64,000 nucleotides of DNA from Prochlorococcus sp. AG-355-P07 (GTDB lineage: Bacteria > Cyanobacteriota > Cyanobacteriia > PCC-6307 > Cyanobiaceae): NCBI GenBank assembly GCA_003280575.1, contig QCEN01000005.1, positions 1 through 64,000 on the forward strand, given 5' to 3'. Both the position numbers and the translations under genes were made by a program. Positions 1 through 64,000 of the stretch are shown here, in pieces. The notes beneath the pieces were generated by a model. That model was not told the DNA's origin and searched no databases. It saw nothing but the letters and a program-made list of their open reading frames with translations. Numbering within the stretch: position 1 is the first letter of the stretch; each line of letters opens with the position of its first letter.

Positions 1-2
1 TT

Positions 3-695
3 GCAAATTCAGAGACTGATAGGCTAACAAGACTTGTGAATGATGTATTAGATTTATCAAGATTAGAGTCAGGTAAAATAATTCAACTAGAGGAAATGGA
101 TATAAAACCTGCGATAGAGCAGACTCTTAGAAATTACAGACTTAACGCTACAGAAAAAAATGTTTCATTGGCGCATGACATAGAAGAAACTATTCCTCCA
201 ATTCTTGGTAATTTTGATTTACTTTTGCAAGTTTTTGATAATTTGCTTGGTAATGGATTGAAATTTAGTCCTAAAAACAGCAACCTTATGATTAGAGCTT
301 ATACTTGGCCAGATTCCTGTCCTGCCCTCCCGCCAAGTAACTTAGACGATGCAGCTCCTCAATGTGAGTTAGTTTCACCACTACCAAAAGTAAGAATTGA
401 GATTGCTGATACAGGATCAGGAATATCGCAAGCGGATCAAGAAAAGATATTCGACCGTTTTTATAGAGTGGAGAATTCCGTTCATACTGAGCAAGGTACT
501 GGTTTAGGTTTATCTATTGTGAGGGGCATAATTGAGAAACATGGCGGAGAAATCCGTATGGCTAGTGAAATAGGAGTTGGAACCACCTTTTGGTTTGATT
601 TGGCATTAGCACAAACTGATAAAGATGAATTATTGACTCAAACTATTAATAATGTAGATTCTTTTACTGGCTCTGAAGTTAAAGAAATTATCTAA
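3..695 (+). CDS. nblS: Sensor histidine kinase, NblS/Hik33 type (3' part)
   Basis: The gene enters from the left edge; frame 3 is open from base 3, so the GTG at 36 in the ORF track is not the true start. What is visible is the end of the dimerisation helix (NDVLDLSRLESGK) and a full HATPase_c domain: N box DNLLGNGLKFSP, G1 box IADTGSGIS, then FDRFYR and the G2 box GTGLGLSIVRGII. The phosphorylated His lies outside the window. The insert between the N and G1 boxes and the position next to kaiC fit the NblS/Hik33 (DspA) kinase, which in cyanobacteria responds to high light and nutrient stress and controls hli genes. The stop overlaps the kaiC stop by four bases (convergent). The kinase assignment is firm; the NblS orthology is inference from context. 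Confidence 0.85.
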   Translation, partial: ANSETDRLTRLVNDVLDLSRLESGKIIQLEEMDIKPAIEQTLRNYRLNATEKNVSLAHDIEETIPPILGNFDLLLQVFDNLLGNGLKFSPKNSNLMIRAYTWPDSCPALPPSNLDDAAPQCELVSPLPKVRIEIADTGSGISQADQEKIFDRFYRVENSVHTEQGTGLGLSIVRGIIEKHGGEIRMASEIGVGTTFWFDLALAQTDKDELLTQTINNVDSFTGSEVKEII

Positions 696-2221
696 TTATT
701 TTCTATCCCTTTAAAAATATTTTGAACATTTTGATCAGGAGCAACCCTATGAGGAGCACCGCTAAATATCTGCTCAAAGTTAGAAAAGGAATCTTTTATT
801 TCAGGACCATTTTTAGTGATAATAAATTCTCTTATTCTTTTATCATGCCATGATCCCCTCATTTTAAAAACATTTAAAGCTCTAGCCATCTCTCCTTTTA
901 TTTCGACATACTGGAGTAACAATATAGTATCTGTAATCGTTGAAATGTGAGAATCAGTAATAGAATGGCTACCCATAAATTCTTCTGCAGTATTAGTAAA
1001 AAAGCCTGCTATTTCTTCTTGTTTGGTATAACCAGTTACTGCGATAACAAACTGTCTGAACGCATTCAAACTTACACCTCGAGCTAATGCTGATAAAGAA
1101 TCTATTGCCATTCTCTTTGGTTTAAATTGATTAATTTGCGTTTTTATGATTTGTAAGTGATCTTCCAAACCAGTTGATTCAGGATATGCACAAATAATTT
1201 TTAGTAACCCATCACTTTCCATCTTTTCAAAATCTATACCCCAACTTGTAGCATTCCTAAGTAATTGGGCCCTAGATTCCTCATAGGCAAAAAGTATTGC
1301 TCTTTCGCCGTTGTTATACGCGTCTTCTACAAATTTCGATACAAGCATTGTCTTACCAGTACCAGTAGCACCTGTAGCGAGGATAATGGAATCTTGAAAA
1401 TAACCTCCTCCACACATTTCGTCAAGATCTTTAACTCCTGAACTAATCCTAATATTAGAAGATCTTTGCGTAAGTCTCATTGCTCCAAGGGCAAACACAC
1501 TTATACCATCAGTTCCCATAGTAAAAGGATATTCCCCTTTCATATGAACTGTACCTCTTAACTTCAAAACTTCTAAAGTTCTTCTTCTCTTCTCTGATTC
1601 CAGAACATTTCTTAGTAGGACAACATTATCAGAAACAAATTCTTCTACTCCATATCTAGCAATAGGTCCGTAATCATCAACCCTTTCTGTAGTCATCACT
1701 GTTGTTACTCCTATTTCTTTCAATCTTGCTATTAGTCTAAATATTTCTCTTCTGACAACATAAATAGCATCATATTGTTGGAAAACCGCAGTTATTGAAT
1801 CTATTGCAACTCTTTTGGCTTTATATTTTCTTATCGCGTAACTAATTCTCTCAATAAGACCAGACAAGTCAAAGTTACCGGCGACATCTTGACCATCAGG
1901 ATCGGGAGAAGCATCTAATATAAATAACTTATTTTGATCAATTAATTCTTGCAAATCCCATCCAAAACTAGCAGCATTTCTTATTATGTCTAAAGGCGAT
2001 TCTTCAAATGTGACGAATATCCCTGGCTCATCAAAATTAAAAATCCCATGGTGCAAGTATTGAAGCGAAAAAACAGTTTTACCAGTGCCTGATGTACCAC
2101 TAACGAGCGTACTGCGTGATACAGGCAACCCTCCCCTACAAACATCATCGAAGCCTTCTATGCCTGTAGGTAATTTTTGAACTTGCATTTTATTTGATTT
2201 GCCAAATTTCTTATCTTTCAT
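692..2221 (-). CDS. kaiC: Circadian clock protein KaiC
   Basis: A double RecA-like ATPase of 509 residues. The first domain has Walker A GTSGTGKT and the second GATGTGKT; each is followed by an acidic catalytic segment (VTFEE, FAYEE). The C-terminal domain keeps the autophosphorylation neighbourhood DSHISTITDT, in which the adjacent Ser-Thr pair corresponds to S431/T432 of Synechococcus KaiC. The start was set at ATG 2221 (MKDKKFGK) because the twelve codons added by the track (MFILFNFLQHIT) are not KaiC-like. It lies downstream of kaiB on the same strand with a gap of about 70 bases, forming a kaiBC pair. Without KaiA the pair is thought to act as an hourglass-type timer in Prochlorococcus. 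Confidence 0.97.
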   Translation of the reverse strand: MKDKKFGKSNKMQVQKLPTGIEGFDDVCRGGLPVSRSTLVSGTSGTGKTVFSLQYLHHGIFNFDEPGIFVTFEESPLDIIRNAASFGWDLQELIDQNKLFILDASPDPDGQDVAGNFDLSGLIERISYAIRKYKAKRVAIDSITAVFQQYDAIYVVRREIFRLIARLKEIGVTTVMTTERVDDYGPIARYGVEEFVSDNVVLLRNVLESEKRRRTLEVLKLRGTVHMKGEYPFTMGTDGISVFALGAMRLTQRSSNIRISSGVKDLDEMCGGGYFQDSIILATGATGTGKTMLVSKFVEDAYNNGERAILFAYEESRAQLLRNATSWGIDFEKMESDGLLKIICAYPESTGLEDHLQIIKTQINQFKPKRMAIDSLSALARGVSLNAFRQFVIAVTGYTKQEEIAGFFTNTAEEFMGSHSITDSHISTITDTILLLQYVEIKGEMARALNVFKMRGSWHDKRIREFIITKNGPEIKDSFSNFEQIFSGAPHRVAPDQNVQNIFKGIENN

Positions 2222-2292
2222 AGTGATGTGCTGAAGAAAATTAAATAAAATAAACAATTAAGTTATTTCTAAGCATAAAAGTTTTCTATTTA

Positions 2293-2610
2293 TTATAAAT
2301 CTCCACTATATTCAGTTTCAGTTAATTCATCAAAAAGTAAATCTAAACCGATTAAAACTTTTTCTCTATCAGAAAGGTCGCCAATGATTCTCCTAACTGG
2401 TGGAGGTAAAATTTTAGATAAAGTTGGAGTAGCAAGAATCTTATCCTCCTCTGCAAGTTGTGGTTGCTTAAGTACATCTATAACCTTTAAGGCGTAAACT
2501 CCTTTAAATTCATTTTCTAGAATTTCTCTAAGTGTATTTAAAGCTCTCATTGAATTAGGAGTATTTCCAGCAACATATAGTTTTAAAATATAAGTTTTTC
2601 TTGCTGCCAT
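2293..2610 (-). CDS. kaiB: Circadian clock protein KaiB
   Basis: 105 residues with the thioredoxin-like KaiB fold: [18 protein letters not shown] at the N-terminus, the central [23 protein letters not shown] and the acidic tail. KaiB binds phosphorylated KaiC and resets it. It is the first gene of a kaiBC pair. The 145 bases between its start and divergent rplU contain no kaiA-like reading frame, although marine Synechococcus carry kaiA at exactly this position. Confidence 0.97.
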
Positions 2611-2755
2611 TATTTTGATTCCTCAAATTGATATAGTAGATTTAAAACGACCCTTGACTTATTACACTATAAAATAAGAAAATAAACAAATTATTATGAT
2701 TGCTTATCTGGCTTAATCAAATTTTTAAATTTGAGCCTATGAGCGTCCCTAAGAT

Positions 2756-3181
2756 ATGACAAATTCTAAAAACTCCTCGAACAATTCTTCTAAAAGTAAT
2801 GAATTGTATGCAATAGCAGAAACTTCAGGCCAACAATTTTGGTTCGAAGTCAACAGATATTATGACATTGATAGGTTAAATGCAAAAGAAAAAGATAAGA
2901 TAACTCTAGAAAAAGTTTTACTTTTAAAGGATAAAAATTCCATTTCTATTGGTAAACCTTACATTAAAGATGCAAAAATTGAATTAGAAGTTGTTGCGCA
3001 CAAAAGAGATAAGAAAATTCTTGTATACAAGATGCGTCCTAAAAAAAAGACAAGAAGAAAAATGGGACATAGACAAGAACTTACAAGAGTTATGGTAAAA
3101 TCTATATCAGTTACAAAAAGTTCTACTAAGTCTTCTTCTCAAAAAGAAACTGTAAAAAAGGAACCTAAACCAAAATCTTAA
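2756..3181 (+). CDS. rplU: 50S ribosomal protein L21
   Basis: 141 residues. The core from ELYAIAETSGQQFWFEVNRYY to the RPKKKTRRKMGHRQELTRV segment is typical L21, which binds 23S rRNA near L20. Relative to the usual length of about 103 residues there is a Ser/Asn-rich N-terminal extension of about 16 residues and a Lys/Ser-rich tail. It is followed 23 bases later by rpmA, the standard rplU-rpmA operon. The AUG at 2756 is the first in frame. Confidence 0.96.
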   Translation: MTNSKNSSNNSSKSNELYAIAETSGQQFWFEVNRYYDIDRLNAKEKDKITLEKVLLLKDKNSISIGKPYIKDAKIELEVVAHKRDKKILVYKMRPKKKTRRKMGHRQELTRVMVKSISVTKSSTKSSSQKETVKKEPKPKS

Positions 3182-3204
3182 AATCTACAATTTAATCATT
3201 ACTA

Positions 3205-3465
3205 ATGGCACATAAAAAAGGAACAGGTTCTACAAGGAACGGGAGAGATTCAAACTCTAAAAGATTAGGAGTTAAAGCTTATGGTGGTGAAAAAGTATCT
3301 GCAGGATCAATTTTGATTCGCCAAAGAGGTACCTCTTTTCTTCCAGGAATAAATGTTGGCAAAGGTAAAGATGATACTCTTTTTGCACTTAAAGAAGGAA
3401 TCGTAAACTTTGAAAGCATAAAGAGAAATCTAAGAAATAGAAAAAGAGTTAATATAGTTATCTAA
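3205..3465 (+). CDS. rpmA: 50S ribosomal protein L27
   Basis: 86 residues beginning [20 protein letters not shown], the diagnostic L27 N-terminus that reaches the peptidyl transferase centre, then [20 protein letters not shown]. It is second in the rplU-rpmA operon. Its last eight bases overlap the convergent methyltransferase gene. Confidence 0.97.
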
Positions 3466-4198
3466 TTTTCTTGTAAGCTCTTGTAGTTATGAGAATAGGA
3501 TGAAAAACTTCTAAAAAATTTGATTGAATTGTTTTAAAAAAGTTTTCAATAATTTGATTATCATCTACATGGAATGGATATTCATTTTTTTCTCCTTTAT
3601 AAAAATACCAATTCAATAAAGCAATAGAATTACAATCCATAATCTCATTAAAAATCTCAATTTGGGTAGCTGGATTAGCTAGATGTTCCAAAACATCAAG
3701 ACAAACTATGGTATCAAATTTCGAAATTTGTGCATCCTTAATTGACTCAAAAAAAGTAATCTTTTTTTCAACTCCTAAGGCCTTAGCCCTATACTCAACA
3801 AAGTTTCTATTTGTTTCATTAATATCTACAAAAAAAACATGCTCAACTTTTGAAGACATCGCATTAGCCAATGCATGCGTACCAATCCCTCCTCCGAAAT
3901 CTAAAACTAAATCTCTAGAAAATCTTTGCTGAAGTTTTAAAGTATCAGCAATATAATCCTTGCTTGTAATATGCCAAGCAGCTAAATCAGCTAAATGCCT
4001 ATCTCCAACTATCTTTGTATAGAAATCTGATATATCACTTAAAGCGTCACCAGGGTGTAAATTTGCTAAATTCATCTTTGCATTTGCAAGGAATCCATCT
4101 AAATCACATTCTTTAATAGATAAGAATTCCATTAAATGTGATTTCAAATTGAAAGAATTGTCTAAAAACTCTTTTAAGATAAAATTATTGTTTTTCAA
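3458..4198 (-). CDS. SAM-dependent methyltransferase, class I, target unknown
   Basis: 246 residues. The N-terminal 90 residues are not recognised. A Rossmann methyltransferase core follows with motif [14 protein letters not shown], a motif II acidic position in FVDINETN and motif [17 protein letters not shown]. These show S-adenosylmethionine binding; nothing in the sequence identifies the acceptor. It is convergent with rpmA (eight-base overlap) and divergent from truB. Conserved neighbours are translation genes, but this is not enough to claim an RNA or ribosomal substrate. Confidence 0.75.
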
Positions 4199-4274
4199 TT
4201 TCTTACTCTAAATTTTCAATACCAAAATCATAGAATGGTTATAAATCTTTCTCAAAGTATTCTTAATATAAAAA

Positions 4275-5198
4275 ATGGAAACTAAAGATGGATTCTTGGT
4301 AATTAATAAGGGAAAAGGCTGTACTTCACATGATTGTGTTAAACAAATAAGGAGTTTACTAAATATAAAAAGGGTCGGGCATACAGGGACTCTTGACCCA
4401 GAAGTTATAGGAACATTACCAATCGCGATAGGCAGTGCAACAAGATTTATTCAATATCTTCCTCAAGGTAAAACTTACATTGGACAAATTAAATTAGGGA
4501 TAAGAACTAATACTGATGATATTCACGGAGAAATAATTAATCAAAAAAGTTGGCCTAAAATTAGTCATGAAAAATTAGATCAATACTTAAATAGATTTAG
4601 AGGAATTATTAAACAAATTCCGCCTAAAGTATCTAGTGTGCATGTTAATGGAGAGAGAGCTTATAAAAAATCTTTTAGGAATGAAATTTTTGAATTGGCA
4701 CCAAGAGAAGTAAAGATAGAAGAGCTTATTTTAATGAAATGGGACCAACTAAACGGAATCATAGAAATAAAAATCAAATGTTCAGCTGGCACTTATATAA
4801 GAGCAATCGCAAGAGATATAGGAAAAATTCTTAATTCCGAAGGTTGCCTTCTACAACTAAAAAGAATTTCAGCTTCAGGCTTTGATGAACGAGACTCGAT
4901 AAAAATATCTGATATCGAAAAAGAAAAAAGGGGGGGGAACTCAAAAAAATTTATTATTCCAATAATTTCTGCTCTTAATCACATTTCAACATTTATCTTA
5001 AGTAATGAAGAGCAAATCAATTTTTGGCGAACAGGAAGAGCAATTAAAGTCGATCTTAATTACTTCCAGGAAAGCAATTCTTTTGACTATAAAAAACCCA
5101 TAAAAGTAATAGATCAAAAACAAACACTTCTTGGAATAGGCTTTTTAAATGAAGATCAATCTTATATAAATCCAAAATTAGTCCTTAATGCAAAATAA
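4275..5198 (+). CDS. truB: tRNA pseudouridine(55) synthase TruB
   Basis: 307 residues. N-terminal [17 protein letters not shown] and the catalytic motif [17 protein letters not shown], with Asp of TLDP as the nucleophile, are definitive for TruB, which makes pseudouridine 55 in the T loop of tRNAs. The RNA-binding segment [15 protein letters not shown] is also present. A C-terminal region of about 80 residues is less conserved. A run of seven G bases occurs at 4931-4937, unusual in this AT-rich DNA, but the frame remains open through it. Confidence 0.95.
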
Positions 5199-5206
5199 TT
5201 TAATTT

Positions 5207-6382
5207 CTATAGGTAATTTTTTCTAAAAGGTTTAATCTGCACACCCCTATAAAAATACTTTAATATTCTCTCAGCTTTTTGGCCTGTAGAAGCCAAATAT
5301 TTTGCACCCCATTGACTCATTCCAACTCCATGACCTGATCCCTGTCCAAAAACTATCAAACCTTTCTTTGTAGAAAATTTATTGTTTAATTCTTCCTCAA
5401 AAAATTTAAATCTCACAAAATTACTGTTGAGGCCTAATCTTTTTCTTAAAACTACCCCAGACATTTGATCAGAACCATAAGCCCCAATAAGTTTTACAAT
5501 TTTTACCCTGCCCGTGCTAGTTATATCTAGAATCTCTATATCTTTTAAACCTCCAATCTTGGGAAATAAATTTTTTAATTCATTACTAGAAAATTTTTTT
5601 TGCCATCTAAATTTTGGATTATTTTTATCAAAATCTTTCACACTTGATAAATATGGATATTTATTCTTCCATACATCTTGACTGTTTTCTGTCATTCCAC
5701 CTGAGCTACTATGGAACAAAGCATTAATTAATTTATTTTTATACGTCAAAACCAAAGATCTTGTACTTCTAACGGCTCTAATAGTTTTATAAGTTCTTGA
5801 CTCCAAACCATTATAGACTTGATTGTTCTGAGTTGAATCAATATCAAATAAATTATTTCCCTTTTGCTTTAAAGCATAAGTTCTTGAGGCAATTGCTTGA
5901 GCTTTTAATGCTTCAATAGGCCATTTTGTTGGCATCTCTGAACCAACTACACTGCTTAGGTATTTTTCAATTCCTAAAACATTCACCACCAATATTTCAG
6001 AATCAAGGACAAAGAGATCAAGCTTACCAGCAAATCTCTTCTGACCTACCCATATACCTCTTCCATCAAAAGATCTAACTTGAAATTGTTGATTACTTTT
6101 TAAGTCATATTTTTTTTGTTTATTTTTATCAAAATATAAAATTTTTCTATTTTTCTCATGTTTCAAAGTTAAACCTTTAATCTTCTTACTTGAAAAAAAT
6201 TCTCCCTCTATTATTAAAGGAATTGATTTATCTGATCTAATCCTTAAATTATCATTTTTTGATATTAAAACTCTAATTATTGGCTCTGCGGAGGCAAAAA
6301 CTCTTTCACTATGAAAAACACAAATAAATAAAATACTAATAAGGCAACATTTACTATAATAATTTTTAAATTTAAGTATCAC
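5207..6382 (-). CDS. SpoIID/LytB domain protein, exported
   Basis: 391 residues. An N-terminal hydrophobic stretch ending in FHSERVFA is a plausible signal peptide. The SpoIID/LytB core is recognised by SVVGSEMPTKWPIEALKAQA, IASRTYAL, SSSGGMTENSQDVW and the C-terminal GSGHGVGMSQWGAKYLA with FYRGV. In Firmicutes SpoIID is a lytic transglycosylase that cleaves denuded peptidoglycan. Cyanobacterial homologues are widespread and probably act on the wall, but their role is not established. It is convergent with truB (gap of eight bases). Confidence 0.85.
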   Translation of the reverse strand: MILKFKNYYSKCCLISILFICVFHSERVFASAEPIIRVLISKNDNLRIRSDKSIPLIIEGEFFSSKKIKGLTLKHEKNRKILYFDKNKQKKYDLKSNQQFQVRSFDGRGIWVGQKRFAGKLDLFVLDSEILVVNVLGIEKYLSSVVGSEMPTKWPIEALKAQAIASRTYALKQKGNNLFDIDSTQNNQVYNGLESRTYKTIRAVRSTRSLVLTYKNKLINALFHSSSGGMTENSQDVWKNKYPYLSSVKDFDKNNPKFRWQKKFSSNELKNLFPKIGGLKDIEILDITSTGRVKIVKLIGAYGSDQMSGVVLRKRLGLNSNFVRFKFFEEELNNKFSTKKGLIVFGQGSGHGVGMSQWGAKYLASTGQKAERILKYFYRGVQIKPFRKNYL

Positions 6383-6471
6383 TTTGTTTAAAAAACAAAT
6401 GCTTAATTTGCCTAATTTTGACTAAAAGTCTAGATTTAATCCAGATATAAAAATAAAAATATCATAAATAA

Positions 6472-7410
6472 GTGAATATCACCTTCTTAGGAACAAGTTC
6501 AGGGGTTCCATCCTTAACTAGAAATGTTTCTTCTCTAGCACTTAAATTATCTCAGTCATCAGAAGTTTGGCTTTTTGATTGTGGAGAAGGAACGCAACAT
6601 CAAATAATGAAAAGCAATATTAAATCTTCACAAATCAAGAAAATATTTATTACACATATGCATGGAGATCATATTTATGGTTTGCCTGGGCTTTTGGCTA
6701 CCTTAGGTTTATCAGGAAATAGTAAGGGTATTGAAATTTACGGTCCTTCAGAGTTGAGGAGTTTCATAAATTCTGCACTTAAAAGTAGTTTTTGCAAATT
6801 GTCGTTTCCATTGCACTTTGTGGAAGTTGAAAATTTTGCATCAGAAAATAAAATCCTTTTTGAAAACAGTAAAATAACAGTTAACTGCGCTTGTCTTAAA
6901 CATAAAATACCTGCTTTTGGTTATCGAGTGAGTGAAAAAGATAAACCAGGTATATTTGATATCAAAAAAGCAGAGTCTCTAAAAATAGCACCTGGACCAA
7001 TTTATTCAGAACTCCAAAAAGGTAAAAAAGTCGTATTAGCGGATGGTAGAACATTCGATGGAAAAGAATTCTGTGGGCCTCCTAGAGAGGGTGGAAGTTT
7101 TGTTTATTGCACAGATACTTTCTTCAGCGAATCCGCTGTTTCTTTATCGAAAAATGCCGATTTACTCGTACATGAATCGACTTTTTCAGATGAGGATGAA
7201 AGCATGGCATACGAAAAATTACATTCCACTACGATCATGGCAGCTAAAACAGCATTATTATCTAATACAAAGAAATTAATTATTACTCATTTAAGTCCAA
7301 GATATACTAATAAAAATGCAATTACGCCAAGCGATTTGCTTAAAGAGGCTCAAAAAGTTTTTCCAAATACTCAGCTTGCAAAAGATTTTCTAACGGCAGA
7401 AATAAAATAA
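6472..7410 (+). CDS. rnz: Ribonuclease Z (tRNA 3' endonuclease)
   Basis: 312 residues from a GTG start (MNITFLGTSSGVPSLTRN). The metallo-beta-lactamase motif is THMHGDHIYGLPGL. Further ligands lie in LKHKIPAFGYRV, YCTDTFFSE and the C-terminal LIITHLSPRY, and HESTF is typical of RNase Z. The enzyme removes 3' trailers from tRNA precursors; here the tRNA-Val gene encodes no CCA, so this step is needed. It is the first gene of a rightward pair with the pentapeptide protein. Confidence 0.93.
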   Translation: MNITFLGTSSGVPSLTRNVSSLALKLSQSSEVWLFDCGEGTQHQIMKSNIKSSQIKKIFITHMHGDHIYGLPGLLATLGLSGNSKGIEIYGPSELRSFINSALKSSFCKLSFPLHFVEVENFASENKILFENSKITVNCACLKHKIPAFGYRVSEKDKPGIFDIKKAESLKIAPGPIYSELQKGKKVVLADGRTFDGKEFCGPPREGGSFVYCTDTFFSESAVSLSKNADLLVHESTFSDEDESMAYEKLHSTTIMAAKTALLSNTKKLIITHLSPRYTNKNAITPSDLLKEAQKVFPNTQLAKDFLTAEIK

Positions 7411-7442
7411 ACTGCAACAGTTCGTGAGAAGAAGGGTCGTAA

Positions 7443-8045
7443 ATGACCAACCCATGGAATAATGGTTTTAGGTTTTCTATATTGATGTTGATCGAAATGG
7501 TTTCTATTTTTTCATCACTACATAAGTCTTGTAAAAGACTATTTATTTTTCTTCCGTTAATCATTGGTTTACTTATTAATCCAATCTCTGCAAACGCACT
7601 TTATCCTAGTGATCCTTCATCAGTTGACGTACTAAAAGATGATCTTCACGGTGCAGACCTTCATAATACTGAATATGTTAAATATGATTTATCTAATCAA
7701 GATTTAGGAGAAGCTAATCTTCAAGGCGCATATATGAGCGTAACAACTGCAAAAAACTCTAGTTTTAAAGGGGCCAATATGAAGGACCTTATTGCATATG
7801 CTACACGCTTTGATAATGCTGATTTTACAGATGCAAATCTTACCAATGGCGAGCTAATGAAAAGTGTTTTTGATGGGGCAACTATTGATGGAGCAGACTT
7901 TACTGATGCAAATCTTGATCTTTCTCAGAGAAAATCATTATGTGAAAGAGCTAGTGGAACTAACTCACAAACTGGAGTCAACACAATTGATAGTCTTGAA
8001 TGTACTGGCTTAAAAGGTTACATGCCTCCAAAGCCAAAAGCATAA
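7443..8045 (+). CDS. Pentapeptide-repeat protein, probably exported or lumenal
   Basis: 200 residues. A hydrophobic segment LFIFLPLIIGLLINPISANA looks like a signal peptide, and the true start may be ATG 7497 (MVSIFSSLH), giving 182 residues. Pentapeptide repeats (A-D/N-L-x-x pattern: GADLHNTEY, GEANLQGAY, GANMKDLIA, NADFTDANL, GADFTDANL) fill residues 75-160 and predict a right-handed beta-helix. Similar lumenal proteins are common in cyanobacterial thylakoids; the function is unknown. A strong terminator follows 37 bases after the stop, inside the convergent gene. Confidence 0.85.
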   Translation: MTNPWNNGFRFSILMLIEMVSIFSSLHKSCKRLFIFLPLIIGLLINPISANALYPSDPSSVDVLKDDLHGADLHNTEYVKYDLSNQDLGEANLQGAYMSVTTAKNSSFKGANMKDLIAYATRFDNADFTDANLTNGELMKSVFDGATIDGADFTDANLDLSQRKSLCERASGTNSQTGVNTIDSLECTGLKGYMPPKPKA

Positions 8046-8048
8046 TAT

Positions 8049-8423
8049 TTAAAGGTCACTGATTTTACAAGGCAAGATGTTACCAGGCTCTTTTGAGCCT
8101 GGTTTTTTGCTATACCACCATTCTTGTATATCAGAAGAAAATTTCTTTGAAAAAAGAGTTATAACTGTCTCAACAGGTTTTGATCCAGGTTCCAGAATCT
8201 GTACTGAGTAAGATGGGCATTTTCTTGAAGCCATATCAGCAACGAATCTAGAACCTATTCTTCTCCAACTAGGCTCCTTACTTCTCCAAGCAATCCTTGA
8301 ACAAGGCCAAGGTAACTCCTCCCTATCATAAAGCCTGCAACATGGTCCAATTACCCTATAACTGTACTGACCTCCATAACTTGATTGAACACTGCCAGTC
8401 TTGAAAAATTCAAATTTATTCAT
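8049..8423 (-). CDS. Conserved hypothetical protein, Cys/Trp-rich
   Basis: 124 residues, no family recognised. It contains GPCCRLYDREELPWPCSRIAW-like Cys and Trp clusters, PSWRRIGSRFVADMASRKCP and a tail KKPGSKEPGN. It is rich in Arg, Trp and Cys compared with neighbours, and its codon use is normal. The tail is encoded by the same bases that form the terminator hairpin of the convergent pentapeptide gene. The gene stops four bases from that gene's stop. Confidence 0.6.
   Translation of the reverse strand: MNKFEFFKTGSVQSSYGGQYSYRVIGPCCRLYDREELPWPCSRIAWRSKEPSWRRIGSRFVADMASRKCPSYSVQILEPGSKPVETVITLFSKKFSSDIQEWWYSKKPGSKEPGNILPCKISDL
8083..8108 (+). terminator. Rho-independent terminator of the pentapeptide gene
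   Basis: Perfect 8-bp stem CCAGGCTC / GAGCCTGG with a TTTT loop, followed directly by six T. It lies 37 bases after the stop at 8045 and entirely inside the 3' coding region of the convergent gene on the minus strand. Confidence 0.9.
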
Positions 8424-8428
8424 TTATA

Positions 8429-8456
8429 AAAAAAGCCACCTTCATAGAGGGTGGCA
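8429..8456 (-). terminator. Rho-independent terminator of petF
   Basis: Read on the minus strand: GCCACC stem, 9-base loop, GGTGGC, then seven T. It lies 45 bases downstream of the ferredoxin stop and just upstream of the next minus-strand start at 8423. Confidence 0.88.
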
Positions 8457-8500
8457 GAGAAATGATAAATAATCAACTTTGGAAAATTAATTTTTTATAT

Positions 8501-8800
8501 TTAATATAATTCTTCTTCAGCGTGAGTTGTAATTGTTACATCAGAAGTTGGATAAGCAACACATGTAAGAACAAAACCAGCTTCTAGTTGGTCATCATCT
8601 AAAAAACTTTGATCTGATTGATCAACACTACCAGAAGTAACTTTTCCAGCGCATGTTGAACATGCTCCAGCTCTGCAAGAATAAGGAAGGTCGATACCCT
8701 GTTCCTCAGCAGCATCGAGGATGTACTGGTCATCAGGTACCTCAATAGTTGAATTAAGACCTTCACCTTCGTTGATGAGTGTAACTTTGTAAGAAGCCAT
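8501..8800 (-). CDS. petF: Plant-type [2Fe-2S] ferredoxin
   Basis: 99 residues. The cluster ligands are in [14 protein letters not shown] (C-x4-C-x2-C) with the fourth Cys in VLTCVAYP. The acidic surface ([25 protein letters not shown]) is typical of photosynthetic ferredoxin, which carries electrons from photosystem I to FNR, nitrite reductase and thioredoxin reductase. It has its own terminator and a 134-base upstream gap, so it is probably monocistronic. Confidence 0.95.
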
Positions 8801-8934
8801 TTAAATAAAAAATTGTTGGTAATTAATACCTATCACATACATTTTTAACATCGATTGAGTCGATATGTGAGATTTTGAAGTAAAAAATGACACAATAAAA
8901 TGTATGAAAGAGTATCTATAAGAAAAACTTATAC

Positions 8935-9846
8935 TTAGGATAGATTACTTGATTTTTGAGCAGAAATGCATACCCAATCTTTTCTAGTTGATACATCCAA
9001 TAATTTCAAGTCATTATGAATTAATATTTTTATAATTTCATCTTTTTGGGAATTCAGAATTCCACTAAATATGACTACCCCATTGTTTTTCAAGCACTTA
9101 AAAATATTTGCAATCATTTCTTTAATTACTTCAGCAAGTATATTGCATAAAACAAAATCAAATTGTTTGAGTTGATTTTTTAAAATTACCTCATTAAAAG
9201 ATCCTAAATATGTATTTAAGTTTTTTAAATTACCAAAATTTAGTTGAAAATTAGAGTTAGTTGAATTTATAGCTAAATAATCATTATCCACTGCACAAAT
9301 CTCTTTAGCGCCTAGCAATCTTGCAGCAACACTCAAAATCCCACTACCACTTCCAATATCTAATACTTTTTTACCAGAAAATAAACTATTCTCCATTTTT
9401 TCTAAACAAAGATAAGTCGAAGGGTGACTTCCTGTACCAAAGGCTGCTCCAGGGTCAATTTTTATGATTTGTTTATCTTTAAATTTTTCATTTAGATTTA
9501 TCCAACAAGGCAATATTAAAAAATTATTTCCTACTAATTCAGGTGTCCAATATTTCTTCCAGCTGTTCAACCAATCCTCCTCTTTGATAATACTCCAGTC
9601 AAAAAATTGATTCTTAGGAGAATTTATATTTAGAAGTTCTCTAATTATTTTTTCAAAACCACTTCTAGAGGTCTTGCCCCAATCATTAAATCGAAGCCAT
9701 ATATTAACCTCTTTTTTATTTTCATTTTTTATTAAATATTCAAATGAAAAACTAAATATTCCCAGCTCATTTAATTTCCAAAAAATAATTTCTTCTGCAT
9801 CACTCTCTATCTGAAAAGTTAGTTTATACCAATCTTTAATTGCCAT
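8935..9846 (-). CDS. prmA: Ribosomal protein L11 methyltransferase
   Basis: 303 residues. SAM-binding motif [20 protein letters not shown], preceded by the PrmA signature [21 protein letters not shown] and followed by the N-P-P-Y-like CNILAEVI. PrmA trimethylates L11 in E. coli. The N-terminal domain is divergent. It lies 17 bases after serA on the same strand and is probably co-transcribed with it. Confidence 0.92.
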
Positions 9847-9863
9847 TTATATAGCAGGCCTCC

Positions 9864-11450
9864 TTAAAGAGTAACTGGATTGGCGTTGGTAATTCCATCT
9901 ACTTCAATAATAGTGTCAAGCAACTTACTAGGAATTGGATCATCAATACTTAGAACCATTACAGCTTCCCCTCTAACAATTTTGCGCCCAACTTGCATTG
10001 AGGCAATATTTACATTGTTGCTACCCAATAAGGAACCAAGCTTACCGATAATACCAGGCATATCCCTGTGCCTAGTAACTAGCATGTATCTACTGGGAGA
10101 TACATTAACAGGATATTGATCAATACTAATAATTCTTAATTCCCCATCAGCAAAAATGCTTCCTGCTACGCTATGGTCGCCATTATCTCCATATGTGGTT
10201 AATTGAAGCGACCCGCTAGCAAATTCAGGTCTTGCCTCATCTTTACTCTCGACAACTGTAATGCCCCTAGAATCTGCTTCTAAAGAGGCATTCACATAAT
10301 TGATCCGATCTCCTAAAGCTTTACTTAGAAGACCTTTTAAACTTGCTATTATTAATGGCTGGGAAGGATGTTGAACAAACTCGCCATGAAGCTTCACCTC
10401 TAGTTTATGAATCTGTCCACCTGAAAGCTGACTTATAAGCAGACCCATTGTTTCTGCCAACTGCAAATGAGGTTTTAGACTATCCATAATATCAGGACTC
10501 AAACCTGGTATATTTACTGCAGTTCTAGCAGATAAACCAAGCAAGACATCTCTGATTTGTTCTGCAACATCAACAGCTACATTTTCTTGTGCTTCCCGAG
10601 TAGATGCTCCTAAGTGAGGGGTAAGAATAAGATTCTTTTGAACCTTCAAAAGTGGCGAATTAGATCCCAAAGGTTCCTTAGAAAAGACATCTATTGCAGC
10701 GCCTCCAATCATTGATTTATTTAAAGCTTCTGATAGTGCTTCTTCGTCAATTAAGCCTCCTCGAGCACAATTAATTAATTTTGCGCTACTTTTCATGCTT
10801 TTAAGCATATCCATATTTACTAAATTCTCTGTCTCTGGTGTGCGAGGCAAATGCAAAGTTACATAATCGGATTGTTGGAATAAATCTTCTAGTTCAGATA
10901 GTTTAACTTGTATTTGTTGAGCTCTTTCATTTGAAACGAAGGGATCATATCCGTAAACTTCCATTCCCAATGCATTAGCAACTTTCGCTACATGGGCACC
11001 AATTTTTCCTAAACCTACAACACCTAATTTTTTCTTATAAAGCTCGTTGCCAACAAATTTCTTTCTTTCCCATTTACCTAACAACGTACTACTATTAGCA
11101 ACTGGAATATGTCGAGATAAGGCCAACATCATAGCTATAGTATGCTCAGCTGCAGCTATCGTGTTACCTCCTGGAGAATTAACTACTAGAACTCCTTTTT
11201 GCGTAGCTGCCTTAACATCTACATTGTCGACTCCAACTCCAGCTCTTCCAATAATTCTCAATTTACTTGAAGAGTTAATAACTTCTTCAGTCACTTGAGT
11301 ACCAGAGCGAATCATTAAAGCATCATAATCTCCAATAATGGAAGCCAACTCAGATTCTGAGATTCCTATCTTTTGATCAACCTGAGCGACTTGTGAAAGA
11401 ATATCGATTCCTGTTTGATCAATTGGATCTGTAATGAGAACTTTTGTCAT
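9864..11450 (-). CDS. serA: D-3-phosphoglycerate dehydrogenase
   Basis: 528 residues, the long SerA type. NAD-binding motif GLGKIGAHVAKVANALG; substrate and catalytic segments GRAGVGVDNVD, NCARGGLIDEEAL and TPHLGASTREAQ (catalytic His). An intervening domain precedes a C-terminal ACT domain (ITNANPVTL tail; RHRDMPGIIGKLGSLLG). It catalyses the first step of serine synthesis from 3-phosphoglycerate. prmA follows 17 bases later. Confidence 0.96.
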   Translation of the reverse strand: MTKVLITDPIDQTGIDILSQVAQVDQKIGISESELASIIGDYDALMIRSGTQVTEEVINSSSKLRIIGRAGVGVDNVDVKAATQKGVLVVNSPGGNTIAAAEHTIAMMLALSRHIPVANSSTLLGKWERKKFVGNELYKKKLGVVGLGKIGAHVAKVANALGMEVYGYDPFVSNERAQQIQVKLSELEDLFQQSDYVTLHLPRTPETENLVNMDMLKSMKSSAKLINCARGGLIDEEALSEALNKSMIGGAAIDVFSKEPLGSNSPLLKVQKNLILTPHLGASTREAQENVAVDVAEQIRDVLLGLSARTAVNIPGLSPDIMDSLKPHLQLAETMGLLISQLSGGQIHKLEVKLHGEFVQHPSQPLIIASLKGLLSKALGDRINYVNASLEADSRGITVVESKDEARPEFASGSLQLTTYGDNGDHSVAGSIFADGELRIISIDQYPVNVSPSRYMLVTRHRDMPGIIGKLGSLLGSNNVNIASMQVGRKIVRGEAVMVLSIDDPIPSKLLDTIIEVDGITNANPVTL

Positions 11451-11549
11451 TTAAGATTGGTTCTTTAATCTTTTACTTTAACTTAATCTATAGTGTATAT
11501 ATCTTATTTTATTAATTTGAATAACACACAAAAAGTTGAGGATTGAAAT

Positions 11550-12116
11550 TTGACAAAAAGTATTGTGATATTTGAAGACATCGATAAATGTGTCCAGCTA
11601 TTTGATGTTTTTACAGAAAAGTCAGTAATGGTCTCTGAAGCTATTTTGATCCCACCAATAATTGAAAAAATAACATCAGAAGACAAGGAACTGCTAAATG
11701 CGAAAGCAAATATCTTATTCAAATCTCAAAATTTTGAAGATATTAGAATTTTAAATCCTAAACTTGATAGAGGGATGAGACAAAAAGATATGAGTAGATG
11801 GCTAATGCCATTTGGTTTTATAGCTGGAATAGCTTTTTCTAATATGACAAATTTATCTACTTTCAGTTTTCTTGGTTTAAATAACATCGGGGAATCATTA
11901 ATTGGAGGTCTTTTAGGAATGGGTTCAGGATATTTAGGAAGCATTGTTTCTTCTGCAAGTATCAACATTAATAGAAATAAAGAGTTGAGATCGATCATTA
12001 ATTTCAACAAAGAGGGTAAATGGCTTGTTCTACTTGAAAATCAAATTGGAGCTGAATTACCATGGGCTTTGATAAAACAATCAGGAGCAAAAGATATAAT
12101 TTTTTTAGAAGGCTAA
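11550..12116 (+). CDS. Conserved cyanobacterial membrane-associated protein
   Basis: 188 residues from a TTG start; no in-frame ATG occurs before residue 28, so TTG is the best start. Residues 85-140 contain two hydrophobic, Gly-rich stretches (MPFGFIAGIAFSNM; LIGGLLGMGSGYLGSIVS) that could form a hairpin in the membrane. The ends are soluble. No domain is recognised with confidence. The stop abuts the start of the PSII S4 protein (TAA-ATG), so the two are surely one operon. Confidence 0.65.
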   Translation: MTKSIVIFEDIDKCVQLFDVFTEKSVMVSEAILIPPIIEKITSEDKELLNAKANILFKSQNFEDIRILNPKLDRGMRQKDMSRWLMPFGFIAGIAFSNMTNLSTFSFLGLNNIGESLIGGLLGMGSGYLGSIVSSASININRNKELRSIINFNKEGKWLVLLENQIGAELPWALIKQSGAKDIIFLEG

Positions 12117-12908
12117 ATGATTGACCTAAAAGAGATCTTATTAAATTCAAACTACAAAAAAGAAACTGAGGAATTAATAAATATTGCTAACTTAGCGTAC
12201 AAACACTGGGAAACTTATTGGACTGGATTTAATTCAACTTATGTTTGCGAAGAGATTTTAAAAAATTTTGAAAATCTAAATGATTTCAAATTTTTTATTT
12301 ATGGAGGATTCTCCTCTTCTCAAAGATCTAGGATAGCTTGCTTTAGGGGAGATAATATTCCTGAAGAGGATGCGCTAAAAAGTAATTTTCCAGCTCAAGG
12401 AATAAAAATTATTGGAAATTTTTTATTTGATAATGCTACACAAGACGACTTTAGATCCCTCTTAATTGAAAATGGGGTTAATCAAATCAAAGTTGGAGAT
12501 ATATGGACTATTGGCGATAGGGGAGCACAAGGGATAATTGATGATTCAGATATTAAGCATCTAGATGAAAAGATTTTTTATTTAAGAGACGTAAAAGTAA
12601 AAGTTAATGTAGTAGGCATAGATGAATTACAAATACCTTCTGGGAGATCAAAAAAACTTTTCAATACAGTAGAAGCTTCAACAAGATTAGATGCTATAGC
12701 ATCTGCTGGCTTTAGGGTATCACGAACCAAAATCATTGAAAGGATAGAAAATGGAATGCTCAGATTAAATGGAAGCAAAGTTAATAAGCCAACAATTAAT
12801 CTAAAAATTGGCGACAAACTAGAACTTGAAAATAAAGGATTTATCGAAATTCTAAATTTAGAAATAACAAAAAGAGAACGATGGAAAGTTAAATTACTTA
12901 GAAAATGA
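12117..12908 (+). CDS. Photosystem II S4 domain protein (YlmH-like RNA-binding)
   Basis: 263 residues. The C-terminal S4 domain (about residues 185-245) is seen in STRLDAIASAGFRVSRTKI and NGMLRLNGSKVNKPT. The N-terminal part (SSQRSRIACFRGD; IKVGDIWTIGDRGAQGI) matches the YlmH-like family annotated as photosystem II S4 domain protein in cyanobacteria. The S4 fold binds structured RNA. The role in PSII is taken from family naming only. Translationally adjacent to the upstream gene; tRNA-Val follows 49 bases later. Confidence 0.85.
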   Translation: MIDLKEILLNSNYKKETEELINIANLAYKHWETYWTGFNSTYVCEEILKNFENLNDFKFFIYGGFSSSQRSRIACFRGDNIPEEDALKSNFPAQGIKIIGNFLFDNATQDDFRSLLIENGVNQIKVGDIWTIGDRGAQGIIDDSDIKHLDEKIFYLRDVKVKVNVVGIDELQIPSGRSKKLFNTVEASTRLDAIASAGFRVSRTKIIERIENGMLRLNGSKVNKPTINLKIGDKLELENKGFIEILNLEITKRERWKVKLLRK

Positions 12909-12957
12909 AACGCAACCTGCTATTTTCTTATAAGGGGGATCAAAGATTCCTCAATTG

Positions 12958-13029
12958 GGGCGATTAGCTCAGTGGTAGAGCACTACCTCGACACGGTAGT
13001 GGCCACTGGTTCGAATCCAGTATCGCCCA
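12958..13029 (+). tRNA. tRNA-Val (anticodon GAC)
   Basis: 72 bases with all arms: acceptor GGGCGAT / ATCGCCC (7 bp), D stem GCTC / GAGC, anticodon stem CTACC / GGTAG around loop TCGACAC, T stem ACTGG / CCAGT with loop TTCGAAT, discriminator A. CCA is not encoded. The anticodon GAC reads valine GUC/GUU. The base before the anticodon (position 33) is C rather than the near-universal U. Confidence 0.95.
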
Positions 13030-13096
13030 TTAAAACTTTTGATGACCTAGGTTATATCCACAGAAAATAATTTCATTTTTTAGATTATTAAAAAAG

Positions 13097-13714
13097 ATGA
13101 AACTTAATCAAATAATTAATCTTCATAAGGGGCTCACAGCATTTGTAGTGGTAGGTCTTATGATTTTTTTTGATAATTTTACGATCGCTCCCTACGTTTA
13201 TTTAGCTCTGCACGGTACTTATGGATTACTTTGGCTACTAAAAGAAAAGATATTCCCAGATCCTTATTTTAAAGAAAAAATTAATTTTTTAACTTCAGTT
13301 ACTGGTTTTATTTTCCTTGGAAGTTACTGGGTAGCTCCCTACATTCTTATCTCATCTCAGAAATCTGTTCCAAATATCGTAATAGCTGCATCTGTATCTA
13401 TAAATATAATAGGTGTGTTTCTACACTTTGCTAGTGATGCCCAAAAATATTTTTCTCTTAAATTAAAAAAAGATCTAATTAAAGAAGGATTTTTCAAAAA
13501 TATAAGGAATACAAATTATCTAGGAGAAATACTGATTTATCTATCATTCGCCATCCTATCAATGAGTTTCATTCCATTAGTAATTCTTGCAATATTTTTC
13601 TCTATAGTTTTTCTACCAAGAATGATAAAAAAAGATAAATCGCTCTCAAAATATGATTCATTCGAAGAATACAAAAAGAAAAGTGGTCTTATATTGCCTA
13701 AATTAAATGCCTGA
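13097..13714 (+). CDS. DUF1295-like / isoprenylcysteine methyltransferase-fold membrane protein
   Basis: 205 residues with five or six hydrophobic segments (for example GLTAFVVVGLMIFF and LGEILIYLSFAILSMSF). The C-terminal pattern NTNYLGEILIYLSFAI followed by LPRMIKKDKSLSKYDSFEEYKKKS, ending in a basic tail, resembles the DUF1295/ICMT superfamily of integral membrane methyltransferases or steroid 5-alpha-reductase-like proteins. The substrate is unknown. It overlaps the next gene by eight bases, so both are translated from one message. Confidence 0.65.
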   Translation: MKLNQIINLHKGLTAFVVVGLMIFFDNFTIAPYVYLALHGTYGLLWLLKEKIFPDPYFKEKINFLTSVTGFIFLGSYWVAPYILISSQKSVPNIVIAASVSINIIGVFLHFASDAQKYFSLKLKKDLIKEGFFKNIRNTNYLGEILIYLSFAILSMSFIPLVILAIFFSIVFLPRMIKKDKSLSKYDSFEEYKKKSGLILPKLNA

Positions 13715-14258
13715 TAACAACTTACCCAGTTGGAGGCAAGATTTAAAATCTTCTAGAAAAAAAGAGGGCAAATCTCCCTCTAATAGATGGATACAGCTTG
13801 CAACAGTCAGCGAAGAAAATGAGCCAAGATTAAGAACAGTTGTTTTCAGAGGATGGAATAAAGATAGTTCAATGATTATTTTTACAGATAGAAGAAGTGA
13901 AAAAATTGGGCATTTAAAATCTAACCCTAATGCAGAAATATTATGGTTCTTTTTGAAAACCAAATCACAATATAGATTTAAAGGGAAAATACATGAATTA
14001 AGTGATAACAAAAATTATTGGGATTTATTATCAGAAAAATCAAAATCTTCTTGGTATTGGGGATCTCCTGGAGAGAAAATAAACCCAAAAGTCCAATCTA
14101 CTTATGAAATATTATCCAATCTACCCAAATCAGAAAATTTTGTTGTTCTAAATTTTGAAATCGATTCAGTAGATCTTCTTAAATTAGAACAGCCTGTTCA
14201 TAAACGATATCTTTGGGAAAAGATTAAGAAATGGGAAAAAGTTGAAATTAATCCTTAA
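13707..14258 (+). CDS. FMN-binding pyridoxamine 5'-phosphate oxidase-like protein
   Basis: 183 residues. NRWIQLATVSEENEPRLRTV, VFRGWNKDSSMIIFTDRRS and KIGHLKSNPNAEILWFF are the FMN-binding split-barrel signatures of the Alr4036/PNPOx-like family, and the C-terminal LEQPVHKRYLWE matches the family end. It probably binds FMN; it is not PdxH. Start ATG 13707 overlaps the upstream gene by eight bases. Confidence 0.8.
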   Translation: MPDNNLPSWRQDLKSSRKKEGKSPSNRWIQLATVSEENEPRLRTVVFRGWNKDSSMIIFTDRRSEKIGHLKSNPNAEILWFFLKTKSQYRFKGKIHELSDNKNYWDLLSEKSKSSWYWGSPGEKINPKVQSTYEILSNLPKSENFVVLNFEIDSVDLLKLEQPVHKRYLWEKIKKWEKVEINP

Positions 14259-14332
14259 ATATTTCTAAATTGTATATTTAGGTTGAAAAACATATACTGA
14301 TCAGTCAGTTTTAAAAAAGAAGTATTATTCAT

Positions 14333-14506
14333 ATGAATTTCTCAGAAATTCCAGAAAACCCTTTTATTTTTTTATCTTGGGTGACAGCTATAGGGCTATT
14401 TATAAGTCTTTCTGAAGCAACAATTAAGATAAAACTTGAGAAGAGAAACAGTTATCGAAAAAGGTTAGAACTTATCAATAACCTTTATCCTAAGAAGTTA
14501 GCTTGA
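14333..14506 (+). CDS. 57-residue membrane microprotein
   Basis: Too short for the track. One hydrophobic helix (FIFLSWVTAIGLFISL) followed by a basic region rich in Lys and Arg (KIKLEKRNSYRKRLELI). Its end overlaps the convergent DoxX gene by nine bases. No function is recognised. Confidence 0.6.
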   Translation: MNFSEIPENPFIFLSWVTAIGLFISLSEATIKIKLEKRNSYRKRLELINNLYPKKLA

Positions 14507-15049
14507 AGTATCTGAGAGTATGTTCGCTTGCAAAAATTGAAATAAGCCACCTTTACTTGATTCTTCTTTGACTTCAATTTGGTTGGAAGGTTTTGCTTTT
14601 GTCGAAGGTATAGCTTCCTCCTCATCTTCTGATTTCAAAATTCTGATAATGACTTCATCCAAGGAGAAATTACCAGGACCTGTTAATGCAATCGAAGTTG
14701 CTGAAGCGAAATACAAAAGTAAAAGCTCTAGTAAGAAAATATTAAAACCTGAAGTAACAAGTGCATGATATATAGCGACAGATATTGTTCCAGCAATTGC
14801 CAAAGCTCCGAATCTTGTGGCTAATCCGATAATTAATAACCAACTACCACCTATCTCTGAAAATGCCGCTATGTATGATAAAAATATTGGGAATGGGAGA
14901 TGTAGTGGTCTTACAAAAGCATCAGCGAAATTTTCTATGTTTGCTAATTTCTCATAACCGTGATGTATAAGAACAGTTCCGGTTATAACTCTAAGAATTA
15001 ATAAAGCAGTATCTTTGCTAAACGACTTGGTAAGAATTGTTGAAAGCAC
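14498..15049 (-). CDS. DoxX family membrane protein
   Basis: 183 residues with four predicted helices. ALLILRVITGTVLIHHGYEK, PFPIFLSYIAAFSEIGGSWL, LIIGLATRFGALAIAG and the final GPGNFSLDEVI are the DoxX pattern. The family includes quinone-linked oxidoreductase subunits, but most members are uncharacterised. A polar tail of about 45 residues follows the last helix. Monocistronic on the minus strand. Confidence 0.8.
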   Translation of the reverse strand: MLSTILTKSFSKDTALLILRVITGTVLIHHGYEKLANIENFADAFVRPLHLPFPIFLSYIAAFSEIGGSWLLIIGLATRFGALAIAGTISVAIYHALVTSGFNIFLLELLLLYFASATSIALTGPGNFSLDEVIIRILKSEDEEEAIPSTKAKPSNQIEVKEESSKGGLFQFLQANILSDTSS

Positions 15050-15185
15050 TATAAAAAAATTATCCTTAAGTAAAAATAACTAGTCACAGTATCCATCGTG
15101 GATTAAAGAGCAAAAGTCGCCTCTAAATAAGTATTTATACCTAATTACCAAAGGGGTTTATTTTCTGATTAGGAATTCAACAAAG

Positions 15186-16340
15186 TTAAAAATTATTTTT
15201 TGAATAATTTTCAAATATTCTCTGATTAATTCTCGGAATGTTTTCTTTAAATTTGAAAAACCCTTTTTTGGCGAATTTCCAAGCAAATAAATCTTCATCT
15301 CTAACAAGGTTAAAAATTTTTTTATTGTGTATATTTTTAAACTCAGTAATGAAATCATAATTTTCTCCCACTCCTGGATAAATAATGTCTATTTCATATA
15401 AATTTTTAAGAGTAATTTCAAGTGAATTTGGATCAATCTGTTCAACATTATCAAATTGCTCTACAAATTCGGAGACTAAATCTTTTTTAAATTTCAAAAC
15501 AGATTCAGACAATTCAATTTGTCTTTGTTGATTCTCTAAGAGGACAATATATACTTTTTTATAGCTTGGAAGTAAATTTTTAAGGGTTGCAAGGTGCAGA
15601 TCATTTTCAAACATAATCAGATTATCTGATTTAGGATCCATATTATTTTTATAAATCTCATCTTCTAATGGTATGTGATTAGATTCTTCAAGAAAGATTT
15701 GTTGATTGCTTATTTTTTCTGAATTAAATCTATTATTTGAAAATTTTCTGAGATTTGATGATGAAAAAAGATATTGCTTTCCCTTCGTTTGCAATCCTCC
15801 GACCCATCTCCAGCTAAGGAGATTAGATGCAGCATCACCATCAAACAGATATTTAAAGAAAAACTTTGCACCCAATTGCCATGGGAGGCCTAAATTAAAT
15901 ATCCAAGTGCTCGCAAACCACATTCTTGTGTGGTTATGCAAATAGTTATACTTCTTTAATTCATGGACCCAAGAATTAAAAAAATCTATTTCTGTATTGC
16001 CATTAATTGCACTTTCATATAAACCATAATCAAAATCCAAATTGTTTTCTAAAATAAAATATCGCCAAACTTTTGGTCTATTTTCCATCCACCCTTTCCA
16101 GTAAACTCTCCAAAATATTTCTTCAACAAATTTAGTTGAATTTTTAATTTTGTATTTACTTTTAATATCATGAATTAGATCATATTCCGACAATATTCTA
16201 TGACTAATGAAAGGTGATAATTTTGATACTGAACTTTCTTTGTTAGGCCCAAAATCAAAATTTCTTAATTTTGCATAATCATTAATTTTGTATTTCGCAA
16301 AATTTTCCCAAGTATTTTGAGCTTTTAATAAAAATGACAT
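15186..16340 (-). CDS. Photolyase/cryptochrome-like FAD-binding protein with unusual domain order
   Basis: 384 residues. The helical FAD-binding domain of photolyases begins at once: LSPFISHRILSEYDL, EEIFWRVYWKGWMENRP, HNHTRMWFASTWIFNLGLPW and the core DGDAASNLLSWRWVGG. The usual N-terminal alpha/beta antenna domain is missing. After the FAD domain comes about 140 residues with alternating beta/alpha character (LIMFENDLHLATLKNLL, KKVYIVLLENQQRQI, YEIDIIYPGVGENYD), which could be a Rossmann-like domain moved to the C-terminus. DNA repair activity cannot be assumed. The start ATG 16340 is convincing. Confidence 0.8.
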   Translation of the reverse strand: MSFLLKAQNTWENFAKYKINDYAKLRNFDFGPNKESSVSKLSPFISHRILSEYDLIHDIKSKYKIKNSTKFVEEIFWRVYWKGWMENRPKVWRYFILENNLDFDYGLYESAINGNTEIDFFNSWVHELKKYNYLHNHTRMWFASTWIFNLGLPWQLGAKFFFKYLFDGDAASNLLSWRWVGGLQTKGKQYLFSSSNLRKFSNNRFNSEKISNQQIFLEESNHIPLEDEIYKNNMDPKSDNLIMFENDLHLATLKNLLPSYKKVYIVLLENQQRQIELSESVLKFKKDLVSEFVEQFDNVEQIDPNSLEITLKNLYEIDIIYPGVGENYDFITEFKNIHNKKIFNLVRDEDLFAWKFAKKGFFKFKENIPRINQRIFENYSKNNF

Positions 16341-16524
16341 TTTCTCATAACTCTAAAAAATTTTTTTTTGTATTGATAGAAATTTCAAAAATTTACCTGC
16401 GATTTATTCCTTAAAATTTTCAATTCCACTTTTAAGTAAATATGTTTGATTGAAGTATTTAATTTAAACGACGGATCAGTACATTTTATACTCTTAAATC
16501 ACCCACTGCGTAGGAGGATATTTA

Positions 16525-16626
16525 GTGGTCAATTACTTTTTAAATCTAGTTTTAATTTTCAAATCTTTATTTACAATGATTTTTTCTAAAAGAATCTTAA
16601 ATATTTATCAAAATTATTATGAATAA
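16525..16626 (+). CDS. 33-residue hydrophobic microprotein or leader ORF upstream of the ligase-like gene
   Basis: GTG start 7 bases after a strong Shine-Dalgarno (TAGGAGGA). The product is hydrophobic then basic (FLNLVLIFKSLFTMIFSKR). Its stop overlaps the ATG of the downstream gene as ATGAATAA, so it could couple translation to the ligase-like protein, which lacks its own good ribosome-binding site. Confidence 0.45.
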   Translation: MVNYFLNLVLIFKSLFTMIFSKRILNIYQNYYE

Positions 16627-17368
16627 TTTATTAGTGAGGGATGTTAAGTATCTAGATGAACAATACAGAATAGTTGAAGGCATAATTTCGGATGATGCAT
16701 TTAAGCAACTTGAAAAGCTCTTTATTACTGTTGATCCAAATCCTGACTACTTTAATAAAAAAAATAATAAACTTTTGCCAAAATTAGCTAAAGAAAACTA
16801 TAAAGAATTTTTGGAAAGTTTATTAACAAAAACAAGATTAAGCATTCAACCAAAAATTGATGGCTGTGCTATTGCAATTAGATATATAGATGGCAAGTTT
16901 AATAAAGCTATTACAAAAAAAGGATTTGATGTCTCAAGCAAAATTAAACAAATTAAAAATGTCCCCGATTGTATTCCTATCAAACGAGATTTTCAAATTA
17001 GAGGTGAACTATACGCTCCAAACCAAGTTGCCGGTATTTCCCAAAGAATTACAAGAAAATACCTCAATGATAAGAAAGGGATTGGAGAAAGTCTCCGCTT
17101 TTGCTGTTTCCAAATACTTAATGGAAGACTTAATCAATACGAAACCCTTAACTATCTTAAAAAATGTGGCTTCAGCACCCCTGACAGTTACTTCACAAAT
17201 CATACAAGCGAAATCCAAATATATAAAAAAAACTGGTTAGAGAAAAAAATATTTGCGAAATATCCAACTAATGGGATAGTTATAAAAATAAATAGTAGGA
17301 AATTACAGTTACTTAGAAAGAAAAGTTTATGTCAAAATAACGAATGGCAATATGCAATTGAAAAATAA
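16619..17368 (+). CDS. Stand-alone NAD+-dependent DNA ligase-like adenylation domain
   Basis: 249 residues against about 670 for LigA. The nucleotidyltransferase motif I is intact as QPKIDGCAIAIRY (adenylated Lys), followed by AITKKGFDVSSKI (TRGDG-like), FQIRGELYAP (motif III-like), RFCCFQIL and NGIVIKINS (motif IV/V, DGVVIKV with Asp changed to Asn). The N-terminal IISDDAFKQLEKLF resembles the end of domain Ia. OB, zinc, HhH and BRCT domains are all absent. It may be an AMP-transferring enzyme with another role, or a decaying ligase, although the frame is intact. Confidence 0.75.
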   Translation: MNNLLVRDVKYLDEQYRIVEGIISDDAFKQLEKLFITVDPNPDYFNKKNNKLLPKLAKENYKEFLESLLTKTRLSIQPKIDGCAIAIRYIDGKFNKAITKKGFDVSSKIKQIKNVPDCIPIKRDFQIRGELYAPNQVAGISQRITRKYLNDKKGIGESLRFCCFQILNGRLNQYETLNYLKKCGFSTPDSYFTNHTSEIQIYKKNWLEKKIFAKYPTNGIVIKINSRKLQLLRKKSLCQNNEWQYAIEK

Positions 17369-17476
17369 TATTAGATATTATCTTCAATAAGAGCTCACGA
17401 TACTGACTTCCAGTATTTACAGTGGAAAAGTAATTAATTTTTGGTTAAATTCCAAAGCAATTTGCAGGATTACTAA

Positions 17477-18406
17477 ATGACTGCCACTATTTCAAGACCT
17501 AAAATCTCTAACTGGGAAACAACTAATATACCAAACCTTACAGGCAAAACAGCGCTAATTACTGGTGCGAATAGTGGTCTTGGATACTACACTGCCAAAG
17601 CCTTAGCAGAAAAAAATGCTCATGTTGTTATAGCTTGTAGATCGCTTGAAAAAGCTAATCAAACTATCAAAAAACTTCAAGGTCTTAATCCTGAAGGATC
17701 ATTTACACCTTTAGAATTAGATTTGTCAGATTTAAAAAATATTGTTGAAGTTCAGTCCAAAATTTTTGATAATTTTGAAAATTTGGATTTACTAATCAAT
17801 AATGCAGGCATTATGCATCCGCCTAAAACTCTTAGTGCCCAGGGATATGAAATACAATTTGCAGTTAATCATCTAGCTCACATGCTTTTGACCCTAAAGC
17901 TACTTCCAATTATTGAAAAAAAAGAAGAATCTAGAATAGTGACCGTTACTTCTGGAGCACAATTTTTTGGCAAAGTTGGTTGGGGAAATCTTAGAGCTGA
18001 GAACTATTACAACAAATGGGAATCTTACTCTAATAGCAAATTGGCAAATGTAATGTTTGCTTTGGAACTTAATGAAAACTTAAAGCACAAAAATATACTT
18101 TCTTTAGCTGCTCACCCAGGAATTGCAAAAACAAATCTCTTTACTGCTCAAAAACCTAACCCTAGTCCATTAGAAATTTTCTCCTTGGAATTATTTAGCC
18201 CTATTTTTCAAACTGCTGAGATGGGTGCTTTACCTCAACTTTTTGCAGCTACTTCACCAGATGCAAGAGGCGGTGACCATTATGGTCCTAGATTTAATTT
18301 CAGAGGTCATCCAAAACTATCCCCTACTTCTCCTTTCGCTATGAATAAAAAAGAAAGAAAAAATTTATGGGAAAAAAGCCTTAAAATACTCAGTAACTTC
18401 TTATAA
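17477..18406 (+). CDS. Short-chain dehydrogenase related to protochlorophyllide oxidoreductase
   Basis: 309 residues. Rossmann motif TGANSGLGYYTAKALAE, NNAGIMHPP, catalytic Ser in VTVTSGAQF and catalytic YSNSK (Y-x3-K). The C-terminus (HPGIAKTNLF, GGDHYGPRF) matches the SDR subgroup often annotated as POR-like or retinol-dehydrogenase-like in cyanobacteria. The true LPOR features are not clear, so the substrate is open. Its end overlaps the convergent 88-residue gene. Confidence 0.85.
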   Translation: MTATISRPKISNWETTNIPNLTGKTALITGANSGLGYYTAKALAEKNAHVVIACRSLEKANQTIKKLQGLNPEGSFTPLELDLSDLKNIVEVQSKIFDNFENLDLLINNAGIMHPPKTLSAQGYEIQFAVNHLAHMLLTLKLLPIIEKKEESRIVTVTSGAQFFGKVGWGNLRAENYYNKWESYSNSKLANVMFALELNENLKHKNILSLAAHPGIAKTNLFTAQKPNPSPLEIFSLELFSPIFQTAEMGALPQLFAATSPDARGGDHYGPRFNFRGHPKLSPTSPFAMNKKERKNLWEKSLKILSNFL

Positions 18407-18667
18407 ATTTTTCATTTTTACTAACTTTAGAAAATACTTCAAGATAAGTAATTCACTCTCTGAGAGTTTCATAAATTCCGTTAAAGCATCATAATTTTTT
18501 TCATCAATTTTTTTTGACAATTTAATAAAACTATCATGGTTTTCATTAACAAAGCGTTCAGCAATCTGAGACGGAGTTAAACCCTTTTCAATTAATTCAC
18601 CTGGAGCATTTTTCTCCCACTTTTCATAAAACCAAGAGAACCAATATTTTGCAGTATTTTCTTCCAT
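18401..18667 (-). CDS. Acidic conserved protein, paralogue of the 29.1-kb gene
   Basis: 88 residues, helical and acidic. It begins with an aromatic segment (YWFSWFYEKWEKN), then a helix with SQIAERFVNENHDSFIKL and a C-terminal LTEFMKLSESELLILKYFL. The arrangement matches the 108-residue protein at 29127-29453 (WFKWLTRE; EDVAEDFISNNRIAI; LDQFLKLTECELHVFRIL). No domain is known. Convergent with the dehydrogenase. Confidence 0.65.
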   Translation of the reverse strand: MEENTAKYWFSWFYEKWEKNAPGELIEKGLTPSQIAERFVNENHDSFIKLSKKIDEKNYDALTEFMKLSESELLILKYFLKLVKMKNL

Positions 18668-18767
18668 TAATTAAATTTTCTTTTGCAAATACTATAAATA
18701 CTGAAGACAGATCTCATGATTGAATTACTCCTTAAACACAATTAATATAAATGCAATTATAAATTTA

Positions 18768-20198
18768 ATGATAGATAATCATTCTAGTAAAGGAAATATT
18801 AATCTTGTAATTGGATTAGGTAAATCTGGATTTTGGGCTGCCAAGTATTTGAAAAGCATTAATAAGAGAGTAATTGTTTGGGAAAGTAAAGATGGGATAG
18901 AATTCTTAGAAAGAAAAACAGAATTAGAAAAGCTTAATATACTGGTTTCTCTGAATAAAGAATTTGTATTTGAAGAAATTCAACCTTTTGTGAAAAAGAT
19001 CGAATCTGTTGTTGTAAGTCCATCAATACCGTATGACCATATAACTATTATTGAATTAAAAAAAAAGGGAATTAAAGTAATTGGTGAAATTAATGTTGCA
19101 TGGGAAATTTTAAAAGACGCAAATTGGATAGGTATTACTGGCACTAATGGCAAGACTACTGTCACTCATCTACTAAGCCATATACTCTGTGATAATGGAT
19201 TATATGCTCCTTTTGCTGGAAATATTGGTACACCTTTATGTAAATATGCTCACTCCAAAAAACATGAAAAAATTGATTGGGTTGTAGCTGAATTAAGCAG
19301 TTATCAAATAGAAATATCTCCAGAAGTAAAACCTAATATTGGAATATGGACAACCTTCACAGAAGATCATCTTGAAAGACATAAAACACTTGAAAACTAT
19401 TTCAACATAAAAAAAAGCTTGCTAGAAAAATCCGATTTTAGAATTTATAATTATGACGATAAAAACCTAAGGAATTACTACAGTTCGCTATCAAGTGGGG
19501 TTTGGATAACAACTTGTTTCGATAAATCAAATTTTATTCAATGCGATTATTGGATAGATGATCAAGCATACATTTTTGAGAGAGGTAAGAAATTATTCAA
19601 ACTTGAACATTTTTCTTTAAAAGGAATGCATAATCTTCAAAACCTTTTATTGGTAATTGCAGCAGCAAGAAAAGTTGGATTATCTGGCAAGAAGATTAAA
19701 GATTCTTTATCTAATTACAAACAATTACCCCATAGGATGGAAACAATTTATAAAAATAATGATCTTGAAATAATTAATGATAGTAAAGCTACAAATTTTG
19801 ACTCATCTATTGCAGGAATAAATTCAATTGAAGGTCAAATAATAATCATTGCTGGGGGTAGATTAAAAGGCAATGAATATAGTGAGTGGATAAAAGTTTT
19901 AAAGAAAAAAGTTAAATGTGTTTTCCTTTTTGGAGAAAGCTCAAAAGTCCTAAAAATGGCGCTTATTAATGAAGGATTTAAAAAAAATATTTTTGAATTT
20001 TCAGAACTTAAAGAGCTTTTAAATTTTGTTTTTCATTATTTACAAAATAATAGGGTTGGAACATTATTATTCTCACCTTCATGCTCTAGTTTTGATCAAT
20101 TTAAAAATTATGAAGAGCGTGGAGATTATTTCAAGAAACTAATAAGTGAAAAATTAAAGGTTAATAAATCCATTTTTTGTTCAAGTATCATTTCGTAA
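18768..20198 (+). CDS. murD: UDP-N-acetylmuramoylalanine--D-glutamate ligase
   Basis: 476 residues from ATG 18768; the track's TTG start adds 16 residues that are not MurD-like. Mur-ligase ATP loop [16 protein letters not shown], then [18 protein letters not shown] and the C-terminal [18 protein letters not shown] and [12 protein letters not shown]. It adds D-Glu to UDP-MurNAc-L-Ala in the cytoplasm. Flanked by short genes, not in a dcw cluster. Confidence 0.95.
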
Positions 20199-20284
20199 TT
20201 TTCAGGTCGGTCATCACAACCGTTTACCCTCTAGCAAATATTCACTTAATTAGTTAGATTTTGTCTATAAATTAAACACTAGCA

Positions 20285-20599
20285 ATGAGTGAATCTAACA
20301 ATTTACCTCAAGCAATAAGTCATAAAAAATTAAGCTACTTGATGCTTAAGGCACAAAAAGATTCTCATTTTTCTGATGAATTAGCAGAAATAGAAAGTCC
20401 TGAAAAAAGAGAATTTGAAGAGTTAATCAACAATTGGGAAGCTTCAACTAAGAAGGTAGTTAATGAGTTATCAAAAAGAAAAGAGAATTTACTAAAAGAT
20501 AAATCACCAAATTCTTTAATTGCACTTGGTGCTATGGAAGTTCACCTTAATATGGCTTTGCAAGCCTTAAATGCATTTAATAAAGGAATTGACGAGTAA
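20285..20599 (+). CDS. Conserved hypothetical protein, coiled-coil-like
   Basis: 104 residues, mostly helical and charged. The middle (EFEELINNWEASTKKVVNELSKRKENLL) is heptad-like and the C-terminus has NSLIALGAMEVHLNMALQAL. No family is recognised. It follows murD by 86 bases and may be in the same transcript. Confidence 0.6.
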   Translation: MSESNNLPQAISHKKLSYLMLKAQKDSHFSDELAEIESPEKREFEELINNWEASTKKVVNELSKRKENLLKDKSPNSLIALGAMEVHLNMALQALNAFNKGIDE

Positions 20600-20612
20600 A
20601 ATAACAGATAAT

Positions 20613-21344
20613 TTATAAGGAAGGCATAGAAAATAAGAGAAAATCTAAGTTTTTTTCAGTATCTATAGAAACATCATCATAATAATTAACTTCAAAACCC
20701 AAGCCATCTCCAGATTCGAGAAATATATTTGAATTAGAGTCTTTACTTTTTAATAAAAGATTACCTTCTATAATTTGTATCCAATTATATTTATCGATTT
20801 TTAATGGTAATTTTTTTTCTTTAATTGGCTTATATTTACAACGCCATAAAGAGATACTTTGATTTAGAAAAAGCTTATTATTTTTACCGTCTTTGTAATT
20901 AAAAATAAGATTGTCCCACAACTTTTCATTTAATGAAATTTGATCATATCGAGGTTTGATATTTTCTTTTTGAGGGTATATCCAAATCTGGAACAACTTA
21001 CAGTTCTCATCTTCTTCATTCTTCTCGCTATGAGAGATTCCAGTACCTGCAGACATGACTTGTACTTCATCTTTGTGAATTTTTCCAAGATTATTTAAAG
21101 AGTCTCTATGAGTTATTGCTCCTTTTGTTACGACAGTAATTATTTCCATATTTGCATGAGAATGTGTATTAAAACCTGCATTAGGAGAAATAATATCTTC
21201 GTTTATAACTCTAATTTTCCCAAAATTATCCCATTTTGGATCTCTATGCTCTGCGAAGGAAAATGAATGCATTGAATGCAGCCAATCTCTTCTTGATAAA
21301 AATCTATCATCGGATTTTCTTATCTTAATAATATTAAAAACCAT
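20613..21344 (-). CDS. Pirin family protein
   Basis: 243 residues, a bicupin. GFNTHSHANMEIITVV (metal-binding His and Glu), GAITHRDSLNN and QVMSAGTGISHSEKN are pirin signatures of the YhhW-like group, some of which are quercetin 2,3-dioxygenases. Cyanobacterial substrates are unknown. The N-terminal IRKSDDRFLSRRDWLHS, and HSFSFAEHRDP are also standard. Convergent with the 104-residue gene. Confidence 0.87.
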   Translation of the reverse strand: MVFNIIKIRKSDDRFLSRRDWLHSMHSFSFAEHRDPKWDNFGKIRVINEDIISPNAGFNTHSHANMEIITVVTKGAITHRDSLNNLGKIHKDEVQVMSAGTGISHSEKNEEDENCKLFQIWIYPQKENIKPRYDQISLNEKLWDNLIFNYKDGKNNKLFLNQSISLWRCKYKPIKEKKLPLKIDKYNWIQIIEGNLLLKSKDSNSNIFLESGDGLGFEVNYYDDVSIDTEKNLDFLLFSMPSL

Positions 21345-21437
21345 AAAAATTAAATAGAATAAAAAAATTCTAAATAATTAGAAAAATATTTGTAAAATTT
21401 TTTTGATAAATTATTCCTAAAAAAGCAAATATCAAAT

Positions 21438-21566
21438 TTAAAAATTTATTTTACTCTGAGCCTTATTAGCCTTTATCAATATTTTTTGTGCTTCATCTCT
21501 TGTAAGGCATTTTTCTGCTTTTACATTTAAGTTTTTAAGTTTTTGCAGTTGCTTTGTGTTACTCAT
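21438..21566 (-). CDS. 42-residue basic microprotein
   Basis: Hand-read ORF from ATG 21566: two Lys-rich amphipathic helices (TKQLQKLKNLNVKAEKCL and RDEAQKILIKANKAQSK) joined by a Thr-Arg turn. It has no membrane segment and might bind nucleic acid, but this is only a composition argument. Confidence 0.5.
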   Translation of the reverse strand: MSNTKQLQKLKNLNVKAEKCLTRDEAQKILIKANKAQSKINF

Positions 21567-21631
21567 AATTTAACCCGTTCTTAAAGTTATTTTAACATAA
21601 GTTTAAATTAATTGCCTCTTAAACCTTTGCA

Positions 21632-22174
21632 TCAAATACTTTTTAAATCTTTGAGAATGGAATTATCAGAACAGTATAGAGGATGTATTGGATTATCTTT
21701 GATTGTTTTCTTAATCAAAAGCGGTCCAAGAGGATTATCAAAATTATTTTTTCTGATTGAGTTATATTGCATTATTTTTTTTAATATTCTTTTATTTCTA
21801 TCTAGAAATTTCCCTTTGTTACCCCAACCTAACCATAAATCACAATTTTTATTTTCAGACCAGTGTTTTAAGTTTTTATAAATATGATTATTGTTTAAAT
21901 ACCCAACAGGGTTTTTGTGATTAAAGAGTCTTCCTGGATTACTTGAAATAAGAGCAAATAAATTGATTAATTTAACTGTGCCATAATTATTATTTTTCGA
22001 GATTTTAATTATCTTTTTTGTTGTATTATCCAAGAAAACTGCATCTGATAATGAAGGATTTAGACCAATAAAAATAATCTCTTTTTTAGATTTAGAAATC
22101 TTATAACTTAAACTCCATCTATATATTTTGTTAGCACTTATTAAACAATTTCTTTCTAAAAATAAATTTTTCAA
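21632..22174 (-). CDS. DUF1643 family protein
   Basis: 180 residues. FIGLNPSLSDAVFLDNTTKK and TVKLINLFALISSNPG are the DUF1643 hallmarks (I-x-L-N-P-S, then N-L-F-A), with LWLGWGNKGKFLDRN later. The family is linked by sequence to uracil-DNA-glycosylase-like folds in some proposals, but its function is not established. It overlaps the DUF2214 gene by four bases (start inside its stop). Confidence 0.8.
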   Translation of the reverse strand: MKNLFLERNCLISANKIYRWSLSYKISKSKKEIIFIGLNPSLSDAVFLDNTTKKIIKISKNNNYGTVKLINLFALISSNPGRLFNHKNPVGYLNNNHIYKNLKHWSENKNCDLWLGWGNKGKFLDRNKRILKKIMQYNSIRKNNFDNPLGPLLIKKTIKDNPIHPLYCSDNSILKDLKSI

Positions 22175-22656
22175 CCTAAACCTACACCTCTAGCCATAAG
22201 AGTTGCGAATAAAGGTATTGTTGCAAAGCCAACTAATTCGGTGGTAATGATTAGTCTAAACCTCTTCACTAGGTTTTCTGAAATTTCAGGTAGTTTATTC
22301 TTACTTAGTGGAATTGCCCAGAGGATATATGTTGTTGTTGGGTATAAAGAAAGTAAGCCAACCAAAATGTAGAGCGAAACCTTTATCCAGAACACAGGAT
22401 TACCCGTATAGAAATCACCTCCTTGACCAAAATACTTAACACGCAAAATCCCAGTAACCAATATTGCAACTCCTGCCAACCCATAAACCACATCTGCAAT
22501 TATCATTGAGATCGTCTCATTTCTATTAAGACCTACTTTGAGAGTCAATCTTTCAAACAAAAGAGAACCGAAACACAAAATAATTCCTAAATAATGAACA
22601 TATGCTACTAATGCACTTTTAGCAATTTCACCTGTTAATAAAGTTCCTAATAACAT
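22171..22656 (-). CDS. DUF2214 family membrane protein
   Basis: 161 residues, four hydrophobic helices: LVAYVHYLGIILCFGSLLF, VVYGLAGVAILVTGILRV, PVFWIKVSLYILVGLLSLYP and the last near TTELVGFATIPLF. Typical small DUF2214 protein found in cyanobacteria; role unknown. Its stop overlaps the DUF1643 start, so the two are co-transcribed. Confidence 0.78.
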   Translation of the reverse strand: MLLGTLLTGEIAKSALVAYVHYLGIILCFGSLLFERLTLKVGLNRNETISMIIADVVYGLAGVAILVTGILRVKYFGQGGDFYTGNPVFWIKVSLYILVGLLSLYPTTTYILWAIPLSKNKLPEISENLVKRFRLIITTELVGFATIPLFATLMARGVGLG

Positions 22657-22743
22657 GTTCGAGTCAAAATTTATACAATCCTAACCACCAAATGAAGAAT
22701 TTGTTTAGAAATAAATTAATAAATAAAAAGCAAGGTATTAAAT

Positions 22744-23493
22744 CTAAGACTCTAAATACCTCTTCTGGCCATCTTCAAAAAAATCCTTTTTATTCCATAC
22801 TTCGATTACATCTGGGAAATGTTTTTCCATACAATTATCACAAACCCCATGACTGAATCTAATATCACTAATTTTCGAAAGATATTTTTCTAAATGCATC
22901 CAATCGCCCTCCTTATTTTTCACTTCTCTGCAATATGAACAGACAGATAAAATACCTTCCTGTTTATGCAAGTTAGACAAAGCCTCTAGCAAGTTCAATG
23001 ACTTTTTTCTAAGCTCTAAAAATGAAACTATTTGCTTGGATAATAATTCCATAATATTGAATTGTTGTGTAGTTAAATTTCCTGGCTTTCTGTCTATTAC
23101 ACAAAGAGTTCCAAGTTTATTACCATCACTGTTTCTAAGGGGAAAACCTGCATAAAAACGAATCTTGGGGTCTCCTGTTACCAATGGATTATTTATAAAC
23201 CTTTCATCTTGGAAAGCATCATTAATAATTAATGGACTATTTTCTTTTATTGCATGGGTACAAAAAGACCAATCTCTTCTAGTTTCTGATATTTGAAGTC
23301 CTATTTTAGATTTAAACCATTGTTTATCTTTGTCTACCAATGTCATTAAAGAAATAGGCACATTACAGGTTGTAGCAGCAATTTTTGTAATATCGTCATA
23401 ACATGATTCTGGCTTGGTTCCCAAAATCCTATATTCTGCTAAAGCTTTTAATCTCCTTTCCTCTTCTTCTTTTTTTGATACAAGATTCTGCAT
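22744..23493 (-). CDS. GAF-domain protein with C-terminal Cys motif
   Basis: 249 residues. Residues 20-165 form a GAF domain of the type found N-terminal to many kinases (EYRILGTKPESCYDDITKIA, CNVPISLMTLVDKDKQWFKS, RFYAGFPLRNSDGNKLGTLC). No kinase or cyclase domain follows. Instead there is a helix (FLELRKKSLNLLEALSNL) and a module CSYCREVKNKEGDW...CDNCMEKHFPD with two CxxC pairs that may bind a metal. The ligand is unknown. Such modules act as small-molecule or redox sensors. Confidence 0.8.
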   Translation of the reverse strand: MQNLVSKKEEEERRLKALAEYRILGTKPESCYDDITKIAATTCNVPISLMTLVDKDKQWFKSKIGLQISETRRDWSFCTHAIKENSPLIINDAFQDERFINNPLVTGDPKIRFYAGFPLRNSDGNKLGTLCVIDRKPGNLTTQQFNIMELLSKQIVSFLELRKKSLNLLEALSNLHKQEGILSVCSYCREVKNKEGDWMHLEKYLSKISDIRFSHGVCDNCMEKHFPDVIEVWNKKDFFEDGQKRYLES

Positions 23494-23612
23494 TAATCTT
23501 CACCAATAATTAAAACTTTAAAATTAAAGTTTCTCCAAAAAACTTTTTCCGTCTAATACTTAATAAAAAAAAGATAAACTTATTGAATTGTTACTTACTG
23601 ATTTATTACTTA

Positions 23613-24857
23613 TTAATTTATTATTGATTGATTTAACTTTGATACTGCCATCCCAGCGATCCATCCACTTGTCCAACAATGTTGAAAATTAAATCCACCA
23701 GTGATCCCATCAACATCCAAAACTTCTCCAGAAAAAAATAACCCTGGACAAATTAAGCTCTCCATACTTTTAAAATTAACCTCATTAATTTTTACGCCTC
23801 CGGAAGTAACAAATTCCTCTCCAAATGGACCTTTGCCCGAAATTATATATTTATCCCTCATTAGAGTATTTATCATTTTCTCTCTTTCATCCGCCAGTAA
23901 ATCAGCCCACTTTTTCTCTTTATCAATACCTATTTTCTTCAATAAAAAAATCCATAATCTTTTTGTTAATAGTGGAACAGGTCTACTATTAATAAGATTT
24001 ACCTTGCCTTTATTTAATCTTAAACAATTAATTTTTTCTTTTAACTCCTCATAACTTAAAGAAGACCATTTAATGATTAAATTAAATTTATATTTTTGGC
24101 TATAAAGTTCCCTTGCTGCAATTGATGAAAGTTTTAATACTGCTGGCCCACTAAACCCCCAATGCGTTATTAGTAAATCGCCTCTATTTTGAAAATTCTT
24201 ATTGTTTAAATTAATTTCAATATCTATGCCCCTTATAGATACCCCACTACATTCATCCAAATTTGGTTCTTTTGTGGAAAAAGTAAAAAGCGATGGTAAA
24301 GGTTTAACAATGGTGTGTCCAAGATTTTGAGCTAATTTATATCCGCTTGGATTACCTCCAGTTGAAAGAATAATATTTTTTGCTGTTAACTTTGCTTTTT
24401 TAAGACTAAAAATATTAAATATATTATCTGGAGTTTTTGCAATATCTTTTACAAAAAATCTTGTTAGTATCTCTACGTTTTTTGATAAAGCACTTTTTCT
24501 CAAACAATCAATAACATCTGAAGAAGAATTAGACACTGGGAATACTCTTAGATCTTCCTCAATTTTTAATTTTAAACCTTTTTTCTCAAACCAATCGTAT
24601 ACATCTCCAGCAGCAAAACGATTAAATGATTCCAAGAGCTGAATTCCACCTCTGGGGTAATTCTCAATTAGTTCATTCGGTATCCATGTCGCATTAGTGA
24701 CGTTACATCTTCCCCCTCCACTAATCCTTACTTTCTCCATAAGTTTTGTAGTTCCTTCAAGAATTATTATTCTTTTTACTCCATTTTCAGCAGCAGTTAC
24801 TGCTGTCATAAAACCGGCTGCACCGCCTCCAACAACTGCTAAATCAAAAGGTTCCAA
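23613..24857 (-). CDS. HI0933/BaiN-like flavoprotein (NAD(P)/FAD-dependent oxidoreductase)
   Basis: 414 residues. FAD-binding VVGGGAAGFMTAVTAAE, then SGGGRCNVTNA, LSTGGNPSG, THWGFSGPAVLKLSS and the C-terminal SGEVLDVDGITGGFNFQ, all defining features of the HI0933 family. The physiological substrate is unknown in cyanobacteria. Monocistronic by spacing. Confidence 0.9.
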   Translation of the reverse strand: MEPFDLAVVGGGAAGFMTAVTAAENGVKRIIILEGTTKLMEKVRISGGGRCNVTNATWIPNELIENYPRGGIQLLESFNRFAAGDVYDWFEKKGLKLKIEEDLRVFPVSNSSSDVIDCLRKSALSKNVEILTRFFVKDIAKTPDNIFNIFSLKKAKLTAKNIILSTGGNPSGYKLAQNLGHTIVKPLPSLFTFSTKEPNLDECSGVSIRGIDIEINLNNKNFQNRGDLLITHWGFSGPAVLKLSSIAARELYSQKYKFNLIIKWSSLSYEELKEKINCLRLNKGKVNLINSRPVPLLTKRLWIFLLKKIGIDKEKKWADLLADEREKMINTLMRDKYIISGKGPFGEEFVTSGGVKINEVNFKSMESLICPGLFFSGEVLDVDGITGGFNFQHCWTSGWIAGMAVSKLNQSIIN

Positions 24858-25042
24858 AAACTTATTATTTAATATGCTTCAATCTGATAATAGCAAGTAG
24901 TTATAAATAAAAATTAGTCTAAAAACCATAAAAAAATAAATATAAAACCTTAAAACTAAAAAATAAATAGCTACGATTCGCTAATTTTTAAATTTCTAGC
25001 AAAATCAACACAGTCGTTATTTTTATGCTTTAAGTTAATTAA

Positions 25043-25279
25043 ATGAGTCTGCTATTTTCTTACGTTAAATATTCTGAGGCCAGTTTTCCTATGACTGGTC
25101 AATATACTGCTCTTCTTTTAATAACTTCTGTTATTTGGGTTCTACTTTGGTTTGGATATAGACAAAATAAGATAAATGATGAGATTAAGAAAAAAGAAAA
25201 AGAAGAAAGAATTAATGCGAAAGTTCAAAGAAGAAAAAAGTTAGAAAGTTTGTACCCTACTAATAAAAAAACTGTTTAA
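25043..25279 (+). CDS. 78-residue single-helix membrane protein
   Basis: One hydrophobic helix (YTALLLITSVIWVLLWFGY) followed by a long Lys/Glu tail (KINDEIKKKEKEERINAKVQ) predicted as a charged helix. The start could also be the internal ATG at MTGQYTALL. No known family. The small ORF at 25298 follows 18 bases later. Confidence 0.55.
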   Translation: MSLLFSYVKYSEASFPMTGQYTALLLITSVIWVLLWFGYRQNKINDEIKKKEKEERINAKVQRRKKLESLYPTNKKTV

Positions 25280-25297
25280 AAAAACTATTTTAGAAAC

Positions 25298-25396
25298 ATG
25301 AAAAAAAATAATTTCAAATCATTAATTCAGTACTTACCGGGGGTTTTGATTCTTATTTATGTATTCTTTTTAGCATTTACTCAATTTATAAAATAA
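25298..25396 (+). CDS. 32-residue membrane microprotein
   Basis: Hand-read ORF with basic N-terminus (MKKNNFKSL) and one helix (GVLILIYVFFLAFTQF). It sits between the 78-residue membrane protein and the EamA transporter, all rightward, and may be part of the same transcript. Confidence 0.45.
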   Translation: MKKNNFKSLIQYLPGVLILIYVFFLAFTQFIK

Positions 25397-25417
25397 AATT
25401 TTTAAAAATTATTCGTT

Positions 25418-26290
25418 TTGATTGGAATCCTTTCTGCTTTTGGAGCTGCTACTTCTTGGACATATGCGTGCTTTATTTGGCGCTCGCAAACTCAAAAATA
25501 TAAATCAATAGATATTAATTTAATAAAAAATATAATAGCTTTTTTAATTTTTATACCTGCTTTTATCAATCTAAGTTCTACAACTGAATTAAAAAACATA
25601 TTTATCCTACTAATTAGTGGAATAATAGGTATTGGTTTGGGTGATACTTTCTATTTAAAGTCACTACAAACAATTGGCACAAGAAAAACTTTATCTATAG
25701 AAACTCTTTCTCCGTTAATGGCAGCTTTATCAGGGGAATTTTTTATTAATGAAAATTTAACAACTAAATCATGGGTTGGAATAATTATAGTGACGATTTC
25801 GCTATTCATAATTCTCAGAAAAGGTAACGATTTTAAAGAGGAAAACTCCTCTTTCTCAGAAAAAAATAACTTTAAGGTTTTAGCTTTTCCTTTTTTATCA
25901 GTTTTATGTGCTGTTCTTGGAGGTCTTTTATCAAGGATGGTTTTTCTTCAAAGCAATTTATCTCCTTTCCTTACAACTGAAATAAGATTATTAGGTGCAA
26001 TAATTTTTTTAATTAGTCTTAAAGGATTCAAGATTAATTTTTTCTTAAAAAACTTAGACAAAAAACAACAAAAAAGATTTTTTATTTCAATACTTCTTGG
26101 AACAAATGTAGGAATATTTCTACAACAAGTTGTGTTTAAAACCCTTCCCATAGGAATAGGATGGGCTTTATTAAGTATATCTCCAGTAATTTCCTTATTT
26201 TTTGCTAAGACTGAGGAAAGAGAAATTACCAAAAAAATAATATTTTTTACTTGTTCTTTATTTTTTGGCTTGACATTAATAATTCTTTAA
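25418..26290 (+). CDS. EamA/DMT-family transporter
   Basis: 290 residues with about ten hydrophobic segments in two EamA repeats. The N-terminal repeat starts at GILSAFGAATSWTYACFIWR and contains ISGIIGIGLGDTFYLKSL and SPLMAALSGEFFINE; the second ends with ALLSISPVISLFFA. The start is TTG 25418; no upstream ATG is available. Such drug/metabolite transporters export amino acids or related compounds; the substrate is unknown. Confidence 0.8.
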   Translation: MIGILSAFGAATSWTYACFIWRSQTQKYKSIDINLIKNIIAFLIFIPAFINLSSTTELKNIFILLISGIIGIGLGDTFYLKSLQTIGTRKTLSIETLSPLMAALSGEFFINENLTTKSWVGIIIVTISLFIILRKGNDFKEENSSFSEKNNFKVLAFPFLSVLCAVLGGLLSRMVFLQSNLSPFLTTEIRLLGAIIFLISLKGFKINFFLKNLDKKQQKRFFISILLGTNVGIFLQQVVFKTLPIGIGWALLSISPVISLFFAKTEEREITKKIIFFTCSLFFGLTLIIL

Positions 26291-26367
26291 TCTCTGAGTT
26301 AATGTAATAAATACTCATGTTAATAAAAATCAAATTAAATAAAATTACCCTATAAACACTCAAAACA

Positions 26368-26490
26368 ATGAAAACATTAAAGAAAAAAAGACTTGGCACA
26401 TTGGAAGTTTATGTTATTTTTTTAAGTTGTATTTATGCAGGCTTTATAGGTTATAAATCTCTATTAAATGTTTTATTTACTTGTAATTAA
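26368..26490 (+). CDS. 40-residue membrane microprotein
   Basis: Basic N-terminus (MKTLKKKRLGTLE) and one helix (VYVIFLSCIYAGFIGY). Its stop overlaps that of the convergent Asp-rich-tailed microprotein by four bases. Hand-read; function unknown. Confidence 0.5.
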   Translation: MKTLKKKRLGTLEVYVIFLSCIYAGFIGYKSLLNVLFTCN

Positions 26491-26621
26491 TTAATTCTTT
26501 CTAATGATTTAATCAACTTACCTCCATCTTGGTCATCATCATCATTTGAAGCGAAAAATAAAAAAAATATTCCTAGAGAAGCTATAGATAGCGAAATTGA
26601 CAATACAGAAAGCTCATCCAT
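26487..26621 (-). CDS. 44-residue membrane microprotein with Asp-rich tail
   Basis: One N-terminal helix (LSVLSISLSIASLGIFFLFF) followed by the acidic motif NDDDDQDGGKLI. The same motif ends the helix-containing protein at 27754-27933 (NDDQDGGMLI). Hand-read from ATG 26621. The conserved acidic patch could bind a divalent metal or a partner protein; this is inference. Confidence 0.55.
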   Translation of the reverse strand: MDELSVLSISLSIASLGIFFLFFASNDDDDQDGGKLIKSLERIN

Positions 26622-26739
26622 AAATTAGAAATTTTTTTAATGATAAACGAAAAAAAATAAAAGACAGTAAAGAAATACACATTCTCGAAAATATATACTT
26701 CTCTTATTTGTAAAATGAAAAACAAATCCTAACTATTTC

Positions 26740-27015
26740 GTGAAAGTTCTAATATCTTCCCCCTGTAGTGCAAGCGTAATAATTCAGTATGGAATAAAAA
26801 GTTGGCCTATTTGGGCATGTGAGCCAAGCAAATTTAAATGTAATTACGATGATAAGGAAATTTGCTTAATTATTGAAGGCCAAGCGAAAATAAGTACCCA
26901 AAATGGTGACATTTATTTGATTCAAGCTGGAGATCTGGTTGAGTTTCCTGCTGGACTTTACTGCGAATGGGAAGTAACTAAAAGTATCAAAAAACATTAT
27001 CGAATAGGCAGCTAA
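26740..27015 (+). CDS. Small cupin-domain protein
   Basis: 91 residues from a GTG start. One cupin barrel, DUF861/EutQ-like: SWPIWACEPSKF, CLIIEGQAKISTQNGDIYLI, AGDLVEFPAGLYCEWEV. Metal-binding His residues of classical cupins are largely absent, so it may be non-enzymatic or a small-molecule binder. Standing alone between microproteins. Confidence 0.75.
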   Translation: MKVLISSPCSASVIIQYGIKSWPIWACEPSKFKCNYDDKEICLIIEGQAKISTQNGDIYLIQAGDLVEFPAGLYCEWEVTKSIKKHYRIGS

Positions 27016-27105
27016 ATATAAGAAAAAAGATTTTTTCTTTTTTATTGTTAAGTCAATACCGATAAAATATAGTTAATAAATAAATTCAAAAGGGAAACTA
27101 ATATT

Positions 27106-27276
27106 ATGCCTTTTACTGATCAAGAATATTTTGAGGTTATCGAAAAAAACGAAATAGTTAAAACTGCCTATGAAAACATTAAGCAAATTTGCTTTGATTT
27201 ACAAAAACAAACAAATTGTCCTGAAGAGGATCTAAAAGATTTTCTTGAATTTATTTCTAAACAATGGAATAAGTAA
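27106..27276 (+). CDS. 56-residue soluble acidic microprotein
   Basis: Hand-read from ATG 27106 with an AGGGAAAC ribosome-binding region nearby. Helical and acidic (FTDQEYFEVIEKNEIVKTAY; CPEEDLKDFLEFISKQW), with two Cys. No family known. Confidence 0.55.
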   Translation: MPFTDQEYFEVIEKNEIVKTAYENIKQICFDLQKQTNCPEEDLKDFLEFISKQWNK

Positions 27277-27341
27277 TAATTAACAAGCCTTCTTAAAAGG
27301 CCAGATTTAAATCTCAATTTAGTTTCCTGACTGAGCAAATT

Positions 27342-27473
27342 CTAATCTAATTCCTTCTTTGGTTTTGTATTGATACTGGAAGTTCCCTTAGCTGCAGAAA
27401 CGAAGAAAAAGAAGCCTACAATTCCTGATATACCAAATATCGCAGCCAAAGGATCAAAAGTGAAAGAAAACAT
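27342..27473 (-). CDS. 43-residue membrane microprotein
   Basis: The track start at 27524 adds 17 residues; ATG 27473 (MFSFTFDPLAAIFGISG) is a better start because the protein then begins just before its single helix (AAIFGISGIVGFFFFVSAA). A polar tail rich in Lys and Glu follows. Function unknown. Confidence 0.5.
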   Translation of the reverse strand: MFSFTFDPLAAIFGISGIVGFFFFVSAAKGTSSINTKPKKELD

Positions 27474-27753
27474 AGAATTTATAAAATCAAGATAAATAAT
27501 AGTTTTTGAATCAAAATTGTACAATTATTGTTAAGTATTAAAAATAACAATTACACGATTCATTATGTCATTATTAGTTTCTTAGTAGGTAGATGAAATT
27601 ATTATTCAAATTCATTTTGAAGCATAAAAAATCAATATATATCTAAGATTTATTCGTATGAAAGAAAAAAGTTCCAAAGAATATTTTTAGAAATATAGAA
27701 TAAAACCACCCAAAGGATCCACATTTGTTGTTTCTTTAGATTAAACTCATTTC

Positions 27754-27933
27754 ATGACTGAATTGTATTCTTCTTCATCTGTAATTCCATTTGCTGCTGT
27801 TGTTTGGTGTCTTTATCCAATAGCTGTTCTTGTAATCATCGAGTTACTACTTGGAGGTGGTTTCGATGATGACAATAACGATGATCAAGACGGAGGAATG
27901 TTAATACCTGCTTATTCTAGATCTAAAATTTAA
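27754..27933 (+). CDS. 59-residue membrane microprotein with Asp-rich motif
   Basis: Helix AAVVWCLYPIAVLVIIELLL followed by GGGFDDDNNDDQDGGMLIP and a basic end. Shares the DDQDGG(M/K)LI motif with the protein at 26487-26621. Upstream gap of 229 bases, so it has its own promoter. Confidence 0.6.
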   Translation: MTELYSSSSVIPFAAVVWCLYPIAVLVIIELLLGGGFDDDNNDDQDGGMLIPAYSRSKI

Positions 27934-27970
27934 ATTTATTTTAAAATCAAGATCTTAAAAAAGTTAGTTC

Positions 27971-28111
27971 ATGGCAAATAATTTTGATTTAACCCTTTTT
28001 TCTTTAATCACGCTTACCATTTTTATCCTTATTTCACTCTCCTGGTTAATTTTGAGAACCCTAAAAGAAGGCAGAAAAGCTTTAGGAGAAATAAATAAGG
28101 ATAGATCATAA
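27971..28111 (+). CDS. 46-residue membrane microprotein
   Basis: One helix (LFSLITLTIFILISLSWLI) then a basic tail (LRTLKEGRKALGEINKDRS). It lies 37 bases after the Asp-rich-motif protein on the same strand, so the two are probably co-transcribed. Hand-read; function unknown. Confidence 0.5.
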   Translation: MANNFDLTLFSLITLTIFILISLSWLILRTLKEGRKALGEINKDRS

Positions 28112-28355
28112 ATAGCAATCATAAAAAATTTTAAAAAAAAGAAAATTTTTAATGAGATTTATTAAATTCTTAGATTTACAAGCTTTATTAACAAAAAATA
28201 AAAACCTAATAAAAACTTTTCTTTTGAAATATTCGAAATATCATAAAAAACTTTAATAAATATTAGAATTTAAAAAAAATTGTACAATTTTAGATTTATA
28301 ATTAGCACTTTTGAACTAAAAGTCTTATTTTTTATAATTACTTTCTTAAACAAAC

Positions 28356-28457
28356 ATGCATCTAAATTCTTTACTTTATATTTGTTCTATATTTTTTTTC
28401 ATTTACATAATGGCTCTATTTTGGAGAGACTTACCTAATCAAAAAAAAAATAAATAA
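28356..28457 (+). CDS. 33-residue membrane microprotein
   Basis: Almost entirely one helix (LLYICSIFFFIYIMALFW) with a short basic end. Followed by an AAT/AAA low-complexity repeat. Compatible with a small subunit of a membrane complex, but no family is recognised. Confidence 0.45.
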   Translation: MHLNSLLYICSIFFFIYIMALFWRDLPNQKKNK

Positions 28458-28545
28458 TAAATAATAAATAATAAATATTAATTTTGTTGCCTATCAAAAT
28501 AAATTTAGTTATTAATTTAATACTGACTTAAATTTTCCCATATAA

Positions 28546-28713
28546 ATGCTAAAAGAATCTTCAAATAAAAAAAAAGAAAACACCTTCTCAGAAACAACAA
28601 ATATCACTAAAGAAAAAATAATTTGTAAAGACGGATTCTGCTCTCTACCACATCAAAAAGAGATCACAAAAAAAGATAAAAATGATATGAATTTTTTTGA
28701 TCCTATCTTGTAA
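28546..28713 (+). CDS. 55-residue soluble microprotein with CKDGFC motif
   Basis: Hydrophilic Lys/Asn/Thr-rich chain with a central CKDGFCSLPHQ (C-x4-C) that could be a disulfide or a metal site. Start ATG 28546. No recognised homologue. Confidence 0.5.
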   Translation: MLKESSNKKKENTFSETTNITKEKIICKDGFCSLPHQKEITKKDKNDMNFFDPIL

Positions 28714-28776
28714 ATAAAGTATATTTTCTTGAATTAAAGATTAAATAGATAATGTTTAATCAAATTATTTGAATTT

Positions 28777-29115
28777 ATGTTTAAAGCCTTTTTAAATGCA
28801 TATCAAGAGTATTGGATTAAAGCGACTGACTTCAAGGGATTTACATCACAAGCTGACTGGTGGTTTGTTCAATTAGCGAATCTGATAATTTCTTTCTTTA
28901 CTTTTCCAATATTTTTTAAAACATTTGGTTTTAACGTATACGGAATTATTTGCATAATTCCTCAAATAGCTATTGATATAAGAAGAATCAAAGATTTTGG
29001 AAAGGATTGGAAATGGATTTTTATAAACTTAATACCAATTTTTGGATTGATCTTGTGGTTTTTCTGGTTAGGTTTTGGTAAGACAGGTCAAGGGAAAAAA
29101 AAATTTAAAAATTAA
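28777..29115 (+). CDS. DUF805 family membrane protein
   Basis: 112 residues. The DUF805 signature is complete: SQADWWFVQLANLIISFFTF, then IIPQIAIDIRRIKDFGKDWKW and a last helix FGLILWFFWLGFGKTGQ. Membrane protein of unknown role. Convergent with the acidic paralogue gene (12-base gap). Confidence 0.82.
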   Translation: MFKAFLNAYQEYWIKATDFKGFTSQADWWFVQLANLIISFFTFPIFFKTFGFNVYGIICIIPQIAIDIRRIKDFGKDWKWIFINLIPIFGLILWFFWLGFGKTGQGKKKFKN

Positions 29116-29126
29116 GTGTTTGTATA

Positions 29127-29453
29127 TTAGCTTTTTATTTTTTTCTTTTTTTTAAAATCTACATATCTTATATTTTTTCTTAAAGATATTTCCTTTTTAA
29201 GAATTCTAAACACATGCAACTCGCATTCTGTTAATTTCAGAAACTGATCAAGAGTATCTTTATCTTCTTCATCAAAATTCTCGAAAACTTCTGAAATAGC
29301 AATTCTATTATTAGAAATAAAATCCTCTGCAACGTCTTCTGGTTTTTTACCCCAGTCGAAATCCTGAAAAGCCTCATAAGAATTTAGTTCTCTTGTTAGC
29401 CATTTAAACCATGGTTCACACCTATGATTTTTTTCATTTCTGATTTTCTTCAT
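29127..29453 (-). CDS. Acidic conserved protein, paralogue of the 18.4-kb gene
   Basis: 108 residues: WFKWLTRELNSYEAF, then GKKPEDVAEDFISNNRIAI and LDQFLKLTECELHVFRILKK, ending in a Lys-rich tail (DFKKKKKIKS). The order of an aromatic helix, a D-x-x-E-F-x-x-N helix and an L-x-x-F-x-K-L-(S/T)-E-x-E-L helix is shared with the 88-residue protein at 18401. No function known. Confidence 0.65.
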   Translation of the reverse strand: MKKIRNEKNHRCEPWFKWLTRELNSYEAFQDFDWGKKPEDVAEDFISNNRIAISEVFENFDEEDKDTLDQFLKLTECELHVFRILKKEISLRKNIRYVDFKKKKKIKS

Positions 29454-29675
29454 GAAAAAAAATTTTTTACTTATTTAATCATTATTAGTTATTAATTTTT
29501 TGACAGCTGTAAAATTACTCATATTTGATTTTTAATAAATTAATTAAGATAAACCTCAAAGTTTAGATTTTTACCAAAAATTTAATTATTAACTATAAAA
29601 TTCTTTCAAGAATAAGTATTTATTACGCATTTTTTAATGTAAGAGATAGCTAGACTTGTATTTTAGTAAAGAAAA

Positions 29676-29894
29676 TTGTCAATTCCATTTTATGACTTTC
29701 CCTCATCTCCAATTTTAATTATTGGTGCTCTCGGTATTGCAGTTGCAATAGTAGTTTTTTTTGTAGCATATCAAAAATATTTCAATTCACCTTTTAACAA
29801 GGAGCTTGCAGAAAAGAAAAAAGACCTAATTAAGGAACAAAAAGAATTAAATCAAAGATTAGAAAAAATAGAACAAGATTTAAAAAATTTATAA
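29676..29894 (+). CDS. 72-residue membrane protein with coiled-coil tail
   Basis: TTG start; one helix (PILIIGALGIAVAIVVFFVAY) and a C-terminal heptad-rich charged helix (KKDLIKEQKELNQRLEKIE). It resembles a membrane-anchored coiled coil. No in-frame ATG exists, so either TTG is used or an unusual start. Confidence 0.55.
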   Translation: MSIPFYDFPSSPILIIGALGIAVAIVVFFVAYQKYFNSPFNKELAEKKKDLIKEQKELNQRLEKIEQDLKNL

Positions 29895-29979
29895 AAAATT
29901 ACTTTTTTTATAAATGACATAATGATCTCGAATTCAAGACCTTAATTTTTTAAACAAGAATTATGGTCTATAAGAAGTT

Positions 29980-30135
29980 ATGGATAAAGATCATCTTATT
30001 GAGTTAATTTCTAATAGCCTCATTTATGAGGTTAAAAATTCTGAATCAACTAAGAATCTAAGCGATTTTAAGAATTACCTAGAAAGATTAAATCTAGAAC
30101 AATTGAGAACTATGTCTAAAGAATTTATTCTTTAG
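29980..30135 (+). CDS. 51-residue soluble microprotein
   Basis: Hand-read from ATG 29980: LIELISNSLIYEVKNSES, then FKNYLERLNLEQLRTMSKEF. Helical, charged. A TGA-interrupted relative lies at 62529-62681 with the same start (MNKNKLINFI), length and end (LNKKQLKAIANEFII). No function is known. Confidence 0.55.
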   Translation: MDKDHLIELISNSLIYEVKNSESTKNLSDFKNYLERLNLEQLRTMSKEFIL

Positions 30136-30218
30136 TATGGTGATTAAACATTTGTTTTTATTTAGTTAATAATCAATACTTTTTATAATTGTATTTTTTA
30201 CAAAAATATTGAAGAAAT

Positions 30219-31337
30219 ATGCCCAAAGTAAAAAGAAGTGATTTTTTAATCCAGCCATTTCTAAAAAGAAATAATTTTAGAGCTTTATATCAAATTATTT
30301 CTACTATCTTCCCAATAATTTCTATTTGGTTAATTGTTTACCAAATAACAAATCAACCTTTTTCATTATTGATAAAAGGCTTTTTATTGATTCCTATTAT
30401 TTGCTTTCTAACTCTATTCTCTTCGAGGACATTTTCATTAATGCATGATTGCGGTCATAATTCTCTTTTTTCAACAAGAAAATTAAACCGCTTTTTTGGA
30501 TTTTTACTTGGTTTAGTAAATGGTATTCCTCAGAAATCATGGTCAATAGATCATGCATTCCATCATAGAAATAATGGAAACTGGGAAATTTATAAAGGTC
30601 CTATAGATGTTTTAAATCTTGAGGACTATAATTCTCTCACAAAAAGAGAAAAAACTCTTTATAAAATAAGTCGCAATTGGTTAATGCTTTTCCCTGGAGG
30701 CTTTTATTATTTAGTTTTAAAACCTAGGTTAGGACTCATAATAATCATCGTTAACTTTATTAAAGATATATTAAAAGAGACTTTTATCAAAATAAAAAAC
30801 AGAGAAATTTCTAAACTTTTAGCTATAAATTCAAGAGTTAAACCACCTTTTTCAGATTATGGAGATAATTTTAGTGAACTATTTGAATTAGTAATAAATA
30901 ACATAATAGTAATTACAGGGTGGATTTTTATGTGCAAATGGTTAGGGGTTGTTTTTTTCTTATCATTTTATTCTTTGGTATTAACTCTATCAGCTTCAAT
31001 TTTAATATGTGTTTTTTTTGTACAGCATAACTATGAAAATGCATATGCTAAAAAGACGAAAAATTGGGATATTGTTGACGGGGCGATTTTAGGTAGTAGC
31101 AATTTAGTTATACCTAATTGGCTAAATTGGTTTTTAGCAGACATATCCTTCCACAGCATTCATCATCTCTCCGAGAGAATACCAAATTACAACTTAAGAG
31201 CTTGTCATAAAGCAAACATTCATTTGCTTTATCACTCAAAGTATTTGAAATTAAGCGATTTTTCAAACTGCTTTAAATATATTATATGGGATAATAAAAA
31301 TGAAAAATTAATCCCAATAAGTTATTACCTAATTTAA
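30219..31337 (+). CDS. Membrane fatty-acid desaturase-like protein
   Basis: 372 residues with several long hydrophobic stretches and three His boxes: HDCGH (with SLMHDCGHNSLFS), HAFHH, and HSIHH (with DISFHSIHHLSERIPNY). These bind the di-iron centre of membrane desaturases and hydroxylases. It differs from the DesA-like protein at 33 kb in length and His-box surroundings; it could be an omega-type desaturase, a carotenoid-modifying enzyme or another. The substrate is not predictable here. Confidence 0.82.
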   Translation: MPKVKRSDFLIQPFLKRNNFRALYQIISTIFPIISIWLIVYQITNQPFSLLIKGFLLIPIICFLTLFSSRTFSLMHDCGHNSLFSTRKLNRFFGFLLGLVNGIPQKSWSIDHAFHHRNNGNWEIYKGPIDVLNLEDYNSLTKREKTLYKISRNWLMLFPGGFYYLVLKPRLGLIIIIVNFIKDILKETFIKIKNREISKLLAINSRVKPPFSDYGDNFSELFELVINNIIVITGWIFMCKWLGVVFFLSFYSLVLTLSASILICVFFVQHNYENAYAKKTKNWDIVDGAILGSSNLVIPNWLNWFLADISFHSIHHLSERIPNYNLRACHKANIHLLYHSKYLKLSDFSNCFKYIIWDNKNEKLIPISYYLI

Positions 31338-31481
31338 TCTTCTTCTCAATTTTCTTTTCAGAGGAGTACAGCTATATGCATGAGTACCAATAGATGGAGG
31401 CAAGTCATTCTTTAAAGGATGTACGATAGCGTTAGCCATACTCTCAAACATTTTAGAAAGCCAATTAATTAATGATTTCAT
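31329..31481 (-). CDS. 50-residue microprotein, basic end
   Basis: Hand-read from ATG 31481: amphipathic helix (LINWLSKMFESMANAIV), then HPLKNDLPPSIGTHAYS and a basic end (KRKLRRRLN). Its stop overlaps the desaturase stop region on the opposite strand (nine bases). It seems a real small protein with a conserved-looking Pro-rich core. Confidence 0.5.
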   Translation of the reverse strand: MKSLINWLSKMFESMANAIVHPLKNDLPPSIGTHAYSCTPLKRKLRRRLN

Positions 31482-31769
31482 TTGAAAATCTAAAAGTGGA
31501 CTTTTTTTATCATCTAACTAAATTGCTGAAAAGTAAATCAGTCTTTATGCTGATTTTTTCAAAGATTTCTTTATAAAAAACATTATAAATAATAAAAATT
31601 ATTGCTTCCTTTATCTTGTGAAACAAGTATATCAGTAACTTTTTAAAGGTAAACTAAGTGCAATATAAATTTAGTAAATAATACTTATTTTTTCAAATTC
31701 ACTTAATAAATCAAATTATTGAACATAATTTCGTGCTATATCTCTATTCCAAATAAATCTACTAATATT

Positions 31770-31928
31770 ATGAATGACTCATTTGTTTCTACGAACCAGA
31801 ATACAGAAATAGATTCTATTAGTTCATATTTTGATTGTATTACTGAATGCAGTATTGTTGATGGTCATCAAGAATGTATTACTCGTTGTTTAGAAATTCA
31901 TTTAAAGGGTGGAGAGCAAAATGAATAA
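31770..31928 (+). CDS. 52-residue Cys-containing microprotein
   Basis: The track start at 31719 (TTG) is replaced by ATG 31770. Core SYFDCITECSIVDGHQECIT then RCLEIHLKGG: four Cys in a C-x3-C...C-x3-C helix pattern, suggestive of two disulfides or a metal site in a helical hairpin. Overlaps the next ORF by eight bases (ATGAATAA), so the two are translationally coupled. Confidence 0.6.
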   Translation: MNDSFVSTNQNTEIDSISSYFDCITECSIVDGHQECITRCLEIHLKGGEQNE

Positions 31929-32073
31929 AAAAAACTACCCGCAGAGAAAAACTACTTTAAAATGGAACTCAAATGGAGAGCTTTCTGAAATTGATATGTT
32001 AAGAATTTTAGAGAAGATTTCATCTAATGATCTTAATCAGTGTGAATTGACATGCAATTCTGATCAAGTTTAG
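31921..32073 (+). CDS. 50-residue microprotein, second of a coupled pair
   Basis: Hand-read from ATG 31921, overlapping the stop of the preceding ORF. Basic N-terminus (KKNYPQRKTTLKWNSNGE), then an acidic helix and two Cys near the end (QCELTCNSDQV). Coupled to the 52-residue Cys protein. No family known. Confidence 0.5.
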   Translation: MNKKNYPQRKTTLKWNSNGELSEIDMLRILEKISSNDLNQCELTCNSDQV

Positions 32074-32336
32074 AAATTATTAATATGAGAACTTAATTAA
32101 TTAATAAATTTATATTTTTACAAACAAATTAATCACAAATATCTTTACAACATTATTTCTTCAAAGCCCATGAAAAAAATGAGGTCAATTAATATTTCAA
32201 AATCTTTTTGAAAAAATTTATTCATTCCGCTGATTAAAAAGCAGCCAAAGCAATTTTCCTTTACATTAATACCTATATATACGAGTTTTTAATTAATATT
32301 GATACTGTTTTAAAGTACTTTGCAGAAATTTACAAA

Positions 32337-32477
32337 TTAATTTTTAGAAGAAATATCTTTTTTTTGGAATGTTTTGTTAATTTCCTTTTTCGTTATTTCA
32401 ATTGGTTTTATCATTCCTGAATCGCCGTGAGTTGGACAATAATATGTCATTAGCATCCATTTTTTTTCTTCATCCAT
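32337..32477 (-). CDS. 46-residue microprotein
   Basis: Hand-read from ATG 32477: aromatic start (KKWMLMTYYCPTHGDSGM), then KPIEITKKEINKTFQKKD. One Cys and one His. Soluble and basic at the end. Convergent with the pair at 31770-32073. Confidence 0.45.
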   Translation of the reverse strand: MDEEKKWMLMTYYCPTHGDSGMIKPIEITKKEINKTFQKKDISSKN

Positions 32478-32674
32478 GAAGTTCTACTCCCATTTAATGA
32501 TTATTACTGAATAATTAAACAGGACGGATTTTGGAAAATGAATATTTTTAATCTTTTTTTCTCTTTTTCTTAATAATTTATAGATGTTTTGAAGCAATCA
32601 TCACTAAATAGATATAAATACGCATGACTTTTAAAAAAAATCCTGCTATTTATTAATAAATTCAAAATTATTTC

Positions 32675-32806
32675 ATGTCTTTAGAATCTATATTAATGGT
32701 AGTTGCTCCAATCTGTCTTTTTACAGTTGGAGTGATAGTTTTACCTATTTTGGTAAAGCCTCGTAAACAATCAGGTCTCTCAAAAAGGTACATTCGTGGT
32801 CTTTAA
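32675..32806 (+). CDS. 43-residue membrane microprotein
   Basis: One helix (LMVVAPICLFTVGVIVLPIL) followed by VKPRKQSGLSKRYIRGL, a basic cytoplasmic-type tail. Start ATG 32675. Compatible with a photosystem or transporter small subunit, but not a recognised one. It lies about 240 bases upstream of the DesA-like gene on the same strand. Confidence 0.5.
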   Translation: MSLESILMVVAPICLFTVGVIVLPILVKPRKQSGLSKRYIRGL

Positions 32807-33044
32807 ATAAGTTTTAAATAGAGGCAGTGCAAAAAATAACTATATGAATAAATTAAAAAATTTCGATGAAATTATAGAATCAAAATTTTTCGACCTAAAT
32901 TGATCTGTTCTAGGGTGAAATGTAGCTTTTGGAAATCCTATTGACAAAGAAAAATGACACAATCTTTTAATAAGAAGATGCTGTGATGGATAATAGATAC
33001 CATAAATTGATTTTTATTTAACAAAATTCTTACTTAACAAAAAT

Positions 33045-34226
33045 TTGAGAAATATAAAATTTTCGGGCCTTAAAGGCAAAGCGCTTGTAATAAGGGAAGA
33101 TGATATTCCAAGCATAAAAGAATTTAAGGATGTTATCCCAAAACATTATTTTAAGTGCAATACGAAAACTTCTTTAAGATATCTTTTACAATCAGCTTTA
33201 ATTCAATTTTTAGTAGTTGCAACAGGTTTATCTATTCCGTTTACTCCAAAAATGATTCCAATTTGGATCATATACTCATTAATATCAGGTACCACTGCAA
33301 TGGGATTCTGGGTAATTGCCCATGAATGTGGACATGGAGCATTTTCAAAAAACAAAACTTTGGAAACCATAACTGGATATTTACTACATTCATTACTCTT
33401 GGTTCCTTATTTCTCTTGGCAACGTTCTCATGCTGTTCATCATAGATTTACAAATAATGTAACCAATGGTGAAACTCACGTTCCTTTAGTCATTGATGGA
33501 AATGAATTTACAGAAAAGGGTGGAGGAGACAAAGAATTACATTTTTCAAATTCTATAGGTAAAAAAAATTACGGAATACTTCAACTTATTTTACATTTAA
33601 TATTTGGCTGGCCTGCTTATTTACTTACTGGTAGTACTGGAGGTGTTAAATATGGAACTTCTAATCATTTTTGGCCAATAAAACCATTTTCCAAAGCATT
33701 ATGGCCATCAATATGGGCTAAGAAAGTTTGGATATCAGATATTGGTGTAGTTTTAACGTTATTGGGTATTTTTTACTTTGTTTTAAAGTATGGATTATTC
33801 GCTGTCATTGCAATGTATATTGGTCCTTTGTTGGTGGTAAATAGTTGGTTAGTAGTTTATACATGGCTTCATCACACAGATTCAGATGTACCACATCTCT
33901 CAAACAAGGGATTTTCATTTATGAAAGGAGCCTTTCTATCTATTGACAGACCTTACGGGAAAATCCTTAACTTTTTGCACCATAATATTGGTTCAAGCCA
34001 TGTGGTACATCATGTCTGTCCAACCATTCCTCATTATCAAGCTAAAAAAGCGACCGTTTTAATAAAAAAAGCCTTTAAAAAGGTTTATCTTTTTAATCCT
34101 GACCCAATACCCAAAGCTCTTTGGAATATTGCTTGTAACTGCGTTGCTGTTAAGTCAGAGATGAAGGAAGGGAAAGGAAGATATATTTGGCAAGCTTCTT
34201 ACAATAAAAGAGCATTAAAAACATAA
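33045..34226 (+). CDS. desA: DesA-type (delta-12/omega-6) fatty-acid desaturase
   Basis: 393 residues from a TTG start. Three His boxes: HECGHGAFS, RSHAVHHRFTN and VVHHVCPTIP. FWVIAHECGHG and YFSWQRSHAVHHRFT are highly typical of DesA, which puts the second double bond in membrane lipids at the omega-6 position and supports membrane fluidity in the cold or light. Sixteen-residue start alternatives are not supported by any nearby ATG. The exact regiospecificity is inferred from the family. Confidence 0.9.
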   Translation: MRNIKFSGLKGKALVIREDDIPSIKEFKDVIPKHYFKCNTKTSLRYLLQSALIQFLVVATGLSIPFTPKMIPIWIIYSLISGTTAMGFWVIAHECGHGAFSKNKTLETITGYLLHSLLLVPYFSWQRSHAVHHRFTNNVTNGETHVPLVIDGNEFTEKGGGDKELHFSNSIGKKNYGILQLILHLIFGWPAYLLTGSTGGVKYGTSNHFWPIKPFSKALWPSIWAKKVWISDIGVVLTLLGIFYFVLKYGLFAVIAMYIGPLLVVNSWLVVYTWLHHTDSDVPHLSNKGFSFMKGAFLSIDRPYGKILNFLHHNIGSSHVVHHVCPTIPHYQAKKATVLIKKAFKKVYLFNPDPIPKALWNIACNCVAVKSEMKEGKGRYIWQASYNKRALKT

Positions 34227-34339
34227 TAAATAAAAATCCTTTCATCACATTAATTTACGCAAATCTGAAAAGAATATAAAAGAATCAGTATTATCCTAGT
34301 TTTCATCCTAAGAATTACTTTAGTTAATAAATTCTATTT

Positions 34340-34501
34340 ATGAGTGGAGACAATTTGCATGGTAAACAGCCTATTAAATTTTATTCAGAGGAAATGACTT
34401 TAACAAAAGTAGAATTATTAGAGAGACAACTTAGTCTGGGAGAAAAAGTTTCTAACTTAGATGAAAAGCATAAAGAGTGGAGTAGAAAACTTTCAAGTTG
34501 A
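34340..34501 (+). CDS. 53-residue soluble microprotein
   Basis: Hand-read from ATG 34340: DNLHGKQPIKFYSEEMTL, then a Leu/Glu-rich helix (KVELLERQLSLGEKVSNL) and a charged end. No Cys and no membrane segment. The helix could dimerise. Function unknown. Confidence 0.5.
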   Translation: MSGDNLHGKQPIKFYSEEMTLTKVELLERQLSLGEKVSNLDEKHKEWSRKLSS

Positions 34502-34546
34502 TAAGTTATTAAAATACTTCAAAGTATAGTTATAGATCTTTTAAAT

Positions 34547-35170
34547 TTAATTAAAAACCTTCCTATAAATTATTGAAAAATTATTTGCCGGCATACCAAT
34601 AACATCTTCTTGAAAAAAGCCATTTTTTTTACCTTCTTCGCTAACTTCCTTAAGATTTCTAATCCCCCAAAGATCATTCTGCATTTTTAATGAATTATCA
34701 AATAAATAGTTACTTTTACTTGTATGCTTATTACCAATTCTAAATGGTCCATACAGTATCAAAAATTGTCCTTTTTTTAATAATTTTGCCGACTCTCTAA
34801 AGAGCGCAACTGTACAATTCCATTCTGCTACATGAATCATATTAATAGAAACTATACCTTGCAAAGAATTTACTAACTTCAGTGGAATTTCCCAAGGAAT
34901 TTTTTGTACATCTAGTATAAGAGGTTGGGGCATTTTCTTATTTAAATTTTCATACTCAATCCAAGAACTTATACTTTTTCTATGGACTAATTCTGGATCA
35001 CTTGTTTGCCACATCACTTCTGGAAAACGTTTTTGAAAAACTACTCCGTGCTCTCCACTACCACTTCCAATTTCCAATATTGAACCATTTCTCTTTATAA
35101 TTTTGGATAGTACATCTCCAATACAGGCTCTGTTTCTCTTGGTAGCCGGAAAAAAAAGTCTATTTTCCAA
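34547..35170 (-). CDS. DUF938 family SAM-dependent methyltransferase
   Basis: 207 residues. NRLFFPATKRNRACIGDVL, the SAM motif LEIGSGSGEHGVVFQKRFPE, then QTSDPEL and the family end YGPFRIGNKHTS are typical of DUF938, a class I methyltransferase family of unknown substrate. Monocistronic. Confidence 0.85.
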   Translation of the reverse strand: MENRLFFPATKRNRACIGDVLSKIIKRNGSILEIGSGSGEHGVVFQKRFPEVMWQTSDPELVHRKSISSWIEYENLNKKMPQPLILDVQKIPWEIPLKLVNSLQGIVSINMIHVAEWNCTVALFRESAKLLKKGQFLILYGPFRIGNKHTSKSNYLFDNSLKMQNDLWGIRNLKEVSEEGKKNGFFQEDVIGMPANNFSIIYRKVFN

Positions 35171-35220
35171 AATGAAAATAATAAGGAAACATAGTAAAAA
35201 TTATTATTTTAATATTCTCT

Positions 35221-35364
35221 TTATTTCACTTTTCTCAATTTAGGAGTATTAAAAAACATTATCTTCAGGCTAGAGAACAGTATCGCAAATGTTAGAGCTG
35301 GCAAAATATAAAGTATTAAATCAGAATTAACCAGTGAAGGGATTCTTGCGAAAATTAAATGCAT
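35221..35364 (-). CDS. 47-residue membrane microprotein
   Basis: Hand-read from ATG 35364: one long helix (LILYILPALTFAILFSSL) followed by a basic tail (NTPKLRKVK). The upstream stretch to 35734 carries a hairpin at 35470-35501 but no other gene. Confidence 0.45.
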   Translation of the reverse strand: MHLIFARIPSLVNSDLILYILPALTFAILFSSLKIMFFNTPKLRKVK

Positions 35365-35469
35365 GTAATAAGAAGCAAATGACAATGGTTTCTTTTCATC
35401 TAATTTATTAATAGCAAATATTTGAATCCTAAAACTATATTTTTTTTAAACTAAGAATTTTAAATTAAA

Positions 35470-35501
35470 AGAGTCAGCCTGTATCCCTACTAGCTGACTC
35501 T
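35470..35501. terminator. Hairpin between microgene and hli genes
   Basis: Perfect 9-bp inverted repeat AGAGTCAGC / GCTGACTCT with a 14-base loop. Read on the minus strand it is followed by TTTTAATTT; on the plus strand by TAAAAT. It could end an unannotated minus-strand transcript starting near the hli promoter, or be part of a small RNA. Orientation undecided. Confidence 0.5.
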
Positions 35502-35734
35502 TAAAATAATTTTAATTTAATTTAATTTCAATTGAGGATTAAATCCTATAAAGAAAAAACCCTAAAATCATATCGCCTTTACCAAATTTAGAAATTCATA
35601 TAGTCAAAAAGCATACTTAGATACATAAGTGTCGCATAATTGTCATTATTGAAAGTTAATTGGCAAATTTGAGAACTTTTCTTTACATTAATAAATGAAT
35701 ATGTTATATTTGTTTACAAATTACTTAAAAAAAA

Positions 35735-35842
35735 ATGACTCCAGAAGCAGAACGTTTTAATGGTTGGGCAGCAATGCTAGGTTTTGTTGCAGCAGTTGGT
35801 GCATATGTAACAACAGGCCAAATTATTCCAGGTTGGTTCTAA
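35735..35842 (+). CDS. hli: High-light-inducible protein (Hli), 35 residues
   Basis: One chlorophyll-binding helix: ERFNGWAAMLGFVAAVGAYV then TTGQIIPGWF. This is the Hli/SCP pattern ExxNxxxAMxGF, but the Arg of the usual NGR is replaced by Trp (NGW). Hli proteins bind chlorophyll and protect photosystems under excess light. Its stop overlaps the next hli start as TAATG, so the two are coupled. No such ORF is in the track. Confidence 0.85.
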   Translation: MTPEAERFNGWAAMLGFVAAVGAYVTTGQIIPGWF

Positions 35843-35979
35843 TGAATAATGAATCCAAGGTTATAGAAAAAGAAAAAATCGTGGCTGAAAAGCTAAATGG
35901 TAGATTTGCAATGTTAGGCTTTGTTGCACTACTCGGAGCTTATTTGACCACAGGTCAAATTATTCCCGGTTTCATTTAA
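35842..35979 (+). CDS. hli: High-light-inducible protein (Hli), 45 residues
   Basis: ATG 35842 overlaps the stop of the preceding hli; the track start at 35764 is out of place. Charged N-terminus, then EKLNGRFAMLGFVALLGAYL and TTGQIIPGFI, with the ExxNGRxAM chlorophyll-binding motif intact. The C-terminal TGQIIPG is the Prochlorococcus-type Hli end. A rho-independent terminator follows 22 bases later. Confidence 0.92.
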   Translation: MNNESKVIEKEKIVAEKLNGRFAMLGFVALLGAYLTTGQIIPGFI

Positions 35980-36001
35980 TCAAATAACTAAAATTTTTTT
36001 T

Positions 36002-36031
36002 GAACCAAGTCTTATGCTTGGTTCTTTTTTT
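36002..36031 (+). terminator. Terminator of the hli pair
   Basis: GAACCAAG stem, TCTTATG loop, CTTGGTTC stem, then seven T. It ends the two-gene hli operon. Confidence 0.88.
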
Positions 36032-36173
36032 ATCTAAACTAAACTTCGGCGAAAATTGTAGTCTCAATATTTACTAACCACATTGTGGTATTGAACTACA
36101 AAATCAGTATAAAAACTCTACCGTAATAAAATTAATAGAATTAGATTTAATTTATCTATTTGAGGTAAATCAC

Positions 36174-36278
36174 TTGGCAAACCTAAGTTTAGAGATTTCA
36201 TTTTGGCTAATTTTATTAATTTACATTAGCGCAAGGTTCACTCAAACCAAGAAAGGTTATAGGAACCAACAATATTAA
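36174..36278 (+). CDS. 34-residue membrane microprotein (TTG start), paralogue of 48.8 kb
   Basis: TTG start. One helix in MANLSLEISFWLILLIYISA, then basic FTQTKKGYRNQQY. Residue-by-residue similarity to the 33-residue protein at 48779 (MTNLNIEILFWAILVSYLGL...KKQY) supports both ORFs and this TTG start. Confidence 0.6.
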   Translation: MANLSLEISFWLILLIYISARFTQTKKGYRNQQY

Positions 36279-36437
36279 AATAAGAAATTACACAACTAAA
36301 ATTTGAGAAAGATCCTGCACAATTAATTCAAATAAAAAATGGTAAAGGAAAGAAAGATTAATTTCATTTTTTTTCTTTTGCAAAATTTAAATTTTCCAAT
36401 AAATAATGCTAAATTTTTAAACTAATCGTATAAATTT

Positions 36438-36566
36438 ATGAGAGTAAAGCTTGAACCTGATACAGCATTTATCGGAAAAAAATTCGCATATATTTTCTTA
36501 GGAATAATATTTGGCCTTAATGCAATAATATTTGTTTGGTTTTTCTTATTCTCTAATTTGAATTAA
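36438..36566 (+). CDS. 42-residue membrane microprotein
   Basis: Begins MRVKLEPDTAFIGKK, then one long helix (AYIFLGIIFGLNAIIFVWFF). The start segment resembles those of small photosynthetic or assembly proteins but is not recognised. Between the hli terminator and the divergent hli gene. Confidence 0.5.
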   Translation: MRVKLEPDTAFIGKKFAYIFLGIIFGLNAIIFVWFFLFSNLN

Positions 36567-36673
36567 TATAAAGTTTCTAGAAGAAATAAAATTACCTTGT
36601 TTGAAAATTTAAATTTAAAACGAATAATATTCAATTTAAAAAAAAGAATATATAAGCTTAATAAAATTAACTA

Positions 36674-36880
36674 TTAAAATATTCCTGGTATTATCTGACC
36701 AGTTGTTACGTAAGCACCTAACAAAGCAACAAAACCAACCATTGCCCATCTTCCATTAACTTTTTCTGCATTTTGAGGATATCCATCGTAGGATACTGAT
36801 TCATCAATATAAGGTCTAGTTTCTGATGGGAACATATTTTGTCTTCCGCCTGATTCTGTTGTAACTCCTGTTTTTGACAT
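36674..36880 (-). CDS. hli: High-light-inducible protein (Hli), 68 residues
   Basis: Polar N-terminus (TTESGGRQNMFPSETRPYID), then EKVNGRWAMVGFVALLGAYV and TTGQIIPGIF. The longer N-terminus is found in a subset of Hli proteins. The same ending TGQIIPG as the two other hli genes suggests they are close relatives. Leftward gene with its own upstream region. Confidence 0.92.
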   Translation of the reverse strand: MSKTGVTTESGGRQNMFPSETRPYIDESVSYDGYPQNAEKVNGRWAMVGFVALLGAYVTTGQIIPGIF

Positions 36881-37094
36881 TAATAAAATTATAATTGTTA
36901 ATTAAAGTAACATAAATATTAACTTATGTAAAGCAAAGTCTAATTAATATTAATGAATAAGCAGTTATGGGTCGATATGTGACAGTTTTGTTTAAAAAGA
37001 TTTAAAAAAATTTCATTAAATCCTTCTTTTGAACTACTAAGCAAAAAATCCACAATAATAAGCATTTATACTCACAATAAGTAATTTTACTTAT

Positions 37095-37100
37095 TAGAAT
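37095..37100 (+). promoter_or_regulatory. Possible -10 box of the 37.1-kb small RNA
   Basis: TAGAAT, six to seven bases before the first hairpin of the small RNA candidate at 37106. A perfect 20-base palindrome (AATAAGTAATT and its mirror) overlaps its upstream side at 37076-37095 and could be an operator. No clear -35 element. Confidence 0.4.
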
Positions 37101-37105
37101 ATTTG

Positions 37106-37199
37106 AAGCATTTAGGAAGTGCTTAACTGGTTAATTTCATAAATACGAATTTAACTAGGTCGTCATGAGCTTGCAGGTGGGATTCTTGCAGGCTTTTTT
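37106..37199 (+). ncRNA. Candidate small RNA of about 94 nt with terminator
   Basis: Three successive hairpins with no credible ORF: AAGCATT / AGTGCTT (37106-37124), CTGGTTAA / TTAACTAG (about 37127-37158, one G-U pair), and AGCTTGCAGG / CTTGCAGGCT (37168-37194, two G-U pairs) followed by a T-run, i.e. a rho-independent terminator. A TAGAAT box precedes the first base. It lies between an hli gene and a microgene. Prochlorococcus small RNAs (Yfr series) are of this size; no specific family was recognised. Confidence 0.65.
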
Positions 37200-37319
37200 A
37201 TTTTTTAGATAATAAATGAAACAACCAATTTTATAGTTTTCATGATTAGACATTCAGGTGTTAAATTACTGCCAAATATTTTTTTTATTGCTAAATAAAA
37301 AATAAACTAATAAAGGCGC

Positions 37320-37409
37320 ATGTCTATAGATTTTATTCTCATTCCTTCATGTATTATTATTATCCTTTTTCTTTTAAAAAGAGAACAAATAAATCAAAAG
37401 GCTAAGTAA
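37320..37409 (+). CDS. 29-residue membrane microprotein
   Basis: A single helix (FILIPSCIIIILFLL) plus a basic tail (KREQINQKAK). Hand-read from ATG 37320. Very short; a real product is plausible given many similar ORFs nearby but not proved. Confidence 0.4.
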   Translation: MSIDFILIPSCIIIILFLLKREQINQKAK

Positions 37410-37537
37410 TTTTATTAATTGATTAAGGATCCAAAGAATGCTCTAAATACTTAATTGCTTATTTCAATTTAATAGATGAAAAAACTAGCTATTTTGTGTT
37501 GAACTTAATGATCATTTAAGTTCTTTTTCAAAAGAAT

Positions 37538-37657
37538 CTAGGTTGAAATTTTACTTAAAATTAATTTGTCCCAATATAATCTTGAATTATTAATTTGCTC
37601 TAATTTTTGTTGGCAATGTATGCACTTACATTCTTTTAATAAAGTTTTATTTTTCAT
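37538..37657 (-). CDS. 39-residue basic microprotein with CKCIHC motif
   Basis: ATG 37657 is preceded by the strong Shine-Dalgarno AAAAGGAGGA, which argues for translation. KECKCIHCQQKLEQIN contains C-x-C-x2-C, a possible metal ligand set (a half zinc ribbon), followed by a helix. No family known. Confidence 0.6.
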   Translation of the reverse strand: MKNKTLLKECKCIHCQQKLEQINNSRLYWDKLILSKIST

Positions 37658-37781
37658 TAATTTCCTCCTTTTTTTTAAATAAACAAATTCTTTGTCTTAA
37701 TGCAAGAGATAAAAAATTATTTTTTAATTAATTGGAATATTAAAGAATACAAGGAGGGATCTCTCAAGTAAAAATTTTATA

Positions 37782-39053
37782 TTGGTATACAAATCATTGA
37801 TATTTTATAATGCAAGAAAAGACAGCACAAAATTAAATAAATTCCTTTTGAAACTTTCAAATCAATCATTCATTAAAAAAACCATCAATAAAATACTAAC
37901 CCCCTGGTATTCAATACCTTTGATTGATAGATGGTTATTAGGACAAATGATACCCCCTATGATATTTGCCATTTCTGCTTTTACGGTTATTTCATTATCT
38001 GTTGGCGTGATGTTCGATCTTATAAGAAAAATTGTTGAATATGGTTTGCCTCTGTTTTTAGCCTTAAAAGTTCTTTTTTTTAGTTTGCCCAGCTTTTTAG
38101 TTTTATCATTCCCTATGGCAGTTTTGCTCACTACATTATTAGCTTATGGAAAACTATCAAGTAATTCTGAATTGCTAGCACTTAAATCATTGGGAATAAA
38201 AACTACAAGAATTATTTCTCCAGCCATTGCACTTTCAGTATTTATGACTGGGTTGACTTTCTATTTTAATGATAATTTAGTCCCCACAAGTAATAAATTG
38301 GCTGAAACAACATTAAGAGCAGGTATTGGCATTTCCTTTAGCGAAGAAAAAAGAAAAGAAAACATCATGTTTTCAAGATACGGTTCTAGAGTAGACGCTG
38401 CAACTAAAAAACCAACTAAAAATAATTCTCAACTTACTCATATTTTTTATGCTCAATGGTACGAAAACAAAATAATGAAAAACGTTACAGTATTGGATTT
38501 TTCCAGAGAAGATATTCAACAAATCCTCAAGGCAGACACCGCAAAATTTGACAAGAAAAACTCTTCTTGGATATTTTCTGAAGGAAGTATTCTATCTATT
38601 GCTCCGAGCGGGCAAACTACTAATATTAAATTTAAAGAATACACATATCCTTTCGTAGAGGGGCCATTGGAGTTAGCAAAAGTTCCTAAAGATGCTACTG
38701 AGATGACTCTGAAGCAAGCTTTAGAAGCAGAAAAAATATATAAAAAAACTGGGAACCTAAAAGAGATAAGAAGAATTCAAGTCCGCATTCAAGAAAAATT
38801 TACTCTTCCTTTTGCATGCTTAGTATTTGGTTTAATAGGAAGTAGCTTGGGATCAAAATCTAATTTAAGATCTTCTAAAAGTCAGGGATTTGGATTGAGC
38901 GTGATACTGATATTAATTTATTATGTTATGTCATTTCTATTCAGTTCATTTGGTGTAAAGGGTTTATTACCTCCAATTTTTGCAGCTTGGTTGCCTGTCT
39001 TTATATCATTGGGAGGAGGATTTTATTTCTTGAGAAAATCAAGTTCTTTGTAA
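37782..39053 (+). CDS. LptF/LptG (YjgP/YjgQ) family permease
   Basis: 423 residues: about three N-terminal helices (GQMIPPMIFAISAFTVISLS; PSFLVLSFPMAVLLTTLLAY), a periplasmic beta-jellyroll-like region in the middle (residues 185-310) and three C-terminal helices. This is the lipopolysaccharide export permease architecture. It would move LPS from the inner membrane to the LptA-type bridge; an OstA/LptA-like gene is present at 63465. The start is a TTG; the strong GGAGGG lies 27 bases upstream, so the exact start is unsure. Confidence 0.88.
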   Translation: MVYKSLIFYNARKDSTKLNKFLLKLSNQSFIKKTINKILTPWYSIPLIDRWLLGQMIPPMIFAISAFTVISLSVGVMFDLIRKIVEYGLPLFLALKVLFFSLPSFLVLSFPMAVLLTTLLAYGKLSSNSELLALKSLGIKTTRIISPAIALSVFMTGLTFYFNDNLVPTSNKLAETTLRAGIGISFSEEKRKENIMFSRYGSRVDAATKKPTKNNSQLTHIFYAQWYENKIMKNVTVLDFSREDIQQILKADTAKFDKKNSSWIFSEGSILSIAPSGQTTNIKFKEYTYPFVEGPLELAKVPKDATEMTLKQALEAEKIYKKTGNLKEIRRIQVRIQEKFTLPFACLVFGLIGSSLGSKSNLRSSKSQGFGLSVILILIYYVMSFLFSSFGVKGLLPPIFAAWLPVFISLGGGFYFLRKSSSL

Positions 39054-39119
39054 TATTTTTATATGTATAGTTAAACTAAAAATTTAATAAAATTATTACA
39101 AAACTTAGGACTAAATTTT

Positions 39120-39704
39120 TTAGAACTTATCTATTCTTTTATATCCATACCAATCAGGATAATTAGTTTCCTCAAGTAAATTATTTTCTAAAATTAATTT
39201 TATTTCCCAACTACCTATATTTTTAATAAGTTGACTATCATCACAAGTAATTAACGTTTTTAGAGATGCGATATCATCTTTATGCTTTTTTTTACAACCA
39301 CTAAGCCATTTAGATTTAGCTTTATTTTTTGCCTCTAAGGAACTTGAAGCCACGACTAAACCAAATTCATGTTTTTCTTGCATTGAACTTGGATCATAAC
39401 CTCCAATATTGACAAACCATAAATTTTTTTTTTGGTTATTTTGATTAATTGATTGCTTATTTTTTATATTATTTTTTTTAAAATTTTTCAAATATATCCT
39501 ATAACCATCTACATATTCTATTTTTTTATAACTATCAATATGTAAACCATCAATTGATCCAAACCAATCCTTTCTCAAAGTATCGTACGTATCCTCAATT
39601 TTTGCTCCAACAACCCATCTAACATCATGTAATTCAATATTAGCTTTTCTTGCTCTTCCCCCAAGCACAATCAAATATAGAAAATTATTTTCCAATTTTT
39701 CCAC
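39120..39704 (-). CDS. DUF1543 family protein
   Basis: 194 residues in two parts with the DUF1543 signatures LYLIVLGGRARKANIELHDV, then RWVVGAKIEDTY and DWFGSIDGLHIDSY, and a second repeat-like unit beginning WFVNIGGYDPSSMQEKHEFG. The family has no assigned function. Monocistronic. Confidence 0.83.
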   Translation of the reverse strand: MEKLENNFLYLIVLGGRARKANIELHDVRWVVGAKIEDTYDTLRKDWFGSIDGLHIDSYKKIEYVDGYRIYLKNFKKNNIKNKQSINQNNQKKNLWFVNIGGYDPSSMQEKHEFGLVVASSSLEAKNKAKSKWLSGCKKKHKDDIASLKTLITCDDSQLIKNIGSWEIKLILENNLLEETNYPDWYGYKRIDKF

Positions 39705-39783
39705 TTTTAATAAATAAAATTTACTAATAATTAAAATTATAAAAATCTACCCTAGAGATTGTTTTACTCAGTGAGAGATTCTC

Positions 39784-39927
39784 TTAATTAAACCAACCTT
39801 TTTTCTTTGCTTTGACTTTTGGTGAAGTCTGAATCTTAGGGGCTTCGTCTACTCTACCTTTAATAATCATTAGGGGGACAATCGCCCATAGTGCTAAAAA
39901 TAATATCCAAAACAAGTAGATGTTCAT
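39784..39927 (-). CDS. 47-residue membrane microprotein
   Basis: Hand-read from ATG 39927: one helix (YLFWILFLALWAIVPLMII) followed by a basic tail ending KVKAKKKGWFN. Lies 79 bases upstream of the DUF1543 gene on the same strand, so could share its transcript. Confidence 0.55.
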   Translation of the reverse strand: MNIYLFWILFLALWAIVPLMIIKGRVDEAPKIQTSPKVKAKKKGWFN

Positions 39928-40266
39928 AATTTTAGAAAAATAATAAAGTCATAATAAAGTCTATATAGTAAGATTCGTGAGTTTCTTTTTAAAGTTCTAA
40001 TTTAAATGTATAATCAGATATTTTTTTTAAATTTCAGAAAAAAATTATTAAAAGATTTTATATTAATTTTAGGATAACCTTCAAAAATAAAAATTTGAAA
40101 TTTTTAATCGCGTAATTAGAAATAATTAATTGTACTCAACAAAACCACTGCTTTGCTAAAGGATGTGCAGAGTGCACTTTTTATATTGACACGATAAAAA
40201 ACATTTCGTGAATGTTTAAAAGATAATTGATCTTATCTAAAATTTATTCAACAAATTTAAAGACGA

Positions 40267-40425
40267 ATGAAAAAATGTGATTTATGTTATGAGCCAGATA
40301 AAATTCACTTCAGAGTTAAATCCATAATTCATAAAGACTGGATTTTTTGTTGTAAAAAATGTTGGAGTGAAATTTCCAAACATAAAAATTATTCCTACGG
40401 TGGCACAAGAAAGTCAAAATCGTAA
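40267..40425 (+). CDS. 52-residue zinc-ribbon-like microprotein
   Basis: CDLC near the start and FCCKKCW in the middle give a C-x2-C...C-x2-C arrangement about 24 residues apart, consistent with a small zinc-binding fold. The end is basic. Hand-read from ATG 40267. No known homologue. Confidence 0.6.
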   Translation: MKKCDLCYEPDKIHFRVKSIIHKDWIFCCKKCWSEISKHKNYSYGGTRKSKS

Positions 40426-40524
40426 ATTCTCCTTAAAACTAACTTAATTTTAATATCACGAAGAAAATAATTTATTCTTCATAAATTTTTAGCTTTGTAT
40501 TTATTTTTGGCTTCCTAATATTTT

Positions 40525-40719
40525 TTATTTTTTCTCTCTTAATTCTGGGAAGCAATTTGCAATATGAATTAATTCATAAACCTCTTTGCTATCGTATTTT
40601 TTATTAGGAATTCCACTTCCTACTTCTAAACCTATATCTTTCATCTTCTTTAATATCAATTCTTGTCTTTGCAAACTTGACATAGACTTAAATTTTTTAA
40701 TTCGTTCTTCTTTATTCAC
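40525..40719 (-). CDS. 64-residue conserved hypothetical protein
   Basis: Charged, helical: KFKSMSSLQRQELILKKMKD, then IPNKKYDSKEVYELIHIAN and a basic end. No domain or membrane segment recognised. Start ATG 40719. Confidence 0.5.
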   Translation of the reverse strand: MNKEERIKKFKSMSSLQRQELILKKMKDIGLEVGSGIPNKKYDSKEVYELIHIANCFPELREKK

Positions 40720-41005
40720 AAGATAAAATTAAGTTAAATATTAATTTTGAGGTTATATTAATTAATGATTCATTAAATAAGTGAGAAAGCCAGTAAATGT
40801 AAGTAATTTAAATCCAATAAAAAAAGGCAAATATTTTTTTACCTTTTTGCCAAAGGGCGATAATTTGTTTAATGAATTAATCATGATCTACATTAAAAGA
40901 CTAATTTTTAAATCATCCTAACGAATTTTTTTTAAAATTATCCTATTTCGATTTGTACATTTAAAAGAGTAGATTTAAACTAGAAGTATTAAGTCCCTTA
41001 TTTTT

Positions 41006-41392
41006 ATGAATGACAAAGAAACAATAATTTCATTATTAAATGAATTTGCTAATCCAAAAAATATGGCTTTATTTTTTGTTGACAATGCGACTCCAGATTT
41101 TTTATTCATAAGACCGAGTGGTAATCCAATAGATGCAAAGGGATTTGAACAAATGATTACTGGTGATATAGTTCAAGAAAAGGCAGAAATAACCAAAATT
41201 CACCGATTCGAATTTTTAAGTGAACACATAGTAATGTGCATTTTTACACTAGGTTCAAAATTTACTTATAAAGGAACACCTAATGATGACTTACCAACAG
41301 TTACGTCAATTTTTAAAAAAGTAAATAATGTTTGGAAAATTCACTGGATGCAAAGATCTACAGGAAATTCTGATTTATCTTTATGGGATTAG
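41006..41392 (+). CDS. DUF3804 (NTF2-like fold) protein
   Basis: 128 residues, NTF2/SnoaL-like size and pattern: ATPDFLFIRPSGNPIDAKGF, then IHRFEFLSEHIVMCIFTLG, FTYKGTPNDDLPT and VWKIHWMQRSTGNSDLS. A paralogue at 50984-51367 shares RPSGNPI-x-AKG and WMQRS. Its stop overlaps a 29-residue membrane ORF. Function unknown. Confidence 0.75.
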   Translation: MNDKETIISLLNEFANPKNMALFFVDNATPDFLFIRPSGNPIDAKGFEQMITGDIVQEKAEITKIHRFEFLSEHIVMCIFTLGSKFTYKGTPNDDLPTVTSIFKKVNNVWKIHWMQRSTGNSDLSLWD

Positions 41393-41472
41393 CAAAGTTA
41401 ATAGCCCTTTTAATGGTGCTACTACTTTTAAGTAGTTCTTTTGTTGGTTTAATTTTTTATTTTATAAATTAA
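41383..41472 (+). CDS. 29-residue membrane microprotein
   Basis: Hand-read; a single helix (KLIALLMVLLLLSSSFVGLI). Its start overlaps the end of the DUF3804 gene by ten bases in another frame, consistent with translational coupling. Confidence 0.4.
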   Translation: MGLAKLIALLMVLLLLSSSFVGLIFYFIN

Positions 41473-41547
41473 ATAAATTAAAGAATATCGAGTAAATATT
41501 TCTTTTTTAGAAAACAATTGCTTCTTTTTTGCTATTTACTTTGATTT

Positions 41548-41622
41548 TCAGGTAAAAATAAAAACTTTAGACAGACTTACGCCTATATCTAATGCTAATA
41601 AAGCAATTAGTAATTTACTCAT
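41548..41622 (-). CDS. 24-residue membrane microprotein
   Basis: ATG overlaps the stop of the upstream 18-codon ORF (ATGA). Nearly all hydrophobic: KLLIALLALDIGVSLSKVF. It might belong to the transcript of the Yfr6-like unit. Hand-read, uncertain. Confidence 0.35.
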   Translation of the reverse strand: MSKLLIALLALDIGVSLSKVFIFT

Positions 41623-41675
41623 TTTCTAGAACTCTCAACAATTTTTTTGTAAAGTTCTTCAGAAATAGGTTGCAT
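41619..41675 (-). CDS. 18-residue micro-ORF
   Basis: Preceded by GGAAGG seven bases before ATG 41675. Product MQPISEELYKKIVESSRK. Coupled by an ATGA overlap to the 24-residue ORF. It is downstream of the 33-residue Yfr6-like ORF on the same strand (190 bases). Confidence 0.35.
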   Translation of the reverse strand: MQPISEELYKKIVESSRK

Positions 41676-41865
41676 ATCCTTCCAAAAATCTAGTTACAAA
41701 TTAGTTATTTTAAAATTAATTTCTCGTTACTAAATATACGAATATAAGAATTTTTAAATAGGTAAAAAATATATTCACAATAAGTTTTTCTTATAACGTA
41801 TTAATAAATACTGATTTCAAAAACTTTAATAAATATTGAAACTTTTTTAAAGGAAATTAGAAATC

Positions 41866-41967
41866 TTATTTCAAGTAAATAGAACCTCTATAAGTAAGCT
41901 TTATCACTTTTTCTTCTTGTTTTCTACAGTATACGAAGGACTTTCCATTGAAATACATGTTAACCAT
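41866..41967 (-). CDS. 33-residue ORF of a Yfr6/Downstream-peptide-like unit (DUF4278-like end)
   Basis: ATG 41967 with AGGAG nine bases upstream. MVNMYFNGKSFVYCRKQEEK then VIKLTYRGSIYLK; the LTYRG-x-x-Y ending resembles the N-terminus of DUF4278 proteins. The 5' leader folds like the glutamine-riboswitch class known as Downstream-peptide, which is described from Prochlorococcus and Synechococcus upstream of short ORFs and includes Yfr6 with a 33-residue ORF. Both the ORF size and the leader match this description. The peptide's function is unknown. Confidence 0.7.
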   Translation of the reverse strand: MVNMYFNGKSFVYCRKQEEKVIKLTYRGSIYLK

Positions 41968-41984
41968 GATGCAGCTCCTAAAAT

Positions 41985-42066
41985 TGCTCAAGTCCCCGTC
42001 CTATGGCTTGAGTCGTACTGCGGTCTATCAAATGGTAGATCGGACGATTTTGTAGTTATCACTACA
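41985..42066 (-). promoter_or_regulatory. Downstream-peptide/glutamine-riboswitch-like leader (Yfr6-like)
   Basis: On the minus strand the leader reads AATCGTCCGATCTACC, a hairpin GATCTACC / GGTCTATC partner, then GACCGCAGTACGAC and GGACG that can pair back to CGTCC (P1). This follows the order ATCGTTCATC, hairpin, GGACGGAAGTAG of glnA/Downstream-peptide RNAs, with several base differences in the core. An alternative stem CTCAAG / CTTGAG overlaps P1, so the leader could switch. It is GC-richer than its surroundings. Confidence 0.6.
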
Positions 42067-42071
42067 ATCCA

Positions 42072-42100
42072 GTTATAAAGTATTTATACTTAGATGTCAA
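42072..42100 (-). promoter_or_regulatory. Sigma70-type promoter of the Yfr6-like unit
   Basis: On the minus strand TTGACA (42100-42095), a 17-base spacer, then TATAAC (42077-42072). Transcription would start near 42065, at the 5' hairpin of the leader. It is the best consensus promoter seen in the window. Confidence 0.75.
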
Positions 42101-43054
42101 CAATTTTTAGACTCCAAACTTAAATTTAAAATCAGATTCTGCCCCCACAAACTCCTTTAAAAGAATGTAGAACATATAACTACGAGTAACTCCCATAAAA
42201 ATTGAAAGAAATGCTAGAACCACACAAATAGGGCAATGTGGGAATCCCATTATTTATTTTCCAATATAAATTTTAATTCAGCCTCTGCATTAAGAATATC
42301 AATTCTTCTCTTTAGTAGTTTAAAAAATTTAATTATTTTTTTCAAGATTAAACCTTTCTTAGGTATCAACAATAATATTATTCTAGGAATGCATATATCA
42401 ATGAGCAAAAATACTGTATCCATTGATATAGCTAAAGTTTTGTAGCAATTTTATACAATAAATAACCCCAAAATATGCTCAGATACTCTTAATCAATAAA
42501 CCAATAAAGGCTAATTCAGAATCGACTATGGCTATAGATAATCAAACTCCCTTGCAGTGCTATTTTTCTTTTACTAAAAAAATAGAGCGGGTTAAAGTCC
42601 AATACTCCGCGAAGATTTAGTCCGCTGCCTAAAGCCTGAGAATATAAATTAATATAAATTAATCTAATTATAAATCTATGATTTATGAAATAAAAATCTT
42701 GTTTGCTTAATAAAATTTTTGTATATTAAAACTACAAAAATTATGAGTTTTTTTAAATTATTTACTTATTCCTCGTGGAGAAAGCATTAGTAAATTACTT
42801 TTACTGGTTACTAATAAGGTCTACCGAACCTTATATTATGGGAAATCATCTATATCTCTAGAAGTCACCTAAATCAATCAAAAGTTTCTCTTGATTTTAC
42901 AAAGTTTTTTATTTGAAGTTTTTAATTTTTAAATTCATAGCTATTTTGACATTTAAATAACTTATATAAGTTAAGTTGGTTAATTATCTCTATTGCAAAT
43001 AAAGATGAGGTTGTTAATCTTTCACTTAAAGAAGACACTTAATTTCTTAAACTG
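42101..43054. other. Low-coding stretch with hairpins, no firm gene
   Basis: About 950 bases without a convincing gene. The 69-codon track ORF at 42236 has no ribosome site and unusual composition and was rejected. A 30-codon ORF at 42528-42620 may be a relic. Two adjacent hairpins at about 42794-42835 (TTAGTAA / TTACTAA and TAAGGT / ACCTTA) suggest a structured RNA or an old terminator. Otherwise AT-rich, nothing seen. Confidence 0.5.
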
Positions 43055-43264
43055 ATGCAATTTAATCATTTAAATTCCAACGAAGATGATGGCCTTATGT
43101 CAATAGAAGATTTAAGAGCTTTACGTCTACGAAAAAAGAAAATTGAAATTGATAAGAAAGCCAGAAAATACATCCTGGATATAAATCAAAGATACAGAAA
43201 AATTAGTAACCGCAAAAGTAATAACTTTTTAAGGAATATGAACCCTTTTAAGAAGGCCGCATAA
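43055..43264 (+). CDS. 69-residue basic conserved protein
   Basis: Starts MQFNHLNSNEDDGLMSIEDL, then a highly basic helix (RALRLRKKKIEIDKKARKYI) and a basic end (NPFKKAA). Could bind nucleic acid by composition, which is inference. A GC-rich hairpin (GGGGGC / GGCCCC) follows at 43355-43376 and may be a terminator, without a T-run. Confidence 0.6.
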   Translation: MQFNHLNSNEDDGLMSIEDLRALRLRKKKIEIDKKARKYILDINQRYRKISNRKSNNFLRNMNPFKKAA

Positions 43265-43525
43265 ATTGTTAATCTTGATTTTGTTAATTTGTTTAACTTT
43301 GCATCTTTCAGAGTAAGATTTTAATGGTGTTTCTTTGGAAGAGTTTCACCAAGAGGGGGCAATTTTTGGCCCCTTCTAACCGAAGAAATTTTTAATTGAA
43401 ACGCGTTTAAAATAGACAGTAATTTACAGTAGAACTAGACTTAGAGTGATAAAATCCTCTTTTTTTATGTTTAATAGATTTATTTTTGAAAAGATAATGA
43501 CTCTTCTTATTTCTCTTTTCAGCTG

Positions 43526-43642
43526 ATGAATATTTCCCCACATTTATTAATTGATGCTGTAATATTAAGCGCTGCCCTTACGATAACTTTAGTATTAAGA
43601 GCAAAAGGTAATGCTTCTAGAAAAGAAAAAGAAAATAAATGA
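43526..43642 (+). CDS. 38-residue membrane microprotein, first of a coupled trio
   Basis: Helix LLIDAVILSAALTITLVL with a basic tail (RAKGNASRKEKENK). Hand-read. Overlaps the next ORF as ATGA. Together with the two following ORFs it forms a minimal three-gene operon of one-helix proteins. Confidence 0.55.
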   Translation: MNISPHLLIDAVILSAALTITLVLRAKGNASRKEKENK

Positions 43643-43779
43643 TTAATAAAGAAGAAGAAAAAGAATTTAAAAAACCTAAATTATATAAATTTTGGAACTT
43701 TCTTATTTATGGAAGTTCTATTGCTATTGGAGCTTTCTTAGTTTATTTATATTCTGCCTATATATTTATAAATAAATGA
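43639..43779 (+). CDS. 46-residue membrane microprotein, second of the trio
   Basis: Acidic/basic N-terminus (NKEEEKEFKKPKLYKFW) and one helix (FLIYGSSIAIGAFLVYLY). ATGA overlap on both sides. Hand-read. Confidence 0.55.
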   Translation: MINKEEEKEFKKPKLYKFWNFLIYGSSIAIGAFLVYLYSAYIFINK

Positions 43780-43871
43780 CGTACATTTACGGCATAGCGA
43801 TTACTTATGGGGTTCTTAGCCTTTTATTGCTTGGTGGGTTTGCATACTTTACTTTTAAAATGAAACGCTAA
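43776..43871 (+). CDS. 31-residue membrane microprotein, third of the trio
   Basis: One helix (GIAITYGVLSLLLLGGFAYF) and a short basic end (KMKR). ATGA overlap with the previous ORF. The trio could encode subunits of one small membrane complex. Confidence 0.55.
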   Translation: MTYIYGIAITYGVLSLLLLGGFAYFTFKMKR

Positions 43872-43888
43872 TTTTTATGCCCTCTTAA

Positions 43889-43963
43889 ATGAAAGATTTC
43901 TTAGATAAATTTTTTGATTTATTTGAAGAATCAAATATAAAAAAGAGAAAAGAATTCAATTAA
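43889..43963 (+). CDS. 24-residue amphipathic micro-ORF
   Basis: MKDFLDKFFDLFEESNIKKR then KEFN: an amphipathic helix with a charged end. It follows the trio by 17 bases on the same strand. Hand-read; may be chance. Confidence 0.35.
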   Translation: MKDFLDKFFDLFEESNIKKRKEFN

Positions 43964-44355
43964 TAAAGTTCAAAGTAAATCCTTTATTTTTTTTAAATAA
44001 CAAAGACACAAAGCACAAAAACTACATTGAGCAGCAAGCTAATTGTCTTAGAAGAGATCGACATAAATTAAAAAGGTTTTTGTACTCATGTGTAGGAGTG
44101 CGGAGTTAACCCTGAAACCGCTAGGTTCAATTCCTTTCAAATAAGAAGGAAGAGCCCTATATCATTTATACCGAATTTATTGCTTTAAGAAAAGGGGGTT
44201 ATAACTTCCTAGTAGAAATAATGCATAGCTAAAAAATTATTTACTATTAGGGTCACCTTGTTTTCCTGTTGATTTAATAAGGATTAATAACATTAAATCA
44301 AATCCTAATCTATTAAGTATTTTCTACGTTGTTTTTATTAAAGTTTCTGATTTAA
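43964..44355. other. Non-coding stretch with small hairpins, tRNA-like fragment
   Basis: Two hairpins stand near 44098-44155: GCGG / CCGC and TTCCTT / AAGGAA, separated by GGTTCAATTCC, a T-arm-like sequence. The arms do not form a full cloverleaf. It may be a tRNA relic or an unrelated structured RNA. No ORF is supported elsewhere in the interval. Confidence 0.35.
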
Positions 44356-44487
44356 ATGAAAAAAGCTATAGATATTTTTATGGAAAAATCATTTCTAAAT
44401 TTCATTTATTGGGTCTTAGTAAAATCATCTGAGAGCTACTATGGCGACTCAATGAAAACAGAAATACCATATACTCCTTATTTTTAG
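44356..44487 (+). CDS. 43-residue membrane microprotein
   Basis: Basic/acidic start (MKKAIDIFMEKS), one helix (FLNFIYWVLVKSSESYY) and a Pro/Tyr-rich end (KTEIPYTPYF). Hand-read from ATG 44356. Function unknown. Confidence 0.45.
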   Translation: MKKAIDIFMEKSFLNFIYWVLVKSSESYYGDSMKTEIPYTPYF

Positions 44488-44550
44488 ATTTGTAGAACCT
44501 CATTAGAAGATTAAAATTTCGCTAAGATCTTAGCGTATAAAGGGAGCCTA

Positions 44551-44638
44551 GTTATTGGCTAATGAATAATGTGGCAGTAATCATAGAAATGGATTTCAAA
44601 ACCCCGTAAAAAAATGTTCACAATATATTCATTATTAA
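44551..44638 (+). repeat. Degenerate EVE-domain start repeat, copy 1
   Basis: TATTGGCTAATGAATAATG encodes YWLMNN, a decayed version of the YWLMKSEP start of EVE-domain proteins, then GATTTCAAAACCCCGTAA and AAAAAATGTTCACAATATA. The second half matches copy 3 at 50.7 kb base for base with few changes. No EVE gene follows. Confidence 0.7.
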
Positions 44639-44848
44639 ATGGCTTCACCTTCGAGTTGGGAATTCTATAAAGAAGAACAATCTAAGACTTTATGGGTCCA
44701 TATTTGTACCCAGGATTTAAAAGGTGTAGCTATTTCAATTAATAAATGGTGGAAGACAAGATATCCAGATTTCAAAATGAGAATAGTTTCTAAAAAAGAA
44801 TTCGAACATATAAAAAAGCATGAGCAGCAAAAGCTGCAACAAAATTAA
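44639..44848 (+). CDS. 69-residue conserved hypothetical protein
   Basis: SSWEFYKEEQSKTLWVHICT, then GVAISINKWWKTRYPDF and a Lys/Gln-rich helix (EFEHIKKHEQQKLQQN). Compact aromatic core, no known domain. It starts directly after repeat copy 1. Confidence 0.5.
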   Translation: MASPSSWEFYKEEQSKTLWVHICTQDLKGVAISINKWWKTRYPDFKMRIVSKKEFEHIKKHEQQKLQQN

Positions 44849-44918
44849 TCTTTGGTAAATTTTAATGCTAAACATTTTAACTATTCAGCTAGTATCTTTT
44901 TAGTACATTAATAAACAA

Positions 44919-45074
44919 ATGAATTCCGCATTTGCAAAAGTCTCAAATTTGAAAGTTAATAGGGTTTCTAAAATAGCCATTACTATCGCATCATCAACTT
45001 TCTTCTTATGCGCATTAGGTCAAGCACCAATTTTCAAAAATATTCTTGCAGGTGCTTTCTCTTGTTCTGGCTAA
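44919..45074 (+). CDS. 51-residue membrane or exported microprotein
   Basis: A basic N-terminus (KVSNLKVNRVSK), one hydrophobic stretch (IAITIASSTFFLCALG) and a tail ending FSCSG. Convergent with the DsrE-like gene; the first palindromic repeat follows 46 bases after its stop. Hand-read. Confidence 0.5.
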   Translation: MNSAFAKVSNLKVNRVSKIAITIASSTFFLCALGQAPIFKNILAGAFSCSG

Positions 45075-45120
45075 AAAAATACTTGTTCACAAGAGATGCT
45101 GAGAATCTAGAGTAAATACT

Positions 45121-45163
45121 GATTGACAGTCGATCTAAATTAATGGGCAAGAAGCCCCTTTTT
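45121..45163 (+). repeat. GATTGAC palindrome repeat, copy A, with terminator-like hairpin
   Basis: GATTGACAGTCGATC, then TAAATTAAT and GGGC / GCCC hairpin followed by CTTTTT. It lies between convergent genes, so here it acts as a terminator for the 44.9-kb gene at least. Confidence 0.75.
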
Positions 45164-45541
45164 CTAATAGCAAAGTACACTATCCGCTTTAATTGATTCT
45201 TCGACTAGAACATCTGGCATAACAAACTCTGCAATATATCCATCTAGAAGCTTCTCATCGTAACCCCTAGATTTAGCAGACATTCCTGAGACATATATGG
45301 TAATTTTTGAATTCTTTAAATTTTGAAGATGTTCGTATAAATCTCCAGTACCTTGACCAACTATTTCACCAGCTTTTTTGCAATTTAATATTTGTACACC
45401 GTCTCCTGCTAGAAAAAGTGTTACTTTATGATCGTTTTTTTCTGCAGTGAGGGCAACCAATAAACCTAAAGTTATTTGATTTTTGGATTCTAAACCACTG
45501 TAAATATGAACTAAAACTGTATTGTCGGTAATGATAGACAT
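45164..45541 (-). CDS. DsrE-family protein
   Basis: 125 residues: VLVHIYSGLESKNQITLGLL, then ALTAEKNDHKVTLFLAGDGV and ITIYVSGMSAKSRGYD. This is the DsrE/DsrF-like Rossmann-type fold used in sulfur relay in other bacteria. The conserved relay Cys is not obvious: Cys occurs in ILNCKKAG. Function here unknown. Confidence 0.75.
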   Translation of the reverse strand: MSIITDNTVLVHIYSGLESKNQITLGLLVALTAEKNDHKVTLFLAGDGVQILNCKKAGEIVGQGTGDLYEHLQNLKNSKITIYVSGMSAKSRGYDEKLLDGYIAEFVMPDVLVEESIKADSVLCY

Positions 45542-45605
45542 TTAATCCTCACTAAATTTTGTTTTTATATCCTAAATAAAATCTATTTTCATTAGCTGTT
45601 TTTTT

Positions 45606-45647
45606 ATGAAACGCTTACTACTTACATATCTAAAAGCTAGTAATTGA
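45606..45647 (+). pseudogene. Relic of a signal-peptide start (MKRLLL)
   Basis: ATGAAACGCTTACTACTTAC encodes MKRLLLTYLKASN then stop. The first 17 bases equal those of the PDZ gene at 54562. The frame dies after 13 codons, so this appears to be a fragment of a duplicated export gene. Confidence 0.5.
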
Positions 45648-45874
45648 TTGAGGATCTATTTTAGAGAGTAAACAATCCACTTTTTTTGATGAGAAACAAA
45701 TTTAAAAGATCAGCTTTTTTTATATGTCTGATGACCTTTTCTATCGAATATCACTAATCGGATTTTAGTTATTTTTAGCTCAATGGTATTTTTCCTAACG
45801 AAATATAGAGAAAAAAAAGTTAATAATATAAGTCAGATTTCCATGTCTGAACAGATTAAATTTTTAGAGCATTA

Positions 45875-46231
45875 ATGCAAAGATTTATAATTTCACCGTT
45901 ATTTGCTTTGTCTAGGTTTTTTATAAATATTTACGGAATATTTTTAAAGTTTTTTCTTCAATTAAATGGTGGTTATTGGTCAAGAATTGGTTTAGCCGAA
46001 AATATTACAAAGGAAAGAATAAAAAAAAGAAGATTATATATCCTCCCTTTTTATATTCTTCTGGCTTTATTGTTTGGATTACTATCTGCTTTATATTGGT
46101 ATTTTGTTATTCTTCATGTACCACTTTCAATAGAAAGATATTTAAGTCCTTTGAATAACAATATTGCTTTAATAATTGCTTTTGCTACTTTCTTTGGTTG
46201 GCTTTATATTCTTTGTAAAACAAAAAAATAA
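45875..46231 (+). CDS. 118-residue membrane protein
   Basis: Four hydrophobic stretches: RFIISPLFALSRFFINIYGI, YILPFYILLALLFGLLSALY, YWYFVILHVPLS and NIALIIAFATFFGWLYILC. The loops are basic (ENITKERIKKRRLY). No family recognised; conserved-looking hydrophobic protein. The track ORF at 45976 is its shadow. Confidence 0.6.
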   Translation: MQRFIISPLFALSRFFINIYGIFLKFFLQLNGGYWSRIGLAENITKERIKKRRLYILPFYILLALLFGLLSALYWYFVILHVPLSIERYLSPLNNNIALIIAFATFFGWLYILCKTKK

Positions 46232-46332
46232 AATGCTTAATAAGAGATGATGTGGTCCTAGAATTAAAGATTTAATTAATCATGATTAAATCAATCTTAA
46301 GGATTCATGCAAAATATTTGAAACCGATTACT

Positions 46333-46440
46333 TTATTTATACGACAGTTCTGGTGATCGACTCGACCAAGGTTGACCAACTAGATCTTCACTAGCCAATG
46401 GTCTGCAACACCAAGGTAAATTAACTTTTCTAACCTTCAC
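46333..46440 (-). CDS. 35-residue Cys/Trp microprotein (GTG start)
   Basis: GTG 46440: MKVRKVNLPWCCRPLASEDL then VGQPWSSRSPELSYK. The sequence is rich in Trp, Pro and Arg, unlike random translation of AT-rich DNA, and the DNA is GC-richer than its surroundings. LPWCC recalls the ELPWPC segment of the protein at 8049. It is not in the track and may be missed by gene finders. Confidence 0.55.
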   Translation of the reverse strand: MKVRKVNLPWCCRPLASEDLVGQPWSSRSPELSYK

Positions 46441-46834
46441 GGAAAGTAAGTTAAGTGATCAGAAATTAAACTCTTGGGATTAATTCTGAACTATCTTAAA
46501 AATAAAGTCGTTTGTAAAGCATGAAGAAGTGAGAAATCACTTTTACTTCCAAAACTAATTTCTAAGAAAATTCTTAATCTGATTATTAAATAGATCTCCT
46601 TTCTGTCGTCACCATAAAAAAAAAGACCTATAACAAAGTCTTTTTTTATGTCTTAAATTTTATTGATTTACTGTTAATCCACAAATAACTAAATATTTTT
46701 ATCTCACTCTTTCACAATCAGTTAATGCTTTTTCAAAAGTAGAAAAGAAAGTACAAATGCTATTCAATGCAACCAACAAAAGAACTACTGATCTTCCATG
46801 TTGATTTAATTGAAGTGTTCTTTGAGTCATACTC
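46441..46834. other. Non-coding stretch with two hairpins
   Basis: Holds a GAAA-tetraloop hairpin AAGTGA / TCACTT (46527-46542) and a bidirectional terminator-like hairpin at 46616-46647. No ORF is supported. Confidence 0.45.
46616..46647. terminator. Bidirectional terminator-like hairpin
   Basis: AAAAAAAGAC, 10-base loop, GTCTTTTTTT. It has an A-run and a T-run on either side, so it can stop transcripts from both directions: an unannotated plus-strand RNA and the gene at 46835 on the minus strand. Confidence 0.6.
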
Positions 46835-47017
46835 TTAATAATCTTCGTTGTAATCGGATGGACTACCAGTTAAAGAACAAACAACTGATTCCTCTTTTTT
46901 CATTTCTTTTATTTCCATTATTGGTCTGCCCATTTTCTTAAGAACATCTATATCTTCTTTAGTCTGACAGCGAGCAATTATGTTTCCTTTTTGATCAAAG
47001 CAACTGTAGTAAGTCAT
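46835..47017 (-). CDS. 60-residue conserved hypothetical protein
   Basis: MTYYSCFDQKGNIIARCQTK then EDIDVLKKMGRPIMEIKEMK and EESVVCSLTGSPSDYNEDY. Contains three Cys and a KMGRPIMEIK segment. Start ATG 47017. No known domain. Its upstream region is shared with the leader of the rightward microgene at 47244. Confidence 0.5.
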   Translation of the reverse strand: MTYYSCFDQKGNIIARCQTKEDIDVLKKMGRPIMEIKEMKKEESVVCSLTGSPSDYNEDY

Positions 47018-47068
47018 TTTATTAAATGCAATTTAAAGTTTATGGTTGATTTCAGTTGTAGCAATGCA

Positions 47069-47243
47069 ACCGACTCATGACAACCATATTTCTAATTTAG
47101 GTCAGCCATAGATTTAAATGACTAAAAAAACATACCTCTTTCCGTACCTAAATGTTCCTCAAACCGCACACATTAGATACGCAGTATTTTAGTCAAATCA
47201 ATTAGAACAACGATGTAGCTAAACAAATATACAATGAGAATTT
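47069..47243 (+). promoter_or_regulatory. Shared leader module, copy 1
   Basis: CTCATGACAACCAT at 47069, then TTCCTCAAACCGCACACATT at 47155 and ATTAGAACAACGATGTAG near the start codon at 47244. The same elements in the same order occur upstream of the microgenes at 48540 and (minus strand) 53410. Confidence 0.7.
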
Positions 47244-47381
47244 ATGAGTGGAGATTTCGAAACACTTGAAATTAATCAACCAAAAATTACATATTTAAAA
47301 CCAGATGACAATACATATTGGTTAGACAAATTAATTAATAATATTGAGGACATGAAGAACAAGATATCAAAAGATTGCTAG
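47244..47381 (+). CDS. 45-residue microprotein under the shared leader
   Basis: GDFETLEINQPKITYLKPDD then NTYWLDKLINNIEDMKNKIS and KDC. Soluble, helical end. ATG 47244 is hand-read. It shares its upstream region, not its protein sequence, with the genes at 48540 and 53410. Confidence 0.55.
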   Translation: MSGDFETLEINQPKITYLKPDDNTYWLDKLINNIEDMKNKISKDC

Positions 47382-47516
47382 AAATTTAAGAAAGAAACTT
47401 TTTTATTAGATCTATAGTTTGAATGAGAAGCAATTCAAAAAAGAATTTAAATTTTGTATTTAAGGTAACCGCTTTTTTGTGAGCATTATTCAGAATAGGA
47501 GTCCGACTATTTTTTT

Positions 47517-47660
47517 ATGCAAAAAAATTCAAATGAAAATTCTTATAAAAAAAGAATTGAAAATATAGAAAAAGGAAAATCTTATTTAAAAAGTAATGGA
47601 TTTTTTAAATCAAAATCTAATCTATTTGAAGACATACAAAAATTTTTTTATAAAAGGTAA
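47517..47660 (+). CDS. 47-residue basic microprotein
   Basis: Lys/Asn/Ser-rich start (QKNSNENSYKKRIENIEKGK), then SYLKSNGFFKSKSNLF and EDIQKFFYKR. Charged, soluble. Overlaps the track ORF at 47596 in a different frame; the present frame has better composition in the overlap. Confidence 0.45.
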   Translation: MQKNSNENSYKKRIENIEKGKSYLKSNGFFKSKSNLFEDIQKFFYKR

Positions 47661-47757
47661 TTTTAAAAAATTTTTTACTTTTGATTTATTAAATTTCTCT
47701 ATAAGCAAGCCATCACATAAAAGAACGAAAGACTTGAAAATGTTAGGAGAAAAAAGA

Positions 47758-47871
47758 ATGGGTCAATTTTCTATAACTAAATTTAATCCCAAGAATCCTG
47801 CAGTGAAGCTAATAGCAGCAAAGATTACGAACTCGATTGAATCTCTCGGGGCAGAGTTCATAAAAAACTGA
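47758..47871 (+). CDS. 37-residue microprotein (track start too early)
   Basis: The track gives 91 residues from 47596, but the N-terminal half lies in the frame shadow of the 47517 gene and has unusual composition. ATG 47758 follows a TTAGGAG ribosome site and gives MGQFSITKFNPKNPAVKLIA then AKITNSIESLGAEFIKN. Confidence 0.5.
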   Translation: MGQFSITKFNPKNPAVKLIAAKITNSIESLGAEFIKN

Positions 47872-47875
47872 TTTG

Positions 47876-47893
47876 AGTCATAATTTTATGACT
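47876..47893. terminator. Perfect palindrome between convergent microgenes
   Basis: AGTCATAA-TT-TTATGACT, 18 bases. Sits between the ends of the genes at 47758 and 47886. No T-run, so weak as a terminator. Confidence 0.35.
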
Positions 47894-48080
47894 GGAGAGA
47901 ATCTCTTAAATCAAACTTTTCAGCTTTTTCAATTTGACACTCAGTATCATCTTCAGCGCATTTGATTTCAGCTTTTTTGTTCATGTGGCTACTACAACCG
48001 CCTGCTATAACTGGTAAACCGGTCGTAGCCGTAAAACCTGTTAAACATACAAAGGCTATAAAAGGAAAAAGTCTTTTCAT
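47886..48080 (-). CDS. 64-residue exported Cys protein
   Basis: Signal-peptide-like start (MKRLFPFIAFVCLTGFTATT), then GLPVIAGGCSSHMNKKAEIK, CAEDDTECQIEKAEKFDL. Three Cys, of which two are in C-x6-C. Small exported proteins with a CSSHMNKKAEIKC-like segment recur in Prochlorococcus by memory, but no function is known. Confidence 0.6.
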   Translation of the reverse strand: MKRLFPFIAFVCLTGFTATTGLPVIAGGCSSHMNKKAEIKCAEDDTECQIEKAEKFDLRDSLQS

Positions 48081-48151
48081 TAAATTGTTACTTTATGTAA
48101 ACTTATTATGTTACATAAAAAGCTCAAGCGTGAGTAGCTTATAGTTCGCGT

Positions 48152-48320
48152 GAACCATATACCAACCATCACTTCCCTAAATAGAAACTTTGATGGATAA
48201 TAAACATATAAAAAAATTCTGATTCTAGCAAAATTCTGGTAGATAAATTACTCCAAATCCCCTGATATGACTGAAGAAAAATTTTGGCTAATGAAAAGTG
48301 AACGCGACTAGCTAATACTT
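48152..48320 (+). repeat. Degenerate EVE-domain start repeat, copy 2
   Basis: Begins ACCATATACCAACCATCACT, then CTAAATAGAAACTTTGATGG. Downstream is an ORF fragment ATG 48267: MTEEKFWLMKSERD then stop; FWLMKSE is the EVE start. Shares the upstream block with copy 3. Confidence 0.75.
48267..48311 (+). pseudogene. EVE-domain gene fragment (14 codons)
   Basis: Codes for MTEEKFWLMKSERD followed by TAG. Full EVE proteins continue as KSEPxxYxxDDL; only the first motif is left. Not a functional gene. Confidence 0.65.
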
Positions 48321-48459
48321 GGATCTAAAGAAATCATAATTTTTTACTCAAACTTTACTCAAACTTTTTTAAATTTGAAATTAATAATTTTGAAGATATT
48401 CGGCTGGTCATTATTTTGAATTTGAGAGTCTTTTTTGATCCTTAATCCGTACAATTTTG

Positions 48460-48539
48460 TTCCTCTAACCGCACACATAAAACTTGAGATTAACTATTCA
48501 AATGAATTAGAACATAAGTGTAGTCAAGAGGTAAGTCTT
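48460..48539 (+). promoter_or_regulatory. Shared leader module, copy 2
   Basis: TTCCTCTAACCGCACACATA at 48460, then GAATTAGAACATAAGTGTAG and AAGAGG before ATG 48540. The CTCATGACAACCAT element of copies 1 and 3 is missing. Confidence 0.7.
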
Positions 48540-48692
48540 ATGGCATTAAACGACACATTTACCATCCAAGAGATGGTCTTGGATACAAAAGATCTTTCAT
48601 ACGATATTAAGGCGAAAGAACTTGAAGCTTACTGGAATAAAGAATGCGAAAAGCATCCTAGTAATAACCATTGCAAAATTTTTTGCGATTAA
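48540..48692 (+). CDS. 50-residue Cys-x8-Cys microprotein
   Basis: The track start at 48435 is too early; ATG 48540 sits after AAGAGG. ALNDTFTIQEMVLDTKDLSY then DIKAKELEAYWNKECEKHPS and NNHCKIFCD. The C-terminal ECEKHPS-x3-C motif is shared with the proteins at 48894 and 53270. Cys pattern C-x8-C-x3-C. Confidence 0.65.
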   Translation: MALNDTFTIQEMVLDTKDLSYDIKAKELEAYWNKECEKHPSNNHCKIFCD

Positions 48693-48778
48693 TACTCGAA
48701 CTTTTTAAGTATTCTTACGCTTGATTTTTATATATCATCCGTACTAAAGCATAGTCAGATAGAAAGGAGGAAAAGCAG

Positions 48779-48880
48779 ATGACTAATTTAAATATAGAGA
48801 TTCTATTTTGGGCAATTTTAGTTTCTTATCTGGGATTAAGATTTTCTAAAACCTGGGATGGCTTCAAAAAACAGTATTAA
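48779..48880 (+). CDS. 33-residue membrane microprotein, paralogue of 36.2 kb
   Basis: ATG follows AAAGGAGGA by eight bases. MTNLNIEILFWAILVSYLGL then RFSKTWDGFKKQY. Nearly the same layout as the TTG-started ORF at 36174 (MANLSLEISFWLILLIYISA...NQQY). Confidence 0.6.
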   Translation: MTNLNIEILFWAILVSYLGLRFSKTWDGFKKQY

Positions 48881-48893
48881 TTAGGAGGGAAAA

Positions 48894-49040
48894 ATGAAAC
48901 TTCAAACACAATTCACAGTTCCAAACAAAGGTCTGCGAGATCTTGATTATGTCAATAAAGTAGAAGTTTTAGAAGAAACTTTTAAGAGAGAATGTCAAGA
49001 TTACCCAACTAAAGAAGATTGTTTAGTTTGTTGTAACTGA
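48894..49040 (+). CDS. 48-residue Cys-x8-Cys microprotein
   Basis: Strong ribosome site TTAGGAGGG. KLQTQFTVPNKGLRDLDYVN then KVEVLEETFKRECQDYPTKE and DCLVCCN. Same C-terminal plan as 48540: E-C-x8-C-x2/3-C. It follows the 33-residue membrane ORF by 13 bases, so the two are co-transcribed. Confidence 0.65.
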   Translation: MKLQTQFTVPNKGLRDLDYVNKVEVLEETFKRECQDYPTKEDCLVCCN

Positions 49041-49112
49041 CTATTCATTAATCGGTTTTCATAGCTTATAAATTTTAAAAATATTCATAAATTTTTAAGG
49101 AGAGGTTTAACT

Positions 49113-49631
49113 ATGAAATTAAAATTCATGCCAACAAAAATTTTTAGAGAGACTCCAAAAGTTATATTCTTTGATGCAGGATTGGGGGCATCTAATGGTT
49201 GTGATGTGGTAATTCATTCTGAAGAAGCTATATCTCCTCCAGATGATTTTAAAGATGAGCAATATTACGTTCACAATCATCAAATTGATCACAACTTAGT
49301 TATTACTGGGGAAAGAATATTTGTTTTAATAAATCCTGCATGGGATGAACCTCATCATGTGATTTATTTAAATAGATCTATGGGAGCTTTAGAAATTCCT
49401 GTTGGAACTTATCACAGATCAATCTCAGGAAAAGAAGGAAGTATTGTTTTAAATCAACCCACAAGAGATAATTTTTTTGATCCAGCTAAAGAATTTATCC
49501 CACAAAAATTAGACCAAATAAGTTTAATAAAGGCAAGAAAAACTCCACCTGTTTATTGGGTTTGGGAAAATGATCAAATTAAGAGAGTTGGGTTTAATCC
49601 CTTAGAACGAAGAATTAAGACCCTTGCTTAA
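49113..49631 (+). CDS. RmlC-like cupin protein
   Basis: 172 residues. ETPKVIFFDAGLGASNGCDV then a cupin-type core HNHQIDHNLVITGERIFVLI, DEPHHVIYLNRSMGALEIPV and GTYHRSISGKEGSIVLNQPT. The alternating His-rich strands support a cupin barrel; metal binding by HNH...DH and HH is likely. No substrate can be named. AAGGAGAGG precedes ATG 49113. The next gene starts one base after the stop. Confidence 0.7.
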   Translation: MKLKFMPTKIFRETPKVIFFDAGLGASNGCDVVIHSEEAISPPDDFKDEQYYVHNHQIDHNLVITGERIFVLINPAWDEPHHVIYLNRSMGALEIPVGTYHRSISGKEGSIVLNQPTRDNFFDPAKEFIPQKLDQISLIKARKTPPVYWVWENDQIKRVGFNPLERRIKTLA

Positions 49632-49632
49632 T

Positions 49633-50499
49633 ATGAACAAAACACAAAAAGGTATTTCAACCAAAATTAATAATTCAAAAAATCTGAATTTAATTATTAA
49701 TTCTGATACGTATAAATTGGCTTATGAAGATATTGGTTTGCTCAACAGAAACGAAATGCGCGGAGTCAGAATGCTGCTTGAAATTACTAAACCAGATTTA
49801 ATCCTAGAAGAAAATAAAATTCTTTCAACCATAATAATTTTTGGAGGCGCAAGTATTACAGAAGAATCAAAAACAAAAGAGAAAATTGACGAAATAAAAA
49901 AGTTAATTAAAAAAAATCCTTCATCGGTTTTGCTTAAACGAAATTTAAGTAGATTAGAAAATTTGCTATCAATGAGTCACTATTATCAATCCGCAAGAGA
50001 GTTTTCTAAACTTGCTTCAAAAAATAATCAAAGTAAATCATGTAATTCTCATGTGATTGTGACTGGTGGGGGTCCAGGGATTATGGAAGCTGCTAATAGA
50101 GGTGCGTTTGAAGCAAATTGTAAATCTATAGGGTTAAATATCAGTCTTCCCAATGAACAAATCCCCAATGCTTTTATAACACCAGGTCTATGCTTTAAAT
50201 TTAATTATTTTGCATTAAGAAAGATCCATTTCGTCATGCGATCAATAGGAGCTGTATTTTTCCCTGGGGGTTTTGGAACATTAGATGAATTATTTGAACT
50301 TTTAACACTTCGTCAAACAGGAATGAAAAACAAAATCCCAATAATACTTTTTGGAAGAGAATATTGGGATAAGATAATTAACTTCGAATATCTAGCTGAT
50401 CTTGGATTAATTTCAGATGAGCACTTAAAACTTTTTGAATATGCAGACACCGCATCCGAAGCATGGGAAATTATCAAATCATCAAATATCTCAGATTAG
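49633..50499 (+). CDS. LOG-family (lysine decarboxylase-like) protein
   Basis: 288 residues from ATG 49633. HVIVTGGGPGIMEAANRGAF, SIGLNISLPNEQ and the catalytic PGGFGTLDELFELLT are LOG/TIGR00730 motifs. The LOG family contains cytokinin-activating phosphoribohydrolases and AMP nucleosidase-like enzymes. The N-terminal region of 110 residues is extra compared with short LOG proteins. Co-transcribed with the cupin. Confidence 0.83.
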   Translation: MNKTQKGISTKINNSKNLNLIINSDTYKLAYEDIGLLNRNEMRGVRMLLEITKPDLILEENKILSTIIIFGGASITEESKTKEKIDEIKKLIKKNPSSVLLKRNLSRLENLLSMSHYYQSAREFSKLASKNNQSKSCNSHVIVTGGGPGIMEAANRGAFEANCKSIGLNISLPNEQIPNAFITPGLCFKFNYFALRKIHFVMRSIGAVFFPGGFGTLDELFELLTLRQTGMKNKIPIILFGREYWDKIINFEYLADLGLISDEHLKLFEYADTASEAWEIIKSSNISD

Positions 50500-50514
50500 G
50501 ATAGGTATCCAAAA

Positions 50515-50750
50515 AATAATGAAGTTTCCCCATACCACCCATCACTTTCCTAAATAGAAGCTTTAATGGATAATGATTTTATAAAGGCAAATCTTATATT
50601 TCATTCACGATTCATTCACGATTTGCAATATTCTCTTAATCCCTTGATATGACTGATATTAATTACTGGCTAATGAAAAGTGAGCCAGTATTCATGGCAA
50701 TGGATTTCAAAAACCGTTAAAAAAATGTTCACGATATATTCACGATTTTT
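50515..50750 (+). repeat. Degenerate EVE-domain start repeat, copy 3
   Basis: Begins ATACCACCCATCACTTTCCT (compare copy 2), then an ORF fragment ATG 50649 with YWLMKSEP, then AAAAAATGTTCACGATATA (compare copy 1). This copy links the two others. Confidence 0.8.
50649..50720 (+). pseudogene. EVE-domain gene fragment (23 codons)
   Basis: MTDINYWLMKSEPVFMAMDF then KNR and stop. YWLMKSEP is the invariant N-terminal motif of EVE-domain proteins (modified-base readers). The rest of the domain, about 110 residues, is gone. Confidence 0.75.
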
Positions 50751-50777
50751 ACAGCTAAAATAAATTGAAAAAATTTG

Positions 50778-50930
50778 ATGATAATGGCAATTTCAAACTA
50801 TAGAAAGCAAAGGATAATGCTATTAGCAAGACTCAATCTTGGTTTAGCTAGTGAAGATAAAGAAGAAATTGATCTTTATAATCACTATCAAAAAAATATT
50901 TATTCAGAACAAAATCACCAGCAGCAATAA
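50778..50930 (+). CDS. 50-residue basic microprotein
   Basis: MIMAISNYRKQRIMLLARLN then LGLASEDKEEIDLYNHYQKN. A second ATG at 50784 is equally possible. Helical, amphipathic. Palindrome copy B follows ten bases after its stop. Confidence 0.5.
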   Translation: MIMAISNYRKQRIMLLARLNLGLASEDKEEIDLYNHYQKNIYSEQNHQQQ

Positions 50931-50940
50931 AAAATAACTT

Positions 50941-50980
50941 ATTGACAATCGATCTAAAATAAGGGGCATTAGCTCCTTTT
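50941..50980 (+). repeat. GATTGAC palindrome repeat, copy B
   Basis: ATTGACAATCGATCTAAAAT then AAGGGGC / GCTCCTT hairpin and TTTTC. It sits 3 bases before the DUF3804 start, so its hairpin would lie in that gene's 5' UTR or end the preceding transcript. Confidence 0.75.
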
Positions 50981-50983
50981 CTA

Positions 50984-51367
50984 ATGTCAAATACTAAAGC
51001 CATAGAAGATTTAATTAATGGTTATGCAACCAGTGAAGATTCTTCTTTTCTAATACCAAACGTAACTGAAGATTTTTTAGCTGTAAGACCAAGTGGAAAT
51101 CCTATATCTGCTAAGGGATTAGAGGGAATGTTTGATAGCAAAGACTTAGTTGCAGAATCATCAGAACTAATCAAAATCCACAAAATTGAAATTTACGGTG
51201 AGATAGCTTACGCAGTTTTTACTTTAAATGAAATCTTCAGTTATAAAGGAAATCAAAATAAAGATCTTTCAACTTATACTTGCATTTTTAAAAATGTAAA
51301 TGGTACTTGGAAGTATTCTTGGATGCAAAGATCTCAAGGCACTACTGATATGACCACATGGGAATAA
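50984..51367 (+). CDS. DUF3804 (NTF2-like) protein, paralogue of 41.0 kb
   Basis: 127 residues: EDFLAVRPSGNPISAKGLEG then LIKIHKIEIYGEIAYAVFTL, FSYKGNQNKDLSTYTCIF and WKYSWMQRSQGTTDMTTWE. Similarity to 41006-41392 covers the whole length. Its stop abuts the MKRFLIPL relic. Confidence 0.78.
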   Translation: MSNTKAIEDLINGYATSEDSSFLIPNVTEDFLAVRPSGNPISAKGLEGMFDSKDLVAESSELIKIHKIEIYGEIAYAVFTLNEIFSYKGNQNKDLSTYTCIFKNVNGTWKYSWMQRSQGTTDMTTWE

Positions 51368-51460
51368 ATGAAAAGATTCCTAATCCCACTGCTAGCTGCT
51401 CAAGCATTGCCTATGAATAGTTGTGAGTTCTTTAGGTTAAAGCTAAGAATTCTTTTGTAA
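51368..51460 (+). pseudogene. Signal-peptide relic MKRFLIPLLAAQALP
   Basis: ATG directly follows the DUF3804 stop. MKRFLIPLLAAQALPMNSCE then FFRLKLRILL. The first 15 residues match MKRLLLPLLAALALPT at 54562, but the mature part is lost. Overlaps the end of the PepSY-like gene on the other strand. Confidence 0.55.
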
Positions 51461-51703
51461 TAATCTAATGCCAGATATTACAGAGATTATCGATGCAATA
51501 CCAAGAAATATCGAATAAAAAGGCTGCAAATTAATAATGCCAAAATTACCTGTATGCCATTTGATCAACCCAAAAGCATCTACTCCTAATGGTTGAAGAA
51601 AACTATAGATAGTCCCAGATATAAGAGTAATTAATAAAGGTATTGAAGAAATTGCAGCTACTTTTCTATGTATTTTCCTTTTACTAAGTTTAAATTTTTG
51701 CGT
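51443..51703 (-). CDS. PepSY-like membrane protein, start codon not found
   Basis: About 86 codons in frame directly after the DUF3721 stop: KRKIHRKVAAISSIPLLITL, SGTIYSFLQPLGVDAFGLIK, WHTGNFGIINLQPFYSIFLG, IASIISVISGIRLLQKNS. KxHRxxA...P...SG and W-H-x-G resemble the membrane ends of PepSY-associated proteins. There is no ATG, GTG or TTG before residue 35. It is a start-codon loss, a non-standard start or a readthrough tail of DUF3721. Confidence 0.5.
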   Translation of the reverse strand, partial: TQKFKLSKRKIHRKVAAISSIPLLITLISGTIYSFLQPLGVDAFGLIKWHTGNFGIINLQPFYSIFLGIASIISVISGIRLLQKNS

Positions 51704-51925
51704 TTACATTCTTAGGTACTTATGTAATTCTTTTTCATCCTCACATGGAAGCCATTTCTCTTTGTTCTTATGTGTTCCTTGACAACCAAGTTCTAATGAC
51801 TTTTTTAAAGCATCTTGCTCAGAAGAATATGTTCCTTTCATATGAGCATGTGAATATGAATTGAAATTAAGAAATATAAAAATGAAAAAAGTAAGAATTT
51901 TTATCTTTCTAAAAACAAAAGTCAT
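51704..51925 (-). CDS. DUF3721 family exported protein
   Basis: 73 residues: hydrophobic signal (ILTFFIFIFLNFNSYSHAH) then MKGTYSSEQDALKKSLELGC, QGTHKNKEKWLPCEDEKELH, KYLRM. Typical small DUF3721 protein with two Cys, linked by neighbourhood to metal-resistance genes. Followed in frame by the PepSY-like region after one stop. Confidence 0.8.
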   Translation of the reverse strand: MTFVFRKIKILTFFIFIFLNFNSYSHAHMKGTYSSEQDALKKSLELGCQGTHKNKEKWLPCEDEKELHKYLRM

Positions 51926-51948
51926 TATTAATCAAATTAGTATTTTTG

Positions 51949-52467
51949 TTAGGGTGAAATTTTGTCGAATATTTTTGTTTTGCCACTATTACTAAATGAA
52001 ACTACTTTGTAATTTTCATAATTATGCGAGTGTGATTCGTGAGAATGCATTTCCATTCCAGGCGAACCAAGAGGCATGCCAGGAACTGCTATACCAGAGA
52101 TAATTGGTTTTTCTTTAAAAAGTTTAGTGATTGATTCAATCGGCACATGTCCTTCAATTGCGTAGTTTCCTATTTTTGCAGAGTGGCAGGACCTTAAATT
52201 ATTGGGAATTTTATATTGGTTTTTAATTCCCGAAACATCTTCAAGAATATTATCAACAACTTCTAATCCATTTTGGCGTAAATGATTTACCCATTTCTTA
52301 CAACAACCGCATGATGCTGATCTATAAGAAACGACTTTAGGTATATCTATATTATCTTGATTTTTAGCACTACTCTTTTGGGCATTAAATATATTTACTA
52401 TGAGAAATCCAGAAAATAAAAGAGTCTTTAGTAAATGCTTCTTAAAGAATGATTTCTTAAATGCCAT
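51949..52467 (-). CDS. DUF411 metal-binding protein
   Basis: 172 residues: N-terminal signal/anchor (HLLKTLLFSGFLIVNIF), then PKVVSYRSASCGCCKKWVNH (CGCC), NNLRSCHSAKIGNYAIEGHV, IPGMPLGSPGMEM-like methionines (GIAVPGMPLGSPGMEMHSHE) and a His-rich end. Cys, Met and His suggest copper binding. DUF411 proteins are found in copper-resistance loci. Confidence 0.85.
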   Translation of the reverse strand: MAFKKSFFKKHLLKTLLFSGFLIVNIFNAQKSSAKNQDNIDIPKVVSYRSASCGCCKKWVNHLRQNGLEVVDNILEDVSGIKNQYKIPNNLRSCHSAKIGNYAIEGHVPIESITKLFKEKPIISGIAVPGMPLGSPGMEMHSHESHSHNYENYKVVSFSNSGKTKIFDKISP

Positions 52468-52528
52468 TTCAGTAAGGAATTCTTATTTTCAAAACTATTA
52501 ATAAAATAAATGAAATTTTATAAAATTG

Positions 52529-52981
52529 TTATTTAATCAAAATCAAAGCACTCATAATTGCCATTAAAAGATTTTCAATAAAACTAATAACTCCTAAAGG
52601 AATTTTTGTATATCCTCCAACGCATGCACAATTTAATTTTAATTTATCTAAATAAACAGCTTTAAAAACTGATGCCATTCCAAAAATTCCTAGTATTAAA
52701 GCAATTAAAATAATTAAAGAGGGAGGTGAAGATAGTAAAAAACATAAGCCAATTAATAATTCGCAAAAAGGATAGATATAAATCCAATTTTTAAATCGAG
52801 AAGTAATTAAATCATATTTTTTATAACTCAAACCAAAAGCTTCAATATCCATAAGCTTCAGCATCGCTAAAAGACATATTGATATGCCCATAAAAACTTG
52901 GAAGCTTTTAATCAAAATAATAGTTATAAGAAATGAAGTACCAAATACTGCAACCAATGGTGTAAAAGACTTTAATTGCAT
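52529..52981 (-). CDS. MauE/DoxX-like membrane protein
   Basis: 150 residues with four helices. FQVFMGISICLLAMLKLMDI, KNWIYIYPFCELLIGLCFLL, KLKLNCACVGGYTKIPLGVI and a last helix. The C-x-C-V-G-G in a loop plus the final NLLMAIMSALIL place it with MauE/DoxX-like proteins, which handle redox or metal chemistry in membranes. Part of the DUF411 operon. Confidence 0.75.
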   Translation of the reverse strand: MQLKSFTPLVAVFGTSFLITIILIKSFQVFMGISICLLAMLKLMDIEAFGLSYKKYDLITSRFKNWIYIYPFCELLIGLCFLLSSPPSLIILIALILGIFGMASVFKAVYLDKLKLNCACVGGYTKIPLGVISFIENLLMAIMSALILIK

Positions 52982-52984
52982 TTT

Positions 52985-53227
52985 TTAACTTTTAAGAACA
53001 GAGTCACAAATACTAGATGGATTTGCCTGCTTAACTATTCTTAGCTTTTTGATAAGAGTGTCTCGATCTATTTGATGTTTTAAATATTTAATACAAAGAT
53101 TCTTTTCCCTATTTAAATAAGCTTCTGTTCTTAAACTGCTAGCAATAGAGAATAAATTAATAGCAATAATCGCTAATAAAATGCTCATTGGGTATTTTTT
53201 GATAAAAGGAAGAACTTTATTTTTCAT
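52985..53227 (-). CDS. 80-residue membrane-anchored protein, first of the DUF411 operon
   Basis: Single N-terminal helix (MSILLAIIAINLFSIASSL) then a soluble Cys-containing domain (NLCIKYLKHQIDRDTLIKKL; NPSSICDSVLKS). Two Cys. The stop is three bases before the MauE-like start, so they are co-transcribed. Unknown family. Confidence 0.55.
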   Translation of the reverse strand: MKNKVLPFIKKYPMSILLAIIAINLFSIASSLRTEAYLNREKNLCIKYLKHQIDRDTLIKKLRIVKQANPSSICDSVLKS

Positions 53228-53269
53228 TATTTATAATCTTTATTTTAATCTAAATAGCATAGCAATATT

Positions 53270-53410
53270 TTAAATTTCGCAGCCGCGATATGAAGGGTTC
53301 TCTTCACACTTAAGTTTCCAATAAATTACTTTAATATTTGCTCCATTATCTATATCATTAATAGTCCTAAAGTATTTAGGAATGATTGTATAAGGAACTC
53401 TTTTATTCAT
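53270..53410 (-). CDS. 46-residue Cys-x8-Cys microprotein under the shared leader
   Basis: Hand-read from ATG 53410: NKRVPYTIIPKYFRTINDID then NGANIKVIYWKLKCEENPSY and RGCEI. YW-x3-C-E-x-N-P-S-x3-C matches the end of the 48540 protein (YW-x3-C-E-x-H-P-S). It lies 42 bases from the DUF411 operon start on the same strand and could be its first gene. Confidence 0.65.
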   Translation of the reverse strand: MNKRVPYTIIPKYFRTINDIDNGANIKVIYWKLKCEENPSYRGCEI

Positions 53411-53577
53411 GATTTCCTCTTACTTACTACACCTATGCTCTAACTACCTACGCATATTATTTATGAGTATCACAATGTACGGTTTAAGGAAGAATAAAGT
53501 TCGGGTAGAGGACCAAATTTTGAGACTGTTATTTAATTACCAGTCCTAGGATTAATACATGGTTGTCATGAGGCAGT
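53411..53577 (-). promoter_or_regulatory. Shared leader module, copy 3
   Basis: Read on the minus strand: CTCATGACAACCAT (near 53575), then TTCCTTAAACCGTACATTGT (53491) and TTAGAGCATAGGTGTAG before AGAGG and the ATG at 53410. The spacing between the first two elements equals that of copy 1 (about 85 bases). A 24-codon ORF (53475-53549, plus) crosses it and was not annotated. Confidence 0.7.
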
Positions 53578-53653
53578 TGCAGGCATACAATTGAAGCCAA
53601 TCATAAATTATTTGAGATAAAGTCGAGAGAGAGATATCAATCAGTAAATAGAT

Positions 53654-53668
53654 GATTGACTGTCGATA
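53654..53668 (+). repeat. GATTGAC palindrome repeat, copy C
   Basis: GATTGACTGTCGATA, with a T at the centre. Not followed by a hairpin. Lies 82 bases before the DUF3303 start. Confidence 0.6.
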
Positions 53669-53749
53669 TAAAAATCTAAATTTAAAGATAAATTAAATAC
53701 TTTTTAAATTATCGTTTTTAGATTGAAATTACACTATTGAATTTTAATT

Positions 53750-54070
53750 ATGGCTTACTATCACGTTCATGGAGTTATCCCAGATACTCTTTCGCAATCT
53801 GAAGGGTACAAACTCTTTGAACAATATATTGCTTCCGGCGCACCTAAGGATAATTTTGACGGCTTTGAATTGATAAGTAGAGTCCATGCTCCTCAAACCG
53901 GAGAAGTTTTCGTAACATGCAAAGCTGACAGTCATCTTAAAATGGCTGAACATTTTGGTATTTGGAGAGCAAAATTTGGCGTTGAATGGAATGTACTTCC
54001 TGTTTTTAATGATGAAGAAGTTATTCTAAGAAATAAACAACTTGCTGAAGAAGTAGCAGCGATGGGATAA
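53750..54070 (+). CDS. DUF3303 family protein
   Basis: 106 residues: AYYHVHGVIPDTLSQSEGYK then LFEQYIASGAPKDNFDGFEL, ISRVHAPQTGEVFVTCKADS and HLKMAEHFGIWRAKFGVEWN. This is the DUF3303 pattern (small ferredoxin-like alpha/beta proteins). Function unknown. Palindrome copy D follows seven bases after its stop. Confidence 0.8.
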   Translation: MAYYHVHGVIPDTLSQSEGYKLFEQYIASGAPKDNFDGFELISRVHAPQTGEVFVTCKADSHLKMAEHFGIWRAKFGVEWNVLPVFNDEEVILRNKQLAEEVAAMG

Positions 54071-54077
54071 TTTAATT

Positions 54078-54122
54078 GATTGACAGTCGATCTAAAATAA
54101 GGGGCAATTAGCTCCTTTTTTT
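54078..54122 (+). repeat. GATTGAC palindrome repeat, copy D, with terminator
   Basis: GATTGACAGTCGATC then TAAAATAAGGGGCAATTAGC and a T-run. AAGGGGC pairs with GCTCCTT. The repeat occupies the gap between the DUF3303 and cupredoxin genes. It is the most complete copy. Confidence 0.8.
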
Positions 54123-54152
54123 TTAATATGTTTATATAAATTCCTTAAGTTT

Positions 54153-54557
54153 ATGCGTTCACTTTTATTATTGCCTTTGCTTTTAGGTTTTTCATTTCCA
54201 GCGAATGCAAAGTCAGAGACTTACTTTATTGATGTTTCAGCAGAAAGTATAGAAAACTATATTCTTAGTGGTAAAGATAAAAATGGATCTGTAAGTGGGA
54301 ATGATCCTACAGTTACTGTTAATAAAGGAGATACTATTGTTTTTAATGTTGATGCGTTTAGTCATCCGTTTTATATAAAGACTGAATTTTCTCGTGGAGG
54401 CGGTGATCAAGTAACCAAAGGGACATTATCAGGTACCCCTGGAACTCAAGATGGAAAACTATCATGGAACACAACGGGTGTATCAGCTGGGAAATACTAT
54501 TATGTTTGTTCTCCTCATGCACCTTTTGGGATGGGAGGCTCAATTATTGTTGAATAA
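54153..54557 (+). CDS. Exported cupredoxin (plastocyanin-like)
   Basis: 134 residues. Signal peptide MRSLLLLPLLLGFSFPANA. Then a single cupredoxin domain with copper-site residues: His in AFSHPFYIKT and C-x2-H-x4-M in VCSPHAPFGMGG. That is the type-1 copper set found in plastocyanin/azurin. It could carry electrons or store copper in the periplasm; the DUF411 operon is nearby. Followed four bases later by the PDZ protein. Confidence 0.85.
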   Translation: MRSLLLLPLLLGFSFPANAKSETYFIDVSAESIENYILSGKDKNGSVSGNDPTVTVNKGDTIVFNVDAFSHPFYIKTEFSRGGGDQVTKGTLSGTPGTQDGKLSWNTTGVSAGKYYYVCSPHAPFGMGGSIIVE

Positions 54558-54561
54558 ATAA

Positions 54562-55131
54562 ATGAAACGCTTACTACTCCCATTACTAGCTGCCCTCGCT
54601 TTACCAACTGGTGTTAATGCTGAAATATCTGATGAATTACATAAAAAATGTTTAGAAGCACGAGATTATGCAGGATGTGTGAAAACTAATAAAAAACTAT
54701 CTCATAAAAAAGATAAGGAAATATCAGGGATTGGAATAAGGCTTTTTCTCAATAGTGACACTGCTGAATTAACTATTCAATCTGTAATAAATGATTCACC
54801 TGCTGCTTCAGCTGACATTAAACCAAATGATGTAATCATAAAAATAGATGGCAAATCAACTAAAGGAATGGGTATAAATGAAGCTGTTTCTCTCATAAAA
54901 GGACCAAAAGATAAGCCAATTAAATTAGTTTTATCAAGAATTAATGAGGCAGGTAAAAAGGAAAAAATAAATGTTCGATTAGTAAGAGATACTTTTAAAG
55001 TCTCAACAAAAGACTATTTATATGAAGGTGATTTAAGGAGGCAATTAGAGTTTTTCTTTCCAGAAAATATAAAACAGATTTTTCCAGAAAATGATTCCTC
55101 GTCAAAGCTCAAAGAAGGAACTTCAATTTAA
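54562..55131 (+). CDS. Exported PDZ-domain protein
   Basis: 189 residues. Signal peptide MKRLLLPLLAALALPTGVNA. Then a Cys-containing linker and a PDZ domain (residues 60-135: SGIGIRLFLNSDTAELTIQS, SPAASADIKPNDVIIKIDGK, GINEAVSLIKGPKDKPIKL). No protease domain follows, so it is a stand-alone PDZ protein. It is four bases after the cupredoxin and may scaffold periplasmic partners (inference). Confidence 0.8.
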   Translation: MKRLLLPLLAALALPTGVNAEISDELHKKCLEARDYAGCVKTNKKLSHKKDKEISGIGIRLFLNSDTAELTIQSVINDSPAASADIKPNDVIIKIDGKSTKGMGINEAVSLIKGPKDKPIKLVLSRINEAGKKEKINVRLVRDTFKVSTKDYLYEGDLRRQLEFFFPENIKQIFPENDSSSKLKEGTSI

Positions 55132-55139
55132 ATTTCTGA

Positions 55140-55352
55140 ATGAAACGCATACTCCTAGTTGAACTTTTATTAGTTTTAATTACCATAATTTATGTTTCTC
55201 TAAACCCAATTTCAAGAATTTATATTGCTGATTATTTAGAAAAGATATCCTTATTTTTATTTAAAACAGTAAGTGAAGAAGATTTAAATAAGTGGTATGA
55301 GAAAAGAGATAAGTATGAATTACTTGAGAAATTAGGAGGAACTGCTTATTGA
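55140..55352 (+). CDS. 70-residue membrane protein, possible relative of the convergent gene
   Basis: Starts MKRILLVELLLVLITIIYVS, then LNPISRIYIADYLEKISLFL, FKTVSEEDLNKWYEKRDKYE. One helix and a helical tail. Compare the 85-residue protein at 55392 (helix, then IIANSLTSSAKFLNETVEIT, KDNW). The stop codon overlaps palindrome copy E. Confidence 0.55.
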   Translation: MKRILLVELLLVLITIIYVSLNPISRIYIADYLEKISLFLFKTVSEEDLNKWYEKRDKYELLEKLGGTAY

Positions 55353-55391
55353 TTGACAGTCGATCTACCATAATTAGCATTTAGCTCCTTC
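55351..55391 (+). repeat. GATTGAC palindrome repeat, copy E
   Basis: GATTGACAGTCGATC then TACCATAATTAGCATTTAGC and TCCTTCTC. The hairpin half is reduced to AGC...GCT. It lies between convergent genes and includes the last two bases of the TGA stop at 55350-55352. Confidence 0.7.
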
Positions 55392-55649
55392 TCAACCTCT
55401 TTGAGTTCCTCTCAATAATTCTCGTAATTTTAACCTAAGACTAAAAATGAAATCAGGTTCAGAAAACCAATTATCTTTATCTGTTATTTCTACAGTTTCG
55501 TTTAAAAATTTAGCGGAAGAAGTCAAAGAATTTGCAATAATTACTTTTGATTTTGGACTTGAGTAAATAAATCCAATAATTAACACAATTAAAAATATGG
55601 ACCCTTTAACTTTAAGTGATTTAATAAATTCTTTTTTTAAGTAACCCAA
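55392..55649 (-). CDS. 85-residue membrane protein
   Basis: Basic start (MGYLKKEFIKSLKVKG), one helix (SIFLIVLIIGFIYSSPKSKV), then IIANSLTSSAKFLNETVEIT and a basic end (RLKLRELLRGTQRG). Possible divergent paralogue of 55140-55352. No known domain. Confidence 0.55.
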   Translation of the reverse strand: MGYLKKEFIKSLKVKGSIFLIVLIIGFIYSSPKSKVIIANSLTSSAKFLNETVEITDKDNWFSEPDFIFSLRLKLRELLRGTQRG

Positions 55650-55701
55650 AATAATTTAAAAATTAAATTTATTTTAGGAGTTGATATTTAAAGACAGATT
55701 A

Positions 55702-55725
55702 AATTGACAGTCAATCTAAAATAAA
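55702..55725 (+). repeat. GATTGAC palindrome repeat, copy F (perfect)
   Basis: ATTGAC-A-GTCAAT is a perfect inverted repeat here, followed by CTAAAATAA. No hairpin follows; the 55747 gene starts 24 bases after TAAAAT. Confidence 0.65.
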
Positions 55726-55746
55726 AAAAGTGATAAGTTTTTAAAA

Positions 55747-55914
55747 ATGAGTAAATTTTCCTCTCAGGAAATAGAAAGTCAATATAACTTAATAAAAACG
55801 CTTTTATCTAATCCTGAAAAGTATAAAGATGCGATAGATGCAGTTAAAAAAGATATTGCTTATATGCCACTAGAACTTAAGAAAAAACTTGAAGAAGAAA
55901 ATATTACTTTATAA
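55747..55914 (+). CDS. 55-residue soluble acidic microprotein
   Basis: SKFSSQEIESQYNLIKTLLS then NPEKYKDAIDAVKKDIAYMP and LELKKKLEEENITL. Helical, charged. Its end overlaps the ACR3 gene end by 11 bases. Hand-read from ATG 55747. Confidence 0.55.
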   Translation: MSKFSSQEIESQYNLIKTLLSNPEKYKDAIDAVKKDIAYMPLELKKKLEEENITL

Positions 55915-56914
55915 ATAATATTTTGGAAGACTTCGAAATATTTACTAAATAAAGCATCAAAGGAACTTCTACTAGTACCCCAACGATGGTAGCCAAAGCA
56001 GCTCCTGAATTAATACCAAAAAGAGTTATCGATACAGCTACTGCAAGTTCAAAAAAGTTTGAAGCGGCTATCATCGAGCCTGGACAGGAAATAGAAAACT
56101 TTTGCCTAAAAAACTTCATTGAAAAAGCAGTTAAATAAAAAATAAAAAGAGTCTGAATTATTAATGGAATTGAAATTAAGATTATATGAATAGGATTTTG
56201 TAATATAGATTTTGATTGAACAAAGAATAATAAAAAGACTGTAAGAATTAAAAAAAACAACGAATAACTTTTACTTTTATTCAAAATACTTTTTATTCTT
56301 TTTTCGCTATAGATTTTATTTTTTAAAAATATTGCTAGAAAAAGTGGTACCAAAATAAAGATTATTACAGAACCGAAAACAGTATCTAACGGGATATCTA
56401 TACTGTTAAATCCTAAAAGAATTTTTGACAATAATGGAAAGGCTAAAATTAATATTAGATCATTAATAGCTACTTGGATTAAAGTAAATAAAGGATCGCC
56501 TTTAACAAGATTACTCCAGACAAAAACCATTGCTGTACATGGCGCTATTCCTAATAGGATCATTCCAGAAACATATTCTTTAGCAAGTACAGGATCTATA
56601 AAATTACCATATAAAAAATATAAAAAAGAGGCTGCAATGATTGCCATTGAAACTGGTTTTATTAACCAATTAATAAAAAGGACAATAGAAAATCCTTTAA
56701 TCTTATATTTCAAATTTATTATTGACTTGAAATCTATTGATAACATCATTGGAAAAATCATTCCCCAGATAAGAATTGCTATTGGAAGATTTATTCTTGA
56801 GAGTTCTAATTCGCCTATAAATTGAGATAAATTAGGAAATAAATAACCGGATAAAGATCCAATACACATTGCTAAGAAAACCCAAACACTTAGATATCTA
56901 TCAGAAAATTGCAT
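55904..56914 (-). CDS. acr3: ACR3-type arsenite efflux permease
   Basis: 336 residues with ten hydrophobic segments. Family signatures LPIAILIWGMIFPMMLSIDF, ILLGIAPCTAMVFVWSNLVK (with the essential Cys) and SNFFELAVAVSITLFGINSG. ACR3 carriers export arsenite. No arsC or arsR is next to it in this window. Start ATG 56914. Confidence 0.9.
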   Translation of the reverse strand: MQFSDRYLSVWVFLAMCIGSLSGYLFPNLSQFIGELELSRINLPIAILIWGMIFPMMLSIDFKSIINLKYKIKGFSIVLFINWLIKPVSMAIIAASFLYFLYGNFIDPVLAKEYVSGMILLGIAPCTAMVFVWSNLVKGDPLFTLIQVAINDLILILAFPLLSKILLGFNSIDIPLDTVFGSVIIFILVPLFLAIFLKNKIYSEKRIKSILNKSKSYSLFFLILTVFLLFFVQSKSILQNPIHIILISIPLIIQTLFIFYLTAFSMKFFRQKFSISCPGSMIAASNFFELAVAVSITLFGINSGAALATIVGVLVEVPLMLYLVNISKSSKILFIK

Positions 56915-56959
56915 TTAATTTATCTTTACTTAACTATTCATCCTAGTATTTAATTTAGT

Positions 56960-57775
56960 CTAAATAATAGCCTTTCTTATTTTTGCTGTAATCCATTCAC
57001 TAAAAACTACTGCCACTACTATTGCTAATAAAATAACTGATACCTTAGCCCAAGCTAAGTCTCCTATTTGAGCATCTAATTCTATCCCTATACCTCCTGC
57101 TCCAACTAAGCCAACAACAGTTGCTTCTCTTATATTTATATCCCACCTATAAATAGAAATACTCGTAAATGCTGGGAGAATTTGAGGCACTATGCCAAAG
57201 GTCATAATTTGTGCTTTATTTGCCCCTGTTGCCTCAATAGCTTCAATTTGGTTTTCATCAATTTCCTCTATAGCTTCATAAAGTAATTTTCCACAAAATC
57301 CAATCGATCTTAATCCGATAGCAATTATGCCAGCCAAGACTCCCGGACCGACAACTGCAACCAGAAGTAATGCCCAGATTACTGAATTAATTGATCTGCT
57401 TGAAACTATGCAAAATAAGGCTAAAGGTCTTAAAAACTTTTTACTTGGGGTAGTATTGTTTGCGGATAAAAAAGCTAATGGTATTGCAATTAAAGTTCCA
57501 ATCGTTGTACCAATAGTCGCGATATTTAAAGTATCCCAAATAGGTTTTATTAAAGTGAAGAAATAATTAGTTTCTGGAGGAAACATCCTACCTAAAAGAT
57601 CTAAAGCCTCATTATGTGAATCAAATACATAAAACCAGATTGTTTTACTACTAATCAGACCGAAACAAAAGCTAAAAATTAAAGTACCTAAGAACCAACA
57701 AAGCCAGTTTTGTAAATCTCTTTTTCGATCAAATTTTTTCCAGGTTTTGTAATCCTTTTGTTTTATTATTGGCAT
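56960..57775 (-). CDS. phnE: Phosphonate/phosphite ABC transporter permease PhnE (second)
   Basis: 271 residues, about six helices. The inner-membrane permease motif is EAIEATGANKAQIMTFGIVP (EAA loop) and GLVGAGGIGIELDAQ. Its ATG overlaps the stop of the other PhnE as TAATG, so the two permeases are translated as one unit and may form a heterodimer. Confidence 0.92.
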   Translation of the reverse strand: MPIIKQKDYKTWKKFDRKRDLQNWLCWFLGTLIFSFCFGLISSKTIWFYVFDSHNEALDLLGRMFPPETNYFFTLIKPIWDTLNIATIGTTIGTLIAIPLAFLSANNTTPSKKFLRPLALFCIVSSRSINSVIWALLLVAVVGPGVLAGIIAIGLRSIGFCGKLLYEAIEEIDENQIEAIEATGANKAQIMTFGIVPQILPAFTSISIYRWDINIREATVVGLVGAGGIGIELDAQIGDLAWAKVSVILLAIVVAVVFSEWITAKIRKAII

Positions 57776-58572
57776 TACTTTATTAATTTCCTGAGATGAC
57801 TAGATGTATATTCAACAATCATCACGATAGAAATAATTACGATAAGAACAGCCGCTGCAGTCTCAAATTCATATCTATCAAAAGCTGTATTTAAGGTAGA
57901 ACCAATACCTCCTCCCCCAACAATTCCAATTACCGCTGACTCTCTAAAATTAATATCCAATCTGTATAAAGATAATCCAATAAATCTTGGCATAACTTGA
58001 GGCTGGACACCATAATTAACCCATTGAAACCAACTGCTGCCAGTAGATTTGATTGCTTCAGCTTGGGATTTATTTATGTCTTCAATATCTTCAGATAATA
58101 ATTTAGCGAAAAACCCTATTGTCGATAAACTCAGAGTTACCATTCCAGCAAAAGGTCCAAAACCCATTAACTTAACAAAAAATATTGCTAGGATAACTTC
58201 CTGAAAACTCCTCGACAATGTGATAACTCCTCTTGATAAGAAATAAACAAATTTAGGAGCTATGTTTTTAGCCGCCCCTAAGGATACAGGTATAGAAATA
58301 AGTATCCCCACAATAGTTGCAACAATAGTCATCCATAGACTTTCAAAAATACCTGCCAAAATCTCATCAGATCTAGTTATAAAATCTGGAGGGAAAAAAG
58401 CAAATATAAAATTTTTACCCCTTGGGATCCCTTCAAGAATTCTTTGCCAATCAATTTCGGTAGTTAGGAAAACAGATAATAAGTAAGTACTAATTATCAA
58501 AATTAATCCAATTCTTAATAACCTATTTTTTATTAACGGTTTTCTTTTCCAAATTACTTTCTTATCATTCAT
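57775..58572 (-). CDS. phnE: Phosphonate/phosphite ABC transporter permease PhnE (first)
   Basis: 265 residues. LWMTIVATIVGILISIPVSL, RSFQEVILAIFFVKLMGFGP, EAIKSTGSSWFQWVNYGVQP (EAA loop) and GIVGGGGIGSTLN are the PhnE signatures. Second permease copy in the same transcript. Starts 11 bases after phnC. Confidence 0.92.
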   Translation of the reverse strand: MNDKKVIWKRKPLIKNRLLRIGLILIISTYLLSVFLTTEIDWQRILEGIPRGKNFIFAFFPPDFITRSDEILAGIFESLWMTIVATIVGILISIPVSLGAAKNIAPKFVYFLSRGVITLSRSFQEVILAIFFVKLMGFGPFAGMVTLSLSTIGFFAKLLSEDIEDINKSQAEAIKSTGSSWFQWVNYGVQPQVMPRFIGLSLYRLDINFRESAVIGIVGGGGIGSTLNTAFDRYEFETAAAVLIVIISIVMIVEYTSSHLRKLIK

Positions 58573-58583
58573 TTAATATATTC

Positions 58584-59351
58584 CTAATTTGCTGCAGTTT
58601 TAGACCAGTCTTCTTCTCCATATATTTTTGTAAGTATTGCCTCTGATAAGCCACTTGGCTTGCCATCGTAAACAATTTCTCCAGCTTTTAAACCTATTAT
58701 TCTTTCTGCAAAATTCTGAGCAAGAAAAACATCATGAATATTTATAATCGCAGCAAGATTTCTTTCATTACATAACTCGCATATTAATCGCATAATTTGC
58801 CTGGAATTTTTGGGATCTAAACTAGCGGTAGGTTCATCTACTAAAAGTAACATTGGATTTTGTATCAAAGCTCTAGCAATTCCTACTCTTTGCCTCTGCC
58901 CTCCTGACAATTCATCGGCTCTTTTATCAAGCATATGCTCTAGTCCAATTCTTTGAAGCAGACGGAATGCTTCTTCAATATCTTTTTGAGGAAATTTCCT
59001 GAAAAAACTATTCCAAAATCCTACGTAACCTAATCTGCCGGAAAGGACATTTTCCATTACACTTAATCTTTCTACCAAAGCAAATTCCTGGAAAATCATT
59101 CCAATTTGTCTTCTTATTTTTCTTAATTTAGATTTATTTAAAGAAGTAATGTCATTTTTTTCATTAGCGAAATAAACTTTCCCTGAAGTGGGCTCAACTA
59201 ATCTATTTATTGTTCTAATAAAAGTACTTTTACCAGCACCTGAAGGACCGATAAGAGCAACTACTTGCCCATTAGGAATTTCTAGGTTTATTCCTTTAAG
59301 CGCCTCTTCTCCATTTGGATAAACCTTTTTGAGGTTTATTGTTTTAAGCAT
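58584..59351 (-). CDS. phnC: Phosphonate/phosphite ABC transporter ATPase PhnC
   Basis: 255 residues. Walker [12 protein letters not shown]-loop in [20 protein letters not shown], signature [15 protein letters not shown], Walker [14 protein letters not shown] and the H-loop HDVFLA. Typical PhnC. 31 bases downstream of phnD. Confidence 0.95.
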
Positions 59352-59382
59352 TAAGTCTGATTTTATTTATGATTAAAAATTT

Positions 59383-60381
59383 TTATTTGCAATCATAAAC
59401 AACACCATTAGCCTTATCTATTTTTCTAATAACATCCCAATCGTGCTTGTGACTTATTGAAATGAATCTATCAGCCTTTTTAAATTCTTTATCTAATGTT
59501 GAATTATCCCAGTTATAGGTGTAAAAAGCTTGCTTTACTTTTGCAACTACAGCTGGATGTAGATTATGAGCATGAGCATAACCTGTCGTTGGGAAGGTTT
59601 GGGATTTATAAATAGTTCTTATTTTAGAAGAATCAACAACACCTCTTGCATCCATTCTTGTAAGAACTGAGTTAGCAATTGGTGCTACTTCATAATCTTT
59701 GTTTGCAACACCCATTATTGAATTTTGATGCTTGCCAGAAAAGACTGGGGTGAAATCTTTATTTGCCTCAAGACCAAATTCTCCTTTAAGAATTGCCGAT
59801 GGTGCTTTAAATCCTGAATTAGATGTCTTAGATGTAAATGTAACTTTTTTACCTTTTAAATCTGCAGGAGAATTAATTGGGCTATCAGAAGGTACGATGA
59901 TTTCCATTTCATAACCGTAAGACAAATCTTTTTTAGCCATCATTCCAAAAGGAACTGCTCCTGCACATGCTGCTGCCACAGTATTACTACCGGTATTAAT
60001 TCCTGCTACGTGAAGACGACCAGATCTCATCGCTTCAACTTGTGCAGCATAAGATTGAACTGGTAAGAATGTTACTTTTTTACCAGTCACCTTAGACATA
60101 TGTATTACAAAATCTTCCCAAACTTTTGCATAAACGGAGGGGTCTTCAACAGGTGTATATGAGAACACAATAGTTTCAGGATCTATCCATTCATCTTCGG
60201 CAAGGGGTAGATCTGCGAGAAAATCTCCATCTCGATCACAATATTTGCTGTCAACAGTATTATTTGGATTGCAATCAGATAAATCTAAATCTCCAATTAA
60301 ATTTTTTGATTTATTTCCACAACTTGAAATGCTTGCACTGATTATTGATAGACCTAAGACTATCTTTAATAAATTATTCAT
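59383..60381 (-). CDS. phnD: Phosphonate/phosphite-binding lipoprotein PhnD
   Basis: 332 residues. Lipoprotein signal with lipobox ISSC; then EWIDPETIVFSYTPVEDPSV, YAAQVEAMRSGRLHVAGINT, LKGKKVTFTSKTSNSGFKAP and a conserved end. It is the solute-binding protein of the phnDCEE operon. In Prochlorococcus PhnD1 proteins bind phosphite or methylphosphonate (family knowledge). The operon has no phosphonate-degrading genes in this window. Confidence 0.92.
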   Translation of the reverse strand: MNNLLKIVLGLSIISASISSCGNKSKNLIGDLDLSDCNPNNTVDSKYCDRDGDFLADLPLAEDEWIDPETIVFSYTPVEDPSVYAKVWEDFVIHMSKVTGKKVTFLPVQSYAAQVEAMRSGRLHVAGINTGSNTVAAACAGAVPFGMMAKKDLSYGYEMEIIVPSDSPINSPADLKGKKVTFTSKTSNSGFKAPSAILKGEFGLEANKDFTPVFSGKHQNSIMGVANKDYEVAPIANSVLTRMDARGVVDSSKIRTIYKSQTFPTTGYAHAHNLHPAVVAKVKQAFYTYNWDNSTLDKEFKKADRFISISHKHDWDVIRKIDKANGVVYDCK

Positions 60382-60572
60382 TAGTGTTGAATTTATTCTC
60401 CATATTTAACTTGCTCTAAAGAGATTAACTTTTTCCCAAAAAGAGTTTAAATTCTGATTAAGTGTTTTATTTTGAGTTACTCAATTTTTAATCAGATTTA
60501 TTAAGGAATTAAATAATTTTTAATTTATTTTTAATTTTATAAATTTAGGGTGATTGAATTTAAGAAATAAAT

Positions 60573-61109
60573 ATGATAATTCCTGAAAAGCAAAATATAG
60601 AATTTAAAGAAAATACAATTCTAGAAGTCAAATCAGGAATATTAATAATGGAATCAAAAATCAAGAATAAGAAAAATATTGTTGGGATAATAAATAAAAA
60701 TGTTGTAATAAATTTGGAATTATGTAACTACGAAAATATTAAATTAATTACGTTGACAACTTGCGAAATTAAAACAATTAAAAGAGGGCTATTTTTTTCA
60801 TCTACAGACTTATTAACAAAAAGTCTAAAAAGAATTGATCAATTGGAAAAACTTTTATTAATAAGGGATATAAAAAAATCAGAAGAAAAACTAAAAGAAT
60901 TTCTTTTATACTTATCCTCAATAATTGGCTTAAAAAAAGATAAACATTTTTATCTAAATTTAAAAGAATTTAATTTTACCCATAAAATTATCGGTAATTC
61001 AATTTCTTCAACAAGAGTAACCGTAACAAGAAATTTAAAAATACTAGAAAAAAAAGGTTGGCTCAAATTTGAAAAAAAAGGTATTTTAATTCCGTTTAAA
61101 GATAATTAA
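60573..61109 (+). CDS. Crp/Fnr-family transcription regulator
   Basis: 178 residues. A short N-terminal cyclic-nucleotide-binding-like part (FKENTILEVKSGILIMESKI), a long helix (SLKRIDQLEKLLLIRDIKKS) and a C-terminal winged helix: FNFTHKIIGNSISSTRVTVT, RNLKILEKKGWLKFEKKGIL. Shorter than usual Crp (about 220-230). It lies divergent from phnD with a 190-base gap and is the best candidate for control of the transporter. Confidence 0.85.
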   Translation: MIIPEKQNIEFKENTILEVKSGILIMESKIKNKKNIVGIINKNVVINLELCNYENIKLITLTTCEIKTIKRGLFFSSTDLLTKSLKRIDQLEKLLLIRDIKKSEEKLKEFLLYLSSIIGLKKDKHFYLNLKEFNFTHKIIGNSISSTRVTVTRNLKILEKKGWLKFEKKGILIPFKDN

Positions 61110-61161
61110 CTAAGCCTTAATAAAATAGATTTATTTTATATATACAAACAATATCTTTATT

Positions 61162-61467
61162 ATGTCTTGTTCTATAACATCTGTTTTTACTTTTAAAATT
61201 GAAAGCACTTTCGATGAATGGGCTGCAATATTTGATAGTGCAGAAGCAGATAAAAGGCATTCAGAATTTGATATTAAGCCACTTTTTAGAGGAATAAGTA
61301 AGAAAGATCCTCAAAAAGTTATTGTCATTCATCAAGCTCCAGAAGGAAATGTTCAGAAGTTTGTGGAAGCTAATGGAGACTGGATGGCAACCCATAGAGT
61401 TAACCTTTCAACAATGGAAGAATCATCTTGGACTTCTTCAGCTACAACGGAAAGTTGTTGTGATTAA
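61162..61467 (+). CDS. DUF3764 family protein
   Basis: 101 residues. SITSVFTFKIESTFDEWAAI, FDSAEADKRHSEFDIKPLFR, VIVIHQAPEGNVQKFVEANG and SGW-like end ESSWTSSATTESCCD. Ferredoxin-like fold of unknown function (DUF3764). It lies 52 bases after the regulator and three bases before the lipoprotein, so it is in the same transcript. Confidence 0.82.
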   Translation: MSCSITSVFTFKIESTFDEWAAIFDSAEADKRHSEFDIKPLFRGISKKDPQKVIVIHQAPEGNVQKFVEANGDWMATHRVNLSTMEESSWTSSATTESCCD

Positions 61468-61470
61468 CAA

Positions 61471-61719
61471 ATGAAAAGACTGCTATTCCCACTACTAGCT
61501 CTCTCAACTATTTTCCTTGCGAGTTGTACTAATAACTCAAACAAAATAGCTACTCAAAAGATTTCTGAAACCCAAAAACAGAGAGAAGTTTGTCTCGATT
61601 GGTATGGATACAGAATTGATACCAAGAAAGCAATTAATGATTTAAATCTCAAAATCGAAACCGAATCAGAATTAATGGCTTACTGTGATTTCTTCAAGAA
61701 TGTAGCTGATACAAAATAA
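61471..61719 (+). CDS. Small lipoprotein
   Basis: 82 residues. MKRLLFPLLALSTIFLASCT is a lipoprotein signal with lipobox LASC. Then VCLDWYGYRIDTKKAINDLN, LKIETESELMAYCDFFKNVA. Start MKRLL is the recurrent export start of this window. Mature part has two Cys and a compact helical look. Confidence 0.75.
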   Translation: MKRLLFPLLALSTIFLASCTNNSNKIATQKISETQKQREVCLDWYGYRIDTKKAINDLNLKIETESELMAYCDFFKNVADTK

Positions 61720-61735
61720 ATTTTTACAAAAGAAT

Positions 61736-61906
61736 TTATTTTTTGGTGTCTTGCGATCTCATTTCTTTTTGTGCTTCCCTAATTCTTTCTTCAAAGACTG
61801 ATCTTCTATATGGAGTAACTTCTCCATTTTTAGTTGCCAAGATTTGGGCTTCATAAAGCCTCTTGGCTCTTGTAATTTTTTCTCTTATTTGAGAGAGCTC
61901 ATTCAT
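61736..61906 (-). CDS. 56-residue basic helical microprotein
   Basis: Hand-read from ATG 61906: MNELSQIREKITRAKRLYEA then QILATKNGEVTPYRRSVFEE, RIREAQKEMRSQDTKK. Long charged helices. The leader upstream contains two hairpins (61921-61970). Confidence 0.55.
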   Translation of the reverse strand: MNELSQIREKITRAKRLYEAQILATKNGEVTPYRRSVFEERIREAQKEMRSQDTKK

Positions 61907-61920
61907 GATCTTATGCAGTT

Positions 61921-61970
61921 AATGAGAATCCCGTTCCCTATTCTCATTTCATGCGTCCAAATAAATTGGA
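61921..61970 (-). promoter_or_regulatory. Two adjacent hairpins in the leader of the 61.7-kb microgene
   Basis: AATGAGAAT / ATTCTCATT with a 10-base CCCGTTCCCT loop and TCCAA / TTGGA. The first sits 15 bases upstream of the microgene ATG and could hide or expose its ribosome site, or be an operator. No known motif. Confidence 0.5.
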
Positions 61971-62057
61971 TGAACGTAGAAGTAAGCTAACATTAAAAAA
62001 AAAGGTCGGATTTAAGATATATTTAAAAAATCTTTAAAAGTAGTTTTTAATAAAATT

Positions 62058-62312
62058 TTAAATAGAAATTTTATCTAGAGGTAAAATATTTTGGACAATG
62101 ATTCTGTCATGATAATTTTCATTCTCTAATGTTTTGTATAGTCTCCTTGATTGAGGTGATTTAAGGGCATTATTGTAATTTTCAATAAATTCCGAATCAT
62201 CCAAAATAGATTTATTTTCTCTTTTAAAACTTTCTTGATAAGAATATTTGATATGCCTTATTTCTTTGACTTGATTTGAGTTTTTGGGAGAAGGTGAATT
62301 TTTTTTAATCAT
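62058..62312 (-). CDS. 84-residue conserved hypothetical protein
   Basis: Charged: IKKNSPSPKNSNQVKEIRHI then KYSYQESFKRENKSILDDSE, FIENYNNALKSPQSRRLYKT. No membrane segment or domain seen. Start ATG 62312. Confidence 0.5.
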   Translation of the reverse strand: MIKKNSPSPKNSNQVKEIRHIKYSYQESFKRENKSILDDSEFIENYNNALKSPQSRRLYKTLENENYHDRIIVQNILPLDKISI

Positions 62313-62528
62313 TTATTATTTTTTTATATGATTGTCTTCAATATTTAAGGCGTAAAAATATAGAATACTTATAAAACCTAAGATTATTGGATTAAGAAGT
62401 TATTAAGTAAAAAATAAATTTGTTTAAAAAATTTCTAAATTTCTAAATTAAATATTTTTTCTAATAATCAAAAGTTTATTTAATAAGAATTTAATTAAAA
62501 GTTAACAATAGATACCTATAAGAAAAAC

Positions 62529-62681
62529 ATGAACAAAAATAAACTTATTAACTTCATTACATTTTCAATTATTGAAAGTAAAAGAATTGAAGACAGATTA
62601 TGTTGAAAAGAAATTTATAGCTATCTTACCCAACTAAATAAAAAACAATTAAAAGCAATTGCAAATGAATTTATCATTTAA
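62529..62681 (+). pseudogene. Microgene interrupted by an in-frame TGA
   Basis: Codons 1-25 read MNKNKLINFITFSIIESKRI, EDRLC, then TGA, and the same frame goes on for 24 codons (KEIYSYLTQLNKKQLKAIAN, EFII) to TAA. The full length equals the intact 51-residue protein at 29980 and both halves resemble it. Either a recent nonsense mutation or recoding; the first is more likely. Confidence 0.65.
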
Positions 62682-62688
62682 AAAAAAT

Positions 62689-63090
62689 ATGAAAAAGTTA
62701 CTGGTTGTATTTATTCTTATTCTTACTTCTTGCAGTACAAAAGATGAATTATCCATTACCCAAGATGAATTATCCATTACAAAAGATGAAATTTCGATTA
62801 CGAAAGGTAAATCATCCATTAATGATGAAAAAAAATTATTTTATGTAACTAAAAAAACTGCTGTTCGTCTTTGTGGAGGTAAATCCAGAATAATTGAAAG
62901 TGAAAATGAAGAAATAATCAAAATAGAAGTAAAGGATTTTTCAAATGTTGAAAAAGAAAAATTTGTTCAATTTACTCTTGTTGAGACAGATAGAAAAGGT
63001 GGTAAATATAGAATTGTTAATTGTATTCCAAATAAAGATCCGAAAAAATCGGTAATTAAAACAATCAAGACTAATTACAAGTTAAATTAG
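62689..63090 (+). CDS. Lipoprotein with tandem heptapeptide repeats
   Basis: The track start at 62659 is too early; ATG 62689 gives MKKLLVVFILILTSCSTKDE with lipobox LTSC. Then KDELSIT-QDELSIT-KDEISIT-KGKSSIN, four repeats of seven. The rest (residues 55-133) forms a beta-rich domain with two Cys (VRLCGGKSRII; GGKYRIVNCIPN), similar to small SH3-like domains (inference). Confidence 0.7.
   Translation: MKKLLVVFILILTSCSTKDELSITQDELSITKDEISITKGKSSINDEKKLFYVTKKTAVRLCGGKSRIIESENEEIIKIEVKDFSNVEKEKFVQFTLVETDRKGGKYRIVNCIPNKDPKKSVIKTIKTNYKLN
62740..62823 (+). repeat. Tandem 21-bp coding repeat (four units)
   Basis: Units AAAGATGAATTATCCATTAC-C, CAAGATGAATTATCCATTAC-A, AAAGATGAAATTTCGATTAC-G, AAAGGTAAATCATCCATTAA-T. 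The first two are nearly identical (one base plus the last), so the expansion is recent; the last two have diverged. Confidence 0.85.
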
Positions 63091-63110
63091 TCTTAGGTCA
63101 ACTAGATCAA

Positions 63111-63464
63111 ATGAAAATATTTAAATTTCTATTTGTAATTCCTGTAATAACTTTAATAATTATTTTTCAAACCTCTTTGCAAAATAGATATCTAATGGCT
63201 TCTGAAATTAGAGATGGAGAAAAAATTTTTAGAAATGTTTGTGCAGGCTGCCATGTAAGAGGGGGATCAGTTGTTCTTAAAGGATCCAAATCATTAAAAC
63301 TTTCTGACCTTGAAAAAAGAGGAATAGCAGATGTAAATTCAATAACAATAATTGCTAATGATGGGATTGGTTTTATGAAGGGTTATAAAAATAAATTAAA
63401 GGATGGTGAGGATAAGGTTCTTGCACAATGGATTATTCAAAATGCAGAAAAGGGTTGGGAGTAA
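63111..63464 (+). CDS. Small class I cytochrome c (cytochrome c6-like)
   Basis: 117 residues. N-terminal signal/anchor (FKFLFVIPVITLIIIFQTSL), then heme motif CAGCHVRGG and axial Met in GIGFMKGYKNKL. Spacing is that of cytochrome c6/cM-like proteins of the thylakoid lumen or periplasm, which carry electrons from cytochrome b6f to photosystem I or to an oxidase. Its stop abuts the OstA-like gene. Confidence 0.85.
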   Translation: MKIFKFLFVIPVITLIIIFQTSLQNRYLMASEIRDGEKIFRNVCAGCHVRGGSVVLKGSKSLKLSDLEKRGIADVNSITIIANDGIGFMKGYKNKLKDGEDKVLAQWIIQNAEKGWE

Positions 63465-63833
63465 ATGAAAAGCGTACTTCTTGCATCGTTTTTATTTCTA
63501 TTAGCTGAATTCTCTTTTGCTGAGGAATTAACTAATTACACAATTACGTCTGATTCTCAAATAAATACTTTAGAAGGTGATTTAGAGGCTAAAGGAAATG
63601 TAGTTATTAAGAGTAATAGCGATAATTTTGAGGCTTATTCTGAAAAGCTTTCTTTTGACAAGGATGATAAATCCCTAAAACTTATTGGTAATGTATATGT
63701 TAAAAATTTAGAGTCTGAAGGAATTACAATTGAAGAATCATCTGGAGATGAGTTGACCATATTTACTGATACAGGAATTTTTGAATTCAAATCTCAAAAT
63801 AAAAATAGAGTAACAACAAAAATTAAATTCTAA
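63465..63833 (+). CDS. OstA/LptA-like periplasmic protein
   Basis: 122 residues. Signal peptide MKSVLLASFLFLLAEFSFA. Then LTNYTITSDSQINTLEGDLE, AKGNVVIKSNSDNFEAYSEK, LSFDKDDKSLKLIGNVYVKN: repeated beta-strand units of the OstA/LptA jellyroll. LptA bridges LPS from the LptFG complex to the outer membrane; the permease at 37782 could be its partner. Follows the cytochrome with no gap (TAA-ATG). Confidence 0.72.
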   Translation: MKSVLLASFLFLLAEFSFAEELTNYTITSDSQINTLEGDLEAKGNVVIKSNSDNFEAYSEKLSFDKDDKSLKLIGNVYVKNLESEGITIEESSGDELTIFTDTGIFEFKSQNKNRVTTKIKF

Positions 63834-63958
63834 ATAAAGGCTTGCTTTTAAAAAAAAGAAGTTTCTAAAAAGATTGCTTACTTAAATGCTGAAAGGATTT
63901 ATGACATAAAAAATTAGAGAATTAAAAAAAGATTTAAATACTAGTAAACGTTTTTGGG

Positions 63959-64000
63959 ATGGCTGATAAGAAAAAGAAAAAGAAATGCAAAAAGAAAAAA
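63959..64000 (+). CDS. Lys-rich ORF running off the window
   Basis: ATG 63959: MADKKKKKKCKKKK and open to the end. Strongly basic. Not enough is visible to name it. Confidence 0.3.
   Translation, partial: MADKKKKKKCKKKK

Follow-up and report, generated by a model that had tools for sequence, protein, structure and literature searches.

Three microgenes of Prochlorococcus sp. AG-355-P07 are preceded by the same short module, two direct repeats followed at a fixed distance by a TTAGAAC element and a TGTAG block. The module looks like a promoter/operator rather than a transcribed leader. On balance we favour the reading, drawn from sequence comparison, that it defines a genus-specific regulon of microproteins which carry the C-terminal tail of CP12 and would tune GAPDH, together with unrelated partners.

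Architecture of the module

The window analysed here is the whole 64-kb stretch. A pattern search of it gave exact matches of TTCCTY-n-AACCGYACA at 47155-47170(+), 48460-48475(+) and 53476-53491(-), and of TTAGARCA-N4-TGTAG at 47202, 48507 and 53443(-); no other site in the window matched the second pattern with fewer than two mismatches. The two blocks are separated by 31, 31 and 32 bases in copies 1, 2 and 3, which confirms the proposal of the first-pass annotation that the genes at 47244, 48540 and 53410 have common upstream blocks at matching spacing. An upstream half of the module was absent from that description, namely a second copy of the box 22 bp upstream of the TTCCT box. All three copies have tandem direct repeats CCTYWWnCCGTAC / CCTYAAACCGYAC with a spacing of exactly 22 bp, and CCTNNANCCGNAC-N9-CCTNNANCCGNAC has 3 matches in the window compared to 0.00 in 100 shuffles. 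The two boxes are followed by an unconserved spacer of about 31 bp and by TTAGAAC-AT-nnn-TGTAG (Table 1).

The downstream block had been given as ATTAGA(A/G)CA...TGTAG; TTAGARCA-N4-TGTAG is exact in all three copies, but copy 3 reads GTTAGAGCA and not ATTAGA. Copies 1 and 3 do share far-upstream sequence as described, since CTCATGACAACCAT is present in both, but it starts 81 and not 85 bases before TTCCT. Nearly all occurrences of this element among the fetched loci have the same offset of 61 bp to box 1, and it is restricted to classes C and D.

Table 1 Features of the three module copies and their microgenes in the window
Feature	Position	Strand	Remark
Copy 1 upstream element CTCATGACAACCAT	47074..47087	+	61 bp before box 1
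Copy 1 operator box 1 CCTCTTTCCGTAC	47135..47147	+	tandem-box match
Copy 1 operator box 2 CCTCAAACCGCAC	47157..47169	+	22 bp after box 1
Copy 1 putative -10 element TTAGAAC	47202..47208	+	role inferred
Copy 1 TGTAG block, putative start-site region	47214..47218	+	role inferred
Microgene D, 45 aa, MSGDFETLEINQPK...	47244..47381	+	pN/pS 0.21
Copy 2 operator box 1 CCTTAATCCGTAC	48440..48452	+	tandem-box match
Copy 2 operator box 2 CCTCTAACCGCAC	48462..48474	+	tandem-box match
Copy 2 putative -10 element TTAGAAC	48507..48513	+	pattern match
Copy 2 TGTAG block	48519..48523	+	pattern match
Microgene A, 50 aa, CP12-like tail CEKHPSNNHCKIFCD	48540..48692	+	pN/pS 0.25
Microgene I, 48 aa, CP12-like tail CQDYPTKEDCLVCCN	48894..49040	+	probably on the same transcript as A, judged from spacing
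Copy 3 upstream element CTCATGACAACCAT	53559..53572	-	alignable with copy 1
Copy 3 operator box 1 CCTCTACCCGAAC	53499..53511	-	tandem-box match
Copy 3 operator box 2 CCTTAAACCGTAC	53477..53489	-	tandem-box match
Copy 3 putative -10 element TTAGAGC	53437..53443	-	pattern match
Copy 3 TGTAG block	53427..53431	-	pattern match
Microgene C, 46 aa, shortened CP12-like tail CEENPSYRGCEI	53270..53410	-	pN/pS 0.15

Distribution and conservation

The exact module pattern was found in 136 of 200 high-light (HL) Prochlorococcus genomes, and the reversed-pattern control of this search gave 0 matches in every genome among those listed. The genome-wide search for further copies that had been suggested was successful: with a model of the module, 5 copies were detected in this genome, and 59 of 60 near-complete genomes contained matches (1-9 copies each), as did 25 of 25 genus genomes. 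About 175 other family members searched with the same model showed no strong match, and outside Prochlorococcus no convincing match was obtained. The module is confined to HL Prochlorococcus. The sole match among viral contigs (L203) lies in an unrelated, GC-richer contig and was taken as chance. Because the background for box scores included loci picked for having boxes, its use was limited to the 95th percentile (-10.7), alongside the raw scores.

Comparison of the five class consensuses gives 82% and 88% identity for the two boxes and 100% for TTAGAAC, but only 38% for the spacer. Retention of the boxes and of TTAGAAC next to such a spacer therefore indicates functional constraint and not recent copying. 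Furthermore, the distance from the boxes to the ATG is nearly constant (97-101 nt) in A, B, C, E and F. By inspection, the module is absent upstream of canonical CP12 (L336).

Microproteins behind the module

The genes clearly placed behind the module encode microproteins of about 45-62 aa, comprising families A, C, F, G, H and I and the unrelated B, D and E. The pN/pS values of these microgenes (0.15-0.33) indicate that they are protein-coding and under purifying selection. No family above cut-off was assigned to the microproteins by Pfam, NCBIfam or PADLOC, and in the main texts of freely accessible papers no mention of this promoter or of a CP12-like microprotein from Prochlorococcus was found. 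The protein encoded at 47244 is indeed different, as had been noted, and the products of 48540 and 53410 are members of a single superfamily. The coupling of promoter and tail is partial: B, D, E and H share the promoter without the tail, and J, K and L are tail genes without boxes.

The presence of the module genome- and genus-wide before unrelated microgenes supports the earlier suggestion of a small regulon of microproteins, as far as comparative genomics can indicate co-regulation. The idea of a leader copied as a regulatory unit holds for the portable unit, but the term leader does not fit the empty consensus fold.

A CP12-like tail

Families A, C, F, G and I, and also J, K and L, have C-x3-P-x4-C at their end, in most cases with (L/K)(V/I)Y-x-D, a tail that as far as we found was previously unreported in these microproteins. 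The C-terminal CxxxPxxxxC has invariant C, P and C in all 12 members that were aligned. This tail also occurs in members from low-light (LL) Prochlorococcus, Synechococcus and phages, and an ORF of phage P-TIM68 has the same tail. Among the A2 matches in Synechococcus, the three that were read (L367, L368 and L370) are not canonical CP12 but another CP12-tail microprotein.

When all 177,635 PDB sequences were searched with the A2 profile, 8 of 8 matches at E<=10 were tails of CP12 or of GapB/GapA chimeras, the best with E = 0.0078 and the better individual matches at only 0.008-0.06. The top 6 PDB matches of the tail-only A6 profile were CP12/GapB, and hhalign to CP12 gave 93.6%. The plant GapB C-terminal extension is a CP12 tail detached from CP12 and acts as GAPDH autoinhibitor; it is matched by both profiles and resembles the microproteins in having this tail without CP12, but is fused to GAPDH whereas the microproteins are free-standing. 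In Synechocystis, CP12 docks GapDH2 through the Cys60/Cys69 pair, whose C-x8-C spacing equals that of the microprotein tail (PMC9623430).

The C-terminal Cys-x3-Pro-x4-Cys-x2-Tyr-x-Asp tail is common to the microproteins and CP12 (PF02672), including CP12-C types and cyanophage CP12; canonical CP12 of the host (72 aa, G000 C22) ends with CDANPDEPECLVYDD and family F with CELNPSDPRCLVYDD. Unlike CP12, the microproteins have an unrelated N-terminus (M-K/N-L-x-x-x-F-T/S-I), several paralogues per genome and a shared promoter. Against the PF02672 gathering score of 22.7, canonical CP12 reaches 67 bits, while single microproteins all stay below it (F 16.6 bits, L 14.7 bits, no match for the others). 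By inspection the AWD_VEE core is absent from all family members, as it is from the host's canonical CP12, and A2 members lack the N-terminal Cys pair for PRK docking, which is also missing in canonical Prochlorococcus CP12. In HLII, family F has lost the tail.

Alternative explanations

The shared sequence might act post-transcriptionally as an RNA leader (riboswitch-like or an sRNA-target element), which we regard as improbable. Its position directly upstream of Shine-Dalgarno sequences would suit such a role, as would the common leader with two AGGAGG sequences in group G/J genes and a TGTAG block readable as start-stop NTG-TAG. Nevertheless, the consensus secondary structure has 0 consensus pairs and no covariation, and Rfam gave no match at E<=1. 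N is A, G or T in 90 of 92 cases of TTAGAACAT-N3-TGTAG, but the four neighbouring positions are all poor in C too, and class E and LL genes lack the start-stop element, which was rejected. Reversed boxes also precede other small ORFs. A promoter/operator is the better fit, because conserved blocks lie at fixed spacing from about -80 to -7 of a plausible start site before the Shine-Dalgarno sequence, with unconserved DNA between them. Rather unlikely, and compatible with a promoter/operator, is a site for a known regulator, i.e. NtcA or another CRP-family factor, PhoB or LexA. Between the boxes, 97 of 104 distinct sites contain a GTA-N8-TNC core; in 45 of 104 it is exactly GTA-N8-TAC, as in NtcA-type promoters, but in none of the window copies. 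Unlike in NtcA-type promoters, the CCT/CCG direct repeats at 22 bp are among the most constrained positions, which NtcA does not require, and the spacing to the -10 element differs. The half TTAGAACA resembles a LexA half-site, but the LexA boxes of MED4 (AGTACACATGTACT, PMC3091678) do not fit the module, and the box RGTACNNNDGTWCB / AGTACWNWTGTACT is not contained in the conserved TTAGAACAT-nnn-TGTAG. A Pho regulon was rejected, as no module boxes were seen by inspection upstream of pstS in one Prochlorococcus genome. Moreover, these regulators are general, whereas the module is HL-only.

That the copies are duplication relics in hypervariable islands, kept by recent ancestry or gene conversion instead of shared regulation, appears very improbable. 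Copies 1 and 3 can be aligned for about 90 bp beyond the module (local score 31 versus <=15 in 500 shuffles), and the Prochlorococcus genome inspected at pstS, with modules at 351167(-), 818884(+), 1346890(-), 1360212(-) and 1364350(-), has several copies clustered at about 1.344-1.364 Mb, in or near its island 5. But classes B and E are located elsewhere in the genome, and neither the diverged spacers nor the retention in nearly all near-complete genomes agrees with relics. A stronger competitor, although still unlikely, accepts the regulon promoter and explains the tail by convergence on a short disulfide-hairpin motif, with a microprotein role unrelated to GAPDH. The similarity spans about 20 residues, single sequences fall below the Pfam cut-off, class C lacks the final Y-x-D, and the AlphaFold model of A has low confidence (pLDDT 59). 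Against convergence, searches of the whole PDB with two profiles matched CP12 and GapB tails first and almost nothing else, the motif stands at the extreme C-terminus as in CP12, and LL Prochlorococcus, Synechococcus and phage versions share a CxxxPxxxxCxVYxD-type ending.

Proposed mechanism and significance

In the favoured promoter/operator reading, a DNA-binding regulator would occupy the two direct repeats, two helical turns apart, and drive RNA polymerase at the weak, fixed-distance -10 element TTAGAAC, and the transcript would begin around TGTAG, shortly before the Shine-Dalgarno sequence. Of CP12, the largest family behind the module (A, C, F, G, I) would have no more than the GAPDH-docking tail. 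Once induced, these microproteins would most likely attach to GAPDH by their Cys-x8-Cys tail (in oxidised form) and lower the flux through the Calvin cycle, a lever that CP12-encoding cyanophages also use; the unrelated partners B, D and E would act on other targets. Tentatively, then, HL Prochlorococcus could possess a regulon of stand-alone GAPDH-docking microproteins and unrelated partners under one genus-specific operator, diverting Calvin-cycle carbon, a strategy that cyanophages would share, P-TIM68 even with the microprotein type. Such a set may serve as a built-in brake on carbon metabolism.

The genome of Prochlorococcus has been described as streamlined, with very few regulatory proteins (PMC2518516). 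Through a genus-wide promoter that marks undescribed microproteins, a regulon becomes directly accessible, and the tail match makes 'hypothetical' microgenes testable candidate regulators of carbon fixation in a phototroph that ranks among the most abundant in the ocean. If the reading is correct, it would suggest that the CP12 tail is a detachable docking tag which small host proteins, plant GapB and phages have each put to use again. The principle of a small protein binding a metabolic enzyme is known from IF7/IF17, PirA and CfrA/PirC (reviewed in PMC7760959), which differ from the microproteins in sequences, targets and promoters. In PHROGs, E was linked to phrog_8866; F had a weak link to the phage CP12 family, phrog_627.

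Tandem-box module in the window and the source genome

The first-pass annotation had described one leader module in front of three different microgenes, at positions 47244 (copy 1, family D), 48540 (copy 2, family A) and 53410 on the minus strand (copy 3, family C). All three shared elements were found at their places in the window, but copy 3 reads GTTAGAGCA and the upstream element lies 81 bases away. The module itself is real, although only part of it had been recognised, as a further box stands 22 bp upstream in every copy. The tandem box pattern, CCTYWWnCCGTAC-N9-CCTYAAACCGYAC, has three matches in the window versus none in 100 shuffles. The source genome harbours five module copies, three in the window and two elsewhere (see table). 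The copy on contig C1 is followed by a degenerate gene E remnant lacking an intact 61-aa ORF, unlike most relatives examined, in which gene E is intact.

Copying as a unit was confirmed for copies 1 and 3, since their alignment extends for ~90 bp beyond the module on the upstream side and takes in CTCATGACAACCAT, which keeps a fixed offset of 61 bp. Copy 2 shares the functional blocks only, which indicates constraint or an old common origin.

Coordinates of module copies and associated features (L, fetched loci; C, contigs of the source genome; G015, Prochlorococcus comparison genome)
Feature	Location	Strand	Remark
Module copy outside window	C10:23741-23831	(-)	sequence-model match
Module copy outside window	C1:80791-80872	(+)	sequence-model match; locus L112
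Gene for 172-aa protein	window 49113-49628		no Pfam match
Reversed tandem boxes, G015	L174 2083-2128 and L204 2906-2959		conserved AT-rich TATAAAT-like stretch alongside
AIR93482.1, phage P-TIM68	L345 2998-3153		hypothetical protein
PHM1_219, phage P-HM1	L346 2992-3153		weak E relative; adjoins PTOX, near CP12 and talC

Distribution of the module

The source genome is a high-light Prochlorococcus, and the distribution of the module is genus-wide. The exact gapped module pattern occurs in 136 of 200 genus genomes; the reversed-pattern control gave no match in any genome row shown. Ten leaders served to build a sequence model, which detected the module in 59 of the 60 near-complete genomes, at one to nine copies each. 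Applied to a family sample of 200 genomes, it gave strong matches in all 25 genus members and no match better than E = 0.02 in the non-genus genomes. Further copies are present both genome-wide and genus-wide, so the objection that there are none falls, and the initial observation holds more strongly than it had been put. Low-light relatives (L373, L374, L380, L381) are devoid of tandem boxes; TAGAACAT is kept before the Shine-Dalgarno sequence of a related gene. The named relatives of microprotein E all belong to Prochlorococcus or related picocyanobacteria, including MIT 9401 and MIT 9314.

Microgenes behind the module

Downstream ORFs were surveyed at the subset of module matches whose loci were fetched. 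There the full module is followed by ORFs of families A (50 aa), B (45 aa), C (46 aa), D (45 aa), E (61 aa) and F (61-62 aa). Families G (60 aa), H (52 aa) and I (48 aa) have the tandem boxes and then a different downstream part without TTAGAAC. At a few loci (e.g. L207, L211, L217) only other short frames and no intact family member follow the box. Codon comparison yielded pN/pS values of 0.15-0.33 in every microgene family tested, and thus the microgenes are translated and under purifying selection. Comparative genomics gives good support to the suggested regulon of microproteins, whose members would be co-regulated.

In G015 two reversed tandem boxes precede divergent ORFs of 49 aa and 41 aa by ~115 bp. 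The gene for the 172-aa protein is located downstream of microgene I both in the window and in G015, where a cluster of hli-like (high-light-inducible-like) genes follows on the same strand. Genes J (L372) and G (L208-L210) have a nearly identical leader with two AGGAGG motifs and different upstream promoter parts, which looks as if promoters had been swapped onto a common leader.

CP12-like tail of the microproteins

The main addition to the first observation is a link to CP12. Families A, C, F, G and I, together with J, K and L, which lack the boxes, form one superfamily. Its N-termini mostly read M-(K/N/A)-L-x3-F-(T/S/N)-I and its C-termini C-x3-P-x4-C, in most cases with (L/K)-(V/I)-Y-x-D behind it. 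A search of the superfamily HMM against the full set of PDB sequences gave eight matches at E ≤ 10, each of them CP12 or a GAPDH bearing the C-terminal CP12-like extension known from plant GapB. With a tail-only HMM the first six matches were CP12 or GapB, and one match was unrelated (E = 2). Profile-profile comparison with CP12 gave 84.7% and 93.6%. The canonical CP12 of the host ends CDANPDEPECLVYDD, and family F similarly ends CELNPSDPRCLVYDD. In Synechocystis CP12 the C-terminal Cys60/Cys69 pair is the GapDH2 docking site (PMC9623430), and its spacing equals that of the Cys pair in the microprotein tail. The microproteins have neither the AWD_VEE core nor the N-terminal Cys pair, and their scores stay under the Pfam cut-off; for these reasons they are not filed as CP12. 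Downstream of gene E, versions of gene F at L261, L262 and L279 keep the N-terminus, the CP12-like tail being replaced by VHHRRDLDS(L/F)G.

The tail-family profile finds members in all 16 genus genomes sampled, with 3-9 copies each, and also matches low-light Prochlorococcus-like and Synechococcus-like genera (assigned by sequence); in the latter a 59-aa protein ends CDKSPTAPGCKIYDD. Cyanophage P-TIM68 encodes a CP12-tail microprotein with 61% identity to the low-light K type. Given these low-light, Synechococcus-like and phage members, the tail family has a greater age and a broader range than the putative HL-only promoter. The Synechococcus-like genomes (L367, L368, L369) have their own CP12-tail microproteins of 59 and 49 aa, which are apparently undescribed.

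Putative promoter function and candidate regulators

The label "leader" did not stand: neither a consensus RNA structure of the module nor an Rfam match was found, and the module looks like a promoter/operator. Identity between classes is 82% and 88% for the boxes and 100% for TTAGAAC, compared to 38% for the spacer, little above AT-rich chance. The ATG lies 97-101 nt from box 1 in A, B, C, E and F, at 110 nt in D and at 88-89 nt in G, H and I. We infer that TTAGAAC acts as the -10 element; transcription would then start around TGTAG, giving a short leader with a Shine-Dalgarno sequence, and the boxes would lie at about -78 to -43. Nevertheless TTAGAAC is a poor -10 sequence, and in G, H and I box 2 is immediately followed by a TATAAAT-like sequence instead.

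Of 104 distinct sites, 97 carry a GTA-N8-TNC core between the boxes, which leaves NtcA or a different member of the CRP family as a candidate regulator. LexA and PhoB fit the module poorly.

Proposed mechanism and partner proteins

Most likely, a regulator would induce the microprotein set through the module, and members with the CP12 tail would bind GAPDH and thereby restrain the Calvin cycle, the effect that CP12 has in darkness (reviewed in PMC7760959).

For microprotein E an AlphaFold model (pLDDT 67) predicts a beta-beta-alpha-beta arrangement. The best Foldseek match was the RNA-polymerase inhibitor T7 Gp2, with the RNA-polymerase-binding YkzG near the top, at E-values that were not significant; the likeness to the T7 Gp2/RNA-polymerase epsilon fold is not a significant one. 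A weak relative of microprotein E is found in the cyanophages P-HM1 and MED4-213.
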